Part shown: positions 1 through 33,757 of the stretch, in pieces
How the letters are laid out: the number at the start of each line of letters is the position of its first letter
Position numbering within the stretch: position 1 is the stretch's first letter
Source of the DNA: Prevotellaceae bacterium
GTDB lineage: Bacteria > Bacteroidota > Bacteroidia > Bacteroidales > Bacteroidaceae
Reading direction: 5' to 3'
Assembly: GCA_022508665.1 (NCBI GenBank)
Contig: JAFLUT010000016.1
Coordinates: forward strand, 1 to 33,757
Length of the DNA stretch: 33,757 nt
Translations under genes and position numbers: made by a program
The notes under the pieces: model-generated
What the model saw: only the letters and a program-made list of their open reading frames with translations
Told to the model about the DNA's origin: nothing
Databases searched by the model: none

Positions 1-92
1 ATTATAATCGTCAGCCAATGCAGATTATCTATGCCAGCGGTTGCCTACTAGTTCGATAAACGGTTGTCAGATTTAGGTACAGAGGAATGTCA
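1..92. repeat. Degenerate 23-bp tandem repeat, about four units
   Basis: Four consecutive 23-bp blocks start at 1, 24, 47 and 70. Blocks 1 and 2 agree at 13 of 23 positions, 2 and 3 at 12, and 3 and 4 at 10; all four carry TG at block positions 19-20, and blocks 2 and 3 share CGGTTG. The array may continue to the left of the window. No gene is visible in this stretch. The repeat is weak on its own and gains weight because other intergenic regions here show the same period. Confidence 0.45.
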
Positions 93-95
93 ACT

Positions 96-140
96 AAAAA
101 AGCAAGGGAATGTGCTAAATAAACACATTCCCTTGCTTTT
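96..140 (-). terminator. Strong intrinsic terminator downstream of rpsT
   Basis: A 17-bp perfect stem (98-114 paired with 124-140; left arm reads AAAAGCAAGGGAATGTG) encloses a 9-nt loop. Read on the minus strand it is followed by a run of six T (96-101), which fits termination of rpsT, whose stop lies about 85 nt upstream. It also has a T run on the plus side, so it could work in both directions. Confidence 0.85.
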
Positions 141-223
141 CCTCCAAAGAATAGATTTATAATCTACACAAGTATAGTTGATTGCAGGTATTAAAGACAC
201 CTACTTTCTTGAATTAAAACCAA

Positions 224-478
224 TTATGCTAGTTTCGCAATCATCTTTGCAGCGCCTGACTTGAGGTTAGCAGCCTTCTTCCAGTGGATGATGTTCTGCT
301 TAGCCAACTTGTCGAGCATCTTCTGCAATTTGGGGAACATTTCCTGTGCAGTTGCCTTGTCCTTAGTGTTGCGAAGGTCGCGGAGGTAACTGCGCATTGT
401 CTTTGCATAGTAGCGGTTGTGGAGTCTGCGCTTCTCGTTCTGGCGGATGCGCTTGAGACATGACTTGTGATGTGCCAT
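224..478 (-). CDS. rpsT: 30S ribosomal protein S20
   Basis: This 84-residue basic protein is S20, a primary binder of 16S rRNA in the small subunit. It begins [22 protein letters not shown], the usual lysine- and arginine-rich N-terminal helix with the family's K-R-x(2)-Q-N-E-K-R pattern, and ends in the helical [10 protein letters not shown] segment. Its length matches the family (about 84-88). It is on the minus strand behind a tRNA-Glu gene and ahead of a strong terminator. It may be read from the tRNA promoter, from its own weaker -7 element at 564-571, or from both. The start is fixed by the family N-terminus; no Shine-Dalgarno sequence is visible. Confidence 0.97.
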
Positions 479-563
479 TTGTTTGTTGTTGTTTTAGATA
501 ATTGATTAAAAAATGATTGTGGAGTTCGATGTGGTATGGCTCAATGACCTCGCACCCTTCTCC

Positions 564-571
564 CAAAAATA
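564..571 (-). promoter_or_regulatory. Possible -7 element for rpsT
   Basis: The minus strand reads TATTTTTG here, an exact TAnnTTTG. It would give an rpsT leader of roughly 80 nt. No TTG lies 19-20 bp upstream, so the -33 half is missing. The same bases also form the T-rich tail of a possible tRNA terminator, so the match could be incidental. Confidence 0.4.
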
Positions 572-573
572 AA

Positions 574-603
574 AGGGATTAAACCGTTGCGGCGTGCATC
601 CCT
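574..603 (-). terminator. Possible weak terminator after tRNA-Glu
   Basis: On the minus strand AGGGAT (598-603) pairs with ATCCCT (574-579) across an 18-nt loop and is followed by TTTATTTTT. The stem is short and the loop long, so any termination is probably partial and would allow read-through to rpsT. Confidence 0.35.
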
Positions 604-610
604 CGTTGTT

Positions 611-685
611 TGGTAGCCCATAGCAGAGTCGAACTGCTCTTTAGAGAATGAAAATCTCTCGTCCTAACCGATAGACGAATGGGCC
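611..685 (-). tRNA. tRNA-Glu (anticodon TTC)
   Basis: The minus strand folds into a 75-nt cloverleaf with an encoded CCA end (611-613). The acceptor arm is GGCCCAT paired with ATGGGCT, with a G-T first pair. The anticodon stem AGAGA/TCTCT encloses the loop TTTTCAT, which puts TTC at 650-652. The T arm has GCAGTTCGACTCTGC, the usual GTTCGA loop. A near-consensus promoter lies about 55 nt upstream. It shares its strand with rpsT, about 130 nt downstream. Confidence 0.96.
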
Positions 686-740
686 AACCTATGGAGATTT
701 GTCTCCGAGCAAAACAGGTAATTGCCTCATTTTGCGAGTG

Positions 741-772
741 CAAAGGTAGTGACTTTTCCTCAATTACCAAAA
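741..772 (-). promoter_or_regulatory. Bacteroidetes-type promoter for tRNA-Glu (and probably rpsT)
   Basis: On the minus strand, TTTTG (768-772) is followed by exactly 19 nt and then TACCTTTG (741-748). This matches TTTG-N19-TAnnTTTG, the sigma-ABfr consensus of Bacteroidetes. Transcription would start about 50 nt before the tRNA. Confidence 0.85.
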
Positions 773-823
773 CTTTTCGTGTATTTTTTTCTTATAGACC
801 TTAAAAAGGTTGCAGTCAGTCAC

Positions 824-854
824 TTTGTTCTTCCGATAAAAATGACTATTTTTG
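824..854 (+). promoter_or_regulatory. Bacteroidetes-type promoter for recO
   Basis: TTTG (824-827), a 19-nt spacer and TATTTTTG (847-854) make a perfect consensus match. Transcription would start at about 859-861, only a few nt before the ATG at 864, so the recO mRNA would be almost leaderless. The element also rules out the in-frame TTG at 852 as a start codon. Confidence 0.85.
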
Positions 855-863
855 CAGTCGGTT

Positions 864-1595
864 ATGCAGGAAAACATACGTGGCATAGTGCTTAGAACGG
901 TGAAATATGGCGACACGTCGCTCATCATAGACCTCTTTACCGAGAACCGAGGGCGACAGTCGTTCATGGCATCTGTTGCACGCTCCAAGCGTGCAACCCG
1001 AAGCGTCTCCTTATGGCAGCCGCTGTCGCTGGTCGCATTCACAGCCGACATTCGCCCGAACATGGGAAAACTTCCGAAGCCTGCCGATGCACATGCATAT
1101 TACAATTACGTGGACTTGCCATTCTCTCCGGTCAAATCCACGCTTGCCCTTTTCCTTGCGGAATTTCTGTGTGCCGCACTGCGTGAAGAGAAGGAAAACG
1201 CACCTCTCTACCGCTATTTGGAGTCATCCTTTCAGTGGCTGGACATGGTGGAAAACCCAGTGGCAATGGCAAATTTTCACCTCGCTTTCCTCATGCACCT
1301 CAGCCGTTTCATCGGCATATATCCCAACCTCGACACTATCGACAAATACTTCGACCTCGTATCTGGCTGCTACTGCGACCGTCAGCCTCTACACGCCCAT
1401 TTCCTGCGGTATGAAGAGGCAAAACTCCTGCCTACCCTTTTTCGCATGAACTACCCTACACTGCACATTTTCCGTTTCTCTCGCCAAGTTCGCCACCGCA
1501 TACTTCATGTGCTGAACGAATACTATCGGCTCCATGTTCCCGGTTTCCCCGAATTGAAATCGTTGGAGGTTTTGCATGAGTTGTATTCTACCTAA
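864..1595 (+). CDS. recO: DNA repair protein RecO
   Basis: RecO loads RecA onto SSB-coated DNA together with RecR and RecF. The 243-residue product begins with the family's OB-fold segment (ENIRGIVLRTVKYGDTSLI, then the LFTENRGRQSFMA strand) and continues with the helical C-terminal domain. Its length is typical. The ATG at 864 is chosen over the TTG at 852 because the TTG lies inside the promoter's -7 element and because RecO proteins usually begin just before the residues 'RGIVL'. The four-cysteine zinc site of some RecO proteins is not evident. The gene runs divergently from tRNA-Glu/rpsT. Confidence 0.93.
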   Translation: MQENIRGIVLRTVKYGDTSLIIDLFTENRGRQSFMASVARSKRATRSVSLWQPLSLVAFTADIRPNMGKLPKPADAHAYYNYVDLPFSPVKSTLALFLAEFLCAALREEKENAPLYRYLESSFQWLDMVENPVAMANFHLAFLMHLSRFIGIYPNLDTIDKYFDLVSGCYCDRQPLHAHFLRYEEAKLLPTLFRMNYPTLHIFRFSRQVRHRILHVLNEYYRLHVPGFPELKSLEVLHELYST

Positions 1596-1656
1596 TATAA
1601 GAGCATACACCCAATGAAAAATTGTGGTTTAATGTGTCGGGGTAAAAAAGTTTTGT

Positions 1657-1664
1657 TATCTTTG
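1657..1664 (+). promoter_or_regulatory. -7 element upstream of the acetyltransferase gene
   Basis: TATCTTTG is an exact TAnnTTTG. No good TTG lies 19-20 bp upstream, so the -33 half is weak. The predicted transcript starts near 1671, about 23 nt before the gene. Confidence 0.7.
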
Positions 1665-1674
1665 CAAACAGAAC

Positions 1675-1713
1675 ATGGCAAATAGTACACAATATGACGA
1701 TACAGGAATTTAG
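1675..1713 (+). other. Short upstream ORF overlapping the acetyltransferase start
   Basis: The first ATG after the predicted transcription start opens a 12-codon ORF (MANSTQYDDTGI, then TAG). It is in a different frame from the main gene and ends 20 nt inside it. It could dampen translation of the main ORF or be chance; nothing shows that it is translated. Confidence 0.2.
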
Positions 1714-2257
1714 AGACTATATGGCATCGGGGAAGCCTGTTGTGGCTAATTCGGAGGTGCATCAGATGTTTCACCAACTGTCGCAGGAGGCTTTGAGAAT
1801 TACTGCAGAGATTAACAGCAAATATCACGCTCCTGAGGAATTGCATGACCTTTTGGAGCAGCTGTGGGGAAGGGAAGTGCCAAAAACGGTTGGACTGTTC
1901 CCTCCGTTCCATACGGACTGCGGGAAAAATACTGTGGTGGCTGACGGGGTGTTTATCAATATGGGATGTAAATTTCAAGACCAAGGAGGCATCATCATTG
2001 ACGAGGGAGCATTGATAGGTCACAACGTGGTATTGGCGACTCTCAATCATCCGCTTGACCCTGCACATAGGCATGACCTTCAATCTGCTCCGATACACAT
2101 CGGGAAGAGGGCATGGATTGGCGCTAATGCGACGGTGCTTGCAGGTGTGACGGTTGGTGATGGCGCAGTGGTTGCGGCTGGCGCGGTGGTGACGAAGGAT
2201 GTAGAACCTAATACGGTAGTGGGCGGAGTGCCTGCGAAAGTAATAAAAAGATTATAG
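1694..2257 (+). CDS. Maltose/galactoside-type O-acetyltransferase (left-handed beta-helix)
   Basis: The 187-residue product fits the acetyl-CoA-dependent sugar O-acetyltransferases (Maa, LacA, NodL). The N-terminal helical part (residues 1-65) has the Maa-type pattern, including a YMASGKP segment. The remainder is the hexapeptide-repeat beta-helix, seen as repeated [LIV]-G-x(4) turns such as IGANATVLAGVTVGDGAVVA. The catalytic histidine is probably the one in LNHPLDP (near residue 119). The C-terminus VVGGVPAKVIKRL is typical. The acceptor sugar cannot be read from sequence. Its stop lies 3 nt before the next gene, so the two are probably co-transcribed from the -7 element at 1657. Confidence 0.88.
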   Translation: MTIQEFRDYMASGKPVVANSEVHQMFHQLSQEALRITAEINSKYHAPEELHDLLEQLWGREVPKTVGLFPPFHTDCGKNTVVADGVFINMGCKFQDQGGIIIDEGALIGHNVVLATLNHPLDPAHRHDLQSAPIHIGKRAWIGANATVLAGVTVGDGAVVAAGAVVTKDVEPNTVVGGVPAKVIKRL

Positions 2258-2260
2258 ACG

Positions 2261-3013
2261 ATGAAAAAGATTTTCATGTTATTGATGGCAATGGTAGGAT
2301 TTGGTTTCTCTTGCTGCAATACGATGGCGGAAGATAAGGAATATGAGACAGATGTATTCACGACCAAGAGCGGAAAGACCGTAACGTTTCACGCATTGAT
2401 GCATGCCTGTATACGCATAGAGTATGACGGCAAGGAGATTGAGATTGACCCTGTCGGAAAACTCGGCAACAGGACAATTGATTATGTTGCATTTCCTAAG
2501 GCGGATTATATTTTTGTGACACACGAACATGGCGACCATTTCGACAAGGATGCCATTAAGTTGCTTTCGACTGACAAGACCATAGTGATTGCAAACAAGC
2601 GATGTGGCGAGATGTTAGGTTATGGCGACGTGATGGCTAATGGCGACAAGACGGACATTTGCGAGGACATTAGTGTTGAGGCTGTGCCTGCGTACAATAC
2701 CACTGAAGGGCATCTGCAATTTCATCCTAAAGGACGTGACAATGGGTATATCCTTACTGTTGATGGGCTGAATATATATATTGCAGGAGATACTGAGGAC
2801 ATTCCCGAAATATTCGAAATAAAGGATGTTGACATCGCTTTCCTGCCATGCAATCAGCCTTACACTATGACTGCCGACCAACTGGTGAAGGCGACACGGA
2901 CGATAAAGCCCAAGGTGCTGTTTCCGTATCACTATGGGCAAACAGACTTGAGTGGCATCGAGGAGCAGTTGAAGGATGATGGTGTGGAAGTGAGAATAAG
3001 ACATTATGAGTAA
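2261..3013 (+). CDS. Secreted metallo-beta-lactamase-fold hydrolase, UlaG/UPF0173-like
   Basis: The 250-residue protein has an N-terminal signal segment ending near a Cys-Cys pair (residues 18-19). The lipobox FSCC is imperfect, so a lipoprotein is possible but uncertain. The mature part has the metallo-hydrolase signature HEHGDH at 88-93, an ALMHACIRIEYDG strand typical of UlaG-like lactonases and UPF0173 proteins, a metal-ligand Asp in YIAGDTED, and a C-terminal His in PYHYGQTD. These residues support a dinuclear metal hydrolase in the periplasm or at the membrane. The substrate is unknown. It sits 3 nt after the acetyltransferase gene, which suggests an operon without revealing the pathway. 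Confidence 0.85.
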   Translation: MKKIFMLLMAMVGFGFSCCNTMAEDKEYETDVFTTKSGKTVTFHALMHACIRIEYDGKEIEIDPVGKLGNRTIDYVAFPKADYIFVTHEHGDHFDKDAIKLLSTDKTIVIANKRCGEMLGYGDVMANGDKTDICEDISVEAVPAYNTTEGHLQFHPKGRDNGYILTVDGLNIYIAGDTEDIPEIFEIKDVDIAFLPCNQPYTMTADQLVKATRTIKPKVLFPYHYGQTDLSGIEEQLKDDGVEVRIRHYE

Positions 3014-3056
3014 GTAATCAATAAACCTAAATACTATCCATGTAAAAACAACTCAT

Positions 3057-3494
3057 ATGAAAAAAATAATTCTTTTACTATTTTTTAGTTTTATTACATT
3101 CACAAGTAATCACGCACAGGCTATATACGAAGATAAAGATTCTTTATTTTTGACCATCTGTGATAAATTGAGTCGTATAGAAGACAGCGTTTCTAATTCC
3201 AATAGATATAAATTATACAAAACAGAGAATTTTTATAATTTCTTAAAACTTGATACTATGACTGGCAAAATAGAACAAATTCAATGGTCGCTTGATTATG
3301 AAAACGAGGGGATTGTAACTATAAATGATGTTGATCTAACATTGGGGTTAGGTAATATGGCATGTGTTTTTGAACTCTACCCAACACACAATATGTATCA
3401 GTTTATTTTGCTGGACAAACAAAGTGGTCGAGTTTGGCATGTTCAATGGGGAACAAGTTCATCTAAAAGATGGATAAAGAGAATTTATAAATAA
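3057..3494 (+). CDS. Small secreted protein with two tandem aromatic-rich repeats; function unknown
   Basis: This 145-residue product begins with a clear signal peptide (MKKIILLLFFSFITFTSNHAQA). The rest holds an internal duplication. Residues 50-80 and 104-134 align without gaps with 11 identities in 31, both following the pattern L-Y-x-T-x-N-x-Y-x-F-x(2)-L-D-x(3)-G-x(5)-Q-W. I recognise the style from Bacteroidetes proteins of unknown function but cannot name a role. The pattern suggests two copies of a small beta-rich module. The DNA is visibly more AT-rich than rnr downstream, which may indicate later acquisition. No promoter of its own is evident, so read-through from the upstream genes is possible. 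Confidence 0.75.
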   Translation: MKKIILLLFFSFITFTSNHAQAIYEDKDSLFLTICDKLSRIEDSVSNSNRYKLYKTENFYNFLKLDTMTGKIEQIQWSLDYENEGIVTINDVDLTLGLGNMACVFELYPTHNMYQFILLDKQSGRVWHVQWGTSSSKRWIKRIYK

Positions 3495-3541
3495 TAATAT
3501 ATTCGACAATCTATTTATATATTAGCAGAATTACTAAAACC

Positions 3542-5992
3542 ATGGGAAAAAAGAAATCGACGTTGAAGAAGTCGGGCATAAATAAGCGAGAGTTGGCAGA
3601 AGTGCTAACGAGGTTTTTCAGCAATAAGAGTGGGCGTGCGTTCACGTTGAAGCAAATTTTCAGCGAGTTGGGACTGTCTGCTCACCCCATGCGCATGCTG
3701 TGTGTGGATGTGCTGAACGAAATGCTGGAGGATGGATATATAGCCAAGAACTATAACGGAGACATTGTGTTCAACGGCACTGCGCACACGGCAGAGGGTG
3801 TGTTCTCACGCACTAATGGCGGACGCAACTTTGTGGACACCGACGACGGTGTGGGCATTGCCATCTATGACGAGGATACGCTGCATGCCATGCCTGGCGA
3901 CCGTGTGAAGGTGAGCATACACGCCAAGAGGCGCGGAAGCAGCAAGTTGCATGGCGAGGTGATGGAGATTGTCCGTCGCAGCGAGAAGCCTTTTGTGGGG
4001 ACTATTCAGGTGCATCACAGTGTGGCATTCCTCGACCTGCCCAACGGACAGTTGCTGAACGACATCGTCATCCCCATGGATAAGTTGAAGGGGGCGAAGA
4101 ATGGCGAGAAGGTGGTGGTGAAAGTGACGGATTGGCCTATGGATGCGAGAAACCCTATCGGAGAAGTGGTGGACGTGCTGGGCGAGGGCGGAGACAACAA
4201 CACGGAGATGCATGCCATACTGGCTGAGTATGGATTGCCTTATAAGTACCCCGAGAATGTGGAGGCGGCTGCCAACAGGATTGACGCAGGAATAACGGAA
4301 GAGGAGATTGCGAAGCGTGAGGACTTCCGCGAGACGTTCACTATCACGATTGACCCACGCGATGCGAAGGATTTTGACGATGCCATATCTATAAAGAAGA
4401 TAAAGGATGGCTTGTGGGAGGTCGGAGTGCATATTGCCGACGTGAGCCACTATGTGCTGGAGGGGTCGGTCATCGACACGGAGGCTCAGCAGCGAGCAAC
4501 ATCTGTATATCTTGTGGACCGCACAATACCGATGCTTCCGGAGCATCTGTGCAATCAGTTGTGTTCGCTCCGTCCGAATGAGGAGAAACTTACGTATTCC
4601 GTCATCTTCAATATGAATGAGGATGCCGAGGTGCTGAGTTCGCGCATAAAGCACACCGTGATAAAGAGTTGCCGCCGATACACCTACGAGGAGGTGCAGT
4701 ATCTGCTGGAGCAGAACGGCGAGGCTCGCGAGTGTGAGTTGATACGCCAGGGAAAGGCGATGCCAACTCAGCCTATCCCTGCACAAGAGGTGCTGGCTGA
4801 CACGGAACTGAATGCCTTTCGTGACAAGTTGGAGGCGATAGACCCTGCGAAAATCCCTGCCACTCCTGTGCCAGACGACCACCGCAAGGGGGAGTATGCC
4901 GACCAACTGATAACGCTGAACCGCATGGCGCACAAGTTGCGTGACGCACGTTTCAAGGATGGCGCTATCAACTTCGACCGCGAGGAGGTGAGGTTCGAGA
5001 TAAACCCCGATGGCAAGCCTATACGTGTATATTTCAAGAATGCAAAAGATGCTAACAAACTGGTGGAGGAGTTTATGCTTCTTGCCAACAGAACTGTGGC
5101 GGAGAGTGTGGGCAAGGTAAAGAAAGGGCAGACACCAAAGACCCTACCCTACCGCATACACGACATGCCAGACCCTAATAAACTGGATAATCTTGCGTCT
5201 ATGGCATCTCGCTTCGGTTTTCACCTCGTAACGCAGGGCAAGAAAACAGATGTGGCACAGAGTCTGAATAAACTGCTCGGCGATGTCAAGGGATTGAAAA
5301 TGCAGAACCTCATAGAGAACGTCTCACTGCGTGCTATGCAGAAGGCGTGTTATTCCACTTATAACATTGGGCATTACGGTCTTGCTTTCGACTATTATAC
5401 TCACTTCACATCTCCTATCCGTCGCTACCCCGACTTAATGGTGCATCGTCTGCTGACACGCTATGCTGATGGGGCAGCCAGCGCCAGCCAGAAGAAATAT
5501 GAGAACCTGTGCGACCATAGTTCTAAAATGGAACAATTGGCGGCAAGCGCAGAGCGTGCAAGCATAAAATATAAGCAGGTGGAGTTCATGGCTGACAAAA
5601 TTGGCGAAGAATACGACGCACACATCAGCGGAGTGACGGAGTTCGGCATATATGCAGAGATTGACGAGAACCATTGCGAGGGTCTTATCGCTGTTCGTTT
5701 TCTTGGAGACGAAGCATTTGATTTTGATGACCGCAATTTCTGTCTGGTGGGCAGACAAACACGCCGTGTTTTCTCTCTTGGCGACCCAATACGCATAAAG
5801 GTAGCGAATGCTAACCTCTACCGCAAACAACTTGACTATGAACTGGTCGAGAAGTTATCTACCGATGACTTAGGCGCCCCCTCCACAGTATTTTACCAAT
5901 CTTTCATTGGCAAAGAAAAGGGGAAAGCAGGAAAAGCCCCTAAGGTGTCAAAGAAAAATGGAGGAAAGCAGAAGACAAGAAAAAGGAAATGA
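3542..5992 (+). CDS. rnr: Ribonuclease R
   Basis: RNase R is a processive 3'-5' exoribonuclease of the RNB family that degrades structured RNA. The 816-residue product has the standard order: an N-terminal winged-helix segment (about 15-80), cold-shock OB domains (about 85-220), the RNB catalytic domain with the metal-binding aspartates of DPRDAKDFDDA (about 271-281) and the later HFTSPIRRYPDLMVHR segment, a C-terminal S1 domain (about 689-775), and a lysine-rich tail. Length agrees with full-length RNase R rather than RNase II. The ATG at 3542 precedes a basic N-terminus. It converges on lgt, with a strong hairpin directly after the stop. Confidence 0.97.
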   Translation: MGKKKSTLKKSGINKRELAEVLTRFFSNKSGRAFTLKQIFSELGLSAHPMRMLCVDVLNEMLEDGYIAKNYNGDIVFNGTAHTAEGVFSRTNGGRNFVDTDDGVGIAIYDEDTLHAMPGDRVKVSIHAKRRGSSKLHGEVMEIVRRSEKPFVGTIQVHHSVAFLDLPNGQLLNDIVIPMDKLKGAKNGEKVVVKVTDWPMDARNPIGEVVDVLGEGGDNNTEMHAILAEYGLPYKYPENVEAAANRIDAGITEEEIAKREDFRETFTITIDPRDAKDFDDAISIKKIKDGLWEVGVHIADVSHYVLEGSVIDTEAQQRATSVYLVDRTIPMLPEHLCNQLCSLRPNEEKLTYSVIFNMNEDAEVLSSRIKHTVIKSCRRYTYEEVQYLLEQNGEARECELIRQGKAMPTQPIPAQEVLADTELNAFRDKLEAIDPAKIPATPVPDDHRKGEYADQLITLNRMAHKLRDARFKDGAINFDREEVRFEINPDGKPIRVYFKNAKDANKLVEEFMLLANRTVAESVGKVKKGQTPKTLPYRIHDMPDPNKLDNLASMASRFGFHLVTQGKKTDVAQSLNKLLGDVKGLKMQNLIENVSLRAMQKACYSTYNIGHYGLAFDYYTHFTSPIRRYPDLMVHRLLTRYADGAASASQKKYENLCDHSSKMEQLAASAERASIKYKQVEFMADKIGEEYDAHISGVTEFGIYAEIDENHCEGLIAVRFLGDEAFDFDDRNFCLVGRQTRRVFSLGDPIRIKVANANLYRKQLDYELVEKLSTDDLGAPSTVFYQSFIGKEKGKAGKAPKVSKKNGGKQKTRKRK

Positions 5993-6033
5993 AGCAATCT
6001 AAACAATTGCGTCGGCATATTGTTTAGATTGCT
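5993..6033. terminator. Hairpin between the convergent rnr and lgt genes
   Basis: A perfect 15-bp stem (5993-6007, AGCAATCTAAACAAT, paired with 6019-6033) surrounds an 11-nt loop. It starts one base after the rnr stop and ends one base before the lgt stop. There is no clean T run on either side, so it may act as a bidirectional terminator, as an RNA 3'-end protector, or both. Confidence 0.75.
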
Positions 6034-6034
6034 G

Positions 6035-6913
6035 CTAATTCTTCTTTCGTTTCGCTTTCATCATGCAGTAAATGCCAATGATGATGAAGGGGATACTGAG
6101 GAGTTGCCCCATATCGAGTGGCATGCCTCGCTCAAACTCAACCTGCTCAACTTTGAGGAACTCAATGAAGAAGCGGAATGTGAAGATTGTGGCAAGGCAA
6201 TAGCCGAAGTAGAAGCCTGTACCAACGGCTATTGGGGAAACGGGGGACTGCTCTTGACCTTTGTACCATTTGATATAAATGGCTATGCCGATGATGAAGA
6301 TGAGCATATAGGCGAGAGCCTCGTAGAGTTGGGCAGGGTGGCGAGGTACAAGCTGTCCGTCAACCAACGCCTCACGAGTGTGGAATACAAACGCCCATGC
6401 CACATCGGTGGTCTTTCCTATAATCTCTGAGTTCATCAAATTGCCAAGGCGGATGAAACATGCAGTGGCAGGCACGGCAATGGCGATATTGTCCATGACA
6501 AACAAAGGTTTCAGTTTCATGCGGCGCCAATAAAGCACCATAGCGATGATGAGTCCTATCGTGCCACCATGGGAGGCAAGCCCTTCATAACCAGTGAATT
6601 GCCATTCTCCGCCAGAGTTTTGGCGGAAAGGGAGGAGCATTTCGGCAAAGCCTTTCATGCTGGTCAGATAATACTGAGGTTCGTAGAAAATGCAATGCCC
6701 AAGCCTTGCCCCTATAAGCACACCTAAAAAGCAGTATAGGAAAAGAGGTTCAAACTTCTCGTTGTCTATCTTCTGTTGCTTGTATAGTCGCTGCACAATA
6801 AGGTAGGCGAGCAACAAGCCAATGCACCAGCAGAGGGAATACCAACGCACGCTGAAAGAGCCAAAGGAGAAGGCTTCTACAGAAGGAGTCCAGTCGATAA
6901 AAAGAGTGTTCAT
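6035..6913 (-). CDS. lgt: Prolipoprotein diacylglyceryl transferase
   Basis: Lgt transfers diacylglycerol from phosphatidylglycerol to the lipobox cysteine of prolipoproteins, in the inner membrane. The 292-residue protein has about seven hydrophobic segments. It contains the conserved [13 protein letters not shown] segment with the functional His-Gly-Gly, the [16 protein letters not shown] segment that fits the Lgt signature, and the downstream RHPAQLYEA motif. It starts 40 nt after ychF and shares its strand, so ychF-lgt are probably co-transcribed; no promoter is seen between them. Length is typical for Bacteroidetes Lgt. Confidence 0.96.
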
Positions 6914-6953
6914 CGTTTTTATCTTTTCACATCACACATTATTATATATAATA

Positions 6954-8057
6954 TCAGACATTGAAACGGAAGTGCATTATGTCGCCGTCCTGCACCACGT
7001 ATTCCTTGCCCTCTACGCCGAGTTTACCAGCCTCGCGCACTGCCGACTCGCTGCCGTACTTGATGTAGTCCTCATACTTGATGACCTCGGCACGGATGAA
7101 CCCTTTTTCGAAGTCGGTGTGAATGACTCCTGCACACTGCGGCGCTTTCCAGCCTTTGCGGAATGTCCATGCCTTGACTTCCATTTCGCCTGCCGTGATG
7201 AATGTCTGCAAGTTGAGAAGGGCATAAATGGCTTTTATCAGTCGGTTGCAACCGCTTTCCTCTAAGCCCATGTCTTCAAGGAACATCTGCTTTTCCTCGT
7301 AACTCTCCAACTCGGCAATGTCTGCCTCTGTCTGCGCACTGATGACTATTAACTCTGCATCCTCGCCCTTAATGGCCTCACGCACTTGCTCAACGTATGC
7401 GTTGCCGTCCTTGGCGCTTGTGTCGTCCACGTTGCAGACGTAAAGCACTGGCTTTGTGGTGAGCAGAAACATATTTTTGGATGCCGCCACTTCCTCGTCG
7501 TTCTCCAGTTCTACAGTGCGAGCAGACAGTCCTTTTTCCAACGCCTCCTTATATCGCAACAGCAGTCCATACTCCACCTTTGCCTCCTTGTCATGCCCCA
7601 CGTTGGCGAGTTTCTCCGTCTTCTTTATTCGAGCCTCAACTGTTTCAAGGTCTTTCAGTTGCAGTTCTGTGTCGATGATTTCCTTGTCACGCACGGGATC
7701 AACGCTGCCGTCCACATGCACGATGTTGCCGTTGTCGAAGCATCGCAAAACATGGATGATAGCGTCGCACTCACGTATGTTGCCAAGAAACTGATTTCCC
7801 AATCCTTCGCCCTTGCTCGCACCCTTCACAAGACCTGCAATATCTACAATGTCGCACACCGCAGGTACGATGCGTCCGGGGTGAACCAGTTCCGCCAATT
7901 TCGTGAGCCTCTCATCAGGCACACTCACTTGTCCCAACTGGGCGTCAATAGTACAGAAAGGGAAGTTTGCCGCCTGTGCCTTAGCACTCGACAGGCAGTT
8001 GAACAATGTCGATTTTCCCACATTCGGAAGACCGACTATACCAGCCTTTAATGCCAT
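6954..8057 (-). CDS. ychF: Redox-regulated ATPase YchF (OLA1 family)
   Basis: YchF is a universally conserved P-loop ATPase of the Obg group that binds ribosomes. The 367-residue product starts [20 protein letters not shown] (the P-loop), followed by the switch-like [20 protein letters not shown], a coiled-coil middle region (about 130-200), and the C-terminal TGS domain ending [11 protein letters not shown]. The usual NKxD specificity motif is altered (CNVDD), as expected of YchF, which prefers ATP. The start at 8057 gives the canonical N-terminus. It is 37 nt downstream of GH127 on the same strand, with no promoter visible in the gap. Confidence 0.97.
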
Positions 8058-8094
8058 ATCTTTATATCTGTTCTGTTTTTATTTTAACTCTATT

Positions 8095-10200
8095 TTATCG
8101 TTTCTTGCCGCCCTGCACAGAGAGGGTGACGATAGACTGCGGTAACCATACAGACATCTTGCCTGCTCCACGATGCGCCCATGCATAGTAAGGTATCAGC
8201 ACGAGATGCTGGTCAGCAGTCTGCAACTTGCCATGCTCATCACGTAAGAGACTTTGGGCATCAGTGGTAAGTGTCTTTACATTGGTACTCATAATCTCCT
8301 TGTCGCCCAACTGGAACTGAGGTTTCTGATTGACAATCATAGTCGAGATGTCAAATTGATTGTCACACCACTCAGCGCAATACACGATAGGGCCACGCTC
8401 CACGCTCACACGTCCTCTGTCTGCCTCCACCTTGTCGTTAGCCCTTACCACACGAGGCTCCATGTCGAAATGCACCTCCACCTTGTCGCCCTTCTTCCAT
8501 TTGCGGTCGATGACAAAGTAGCCCTGCTGCAATTCGCCCTCTACTGGCTGACCATTCACTTTCACAGTATAGCCCAACTGCTTGCCATCGGCAAAAGCAT
8601 ACAGGTCGCTCGGCACGACTTCGCCTCTCACCCATCCCGGTATGCGGATGTTGAGCGCATATTCCCCTGCTCCGCCATTAATTTTCAGCGTAACATCGCC
8701 ATCCCAAGGATAGTTCGTCTGCTGCTCCAGTTCCACCTTCTTCTTTCCCACCTGCACGTTCACTGTGTTAGAATTGAAGAGGTTGATGTAAAGGCTATTG
8801 TCCTTCACGGCATATATGTACTGAGGCAATGAAGGGATGAAACGTGCTGCATTCGACGGACAGCAAGCACATCCAAACCACGGCTGACGGCGGTGCTGAC
8901 CTGCGCTCTCCAACGGATTGGGATAGAAGAAATTGCCTCCGTCGATAGATATTCCCGAAATCACACCATTGTAAAGGTTACGCTCCAACGCATCATAATA
9001 TTTCGAGTCACCATGCAATAGGAACAGTCGGTAATTAAGATACACCTGAGCAATGGCTGCACAAGTCTCGCAATAGGCAGTCATATTAGGAAGTTCGTAA
9101 TTCCTTCCGAATGCCTCGCCACTTGCCGTAGCACCAACACCACCAGTAATGTAAAATTTCCTGCTTACGATATTCTCCCAAATGCGGTCAATAGCATCAA
9201 TATAACTCTGGTCACCAGTCAGCGCTGCGATGTCTGCCATGCCGGCATACATATATCCTGCACGAACAGCGTGACCCACTGCCTCATCCTGCTCCACCAC
9301 TGGCTTGTGGCTCTGGCTGTACTGGTTCAGTTTGTGCAAATATCCGCCCTTATCATACAGTCCGTGACTGTGGAAATATCCTTTTTCATCATACTGCCCA
9401 TTCTCATTTCCTCCCCACGAAGCATCGCGCTTGCCACGCTTGTCGAGGAAGAACTTTGCCTGCTCCAGATACTTCTTGTCGCCTGTTGCAATGTAGAGTT
9501 TCGCCAACCCCATTTCGGCAATCTGATGCCCAGGCACAACGCTTGCCTGCCCGGGATTGTCGCCCACCTCACGGCATACGCAGTCAGCATACTTGATAGC
9601 AATATCAAGCAAATTCCTTTTTCCTGTAGCATAATAGTGAGCCACCGCTGCTTCGCACAGATGACCAAGGTTGTAGAACTCATGACTCAAATCTTCCACC
9701 ATCTCCCAACGCTTCTTTCCAGCCCATGGATGAGGATGTTCGGGATTTTGTGTGCGTGAAGTATAAAGGTATCCGTCAGGCTCTTGTCCCGATGCGATGA
9801 CAGCAATCACGCTATCCACGTATTTGTCCAATCTGCCACCTTTGAATTTAGCATTCGGATAAGTCTGCAATAGATAACTCGCACCCTCAATAGTCTTATA
9901 TGGGTCGGTATCATCAAAAGAGAAAGTGCCTTCCTTTATCTGAAACACCTTGCTCGGGTCTTTCAGATGTTCAGCCGCATTGCTGAAATTGGAGTAACGT
10001 CCAGTCTCTTCATTTTTCGAGAAAGCCAGAGGTATAGTCACATCCTGACTCGCCTGAAGTCTCTGCCCCCAAAAAGTATTCTGCGCCACCTTCACCTTCG
10101 TAAATGGCACTTGGGTGATATTGTACCCACCGTTCTTGTCCTGCGCAGTCATTCCTGCGGATATGGCAGCCGCCAAAGTCAATACAACAAGTTTTTTCAT
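8095..10200 (-). CDS. GH127 beta-L-arabinofuranosidase, secreted
   Basis: The 701-residue product belongs to GH127 (formerly DUF1680), which releases beta-linked L-arabinofuranose. A signal peptide (MKKLVVLTLAAAISAGMTAQ) is followed by an (alpha/alpha)6 barrel and C-terminal beta-sandwich domains. The active site of the Bifidobacterium enzyme HypBA1 maps well: acid/base Glu at E362 (GEAF), zinc ligands E378 and C380 in YCETC, and the nucleophile/ligand pair C446-C447 in CACCPSN. The 16-residue gap E362-E378 and the 2-residue gap to C380 equal those in HypBA1. Its start is 25 nt after the stop of the specificity-subunit gene, and I see no TAnnTTTG in that gap, so its transcription may depend on the restriction operon. 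Confidence 0.92.
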   Translation of the reverse strand: MKKLVVLTLAAAISAGMTAQDKNGGYNITQVPFTKVKVAQNTFWGQRLQASQDVTIPLAFSKNEETGRYSNFSNAAEHLKDPSKVFQIKEGTFSFDDTDPYKTIEGASYLLQTYPNAKFKGGRLDKYVDSVIAVIASGQEPDGYLYTSRTQNPEHPHPWAGKKRWEMVEDLSHEFYNLGHLCEAAVAHYYATGKRNLLDIAIKYADCVCREVGDNPGQASVVPGHQIAEMGLAKLYIATGDKKYLEQAKFFLDKRGKRDASWGGNENGQYDEKGYFHSHGLYDKGGYLHKLNQYSQSHKPVVEQDEAVGHAVRAGYMYAGMADIAALTGDQSYIDAIDRIWENIVSRKFYITGGVGATASGEAFGRNYELPNMTAYCETCAAIAQVYLNYRLFLLHGDSKYYDALERNLYNGVISGISIDGGNFFYPNPLESAGQHRRQPWFGCACCPSNAARFIPSLPQYIYAVKDNSLYINLFNSNTVNVQVGKKKVELEQQTNYPWDGDVTLKINGGAGEYALNIRIPGWVRGEVVPSDLYAFADGKQLGYTVKVNGQPVEGELQQGYFVIDRKWKKGDKVEVHFDMEPRVVRANDKVEADRGRVSVERGPIVYCAEWCDNQFDISTMIVNQKPQFQLGDKEIMSTNVKTLTTDAQSLLRDEHGKLQTADQHLVLIPYYAWAHRGAGKMSVWLPQSIVTLSVQGGKKR

Positions 10201-10225
10201 TATAATATAATAATATGTGTGTTTT

Positions 10226-11200
10226 CTATAATTTATTTAGGACTCCAAGCAAATCCATATCGTTCAACTTCTCATCAATGGCTTTAGGCAACATAATGGA
10301 TGCCAATCTTTCGCCTTTCGGTTTTCGTCCATAGGAAAATTTGAAGCGATTATGGGAAATACACATGGAATAAAACAATTTTTCTCTGATTGTCATCGGA
10401 CGAAGTGGCAACAGAACCGTCACATCAGAATTGGGTACAAATTCCGACACTGATACATAACTGTATGTATGACTTCCTTGACCATTTGTAGATACATATA
10501 ATGTACCTTTAGGATATACCTTTTTTTGAGGTACAAGATTTTTATTCACATACGCATCCACACTTGTGTTTTGAGTGTAACTCGGACGTATATACGGCAC
10601 CCAATTGACGGTTTCTTTGATAGGAGAACGCAATACATCGGTAGATGCTATGCCATTTTCGAGACGGAAAAGGGTATTGAGCGGCACCAGTTCCTGCCTC
10701 GCTGCTGTGACTGTAGATTTATCGGATAGAGCAGATACTTCAACAGAATTAACCATACGTGCTTTGAATTGTGGCATAGAGAAAACTTTCACATATTCAG
10801 GAATATCCTCAAGCACAGGTATCTGCAAATCTTTTAATGTCTCGTTTGCTTGACGACCATAACTATAACGGAACTTATTATGACGCAAGCACATACAGTA
10901 AAATAGTTTGACGGCATCAGACATTTCAACACGAGGAATCAAGCAGAATAAATCACGCCCAGAATAATATGGTTCTTTTTGTAAAAAAGATTCCATAACA
11001 GAGCCTCCTGCCGCCACAGAAATAGAACCTGCAGGATTGGGAGAAATCCAAGGAATAGGAAGAACTCTTGCTGTTACACCATTATTTTTAGATGTACGAG
11101 CAACAAAATTAATGCCTTTAGGGGTCTGCTCCATAGAATTTAATTCCAGATCAACCCCATACCGCACCTCAAACAAATCTTTCACTGCACACGTTCTCAT
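10226..11200 (-). CDS. Restriction-modification specificity subunit, two TRDs (BcgIB-like)
   Basis: The 324-residue product looks like the DNA-recognition (S) subunit of a Type I/IIB system. It has two related halves, each a target-recognition domain. Residues 98-128 (KLFYCMCLRHNKFRYSYGR...) and 274-305 (KLFYSMCISHNRFKFSYGR...) are clearly duplicated, with the helical spacer at about 130-172 between them. Two TRDs imply a split recognition sequence. BcgIB, the specificity subunit of BcgI, is about 340 residues, close to this one. The start overlaps the upstream stop by 4 nt (ATGA), so translation is probably coupled. The target sequence cannot be predicted. A Type I HsdS is the alternative, but there is no HsdR here. 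Confidence 0.83.
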   Translation of the reverse strand: MRTCAVKDLFEVRYGVDLELNSMEQTPKGINFVARTSKNNGVTARVLPIPWISPNPAGSISVAAGGSVMESFLQKEPYYSGRDLFCLIPRVEMSDAVKLFYCMCLRHNKFRYSYGRQANETLKDLQIPVLEDIPEYVKVFSMPQFKARMVNSVEVSALSDKSTVTAARQELVPLNTLFRLENGIASTDVLRSPIKETVNWVPYIRPSYTQNTSVDAYVNKNLVPQKKVYPKGTLYVSTNGQGSHTYSYVSVSEFVPNSDVTVLLPLRPMTIREKLFYSMCISHNRFKFSYGRKPKGERLASIMLPKAIDEKLNDMDLLGVLNKL

Positions 11201-13056
11201 CCTTCTTCCTCCTCAATAGCATTGTGGTCATCCATACTTTTCATATTGAACAGGTAGAAGTTTTTGACTGTTTCCAAGAAATCCTCCTCTGTCAGCCTAT
11301 CGTATCGAGCCTCCAAATAAGCCTCGGCACACCACTCGTCATGCGCTGTTACATGCCGCATCACACTAAACTCTGGTATCACCTCCCTATTGGTATAGGC
11401 GCTTACCCATTGCCTCTTTGTCTCTTCCCATTGCTGGTTAGCATCAATGCGTCCTTTGTTCTTCCGTTTAACAAATCCGTCGTTACGACAATATCCGAAC
11501 CATGTTTTTTTATGTTCTGTGTATGGAACATGGGCTGTCAGCACAACAGCACAAGTGACGGTATTCACTTTTGAGTTGTAAAACAGTTCCTCAGGCAGAG
11601 AAAGCACGGCTTCCAGAGAATGTTTATCCAAGATTTTTTTCTTCAAAACAGCAGATTTTCCTGTCACATCATTCACACAACTGATAGGCATAATTGCTAC
11701 GCACTTACCTCCTTTCTCCAGCATCGAGAGGTTATTTAGCACAAATTCCAGTTCTTCCGTTCCCTTTCCTTTGTTTTTATAGGGCGGATTGAGCAATCCC
11801 ACAGTAGGGTGGAATTTATTTCTTAACGCTTCTGTATCGATAGATAAACAGTCTCCATGTGTTACGTTTGTTTTTCCATCGCGATGCACTATCATATTAG
11901 AAATGAGCAAAGTGTAAATCTCATCGTCATATTCAATGCCTACCAACTGATGCTTCTTAATATGGTTTTCAGTAGCGATGTCGCCATGCGCATCCTGCAG
12001 CATCATCTTCATCGCACTCACAAGGAAGCCGCCCGTTCCAGCACAGTTGTCAAGCACCACGCTGTCCTTGTTCACCTCCGCCAACTCGCAGAACAATTCC
12101 GTGATATGCGGCGGTGTCAGCACAATGCCCAAGCCTTTATCATTGTTAGCATAACGCAGAAACTCCACATAAAACTGGCTAATGGTATCAATATATTTAT
12201 GAGTAACCATAAAGCCATTTATACGCTCGTCACAATTTGCAATAAGATTGGTCAGATACAGTTTCCCCTCTGGCGTAGGGTTGTTAACGCTGTTGTTCGT
12301 TATGATAAATTCATATCCAGCAACAAGAGATTTCTTGTTTTCAACAGGCACATCGCTCCCTTCCAGTTCCGCCTTGATAGCACTGAACAAGTTTTTCACC
12401 AAATTCTCCGTACTCTCATAATTTTTATATTCAGCCCTAAACCGCTCATTCTTCAACGCTATCAAAATACCGCTAATCAGCAAAGCCCTCAGCCTTTCCT
12501 TTATTTTCTTCTCCTGCAACTCCTCATTGATTTCCTTTGTATAGTCAATCAATTTATTAAAGTCTTGGTTAAACTTATAGTTGCTCTCAATCAGTCCATG
12601 ATGATAACTGTCCATGTCGAGCAGTTCTCCGTCGCTGAACAGTTTATGAAACTCCCTTTCCTCGCAAAGCTGTATATAATGCCCCAACTCATACAACGAG
12701 TCCTTTTCACCACTAAATCCAATGGCTATTACATCAAACTCCTTCGACAGAAACGACGCATACAGCAAAGCCCCGTCCATCGCATAGTCACGGTAAGAGT
12801 CAAGCGTCTCCGACTCCTGCTTCTTTATATCCGCCTTGCATTCAACTACAATCACCAAGTTCGGATAGCGTCCGCAAGTAATAACAAAGTCAGGGAAACC
12901 TTTCCCCATGCCCGACTTAGAAGCGTGCTGCAACAACTTGCCTATCTTCTTGTTCTCGGTTTGCTGCTCCTCCACAACTATTTCCTTGTCATCATAATAT
13001 CCCTTTTCTTTCAGAAACTTGCGGAACAACTGCGATGTTTTTGCTTCGTTTGCCAT
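11197..13056 (-). CDS. BcgI-like restriction endonuclease-methyltransferase fusion (Type IIB/IIG)
   Basis: The 619-residue protein joins a nuclease to an N6-adenine methyltransferase. The N-terminal part has a PD-(D/E)xK site: PD at 55-56 (GFPDFVI) and E72-C-K74 (VVECKAD). A helical linker leads to the methyltransferase with motif I DNCAGTGGF (336-344) and catalytic motif IV NPPY (423-426). Cleavage and methylation in one chain, with a separate specificity subunit encoded next to it, is the BcgI arrangement (BcgIA is about 637 residues). BcgI cuts on both sides of its site. The ATG at 13056 is chosen because the longer in-frame start at 13077 is a TTG within the promoter's -7 element. All motifs are intact, so the gene looks functional. 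Confidence 0.88.
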   Translation of the reverse strand: MANEAKTSQLFRKFLKEKGYYDDKEIVVEEQQTENKKIGKLLQHASKSGMGKGFPDFVITCGRYPNLVIVVECKADIKKQESETLDSYRDYAMDGALLYASFLSKEFDVIAIGFSGEKDSLYELGHYIQLCEEREFHKLFSDGELLDMDSYHHGLIESNYKFNQDFNKLIDYTKEINEELQEKKIKERLRALLISGILIALKNERFRAEYKNYESTENLVKNLFSAIKAELEGSDVPVENKKSLVAGYEFIITNNSVNNPTPEGKLYLTNLIANCDERINGFMVTHKYIDTISQFYVEFLRYANNDKGLGIVLTPPHITELFCELAEVNKDSVVLDNCAGTGGFLVSAMKMMLQDAHGDIATENHIKKHQLVGIEYDDEIYTLLISNMIVHRDGKTNVTHGDCLSIDTEALRNKFHPTVGLLNPPYKNKGKGTEELEFVLNNLSMLEKGGKCVAIMPISCVNDVTGKSAVLKKKILDKHSLEAVLSLPEELFYNSKVNTVTCAVVLTAHVPYTEHKKTWFGYCRNDGFVKRKNKGRIDANQQWEETKRQWVSAYTNREVIPEFSVMRHVTAHDEWCAEAYLEARYDRLTEEDFLETVKNFYLFNMKSMDDHNAIEEEEG

Positions 13057-13074
13057 ATTTTTGATATAATAATG

Positions 13075-13110
13075 CAAAAGTACACTTTTTTTATCTTTCT
13101 GCCAAGAAAA
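13075..13110 (-). promoter_or_regulatory. Promoter of the restriction-modification operon
   Basis: The minus strand reads TTTTCTTG (13103-13110), a 20-nt spacer, then TACTTTTG (13075-13082). Transcription would begin roughly 10-15 nt before the ATG at 13056. The divergent GH43 promoter has the same TTTTCTTG-N20-TAnnTTTG layout. Confidence 0.75.
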
Positions 13111-13183
13111 GCAAGAAAATAGAACATTTCACAACATCTTTTTATGCCGCCATTATCCATTGTGCATAACACAAAAACACGCC

Positions 13184-13219
13184 TTTTCTTGCACACCCAC
13201 TCAAAAATATGTATCTTTG
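13184..13219 (+). promoter_or_regulatory. Promoter of the GH43 gene
   Basis: TTTTCTTG (13184-13191), a 20-nt spacer and TATCTTTG (13212-13219) form a Bacteroidetes promoter about 30 nt before the ATG at 13249. Its position also rules out the longer in-frame start at 13144. Confidence 0.78.
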
Positions 13220-13248
13220 CCACACCAATATACAAAAAACCAAAACCT

Positions 13249-14337
13249 ATGAAAAAGATTTTACTGATGCTTGTGGCACTGTTGCCCCTGCTATCTGCCG
13301 CCAAACCTAAGCATAAAATTCCCTCGGAAAAGAAAATGGCAGGCTATGTAATGGTGTATCACAAGGATGCTGACCACGGGTTGCACATGGCATACAGTTG
13401 GGACGGCTACACATGGACTGCGCTGAACGACGACCGCCCAATCATTGCAGGAGACACTATCGCCGAACAGAAAGGCATCCGTGACCCATTCATTTTCAGA
13501 GGTCCCGACGGAGGTTTCTGCGTGGCAATGACCGACCTGCACATTTATGCCCAACGCGAAGGCTACCGCACCACAGAGTGGGAGCGTGACGGCAAAAAAT
13601 ACGACTGGGGCAACAACCGAGGGCTTGTGCTGATGAAATCTTTTGACCTAATCAACTGGACACGCACCAACCTCGACTTCACAAAACTCACCAGCCCCAC
13701 AGGTGCATACAATCCCGACGGCTCGCCTATCTCATGGAAAGATGTCGGCTGCGTGTGGGCGCCAGAAATGACCATTGACGACCGCGACGGACGCATAATG
13801 ATGCACTTCACCACTCGCTTCATGCGTGGCAGAAACCAAATCTACTACGCATATATGAACGACGACTTCAACGCCATGACCACCGAACCCAAGTTCCTCT
13901 TTGGAGCGGCAAAAGACGAGAACGGCAACTTCAAGTCCAACATGATAGACTCTGACATCACCAAGATTGGCGACACCTATCATCTGTTTGCCGTTGAGAA
14001 CGGAATGCCCAAGCACGCAACAAGCGACTGCATCACAGGGTCATACGTCATAGACCCCTCATATAAAGACGGAGAGACAAAGGCACACGAAGCGCCCAAC
14101 GTGTGGAAACTCATCGGGCAAAACAAATGGATTTTGATGTTCGACAACTACTCTCGTCAGCCGCACAACTTCGGTTTCCTCGAGACTACCGACTTCAAAA
14201 CATTCACCCCTCTTGGCTACTTCGACGACCCTAACTGCCCGATGAAACGCACTAATTTCTCCGAACAGAAACACGGAGCGGTGGTGCAGGTCACTAAGGC
14301 AGAACTGAAAAAACTCATTTCTCATTGGAGCAAATGA
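13249..14337 (+). CDS. Glycoside hydrolase family 43-like protein, secreted
   Basis: The 362-residue product begins with a signal peptide (MKKILLMLVALLPLLSAA) and then a five-bladed beta-propeller of the GH43/GH32-type clan. It has the GH43 hallmark RDPF (D79, expected pKa-modulating Asp) and a VWAPEM motif (E173), common in arabinan- and xylan-active members. The classic N-terminal NP...PDP strand is not obvious, so it is a divergent GH43 and its exact activity (alpha-L-arabinofuranosidase or beta-xylosidase) cannot be assigned. The neighbouring GH51 and GH127 favour arabinose release. The start at 13249 fits both the promoter and the signal peptide. A strong terminator follows 30 nt after the stop. 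Confidence 0.82.
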   Translation: MKKILLMLVALLPLLSAAKPKHKIPSEKKMAGYVMVYHKDADHGLHMAYSWDGYTWTALNDDRPIIAGDTIAEQKGIRDPFIFRGPDGGFCVAMTDLHIYAQREGYRTTEWERDGKKYDWGNNRGLVLMKSFDLINWTRTNLDFTKLTSPTGAYNPDGSPISWKDVGCVWAPEMTIDDRDGRIMMHFTTRFMRGRNQIYYAYMNDDFNAMTTEPKFLFGAAKDENGNFKSNMIDSDITKIGDTYHLFAVENGMPKHATSDCITGSYVIDPSYKDGETKAHEAPNVWKLIGQNKWILMFDNYSRQPHNFGFLETTDFKTFTPLGYFDDPNCPMKRTNFSEQKHGAVVQVTKAELKKLISHWSK

Positions 14338-14366
14338 CGGTAATGTTACATTCCCGATATGATTTG

Positions 14367-14399
14367 AAACCTGTGTTGCATGTCAATACAGGTTTTTTT
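14367..14399 (+). terminator. Intrinsic terminator of the GH43 gene
   Basis: A 12-bp stem with one G-T pair (14367-14378, AAACCTGTGTTG, with 14384-14395) closes a 5-nt loop and runs into a T tract (14393-14399). It ends 3 nt before the -7 element of the GH51 promoter. Confidence 0.85.
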
Positions 14400-14401
14400 A
14401 T

Positions 14402-14409
14402 TATCTTTG
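14402..14409 (+). promoter_or_regulatory. -7 element of the GH51 gene
   Basis: TATCTTTG is an exact TAnnTTTG, about 40 nt before the GH51 ATG. No TTG sits at the -33 distance; that position falls in the preceding terminator hairpin. Confidence 0.7.
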
Positions 14410-14448
14410 CAACGCAATTTTTACTGAACTAAAACAACAAAGCCAATT

Positions 14449-16455
14449 ATGACATTGAAAACAACCTTGCAGACATTGACGATAGCGACTGCTCTTGGAG
14501 CATCGCTGACGGCATCGGCTCAGAAAGTGAAGGCTCCAGAAGGAGGCAAGCAAATCAGTAACGAACTCATAGGCATATTCTTTGAGGACATCAGTTACTC
14601 GGCAGACGGAGGACTGTATGCCGAGTTGGTGCAGAACGGCTCATTCGAGTACAACCCCACAGAGCGTGACGGCTGGGGGGCTGGCACAGCATGGAGAATG
14701 ATACGCCCCGGGCATTCATTGGGTATGATGATGCCTCAAATGGAGAATCCTATTCATCCGAACAATCCTACCTACATGCAGTTGACAATAGAGCGTGTGG
14801 GCCACTATTACGACTACGACGGCTGGACAGGCTTCGGCATCCGCAACGACGGCTTTGACGGCATCGCTGTGAAGGCTGGCGAAAAATACGACTTCTCCGT
14901 GTTCCTCCGCAACGCAGACAGCAAGAGCAAGGAGGTGCGCATCGTCTTGGTGGAAGAGAAGCGCGAAGAAGGGCAGCGCCACACCACTCCTACCGTTTTG
15001 GCAGAAGTGACTATCACCACCGAGGGCAGCGACTGGAAGAAGTATCAGGCAACTCTCACCGCCTCTGCCGACTGCGAAAAGGCAAACCTGCAGTTGCTCT
15101 GCCTCACTACTGGTGTGATAGACGTAGATATGGTTTCACTCATGCCCGAAGACACCTACAAAGGTCATGGTCTGCGTCGTGACATGGTAGAGGCATTAGA
15201 AGGACTTAAGCCCAAGTTCATGCGTTTCCCCGGCGGATGCGTAGTGCATGGCGGTGGCGACGGCTTCTGGAACACCTACCGCTGGAAAACCACTATCGGT
15301 CCGAAAGAACAGCGCCGTGGCTTGAAGAACACATGGGGCTATCACCAGTCAATGGGATTAGGCTATTTCGAGTATTTCCAACTCTGCGAAGACATGGGCA
15401 TGGAACCTCTCCCAATCTTGCCATGCGGCGTAAGTTGCCAAGGCACTAACGGCGGTTGGGGCATGAAAGGACAGGCTCAGGACGTTGTGCCTATGAGCGA
15501 AATGGACGAGTGGGTGCAGGATGCTCTCGACCTCATCGAGTGGGCTAATGGCGATGCCACAACCACATGGGGAAAGAAACGTGCCGAAGCAGGTCACCCC
15601 GAGCCATTCAACCTCAAATACCTCGGCATCGGCAACGAAGAAAAGATTACCCCCGAATTTGAAGAACGCTTCAAATATATGTATAATAAGGTATTGGAGA
15701 AATACCCCAACATCATCATCGTCGGCACGGCGGGTCCCGGCTCACACAAAGGTAACCCCGACTTCGACAACGGCTGGCGTCTTGCCGAGGAAATAGACCT
15801 TCCAATCCTCGACGAACACTACTACGAGCCACGCGACTACTTCCTCAACAATCAGCAGAACTACGACAACTACCCACGTGACCGCAAGACAAAAGTCTAT
15901 CTTGGCGAATATGCGGCAAAGGACAAAAAGATGCTTGATGCGCTCTACGAAGCCCTCTACCTCTTAGGCATCGAAAGAAACGGCGACATCGTTACCATGA
16001 CGAGTTACGCACCTCTCTTCGCCAAGAAGCACCACGAGAGTTGGAACCCCGACCTCATCTACTTCGACAACAGCCGAGTATATCTCACATGCAGTTACTA
16101 CGTTCAGCAGATGTTCGGAACGACGTCGGGCAACTACTACTATGGCGATGTGGCAACATTCTCCGACGGCGACAAATACCAAGGCACATCCTGCGTTCTC
16201 AACACCGAAAAAGGCGAACTCTACATTAAAGTCGTGAACGCAAGCGACCAGCCAAAGACTGCCAACATAGACCTCGCCCGTTTCAAGAAACTCCCCAAGA
16301 CAGCCGAGGTTATCACTATCAGCGGCGAGCCAGAGCAGGAAAACAACTATGATGCTCAACCTATCGCACCAAAGACCAGCAGCGTGAAAGTCGCTAAGCA
16401 AATGACCTTCACCGCCGAGCCTTACTCCTGCTCATCAATCAAGATTAAATTCTGA
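14449..16455 (+). CDS. GH51 alpha-L-arabinofuranosidase, secreted
   Basis: This 668-residue enzyme matches GH51, which removes terminal alpha-L-arabinofuranosyl units from arabinan and arabinoxylan by a retaining mechanism. After a signal peptide (residues 1-24) comes a GIFFEDISYSADGGLYAELVQN segment, typical of secreted family members with an extra N-terminal carbohydrate-binding-like insert (about 80-230), then the TIM barrel and a C-terminal beta-sandwich. The acid/base is E397 in GIGNEE and the nucleophile E487 in YLGEYA. It has its own -7 element and is separated from GH43 by a terminator, so the two are expressed independently. The stop codon falls in the first unit of a short tandem repeat. 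Confidence 0.93.
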   Translation: MTLKTTLQTLTIATALGASLTASAQKVKAPEGGKQISNELIGIFFEDISYSADGGLYAELVQNGSFEYNPTERDGWGAGTAWRMIRPGHSLGMMMPQMENPIHPNNPTYMQLTIERVGHYYDYDGWTGFGIRNDGFDGIAVKAGEKYDFSVFLRNADSKSKEVRIVLVEEKREEGQRHTTPTVLAEVTITTEGSDWKKYQATLTASADCEKANLQLLCLTTGVIDVDMVSLMPEDTYKGHGLRRDMVEALEGLKPKFMRFPGGCVVHGGGDGFWNTYRWKTTIGPKEQRRGLKNTWGYHQSMGLGYFEYFQLCEDMGMEPLPILPCGVSCQGTNGGWGMKGQAQDVVPMSEMDEWVQDALDLIEWANGDATTTWGKKRAEAGHPEPFNLKYLGIGNEEKITPEFEERFKYMYNKVLEKYPNIIIVGTAGPGSHKGNPDFDNGWRLAEEIDLPILDEHYYEPRDYFLNNQQNYDNYPRDRKTKVYLGEYAAKDKKMLDALYEALYLLGIERNGDIVTMTSYAPLFAKKHHESWNPDLIYFDNSRVYLTCSYYVQQMFGTTSGNYYYGDVATFSDGDKYQGTSCVLNTEKGELYIKVVNASDQPKTANIDLARFKKLPKTAEVITISGEPEQENNYDAQPIAPKTSSVKVAKQMTFTAEPYSCSSIKIKF

Positions 16456-16519
16456 CACCGTAACTGATAAGATTCTGACACAATAAACTGATAAAATTCT
16501 GATAAAACAACTGGTAAAA
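16450..16519 (+). repeat. Three 23-24-bp tandem repeats at the end of GH51
   Basis: Units begin at 16450, 16473 and 16497, each opening TTCTGA and carrying AACTG(A/G)TAA in its second half. The GH51 stop TGA is part of unit 1. More diverged copies seem to continue to about 16580 (CTGACAATAATCAT and similar). Confidence 0.7.
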
Positions 16520-16596
16520 CTTGGCGATAATTATTCTAAGATTTTAACAATAATCATTCTACAAATCTGACAATAATCATCTCCCAACATCACTCT

Positions 16597-16630
16597 AAAA
16601 CGCTTTGCAAGGTAGTTGCAAAGCGTTTTT
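16597..16630 (+). terminator. Strong intrinsic terminator downstream of GH51
   Basis: A perfect 14-bp stem (16597-16610, AAAACGCTTTGCAA, with 16616-16629) with a 5-nt loop ends in a T run. Because the outer stem is A/T, it would also give a T tract on the minus strand. It insulates the dcw cluster from GH51. Confidence 0.9.
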
Positions 16631-16758
16631 CATTTTCCCTATAAAGAGTTTCTCAACCACCCCACAAACCGCTTCTATATACCCTGCGGACTGACCTCCT
16701 TTCATAATATCCAACCACCCCCTTTCCTCATGCTCAGCCGTGCGCATCCTTAAAATTA

Positions 16759-16842
16759 AACTTAAATTTTATAAAATATAAGTTTAATTTTATAAAATCT
16801 AACCTATATTTTATAAAACATAACTTATGTTTTAATAATCCG
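16759..16842. repeat. AT-rich 21-bp tandem repeat with a palindromic core, four units
   Basis: Units begin at 16759, 16780, 16801 and 16822. Units 1 and 2 match at 18 of 21 positions, and 1 and 3 at 18 of 21; unit 4 is decayed (14 of 21 to unit 3). Each of the first three has the core ATTTTATAAAA at exactly 21-bp spacing (16766, 16787, 16808), two helical turns apart, so the cores lie on one DNA face. Confidence 0.85.
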
Positions 16843-16853
16843 CATGGCATAAA

Positions 16854-16922
16854 TGGGCATCAGCAGACTGCTGGTCTGGGCATCGGCACACTATTGACAT
16901 GGACATCGCCGATAAATAAATA
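16854..16922. repeat. 23-bp tandem repeat, three units
   Basis: Units begin at 16854, 16877 and 16900 with TGGGCATCAGCA, TGGGCATCGGCA and TGGACATCGCC. Units 1 and 2 agree at 16 of 23 positions, and 2 and 3 at 13. The phase may continue weakly to about 17000. Confidence 0.7.
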
Positions 16923-17170
16923 CCATGGATATGAACGATTAAGTCCGTTCTTGGTTATTCCTCCGATACGGTTCTTTCGAGCGGTTACTATCCCGTATAA
17001 TTGATGTCACATTTGGCAGATTTATGTTTAATGGAATTTGCAATCCCGGACTTTGCAAAACAACTATCCCCCACCATTTAAGCCTATTGTAAATGCAGGT
17101 GTAAATCAGCACATTATGAAGTTATAAACACCCCTGTTAATAAGTTTTTGGATTTTTTTTGAATAAAATG

Positions 17171-17185
17171 TGGGGAATTGTGGGG
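17171..17185 (+). promoter_or_regulatory. Putative MraZ operator: two TGGGG boxes, 10-bp period
   Basis: TGGGG at 17171-17175 and again at 17181-17185 are separated by 5 nt. In E. coli MraZ binds TGGG(N) direct repeats with 5-nt spacers upstream of its own operon. Here the pair covers the -33 zone of the mraZ promoter, an arrangement suited to autorepression. A third box in phase is absent. Confidence 0.75.
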
Positions 17186-17193
17186 GAAATGCT

Positions 17194-17201
17194 TATATTT
17201 G
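17194..17201 (+). promoter_or_regulatory. -7 element of the dcw cluster promoter
   Basis: TATATTTG is an exact TAnnTTTG. The expected -33 position is GGG within the MraZ boxes instead of TTG, so the promoter is likely weak without help or uses a different contact. The leader to mraZ would be about 65 nt. Confidence 0.75.
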
Positions 17202-17216
17202 CACATCATTTGAAAA

Positions 17217-17256
17217 ATGAGGGGCAGATGAGCAGGGGCAAAGCATGATAAATTGA
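17217..17256 (+). other. Chain of three overlapping micro-ORFs in the mraZ leader
   Basis: MRGR (17217-17231), MSRGKA (17228-17248) and MIN (17245-17256) follow each other, each stop overlapping the next start as ATGA. mraZ itself starts 17 nt after the last stop. Translation is unproven and ATGA is a common string, so this may be chance. Confidence 0.25.
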
Positions 17257-17273
17257 GCGGAAAATATCAATAA

Positions 17274-17744
17274 ATGAGATTTATAGGGGATTATCCAGCA
17301 AAGACCGATGCGAAGGGAAGGGTTTTTCTTCCTGCGGCATTTAGGAAGACGCTTGAAGCAATGGGCGAGCAAGGGCTTGTGTTGCGTCAAGACATGTTTC
17401 AGAAGTGTCTTGTGCTATACCCTAAATCCGTATGGGAGGCAGATTTGGAGGAGTTGAAGGGCAGTCTCAATAAGTGGAACAGGCAGCAACAGAACATTTT
17501 GAGGGAGTTTGTGCTTGGCGCTGACGAAATTGAACTTGACGCACAAGGCAGGTTGCTGATTTCCAAGAAGAAACTGCAAGACGCTGGCATAGAGAATGAG
17601 GTGCGTTTTCTGGCGATTGACGACCGCATTGAAATCTGGAGCAAGCAGGCATTGGAGGAGATAGAGAAAAATGCCGCCAGTCTTGGAGACGAACTGGAGG
17701 CGCTGCTGGGACAGACGGGTGCAAGTGGAATGAGGACAATATAG
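17274..17744 (+). CDS. mraZ: Transcriptional regulator / division protein MraZ
   Basis: MraZ is a DNA-binding protein of the double AbrB (SpoVT-like) fold that represses its own dcw operon in E. coli. The 156-residue product has both half-domains: residues 7-18 (YPAKTDAKGRVF, the DxKGR motif) and about 80-92 (EIELDAQGRLLI, the DxQGR motif). Length is typical, with a short extra C-terminus. It is the first gene of the cluster, behind a -7 element and two TGGGG boxes. The ATG at 17274 gives the family N-terminus MRFIG. The next gene starts 14 nt after its stop. Confidence 0.96.
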   Translation: MRFIGDYPAKTDAKGRVFLPAAFRKTLEAMGEQGLVLRQDMFQKCLVLYPKSVWEADLEELKGSLNKWNRQQQNILREFVLGADEIELDAQGRLLISKKKLQDAGIENEVRFLAIDDRIEIWSKQALEEIEKNAASLGDELEALLGQTGASGMRTI

Positions 17745-17758
17745 AACAGACGGCAATA

Positions 17759-18679
17759 ATGGCAGAGCAGGAGGTCACATATCACGTTCCGGTGCTTTTG
17801 AAAGAGAGCGTTGACGGGCTGAACATTGGCAAGGGTGGCTGCTATGTGGATGTGACGTTTGGAGGCGGAGGGCATAGCCGTGAAATCCTGTCGAGGTTAG
17901 ATGCCAGCGGACATCTTTACAGTTTTGACCAAGATGCAGATGCGGAACGTAATGCCGATGGATTTGACAGGGAGAAATTCACGTTTGTAAGGAGCAATTT
18001 CCGTTTTCTGAAAAGTTTCATGAAGTACCATGGAATCGAGCAAATTGACGGACTGCTGGCAGACCTTGGGGTGAGTTCGCACCACTTTGACGACTCGGGC
18101 AGAGGCTTCTCCTTCCGTTTCGACGGTATTCTTGACATGAGGATGAACCAAAGGGGCGGAAAGACTGCGGCAGATGTAGTGAATACATACGACGAGAAGC
18201 GTTTGGCAGACATCCTGTATCTGTATGGAGAACTGAAACAGAGCCGACGCATAGCAGCGGCTATCGTGAAGGCGCGGCAGGAGAAGAAAATAGATAAAAC
18301 CGACGATTTCATCGGGATAATCAGCCCTTTTTTCCGCAGTGAGCGAGAGAAAAAAGACATGGCGAAAGTGTTCCAAGCACTGCGAATAGAAGTGAACCAT
18401 GAAATGGATGCATTGCGAGACATGCTGAGGGGAGCAACGGAAATGCTGAAGCCGGGGGGGCGGTTGGTAGTGATTTCCTACCATTCGTTGGAAGACAGGA
18501 TTGTGAAGAACTTGATGAAAACAGGCAATGTGGACGGCAAGGAAGACAAGGATTTCTTTGGTCGTGTAAACACTCCGTTCAGATTGGTTAATCGTCAAGT
18601 AATAGTGCCTTCCCCCGATGAAATGGCAAAAAATCCGCGCAGCCGCAGTGCAAAACTAAGGATTGCGGAGAAGATTTGA
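17759..18679 (+). CDS. rsmH: 16S rRNA (cytosine-1402-N4) methyltransferase RsmH (MraW)
   Basis: RsmH methylates N4 of C1402 in 16S rRNA with S-adenosylmethionine. The 306-residue product has the SAM motif VDVTFGGGGHSREIL (about 30-44), the family's GLLADLGVSSHHFDDSGRGFSF block (about 98-119) and the C-terminal VISYHSLEDRIVKN block (about 237-250). It is complete and of usual length. A run of seven G at 18454-18460 lies within the coding region, but the frame is intact. It belongs to the mraZ transcription unit; 100 nt separate its stop from the next gene. Confidence 0.97.
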   Translation: MAEQEVTYHVPVLLKESVDGLNIGKGGCYVDVTFGGGGHSREILSRLDASGHLYSFDQDADAERNADGFDREKFTFVRSNFRFLKSFMKYHGIEQIDGLLADLGVSSHHFDDSGRGFSFRFDGILDMRMNQRGGKTAADVVNTYDEKRLADILYLYGELKQSRRIAAAIVKARQEKKIDKTDDFIGIISPFFRSEREKKDMAKVFQALRIEVNHEMDALRDMLRGATEMLKPGGRLVVISYHSLEDRIVKNLMKTGNVDGKEDKDFFGRVNTPFRLVNRQVIVPSPDEMAKNPRSRSAKLRIAEKI

Positions 18680-18743
18680 AGATAATGTCCACGCCTGAAT
18701 GAAAGGCGATGAAGTGAGAGATACATACATTTATTAAAGGAGC

Positions 18744-18758
18744 ATGGCTGACGAATAG
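18744..18758 (+). other. In-frame ATG with early amber stop upstream of the ftsL-like gene
   Basis: ATG at 18744 encodes MADE and then TAG at 18756-18758. The frame is the same as that of the ftsL-like gene starting at 18780, and the seven codons between read PQEKKRI, a charged stretch like the gene's own N-terminus. It is either a remnant of a longer N-terminus cut by a nonsense change, a leader ORF, or chance. Confidence 0.35.
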
Positions 18759-18779
18759 CCGCAAGAAAAGAAGAGAATT

Positions 18780-19346
18780 ATGTGGAAAAAGAAAAAGAAT
18801 GAAAAAAGCGAACAGGAAGAACTGGAGCAGGTTCTTCCAGAGGATGTTGGGGATGAACTCGAACTAAAATCGGAAGACAAAGAGGCCGTAGAGGCGATGC
18901 GGAAATTCACCAATGACGACGACGATGACGACGACGTGGATTTTTCCGCAAAGTCTATTTTAGGCGGCGATTTTCTGATGAGCAAGTTTATGATGAAGCA
19001 GGTGGTATTTGTGATGTTTTGTGTGGTGCTGATGATATTGTATACTGGCAATCGTTATGACAGTCAGCAGGATGCGATATTGATAGACAGCCTTAGGGTG
19101 CGGTTGCAGGAGGTGAAGTATAATGTGCTGACGCAATCAAGCGAATTGATGAACCTCACAAGGCAGTCGAATGTGGAGCGAATGCTAAGGGTTACGGGCG
19201 ACAGCACACTGCACAACTCTATCACTCCGCCTTATCTCATAAAGGCAGACGGCAAACGGCGGTTGACAGAGGGCGGGCAGCCAAAAGAGGTTATGGTAGA
19301 CTCGGTTAAACAAGATACAAATAGAAGTAAGAAGAATGAAATTTGA
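18780..19346 (+). CDS. ftsL: FtsL-like bitopic division protein
   Basis: The 188-residue product occupies the ftsL slot between rsmH and ftsI and has its shape: a cytoplasmic N-terminus (about 1-70), one membrane segment (about 73-88, VVFVMFCVVLMILY) and a periplasmic coiled-coil-like part (about 95-150). FtsL recruits and activates the FtsW-FtsI pair. Bacteroidetes versions are longer than E. coli FtsL, ending in an ITPPYLIK segment as here. The N-terminus is unusually charged: lysine-rich residues 3-7, then acidic, with seven consecutive Asp (about 46-52) encoded by GAC/GAT repeats that could vary in number. It overlaps ftsI by 11 nt. The symbol rests on position and topology more than on sequence. 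Confidence 0.8.
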   Translation: MWKKKKNEKSEQEELEQVLPEDVGDELELKSEDKEAVEAMRKFTNDDDDDDDVDFSAKSILGGDFLMSKFMMKQVVFVMFCVVLMILYTGNRYDSQQDAILIDSLRVRLQEVKYNVLTQSSELMNLTRQSNVERMLRVTGDSTLHNSITPPYLIKADGKRRLTEGGQPKEVMVDSVKQDTNRSKKNEI

Positions 19347-21519
19347 CAAGAAATACATAAATACTCGCATCACGGTGATAGTGGTAATTGCGGCTCTGCT
19401 AATGGTCGCAATAGTTACTCGTGCGGTCATCACGGCAACAGCACAGAATGAAAAGTGGAAGAAGTTAGGTGCGGTGAGTGTGAGCGATACAATGGAGTTG
19501 AAGCCAAACCGTGGAAACATACTGAGTGCTGACGGTCAGCTGATGGCAAGCAGTCTGCCTGATTATAAGGTGTATGTAGATTTTTTGGCAGGAATAGAAA
19601 GCATCGATTCTATCGGACAAAATAAGGAGAAAATCAAAGTTTATAATTCAGAGCAGTTGGCGAAAAAAGATACGATGTGGTGGGATAATATCGACAGCAT
19701 CAGTATTGGATTAGAGAAGATATGTCCTCGATATACGTCCAAGGAATACAAGGAGCAACTACTAAAAGGACTTGCAGAAAGAAAACGTTATTGGGAGGTA
19801 TGCCCTCATGTAGTCCTTAACTTTATACAATACAATGAGTTGATAAAGTTGCCTATATTCAATATGAAGAACCGCAACCGCAGTGGAATGGTGGTGGAAC
19901 TTCGCAACAACCGCAACAAGCCTTTTGGGTCGCTGGCAAAGCGTACTCTCGGCGAAATGTACGGTGCTAAGGACTCTGCACGTTCTGGCTTGGAGTTGGC
20001 GTATGACTCGCTGCTACGTGGAGAACCCGGGAAAAAACATAGAAAAAAAGTGCTGTCAAAATATCTGTCAATCATTGACAAAGAGCCTGTGGACGGTTAT
20101 GACCTCGTCAGCACTATTGATGTGAGCATGCAGGACATTTGCGAGAGCGCATTGAGAGAGAAACTGCATGAACTTGAAGCCTCAATGGGTGTTGTTGTGC
20201 TGATGGAAGTGAAGACTGGCGATGTCAAGGCGATAGTGAACCTCGTGCGATATGATGACGGCAACTATTATGAGGCACAGAATTTTGCCCTTGCCGCACT
20301 TATGGAGCCGGGGTCTACATTCAAGACTGCATCTATTATGGTGGCACTTGACGATGGATATATCACCGTGAATGACTGGGTAGATACAGGCAATGGTATA
20401 TGCAATATGTATGGGGCGAAGATGAAAGACCACAACTGGGCAACACGAGGCGGATATGGTCCAATAGATGTGCCGCATACGCTGATGTATTCAAGCAATG
20501 TGGGTGTAAGCAAGTTGATAGACAAGCACTATCATCATCAGCCTCATAAGTTTGTAGAGGGGCTTAGGCGTGTTGGCATTGGCACACCTCTCGGACTTCC
20601 ATTCAACGGTGCGGCAGACCCAGTCATCCGTATGCCGAAGGAGGATAAGAGCAACTGGTCTAACACTGCGTTGGCGTGGATGTCAATCGGTTACGAAACG
20701 CAGATACCGCCTATCAGCACGGTGGCTTTCTACAACGCCATTGCCAACGGAGGCAAAATGGTGCGACCTCGCTTTGTGAAGGGTATAGAGAAGAATGGAG
20801 AAATGGTGGATGAGTTTCCTGTGGAGGTGATAAAGTCAAGCATTTGCAAGCAGTCGACATTGGAAGATATACAGAACATCCTGTACCGAGTGGTGAATGA
20901 CAAGGAAGGTCTTGGAAAGCGAGCAGGAAACCCATATTTCCACGTGAGCGGAAAGACTGGCACGGCGCAGGTGGCTGGCAAGGGAGGATATAAGGGCGGT
21001 CAGAATGAACACTTGGTGAGTTTCTGTGGATATTATCCGTCGGAAGAACCGAAGTATTCGTGCATCGTCGCTATCCGACATTCGTATTATGTGGCGAGTG
21101 GTGGCGGTCAGGCTGGTCCTGTATTTTCGAAGATTGCACAGAGAATATACTCCAAAAACGTGACGACAGACCTTAATTTGGCAAAAGACTCTATGGCTGT
21201 GCCTGTTCCGTCAGTAAAGACAGGTAATGTAATGGCTGCACGCTATGTGCTTGATGAGTTGGGATTGAAGTCAAAAGGCGGTGGCTATGAGTGGGGAACT
21301 GCGTCGATAAATGGGGATAGCGTGAATTTTCACCCTTTGCAGACGAGCGACCAGACAGTACCCAATGTCATGGGCATGGGAGCAAGGGATGCCGCATACG
21401 CATTGGGAAGCAGAGGATTGAAAGTGAGAATGAAAGGGCGTGGGAAGGTGGTGCATCAGAGCATCGCAGGTGGAAGTAGAGTGGTAAAGGGACAGACGGT
21501 GCTGATAGAAATGAATTGA
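19336..21519 (+). CDS. ftsI: Septal peptidoglycan transpeptidase FtsI (class B PBP, PASTA-containing)
   Basis: FtsI cross-links septal peptidoglycan with FtsW. The 727-residue protein has an N-terminal membrane anchor (about 10-35), a dimerisation/pedestal domain beginning at the family's [17 protein letters not shown], and a transpeptidase domain with all three motifs: S327-T-F-K, S386-S-N388 and K540-T-G. A C-terminal PASTA-like domain follows (about 674-727, starting [14 protein letters not shown]), a feature of Spo VD-type PBPs and of many Bacteroidetes FtsI. The start overlaps the ftsL-like gene by 11 nt, which suggests translational coupling. Confidence 0.95.
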
Positions 21520-21545
21520 GAAATGATAACAGTAAATCGGATAAG

Positions 21546-22991
21546 ATGAAATTAGAAAATCTTGTGAAAGGGCTTGATGTCCTCGAAGTGAAAGGCGACT
21601 TGCAGCGTGAGATTGGCGGTGTACAGATAGACTCACGCCGCATAACAGATGATGACCTTTTCATTGCTGTGACTGGTACAGTGGCAAATGGCCATAATTA
21701 TATAAGCAAGGCAATAGAAAATGGGGCTGTGGCTGTGCTGTGTGAGGTTATCCCTGCGGATATTGCGGAGGATATCACATATATAAAGGTAGAGAACACA
21801 GAGCAGATGGTAGGTCAGGTTGCAACAACATTCTATGGTAATCCGACAGAAAAACTGAAATTGGTTGGCGTTACAGGCACTAATGGAAAGACCACTATTG
21901 CTACCGTGCTGTACGAAATGTTCCGCAGAATGGGGCATAAAGCAGGGTTGTTGTCTACTGTTGTGAACTACATAGACGGCGAAGCAATACCTACTGAACA
22001 TACAACGCCCGACCCTATCACACTCAATGCTTTGTTGGCACGCATGGTTGAGGCTGGCTGTGAATATGCCTTTATGGAGGTGAGCAGCCATAGTGTTGTG
22101 CAGAATCGCATCGGAGGACTGAAGTTTGCAGGCGGATTGTTCACGAACATAACACGCGACCATCTTGACTACCATAAGACATTTGACAACTACATAAAAG
22201 CAAAGAAGCAGTTCTTTGATAATCTGCCTGTTGAGGCTTTCGCCGTCACTAATATAGATGACAAAAATGGCATGGTGATGATGCAGAATACTAAGGCGCA
22301 GGTAAAGACTTACTCGGTGCATAGCCCTGCTGATTTCAGAGCAAAGATTGTGGAGTGCCATTTTGAGGGTATGTATTTGGAAATCAATGGTAAAGAAGTC
22401 GGTGTACAGTTTATTGGCAAATTCAATGTCAGCAATCTTTTGGCTGTGTATGGAGCGGCTATAATGCTTGGCAAGGATGAGCATGAAGTGTTGGTGGCAT
22501 TGAGCGCAATGAAACCTGTGAATGGGCGCTTTGAGGCACTCCGCTCACCGTCGGGATATACTGCTATTGTCGACTATGCCCATACTCCAGACGCACTCGA
22601 AAATGTGCTGAATGCCATTCACGGAGTGTTGAATGGGAAGGGTCAGGTGATTACAGTGTGCGGTGCAGGAGGAAACAGAGACAAAGGCAAGCGTCCGCTA
22701 ATGGCTCGTGAGGCAGTGAAACAGAGTGATAAGGTAATTATCACAAGCGACAATCCGCGTTTTGAAGAACCACAAGACATTATCAATGATATGCTTGCAG
22801 GTCTTGATGACGAGCAGATGAAGAAGGTCATTGCCATTGCCGACCGCAGACAAGCAATCAAAACAGCGTGTCTGATTGCTCAACAAGGAGACGTAATCCT
22901 CATAGCAGGCAAGGGGCATGAAGACTATCAGGATATAAAGGGAGTGAAGTATCACTTCGATGATAAGGAAGAGGTAAAAGCCTGTTTCTGA
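21546..22991 (+). CDS. murE: UDP-MurNAc-tripeptide synthetase MurE, meso-DAP type
   Basis: MurE adds the third residue to UDP-MurNAc-dipeptide using ATP in the cytoplasm. The 481-residue product has the Mur-ligase ATP motif [10 protein letters not shown] (about 109-118), the EVSSHS block, and the DNPR motif (402-405) that marks meso-diaminopimelate-specific enzymes, as expected for a Gram-negative. The ATG at 21546 is preferred to the in-frame TTG at 21516, which overlaps the ftsI stop and would add ten residues foreign to the family. murF does not follow it; the next gene is mraY, a Bacteroidetes-type gap in the dcw order. Confidence 0.96.
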
Positions 22992-23030
22992 GAAGATAAA
23001 AAGGAATAGTTAACGATAAATAGTAGAGCC

Positions 23031-24290
23031 GTGTTATATAATTTGTTCAAGTATCTTGATAATCTAAACATCCCGGGAGCAGGAATGTTCAGTTATGTGT
23101 CATTTAGAGCGTTGGCATCATTGATTTTGTCTCTTATAATATCAATGGTAGCAGGGGAATACTTCATAAAATATATGCGTAAAAGAAAGCATATAGAGGC
23201 GGCTCGTGACGCATCCATAGACCCATACGGAGTGCAGAAGAAGGGCGTGCCGTCTATGGGAGGTGTCGTGATACTTACAGCAGTGCTTGTGCCTGCTCTT
23301 TTACTTGGGCGGTTGGAAAATGTGTATATGATTTTGCTGATATGTACAATCTCTTTCTTTGGTTTTCTTGGGTTTTTGGACGACAAAAAGAAATTGGCTG
23401 GCAACAAAGACGGGCTTTCACCACGTTGGAAAATGCTGGGTCAATTGCTGTTTGGCATAATTATAGGTATGGTGCTATGGCAAAGTCCATCGGCAGTGGT
23501 TCGGGAAAATGTAGAGAGGGAGATTGGAAATAAAACCGTTGTGTACCATAAGAGTGAAGCGAGGAAAAGTACGGTCACGACTGTGCCATTCTTCAAAAAT
23601 AACAACTTTGACTATTACGAAGTGTTCGGATTTATCAAAGACGGAAAGACAAAGCGTGCGTGCGGCTGGGTGCTTTTTGTGCTTGTGACGACTTTCGTAA
23701 TAGCCGCTGTAAGCAACGGGGCAAATCTCAACGACGGCATGGATGGCATGTGTGCAGGTAATTCCGCTATTATAGGTGTGACGTTAGGTATATTAGCATA
23801 CGTGAGCGGTCATATTCAGTTTGCCAGTTATCTGAATGTGATGTACATTCCGGGGTCAGAAGAAATACTTGTCTTTCTGTGTGCTTTTGTTGGGGCATTG
23901 GTCGGTTTTCTGTGGTACAATGCGTATCCTGCGAAGGTGTTTATGGGCGACACAGGAAGTTTGGCGATTGGAGGAGTTATCGCAGTTACTGCCATAATCA
24001 TACATAAGGAATTGCTGCTGCCTATTCTTTGTGGCATCTTCCTTATGGAGAGTGTTTCTGTGATGTTGCAAGTGGCATACGCAAAGAAAGGAAATGCTAA
24101 AGGGCAGAAATGGAGAGTCTTTAAGCGAGCGCCATTCCACGACCACTATCGTCACAAAATGGAAGACGGCGTGAAGTATCTGATAAAGAGACCCAAAGGA
24201 CTGCTGTTTGAATCGATGATTACTACAAGATTTTGGATTGTCACGATTCTGCTCGCTGCAATCACTATAATAACGTTAAAAATAAGATAG
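23031..24290 (+). CDS. mraY: Phospho-N-acetylmuramoyl-pentapeptide transferase MraY
   Basis: MraY transfers phospho-MurNAc-pentapeptide to undecaprenyl phosphate, forming lipid I in the inner membrane. The 419-residue protein has about ten hydrophobic helices, the LGFLDDKKKL block with the paired catalytic-site aspartates (about 115-124), the NLNDGMDG motif (about 233-240) and the VFMGDTGSLAIGG and HDHYRHK blocks. It is longer than the E. coli enzyme (360) because of an insertion around residues 155-205, common in Bacteroidetes. It begins with GTG at 23031; the product then starts MLYNLFKYLD, the usual family N-terminus. Confidence 0.96.
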   Translation: MLYNLFKYLDNLNIPGAGMFSYVSFRALASLILSLIISMVAGEYFIKYMRKRKHIEAARDASIDPYGVQKKGVPSMGGVVILTAVLVPALLLGRLENVYMILLICTISFFGFLGFLDDKKKLAGNKDGLSPRWKMLGQLLFGIIIGMVLWQSPSAVVRENVEREIGNKTVVYHKSEARKSTVTTVPFFKNNNFDYYEVFGFIKDGKTKRACGWVLFVLVTTFVIAAVSNGANLNDGMDGMCAGNSAIIGVTLGILAYVSGHIQFASYLNVMYIPGSEEILVFLCAFVGALVGFLWYNAYPAKVFMGDTGSLAIGGVIAVTAIIIHKELLLPILCGIFLMESVSVMLQVAYAKKGNAKGQKWRVFKRAPFHDHYRHKMEDGVKYLIKRPKGLLFESMITTRFWIVTILLAAITIITLKIR

Positions 24291-24298
24291 GATATAAG

Positions 24299-25630
24299 AT
24301 GAAAAGGATAGTTGTACTTGGCGCTGCGGAAAGCGGTGTAGGAGCAGCGGTATTGGCAAAGAAAGAAGACTTTGATGTGTTCGTTAGCGACATGTCGAAC
24401 ATTAAGGATAAATATAAAAAACTCCTTAATGAGAAAGAAATCGTCTGGGAAGAAGGACAGCACACGGAAACTCTTATACTCAATGCTGACGAGGTCATAA
24501 AGAGTCCGGGGATACCTGATACTGCTCCTATGATTGTGAAACTCAAAGAGAAGAACATACCGATAATCTCTGAGATTGAGTTTGCTGGTCGATACACCGA
24601 CGCACGCATGATTTGCATTACAGGAAGTAACGGTAAGACAACGACAACGTCTCTGATTTATCATATCTTGAAAAATGCTGGCTATAATGTAGGTTTGGCA
24701 GGTAATATCGGAAGCAGTCTCGCATTGCAGGTGGCAGAGAAAGATTATGACTATTATGTCATAGAGTTGAGCAGTTTCCAACTCGACAATATGTATGAGT
24801 TCAAGGCTGACATTGCTGTGCTGATGAACATCACGCCCGACCATCTTGACCGCTACAATTTCAAGATGCAGAACTACGTAGATTCTAAGATGCGTATCAT
24901 TCAGAACCAGACGGAAGATGATGCTTTCGTCTTTTGGAATGATGACCCAATCGTATCAGCGGAACTGAAGAAATATAACATAAAGGCTAAACTATGTCCG
25001 TTCAGCGAGTTCAAAAGCGATAGCGTCATTGGATATGTGGATGAGGATGAGTATGTTATTGAAAGTCCGACACCTTTCAACATGGAGCAGGAAGAACTGG
25101 CATTGAGAGGAAAGCATAACCTTTACAATTCTCTTGCCGCAGGTATTGCTGCCGACATTGCAGGTGTCAGCAATGAGAAAATTCGCGATGGACTAAAAAC
25201 ATTCGAGGGTGTGGAACATCGTTTGGAGAAAGTTGGCAGAGTACGTGGGGTTGAGTTCATTAACGATTCCAAAGCCACCAATGTAAATGCCTGTTGGTAT
25301 GCCCTTGACAGCATGCGTACCCCAACAGTGCTTATTTTAGGAGGCAAGGACAAAGGCAACGACTATTCAGAGATTTTCGACCTCGTGAGGGAGAAGTGTA
25401 TCGGTCTTGTATTTTTAGGTGTAGACAACACGAAACTGCATGCGGCATTCGATGATTTCGGCATTCCTGTGGCAGATGTGAAAAGCATGAAGGATTGTGT
25501 GGACGAGTGCTTCAAGATGGCAAAACCCGGCAGTACTGTTCTGTTGAGCCCCTGCTGTGCCAGCTTCGATTTATTCAAGAATATGGAGGACAGAGGAGAG
25601 CAATTTAAGGAGTGCGTCAAACGATTGTGA
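24299..25630 (+). CDS. murD: UDP-MurNAc-L-alanine:D-glutamate ligase MurD
   Basis: MurD adds D-glutamate to UDP-MurNAc-L-Ala. The 443-residue product starts MKRIVVLGAAESGVGAAVLA, the UDP-binding N-terminal domain, followed by the central ATPase domain with ITGSNGKTTTT (about 107-117) and the C-terminal domain with the GGKDKGNDY block. The start at 24299 is chosen because a longer in-frame start at 24233 would lie inside mraY and add a non-homologous 22 residues. It begins 8 nt after the mraY stop. Confidence 0.96.
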   Translation: MKRIVVLGAAESGVGAAVLAKKEDFDVFVSDMSNIKDKYKKLLNEKEIVWEEGQHTETLILNADEVIKSPGIPDTAPMIVKLKEKNIPIISEIEFAGRYTDARMICITGSNGKTTTTSLIYHILKNAGYNVGLAGNIGSSLALQVAEKDYDYYVIELSSFQLDNMYEFKADIAVLMNITPDHLDRYNFKMQNYVDSKMRIIQNQTEDDAFVFWNDDPIVSAELKKYNIKAKLCPFSEFKSDSVIGYVDEDEYVIESPTPFNMEQEELALRGKHNLYNSLAAGIAADIAGVSNEKIRDGLKTFEGVEHRLEKVGRVRGVEFINDSKATNVNACWYALDSMRTPTVLILGGKDKGNDYSEIFDLVREKCIGLVFLGVDNTKLHAAFDDFGIPVADVKSMKDCVDECFKMAKPGSTVLLSPCCASFDLFKNMEDRGEQFKECVKRL

Positions 25631-25647
25631 TATATTCCCGTAAGTAA

Positions 25648-25739
25648 ACACCGTATGTCGCCATATCGACACACCGTTTATCGAATTTGCGGTAAACCGT
25701 TTATCGAAAATGCGATACACCGTGTTCAACTTGGGAGGT
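25648..25739. repeat. 23-bp tandem repeat between murD and ftsW, four units
   Basis: Units begin at 25648, 25671, 25694 and 25717; each contains ACCGT at exactly 23-bp spacing (25650, 25673, 25696, 25719). Units 2 and 3 agree at 19 of 23 positions (shared CCGTTTATCGAA), 1 and 2 at 14, and 2 and 4 at 13. The block fills most of the 172-nt gap, one of the few sizable gaps in the cluster. Confidence 0.85.
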
Positions 25740-25802
25740 CGTTTGTGTAATATACAACACAGAGAAAAAGTAGTAAAAATATATAAAGAATTGAATTGAA
25801 AT

Positions 25803-27137
25803 ATGGGAGCATTTGTCGGTAAATTATTCAAGGGGAACCTTTTCAAAGGCGACAAGGGAGTATGGATGATATATTTCTTCCTGTGCATGATTTCTCTTGT
25901 GGAAGTGTATAGCGCATCAAGCCGATTGACGTTTGATGGCGGACATCATTGGGGACCAATGGTAAGTCAGGCAGGATTTCTGCTGTTTGGATTTATAATA
26001 ATTTTATTTGTACATCGCATACCATGCAAGTGGTTCATGCTGTTCCCGTTTGTTCTGCTGCCTGCGGCTATATTACTGCTATTTTACACCGCTGTTTTTG
26101 GTGGAGGAAGCGAGATAAATGACACGCACCGCTGGATTGTCATAGGCTCAATAAGTTTCCAGCCTTCCGAAATAGCCAAGGCGGCATTGCTGATGACAAC
26201 AGCCATGGTCTTGGCTAAAACTCAAACGGAAAAGGAGGAGATTGTGAGAGGCAAAAAGCGTAAGATTGTTGGAGCTATCAAGGGAAAACGATACCTTGCT
26301 TTCGCCATTATTGGTGGAGCCGCCATTATTGTGTGTGGCTTGATTATGATGGACAATATGTCAACAGCAATGATGCTCTTCTTTGTGGTAGTGATAATGA
26401 TGTTTATCGGTCATGTTCCTCGCGATTTGATGTTCAAGGGTCTATTCGGGATTTTTTGTGCAGGAGCATTGCTCGCATTAGTCGCCTACACCGTACCCGA
26501 GGACGTTCTCGTGGAAGTGCCAATGTGCAAGCGATTGGTAACTGTAAAGCATCGTTTGGAACGAATGTTCGGAAAAGAAGATGCCACAGCCAAGCAGAAT
26601 GAGTATAAAACGGAAACACAAATCTTGCTTGACGACAAACACTCTCAGACGACATACGCCTTTATTGCCGTGGCAAACTCTAACGTGATTGGCAGAGGTC
26701 CCGGCAACTCCATACAACGAGATTTTCTGCAACATGCTGAGTCTGACTTCATCTATGCCATCATCGTGGAAGAATTAGGCATTGTGGGGGCGCTATTCGT
26801 GGCATTCCTCTATCTCGTGCTACTCATCCGTGTGGGTAGAATAGCACAGCGATGTCCTAATTTCTTCACGGCATATCTAATCTTAGGGTTCGGCATAATG
26901 ATGGTGCTTCAAGCATTTGTCAATATGGGAGTAGCAGTCGGACTGCTTCCTGTGACTGGGCAAACTTTGCCTCTTATCAGTAAGGGAGGAACATCCATTC
27001 TCATTACAAGTTTTTATATCGGAGTGATACTGAGCGTAAGCCGATATGCCGAAAAGAAAGAACAAAATGCTCCATTGGTTGAGGCTATACCAAATGGAGA
27101 AACGAGCGAGTATTACACAGACGGTGCGATGTCATAA
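25803..27137 (+). CDS. ftsW: Septal peptidoglycan glycosyltransferase FtsW
   Basis: FtsW is the SEDS-family polymerase that extends septal glycan from lipid II, in complex with FtsI. The 444-residue product has roughly ten membrane helices. It carries the SEDS blocks: ISFQPSEIAKAALL in the first half and GLLPVTGQTLPLISKGGTSIL (about 380-400) near the end. A cytoplasmic, charged stretch with an EYKTETQ segment lies in the middle and a hydrophilic tail at the C-terminus. The start at 25803 gives a short cytoplasmic N-terminus. No TAnnTTTG element is visible in the repeat-filled gap upstream. Confidence 0.94.
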   Translation: MGAFVGKLFKGNLFKGDKGVWMIYFFLCMISLVEVYSASSRLTFDGGHHWGPMVSQAGFLLFGFIIILFVHRIPCKWFMLFPFVLLPAAILLLFYTAVFGGGSEINDTHRWIVIGSISFQPSEIAKAALLMTTAMVLAKTQTEKEEIVRGKKRKIVGAIKGKRYLAFAIIGGAAIIVCGLIMMDNMSTAMMLFFVVVIMMFIGHVPRDLMFKGLFGIFCAGALLALVAYTVPEDVLVEVPMCKRLVTVKHRLERMFGKEDATAKQNEYKTETQILLDDKHSQTTYAFIAVANSNVIGRGPGNSIQRDFLQHAESDFIYAIIVEELGIVGALFVAFLYLVLLIRVGRIAQRCPNFFTAYLILGFGIMMVLQAFVNMGVAVGLLPVTGQTLPLISKGGTSILITSFYIGVILSVSRYAEKKEQNAPLVEAIPNGETSEYYTDGAMS

Positions 27138-27222
27138 GGTCAAAAGTGTGGTTTCTATGCTTTTTTAGAGAGTAAATTAGTGATTTATTGGCATTTATGA
27201 TTTATAATTCATAAATTATTTG

Positions 27223-27230
27223 TATTTTTG
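27223..27230 (+). promoter_or_regulatory. -7 element for an internal promoter before murG
   Basis: TATTTTTG is an exact TAnnTTTG in the 127-nt gap after ftsW. The -33 half is poor. It could give murG-murC-ftsQ-ftsA-ftsZ their own transcript. It also rules out the in-frame TTG at 27220 as the murG start. Confidence 0.6.
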
Positions 27231-27264
27231 TCAATTAAAACAAACTTTACGGAGGGGAGCAGAT

Positions 27265-28407
27265 TTGAAAACGGAGGTAAACAAAACTTTAAGGGTCATC
27301 GTGAGTGGCGGTGGAACAGGGGGACATATATTCCCGGCTGTTTCGATTGCTAATGCAATAAAAGCACAGCATCCTGAAGCGGAGATTTTGTTTGTCGGCG
27401 CTCTGGGGCGCATGGAAATGCAGCGTGTACCGTCTGCTGGCTATAAGATTGTTGGCCTGCCTGTGCGTGGACTTATCCGCCCTCTGTGGAGTCCCAAGAA
27501 TATCGGCGTAATGCTCGATTTCTTGAAAAGCAAGAAACAGGTAAAGAAGATTCTAAAAGATTTTCAACCCGATGTTGCTGTGGGAGTGGGAGGATATGCG
27601 TCTGCCCCAACGCTTAACGCTGCCTATGCAATGGGCATCCCTTGCTTAATCCAAGAGCAGAATTCATACGCCGGAGTAACAAACAAATCATTAGCAAAGA
27701 AGGCTCAGAAAGTATGTGTAGCATATAGTGGAATGGAACGCTTTTTCCCTGCAGACAAGATAATAATGACTGGCAATCCTGTACGTCAGAATTTGCTTGA
27801 TGCGAAAGTCACGAAAGAAGAAGCACGCCAAAGTTTTGGATTGCAGCCAGACAAGAAGACAGTGCTGATTATCGGTGGAAGCCTTGGAGCAAGGACTGTC
27901 AACGAGAGCGTTCTGACCCATCTGGACGACATACGCAACAGTGATGCACAGTTCATTTGGCAGACAGGAAAGTTCTATAAAGAAAGCATAGATGAGGCGT
28001 TGAGCAAAACTGATGCTGTAAGCAATCTGAAAGTCTTGGATTTCATTAGCAATATGGACAACGCATACGCAGCGGCAGACATTGTTGTCAGTCGTGCAGG
28101 AGCAAGTTCCATATCCGAACTCTGTCTGCTTGGCAAACCTTGTGTGTTAGTGCCATCGCCCAATGTGGCGGAAGACCATCAGGCAAAGAATGCCCGTGCT
28201 TTGTCATCGAAAGACGCAGCAATCTTCGTTGCAGACAAGGATGCAAAAGATACGCTGATAGGCATTACCCTCGCAACGATTGCAGATGATAAGAAGTTAT
28301 CATCGCTAAGCGAGAATGTGAAGAAGCAGGCATTTCATAATTCCGCAGATGTGATAGCAGAAGAGGTTTATAAACTTGCAGTTGAATACAAAAAGAAGAA
28401 AGCGTGA
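27265..28407 (+). CDS. murG: Lipid II synthase MurG (UDP-GlcNAc transferase)
   Basis: MurG adds GlcNAc to lipid I at the inner face of the membrane. The 380-residue product has the N-terminal glycine loop SGGGTGGHIFPA (about 13-24), the second nucleotide loop IGGSLGARTVNESV in the C-terminal domain, and the SRAGASSISEL donor-site block. The best start is TTG at 27265, because it follows GGAGGGG (27251-27257) at a good distance, a Shine-Dalgarno-like sequence that is unusual here, and gives a normal-length N-terminus. No ATG lies in frame before the glycine loop. Its stop overlaps the murC GTG start. Confidence 0.93.
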   Translation: MKTEVNKTLRVIVSGGGTGGHIFPAVSIANAIKAQHPEAEILFVGALGRMEMQRVPSAGYKIVGLPVRGLIRPLWSPKNIGVMLDFLKSKKQVKKILKDFQPDVAVGVGGYASAPTLNAAYAMGIPCLIQEQNSYAGVTNKSLAKKAQKVCVAYSGMERFFPADKIIMTGNPVRQNLLDAKVTKEEARQSFGLQPDKKTVLIIGGSLGARTVNESVLTHLDDIRNSDAQFIWQTGKFYKESIDEALSKTDAVSNLKVLDFISNMDNAYAAADIVVSRAGASSISELCLLGKPCVLVPSPNVAEDHQAKNARALSSKDAAIFVADKDAKDTLIGITLATIADDKKLSSLSENVKKQAFHNSADVIAEEVYKLAVEYKKKKA

Positions 28408-29783
28408 TACAGACAAAAGATATAAAATCAGTATATTTCATCGGTGCAGGAGGCATTGGCATGAGCGCCTTGGTAAGGTATTTCCTTGCCAAAGGATATA
28501 ATGTGGGTGGCTACGACAAGACACCAAGCGAATTGACCAACAAACTCATAGAAGAAGGGGCGAGAATACACTACATTGAGGATGTTGAAGCGATAGACGA
28601 ATGTTTCAAAGACAAAGCAAGCACATTGGTGGTATATACCCCAGCCATCCCTTCCGACCACAAGGAACTGGTGTATTTCAGTAATAATGGCTTCGATGTG
28701 CAGAAGCGCGCCCAAGTTTTAGGCTTCCTCACTCAGTCACACAAAGGTTTGTGCGTAGCAGGTACACATGGAAAGACCACAACCTCCACAATGCTTGCCC
28801 ATCTTCTGCATCAGAGCCATGTGGGTTGCAACGCATTCCTCGGTGGCATATCAAAAAACTATGGAACAAACTACATTCTTTCCAACAGCGACTATGTTGT
28901 AATAGAGGCAGATGAGTTTGACCGCTCTTTCCATTGGTTGCATCCATACATGACGGCAATCACAGCAACCGACCCCGACCATTTGGACATCTACGGAACT
29001 AAGGAGGCATATCTTGAAAGTTTCCGCAAATACACCACGCTCATTCAGCCAGAAGGCGCACTCGTTATCCACAAAGAGCTGGAAATGCAAGCCGATGTGC
29101 AGGAAGGAGTGAAAGTGTATGAGTATTCACGCACAGAGGGCGATTTCCATGCAGAAAACATCCGCATCGGTGGCGGAGAAATATTCTTCGACTTCGTTCA
29201 TCCCGATGGCGTTGTGAAAGACATACAGTTAGGAGTGCCTGTCAGCATCAATATCGACAACGGCATTGCCGCAATGGCACTCGCAATGTTGAATGGAGTT
29301 ACAGAGGAAGAACTACGTAACGGCATGAAGAGTTTCTCAGGCGTTGACCGTCGCTTTGACTTCAAGGTCAAAAATAACAAAATGGTATTCCTTAGCGACT
29401 ATGCACATCATCCAAACGAGATAGAGCAGAGTGTAAAGTCTATCCGCGAACTCTATCAAGACAAGAGGATTGCCGCTATTTTTCAACCGCATCTGTATAC
29501 TCGCACTCGTGATTTCTACAAAGACTTTGCCTCTGCTTTGTCATTGCTCGATGTGGTATATCTGTGCGACATATACCCTGCGCGTGAGTTGCCGATAGAA
29601 GGAGTAACAAGCAAACTCATATATGACAATCTTCGTAATGGCATGGAAAAACACCTCATTCACAAAGAAGATGTGCTTGACGTGGCAAAGAAACATGATT
29701 TTGACGTGCTAATTTCATTGGGAGCAGGAGATATAGAGGATTTTGTACCTCAAATAACGAAAACACTTTTAGAAATCGAATAA
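28404..29783 (+). CDS. murC: UDP-MurNAc:L-alanine ligase MurC
   Basis: MurC performs the first amino-acid addition to UDP-MurNAc. The 459-residue product has the N-terminal YFIGAGGIGMSALVRY loop typical of MurC, the ATPase motif AGTHGKTTT (about 118-126), the EADEFDRSF block and the C-terminal DYAHHPNEI motif. It begins with GTG at 28404 in a GTGA overlap with the murG stop, indicating coupled translation. Length is normal. Confidence 0.96.
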   Translation: MIQTKDIKSVYFIGAGGIGMSALVRYFLAKGYNVGGYDKTPSELTNKLIEEGARIHYIEDVEAIDECFKDKASTLVVYTPAIPSDHKELVYFSNNGFDVQKRAQVLGFLTQSHKGLCVAGTHGKTTTSTMLAHLLHQSHVGCNAFLGGISKNYGTNYILSNSDYVVIEADEFDRSFHWLHPYMTAITATDPDHLDIYGTKEAYLESFRKYTTLIQPEGALVIHKELEMQADVQEGVKVYEYSRTEGDFHAENIRIGGGEIFFDFVHPDGVVKDIQLGVPVSINIDNGIAAMALAMLNGVTEEELRNGMKSFSGVDRRFDFKVKNNKMVFLSDYAHHPNEIEQSVKSIRELYQDKRIAAIFQPHLYTRTRDFYKDFASALSLLDVVYLCDIYPARELPIEGVTSKLIYDNLRNGMEKHLIHKEDVLDVAKKHDFDVLISLGAGDIEDFVPQITKTLLEIE

Positions 29784-29785
29784 AG

Positions 29786-30544
29786 ATGAAACTAAGCAAA
29801 ATAATAAAAGTAACGCTGCTGTCACTGCTTTCGGTAGGACTTATAGTATATATAATGTATGCTATGCTCTTTTTGTCTGCTCCAGACGAAAATGCACGAT
29901 GCGTTGATGTGGAACTGATTGTCAAGCAAGATTCCGAGACGCCGTTTCTTATTGCATCGGATGTAGAAAATCTGCTAAAAGATGCACACGTATATCCGAA
30001 AGGAATGCTTATGAAGGATGTCAATACAAAGAGAATAGAAGAAGCGGTACAGAAGAATGAATATGTGTCGAAAGTGGAATGCTATAAATCCGCAGACAAC
30101 AAACTATGTGTAAAGGTAGAGTTACGTACACCTATAATGTATGTTGTTCCTGACGGACAGGACGGCTATTTCATTGATGCACAAGGAAAAATTATCCCCA
30201 ACAAGAATTATGTAGAGAACCTTATCACTGCATCTGGCACCATAGACGAAAAATACGCAAGTACCAAACTCGCTGAGTTCGGACAGTTCCTTTGCAATAA
30301 CGAGTTTTGGGATAATCAGATAGAGCAGATTTATGTACAGAAAAACAGAAAAGGAGAGAGCGTCATAGAACTCGTTCCACGAGTGGGTGACCACATCGTT
30401 TCTCTCGGCACAATAGATGACTACGAGCGTAAATTGCGGAAACTAAAAACTTTTTATGAGAAAGCAATGACTACTGTGGGGTGGAACAAATACGCCAAAG
30501 TAAGTTTAGAATATGGCAACCAAATCATCTGTAAAAAAAGATGA
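29786..30544 (+). CDS. ftsQ: Cell division protein FtsQ
   Basis: FtsQ is a bitopic protein linking early and late divisome parts. The 252-residue product has a short cytoplasmic tail, one membrane helix (about 10-32) and a periplasmic part with a POTRA-like region (about 45-115) and a beta domain. Sequence conservation is low, as usual for FtsQ in Bacteroidetes; the assignment relies on topology, length and its place between murC and ftsA. It starts 2 nt after the murC stop. Confidence 0.88.
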   Translation: MKLSKIIKVTLLSLLSVGLIVYIMYAMLFLSAPDENARCVDVELIVKQDSETPFLIASDVENLLKDAHVYPKGMLMKDVNTKRIEEAVQKNEYVSKVECYKSADNKLCVKVELRTPIMYVVPDGQDGYFIDAQGKIIPNKNYVENLITASGTIDEKYASTKLAEFGQFLCNNEFWDNQIEQIYVQKNRKGESVIELVPRVGDHIVSLGTIDDYERKLRKLKTFYEKAMTTVGWNKYAKVSLEYGNQIICKKR

Positions 30545-30588
30545 CACAAAGATAAAGCAAACAATAAAAGAAAATAAAATCACAATAT

Positions 30589-32217
30589 ATGGCAGTTACA
30601 GACAAGGATTTCATTGTAGCGATAGAGTTAGGCTCTTCCAGAATTTCTGGTATCGCTGGTAAGAAGAAGGACGGCACCATGCACATTCTGGCATACGCAG
30701 AAGAGAAAACGGCAGGATGTATCAAGCGTGGTGTGGTCTATAATATAGAGAAGACTTACCAAAGCATCAATAGTATAATAGCAAAGTTGGAGGCTGCTCT
30801 GAAGACTAAGATTACTCGTGCATACGTCGGTCTTGGCGGACAGTCTGTTCGCTCTTACAGATGCATCATTAAGCGTAATATGCTGACGCAGAGTTATATA
30901 ACGAATGAGGCTATAGACTCTATACGTCAAGAGAGTTATGAAATACCATTTGGAGACTATGAGGTTTTGGAGAATTTCCCACAGGAGTTCATCGTTGATT
31001 CAAGCAGCATAGCCGACCCCGTAGGTGTCATGGGTACTAATATCGAGGGAGAGTTCTTGGATATTATTGCTAATCAGAACCTTAGTTCTAACATCGACAC
31101 GGTGTTTGCTCATACAGATGTTGATGTATTAGAGAAATTTATATCGCCTTTGCAACTTGCCAACAACGTGCTGACGGATGCTGAAAAGCGCTCTGGTTGT
31201 GCATTGGTTGATTTAGGTGCAGACACAACAACCCTTGTTGTATATAAGAACAACATCGTCCGCTACCTTGTCACTATCCCACTGGGTAGCAACAACATAA
31301 ACAAAGACCTTTCTACGTTGCAGATAGACGAGGCAGAAACAGAGGATGTGAAATTGAAGTATGGCGACGCATGTCAAGATGCCGATATGTCTGACGAAAT
31401 CGAACCTCAGTATTATACTACCTCCGATGGTCGCCAAATGGATATATCATTGATAAAGAACGTCATAGAAGCACGTGTGGGAGAAATTATCGCTAATGTC
31501 AGTTCGCAGATTATCAACTCCAATTATAGCGACATGTTGCTTGCAGGCATCGTTCTCACGGGAGGCGGCTGTCGCATGAAGAATATAACAAAGGCGTTTG
31601 TCAACACTACAAAAATTGACAAGGTGCGTATTGCGAACAAAGTAAATCAAACAATCGTAAAGACATCTAACGCTTCAGGCATTACGCTTGACAACTCACA
31701 GACTAATACCATTGTTTCACTCCTTCTTGCTGGCACAGAATCATGCGGCGGCGATGCATTCGACGGAAATCCAAATATGTTTGAGCAACAGACAAGAGAG
31801 GAGGAACGCCAAAGGGCTATGGCAGAAGCCAAAGCGGCAGCAGAGGCAGAGGCACAAGACGCTATCGCATTCGACGACATAAAGAAAGAAATCCGCTCGG
31901 CATTTGACAAAGTACAAAAGCAGAAGTTTGAACTCGACAAATACGGGCAAGACAAGAAGGTGCGTCAGAGGGCCAAAGATATGTCTATCAACATTTTGGA
32001 TGAGACTATCGGAGAGAAGTATGAAAATGCTGTAAAAGCCCTTGAAGGCAAAGACAAGTTCAAGCAGAGCCTTAAAGAGGGCGCAGATTTGGCAGAAATG
32101 CTCAAAAATGCCGTGGATGAGTTAACAGATATGGTTAATAAGGCAAACCGTGAGAATAGCATGTGGGGACGTTTTAAGCGCACCCTCAATGACATTGTAA
32201 GTGAAGACAATAACTAA
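30589..32217 (+). CDS. ftsA: Cell division protein FtsA
   Basis: FtsA is an actin-like ATPase that anchors FtsZ to the membrane. The 542-residue product begins with the actin-type phosphate loop VAIELGSSRISGIAGKKK (about 10-27), has the SHS2 insertion region, the second phosphate loop ALVDLGADTTTLVVY (about 205-219) and the ILTGGGCRMKNI adenosine motif (about 323-334). It is longer than E. coli FtsA (420) owing to an Ala/Glu-rich helical extension (about 400-440) and a further charged stretch. The C-terminal amphipathic helix MWGRFKRTLNDIV fits the membrane-targeting sequence. It is followed 18 nt later by ftsZ. Confidence 0.95.
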   Translation: MAVTDKDFIVAIELGSSRISGIAGKKKDGTMHILAYAEEKTAGCIKRGVVYNIEKTYQSINSIIAKLEAALKTKITRAYVGLGGQSVRSYRCIIKRNMLTQSYITNEAIDSIRQESYEIPFGDYEVLENFPQEFIVDSSSIADPVGVMGTNIEGEFLDIIANQNLSSNIDTVFAHTDVDVLEKFISPLQLANNVLTDAEKRSGCALVDLGADTTTLVVYKNNIVRYLVTIPLGSNNINKDLSTLQIDEAETEDVKLKYGDACQDADMSDEIEPQYYTTSDGRQMDISLIKNVIEARVGEIIANVSSQIINSNYSDMLLAGIVLTGGGCRMKNITKAFVNTTKIDKVRIANKVNQTIVKTSNASGITLDNSQTNTIVSLLLAGTESCGGDAFDGNPNMFEQQTREEERQRAMAEAKAAAEAEAQDAIAFDDIKKEIRSAFDKVQKQKFELDKYGQDKKVRQRAKDMSINILDETIGEKYENAVKALEGKDKFKQSLKEGADLAEMLKNAVDELTDMVNKANRENSMWGRFKRTLNDIVSEDNN

Positions 32218-32235
32218 GACAAATACTGAATTAAT

Positions 32236-33543
32236 ATGGCAGAAACAGAAGATATTGGTGTTTTCAACTTTACGAAAGGCACTACAAGCATAATAAAAGT
32301 TATCGGAGTTGGTGGCGGTGGCAGTAACGCAGTTAACCACATGTATAACGAGGGCATCCACGATGTCACATTCGTTGTTTGCAACACAGACAATAAGGCT
32401 TTGCAGGATTCTCCTGTGCCAGAAAAGATACAACTCGGTAGCGAAGGTCTCGGTGCAGGCAACCGTCCAGAACGTGCGCGCCATGCCACAGAAGAGTCTA
32501 TCGAGGCAATAAAGAATATGCTTTCCGACGGCACTAAAATGGCATTTATAACAGCCGGCATGGGTGGAGGTACAGGTACAGGCGCCGCCCCTCTCATCGC
32601 TAAGACAGCCAAGGACATGGGTATCCTTACGGTCGGCATCGTTACAATTCCATTCCGTTGGGAAGGCAATAAAAAGATAGACCAAGCGCTCGACGGCGTA
32701 GAGGAAATGAGCAAGAATGTTGATGCCCTCCTCGTTATCAACAATGAGCGTCTGCGTGAAATTTATCAGGATTTCACTGTGATGAAAGCCTTTGCCAAGG
32801 CGGACGACACGCTATGCAATGCTGCACGCTCCATTGCTGAAATCATCACGATGCACGGAATTATAAACCTCGACTTCAACGACGTAAGCACCGTGCTGAA
32901 AGATGGCGGTGTGGCGATAATGAGTACAGGATATGGCTCGGGCGAAGGACGTGTAACCAAAGGTATCAATGATGCCCTCAATTCTCCACTCCTCAACAAC
33001 AACGACATCTACCGTGCCAACAAAATCCTTCTCCGTATCTCTGTTCCCGACGAAAACGGCGACGGTAACAGCGCCCTCATGATGGAGGAAATGAACGAGG
33101 TCAACGAGTTTATGAACAAAATCATGAATGAGGATGTCGAGACAAAATGGGGACTCTCAGTCGACCCTGCGCTTACCGACCAAATAAAAATCACTATCCT
33201 TGCCACTGGATTTGGTGTCGAAGATATTGACTCCGACGAACTTGGCAACCGCCTCGTTGCTCGAGACAAAGAACAGCAACAGCGTGATGCCGAGGAAGCA
33301 GAAGTTCAAGCTGAACGTGCCAGCCGTCGTGAGCGCATCTATGGCCCAGAGAAAAACCGTCAGAAAATTCGTCGCCCCCTCTACTGCTACATTTTCAAGG
33401 AGGAAGACCTCGACAATGCTGACGTAATAAGCATGGTCGAGACATCGCCTACCTACAAACGTTCCAAGGAGACACTGCGACAATTAACAGACATTGGCAG
33501 CAAAATAAACGTATCTGAACCTATGACAATCACGTTCCAATAA
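32236..33543 (+). CDS. ftsZ: Cell division GTPase FtsZ
   Basis: FtsZ polymerises into the Z ring. The 435-residue product has the GTP-binding GVGGGGSNAVNHM block (about 23-35), the tubulin signature GGGTGTGAAP (about 111-120), the T7-loop NLDFNDV (about 212-218) with the catalytic Asp, and a linker leading to a C-terminal tail. The tail (YCYIFKEEDLDNADVISMV, then a basic segment) is long and unlike the E. coli DxPxFLR peptide. It is the last gene of the cluster in this window, with no clear terminator in the 214 nt after it. Confidence 0.97.
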   Translation: MAETEDIGVFNFTKGTTSIIKVIGVGGGGSNAVNHMYNEGIHDVTFVVCNTDNKALQDSPVPEKIQLGSEGLGAGNRPERARHATEESIEAIKNMLSDGTKMAFITAGMGGGTGTGAAPLIAKTAKDMGILTVGIVTIPFRWEGNKKIDQALDGVEEMSKNVDALLVINNERLREIYQDFTVMKAFAKADDTLCNAARSIAEIITMHGIINLDFNDVSTVLKDGGVAIMSTGYGSGEGRVTKGINDALNSPLLNNNDIYRANKILLRISVPDENGDGNSALMMEEMNEVNEFMNKIMNEDVETKWGLSVDPALTDQIKITILATGFGVEDIDSDELGNRLVARDKEQQQRDAEEAEVQAERASRRERIYGPEKNRQKIRRPLYCYIFKEEDLDNADVISMVETSPTYKRSKETLRQLTDIGSKINVSEPMTITFQ

Positions 33544-33757
33544 AGAAAATTCAAATCACCTGCAAGCATTATTGGATGTGTGACGAAAGCAATGTATATA
33601 TCCAAGGCGAATTTATAAAATAACATCTGTTCGACGAAAAGATATTTATGGGTCATAGAAGTTTTCGAGTCCACGTTAAACAGTTTAACGTTGCCCAAAC
33701 TACCCTTTTACTGTTCAGAACGACAACGGCGCACCTCTGAAACGCCCTGCCGTTCAC
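33544..33757. other. Intergenic stretch after ftsZ
   Basis: No gene is evident in these last 214 bases. The only marked structure is the 19-bp palindrome at 33673-33691. No intrinsic terminator for ftsZ is obvious before the window ends. Confidence 0.6.
33673..33691. promoter_or_regulatory. Operator-like 19-bp palindrome downstream of ftsZ
   Basis: ACGTTAAAC, one A, then GTTTAACGT form a perfect inverted repeat with a single central base. The loop is too small for an RNA hairpin of full length, so a dimeric DNA-binding protein site is more likely than a terminator. No regulator is known from this window. Confidence 0.5.

Follow-up and report, generated by a model that had tools for sequence, protein, structure and literature searches.

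Restriction-modification (R-M) enzymes with separate RM and S subunits are described, in the sections of PMC3874165 available to us, as assemblies of two RM chains and one S chain (2RM:1S) that methylate both strands and cleave on both sides. This (RM)2S assembly is known for BcgI (PMC3874165) and BsaXI (PMC11997821), according to excerpts of the two reports, the first of which lists TCA N5 GTC as the site of NgoAVIII. The R-M system of Staphylococcus phage phi-42 (X94423) is Sau42I, termed BcgI-like in excerpts of the literature and classed as Type IIS-like in the review PMC6532042. Movement of TRDs between positions is known for the S subunits of Type I and Type IIG enzymes (DOMO; excerpt of PMC3077401). 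Here, we examined an RM-S gene pair in the genome of a Prevotellaceae bacterium (GCA_022508665.1); the window is the whole 33,757-nt stretch of contig JAFLUT010000016.1 that was analyzed. The pair is very likely a BcgI-like R-M system (Type IIB, which falls within Type IIG), probably acquired horizontally, that lies upstream of a GH127 gene probably read through from the RM promoter. No account of this pair was found among the matches listed, which is not a claim that it is absent from print.

Organization and catalytic motifs of the RM subunit

The features of the locus are listed in Table 1, together with a box of the form TAnnTTTG, which we take to be the Bacteroidetes −7 element. The RM and S genes overlap by 4 nt (11197–11200, ATGA on the minus strand), and an in-frame TTG at 13077 offers an alternative RM start that would give 626 aa.

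Table 1. Coordinates of the RM-S pair and adjacent features in the window
Feature	Position	Strand	Remarks
GH127 gene	8095..10200	-	Pfam; starts 25 nt after the S stop
Direct repeat, downstream copy, ATATAATAAT	10205..10214		10 bp; weak
S subunit gene	10226..11200	-	324 aa; two TRDs, TRD1 (residues ~1–150) and TRD2 (~165–324)
RM subunit gene	11197..13056	-	619 aa from ATG; PD-(D/E)xK-type nuclease region N-terminal, followed by N6-adenine methyltransferase
Direct repeat, upstream copy, ATATAATAAT	13064..13073		10 bp; brackets RM-S with the downstream copy; weak
Candidate Bacteroidetes −7 box, TACTTTTG	13075..13082	-	18 nt before the RM ATG
GH43-like gene	13249-14337	+	without a Pfam hit up to E 5
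GH51 gene	14449-16455	+	alpha-L-arabinofuranosidase domains, GH51 type (Pfam)

The RM protein carries P55-D56-x15-E72-x-K74 near its N-terminus, AGTGG at residues 339–343, and NPPY at 423–426. Pfam placed an N6_Mtase domain on residues 289–570 (1.4e-29) and no second domain on the chain, and the Type IIG RM model of PADLOC covered residues 3–606 end to end (602.5 bits, versus 117 bits for the best Type I model). Taken with the conserved residues described below, these matches point to a nuclease and an N6-adenine methyltransferase combined in one chain. The genome contains one RM copy at E≤0.001.

The window RM was aligned with 38 relatives, giving 39 rows; this set leaves aside L010–L018 (second pieces, or Type I-like M proteins matched only in part), L020 (an RM remnant), L058 (which ends at a contig edge), and L059 (a 24% partial match). 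E72 and K74 were conserved in all 38 rows that have a residue there, P55 was conserved in 37/38, and position 56 was D or E in 36/38. NPP was present in 39/39 rows, followed by Y in 37 and by F in 2. The motifs are thus intact, as an earlier note made from the sequence alone had stated. The structure model of RM was poor (mean pLDDT, 63.4), and its Foldseek matches were therefore given little weight; the N-terminal region was predicted with fair confidence as helix, strand, helix, two strands (57–61 and 67–74), helix, and further strands. In 10 of the 39 rows (L002, L003, L008, L063–L066, and L070–L072), the RM ORF exceeds 700 aa and has a C-terminal tail resembling one fused TRD; some of these longer ORFs also have an S-sized ORF downstream.

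Intact genes are no proof of activity, because the related NgoAVIII, described as intact, had no detectable m6A in 25 strains in the part of PMC6789123 accessible to us. The window pair might likewise be a methylation-only or silent system, with an inactive nuclease or unexpressed genes; however, its nuclease residues are intact and conserved, both ORFs are open, and a TAnnTTTG box precedes RM, and we regard such a system as quite improbable. The RM-S module is real and of an ordinary kind, and its reading frames and motifs are apparently intact.

The S subunit and its TRDs

The two halves of S share an SYGR core. Methylase_S matched S in two stretches (4.8e-9, Pfam), and the Type II specificity model of PADLOC matched it over its full length (262 bits), so that a separate two-TRD S adjoins RM. 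The ORFs, Pfam, and PADLOC therefore bear out the nuclease-methyltransferase and the two-TRD S with ATGA overlap described in the earlier note, and homology, architecture, and motifs lend good support to its reading of the two genes as BcgI-like RM and S. The S structure model was better than that of RM (mean pLDDT, 79.8). The modeled chain resembled the Type I S subunits 1ydx and 1yf2 (Z 13.5 for both; rmsd 8.2 and 11.2 over 283 and 285 aligned residues) and the BsaXI S (Z 8.7, rmsd 10.7, 247 aligned), with large whole-chain rmsd values to known S subunits (approximately 8–17 Å).

When TRDs were compared among S proteins of 300–370 aa, the halves of the window S fell into two families, here named A (first) and B (second). 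TRD A occupies the first position in L052–L057, where it is 50–60% identical to TRD1 of the window, and TRD B occupies the second position in 8/8 close relatives, with 55–68% identity to TRD2. L050 (S at 7863–8867) and L051 (S at 7863–8870) have B-like TRDs at both positions, 60% and 66% identical to TRD2 of the window, and their own two halves are 67% alike; their targets may therefore be nearly symmetric. The S of an Escherichia coli plasmid (L078, 4847–5881) has the reversed order, B then A (47% and 59% identity), which in a pseudo-symmetric S could leave the target unaltered.

The PADLOC matches, full-length relatives, and conserved catalytic motifs together identify RM-S as a further BcgI-like Type IIB/IIG system. 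By analogy with its family, the complex would probably contain two RM chains per S chain; TRD1 and TRD2 would recognize one half each of a bipartite target, the halves being separated by a few bases, and each RM would methylate an adenine in its own half-site, one per strand. The (RM)2S assembly, m6A modification, two-sided cleavage, and role in phage defense are all features expected from relatives, and the pair is probably a two-gene defense enzyme that would mark host DNA and cut incoming DNA. An alternative, a Type IIG enzyme that has a bipartite target yet cleaves on one side only and is hence not strictly Type IIB, would accord with the Type IIS-like classification of Sau42I (PMC6532042), since the cleavage pattern is not readable from sequence; on the other hand, a separate RM with a two-TRD S is the architecture of two-sided cutters in the consulted sections of PMC3874165, and we consider the one-sided enzyme very improbable.

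Distribution and genomic contexts of related RM-S pairs

Within the genus, 16 of the 45 genomes, including that of the window, had some RM match at 1e-10, with an identity of 37% at most in the other genomes. In a sample of the order, 13/393 genomes, again including that of the window, matched RM at E≤1e-60. The closest relatives found were full-length proteins of 62–76% identity from eight MAGs (with titles of Bacteroidaceae, Bacteroidales, Prevotella, Muribaculaceae, and Paludibacteraceae); a ninth close match, L058 (82% identity), ends at a contig edge. In all eight complete close relatives S lies directly 3′ of RM, with a 4-nt overlap in five, and the neighboring genes differ among them, save for the gene just after S, which is common to L053–L055. 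Among annotated genes, the best RM relatives were on plasmids of Shewanella, Arthrobacter, Acinetobacter, Alicyclobacillus, and E. coli (37–41% identity), and Staphylococcus phage genes were related at 30–31% identity. S adjoins RM in the phage and plasmid records examined, one pair being annotated as bcgIA and bcgIB; for E. coli, the complete S was recovered by ORF reading, and the gene table of the record includes only part of it. A search of viral contigs with single-sequence patterns, which reach close relatives only, found no close RM-S relative.

Such a widespread but scattered occurrence, with changing gene neighborhoods, is what is expected of a pair that moves horizontally. Because no RM match in a congener is above 37% identity, and the closest relatives found occur in other Bacteroidales MAGs and in other contexts, acquisition of RM-S at its present site is likely, and the pair would thus probably have come by horizontal transfer to stand immediately upstream of GH127.

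Some further features of these loci were observed. The gene after S in the three MAGs L053–L055 is small and lies on the same strand after a gap of 34–39 nt, as GH127 does in the window; by eye, we take it to be SufE-like. An RNase R-like gene is found in the vicinity of RM-S at three of the nine loci (L051, 3463–5709; L052, 3675–5834; window, 3542–5992), identified by Pfam in the window and by eye in L051 and L052, a recurrence that could be due to chance. Close to RM-S in L052 (1–3643), there are ORFs resembling, by eye, Type I hsdS and hsdM, of which the hsdM-like one is weakly RM-like (5e-7).

Gene order and the neighboring sugar genes

The order in the window is lgt, ychF, GH127, S, and RM, all on the minus strand, then the GH43-like gene and GH51 on the plus strand, followed by mraZ and the dcw cluster, in which ftsI and the other dcw genes are named by the look of their sequences. 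The earlier note had called the flanking sugar genes GH127, GH43, and GH51; Pfam agrees for the first and the last, whereas the GH43 assignment lacks a Pfam match, and the NCBIfam alpha-arabinofuranosidase model matched that gene below its cut-off (51 bits, cut-off 500). RM and S run in the same direction as GH127 and directly upstream of it, a co-directional arrangement with a gap of 25 nt on which the earlier note was silent.

To describe gene order in the genus, the best matches of GH127, the GH43-like gene, GH51, ychF, and mraW in the 44 other genomes were compared pairwise for distances within 6 kb. GH127 was within 6 kb of the GH43-like gene in 0/24 congeners and of GH51 in 0/37, and the GH43-like gene was within 6 kb of GH51 in 0/23. 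The pairs GH127-ychF (0/38), GH51-mraW (0/39), and ychF-mraW (0/39) were likewise never within this distance in congeners; the separation of all these genes may partly be an artefact of fragmented assemblies and of counting best matches alone. The stretches around GH127 (20 loci), GH43 (9), ychF (10), and mraW (10) contained no other window neighbors, with few exceptions: lgt next to ychF, dcw genes next to mraW, recO in the vicinity of GH43 (L042 and L049), GH127 at approximately 8 kb from a GH43-like gene (L048), and weak matches to paralogs. Window positions 6954–17744, where ychF, GH127, RM-S, the GH43-like gene, GH51, and mraZ are joined, have this arrangement in one of the 45 genus genomes. 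The gene arrangement looks peculiar to the window genome. The earlier note had held that a gene order common to all relatives would speak against an insertion; the order was absent from all 44 congeners. The DNA upstream of GH127 gave only matches of chance size in congeners and is too diverged for an empty-site comparison.

The earlier note had further placed RM-S within an arabinose-releasing locus. An insertion into a pre-existing GH127-GH43-GH51 locus would agree with the adjacency of these genes in the window genome, with the lower GC content of the module (approximately 0.40–0.43 versus 0.47–0.54 in the flanking genes), and with the 10-bp repeat that flanks it. A repeat of this length was reached in 0.4% of 3,000 Markov shuffles, and one was found in two of nine loci (the window and L056); no repeat of at least 14 bp convincingly brackets the module. 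Because 1 of 72 cross-locus control pairings also reached at least 10 bp, the repeat is no more than a hint of an insertion scar. Against such an insertion, the sugar genes are together in no congener, and GH127 lies on the minus and the GH43-like gene on the plus strand, so that the two did not form one operon. Since the three sugar genes are not neighbors in congeners, no ancestral arabinose locus is shown to have been interrupted; the location claimed in the earlier note is not supported in that form, insertion into such a locus is unlikely, and the sugar genes are incidental neighbors of RM-S.

Putative promoters and probable read-through into GH127

A TAnnTTTG box lies 33–60 nt before the GH127 ATG in 18 of 19 congeners, the exception being L035 (L040 is not among these 19 promoter loci). 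In the window, no such box was found within 150 nt before the GH127 ATG, and the nearest is 903 nt upstream, inside S; the GH43-like gene has the box TATCTTTG 29 nt before its ATG. A TAnnTTTG box also occurs within 150 nt upstream of RM in 6/8 close relatives, and RM-S may therefore well carry its own promoter. A scan for sigma-70-like sites was not informative (11 versus 8.4 expected), and terminator-like sites numbered 5 versus 2.3. The simplest reading is that GH127 now has no promoter of its own and would be read from that of RM-S, which makes it a candidate third gene of the RM-S transcript; judged from the promoter boxes alone, transcription that starts at the RM promoter would probably read through into GH127. 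More tentatively, RM-S may have landed in the GH127 leader and replaced or captured its promoter, GH127 expression then following that of the defense genes and the target perhaps being TCA N5 GTC-like, a combination that we hold as a possibility of doubtful standing.

With this locus, a further chromosomal BcgI-like system is added from Bacteroidales, and systems of this kind move between unrelated contexts. If cloned, the pair could provide a Type IIB enzyme of new specificity; enzymes of this type are employed in 2b-RAD. Its placement before GH127 is a minor curiosity, and also a small test case for whether an acquired R-M pair alters the expression of a host metabolic gene.

Comparison with known systems

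The sequence relationship to a described BcgI-like system runs through phi-42. Sau42I resembles the window pair in having RM followed by S, overlapping genes, and similar sizes (ORFs of 639 and 337 aa), and its RM shares 30% identity with that of the window over 93% (5e-52). In contrast, Sau42I is phage-borne, and its S halves had no detectable likeness to the window S at the cut-off used.

A Neisseria gonorrhoeae locus (L020) is a candidate for NgoAVIII, judging from the description in the available part of PMC6789123. Its S has TRDs in the order A then B, as in the window (45% and 52% identity), and the C-terminal part of its RM is 41% identical to that of the window; it differs in that, in the gonococcal strain examined (L020, 3369–5832), RM survives as a remnant of 274 aa, with a transposase-like ORF alongside, and S is open. 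These TRD identities are insufficient to assert a motif for the window enzyme, and a target similar to TCA N5 GTC is a guess.

The Type I M and S methyltransferases (EcoKI, StySJI, and EcoR124) share an N6_Mtase core and the S fold with the window pair, which differs from them in having a nuclease region fused N-terminally to M and no helicase subunit alongside. A Type I R-M system was rejected for the window: no HsdR lies beside the pair, which is flanked by GH127 and the GH43-like gene, and RM has only the one Pfam domain.

BcgI is like the window pair in its RM and S architecture, as judged by the description in the accessible sections of PMC3874165. BsaXI RM (8w0p) was found by a profile of 16 RM proteins (6.8e-16) and was not among the matches of a single-sequence phmmer search with the window RM. 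According to the excerpt of PMC11997821, it differs from the window RM in its length of approximately 916 aa and its additional knob and paddle parts. The D-x15-E-x-K of the window resembles the BsaXI cluster of E73, D90, E105, and K107 (same excerpt), a likeness in the pattern of residues. Like the window pair, BsaXI (PDB 8W0P, 8W2P, and 8W2Q) combines an RM, matched by the profile in its methyltransferase part, with a two-TRD S.
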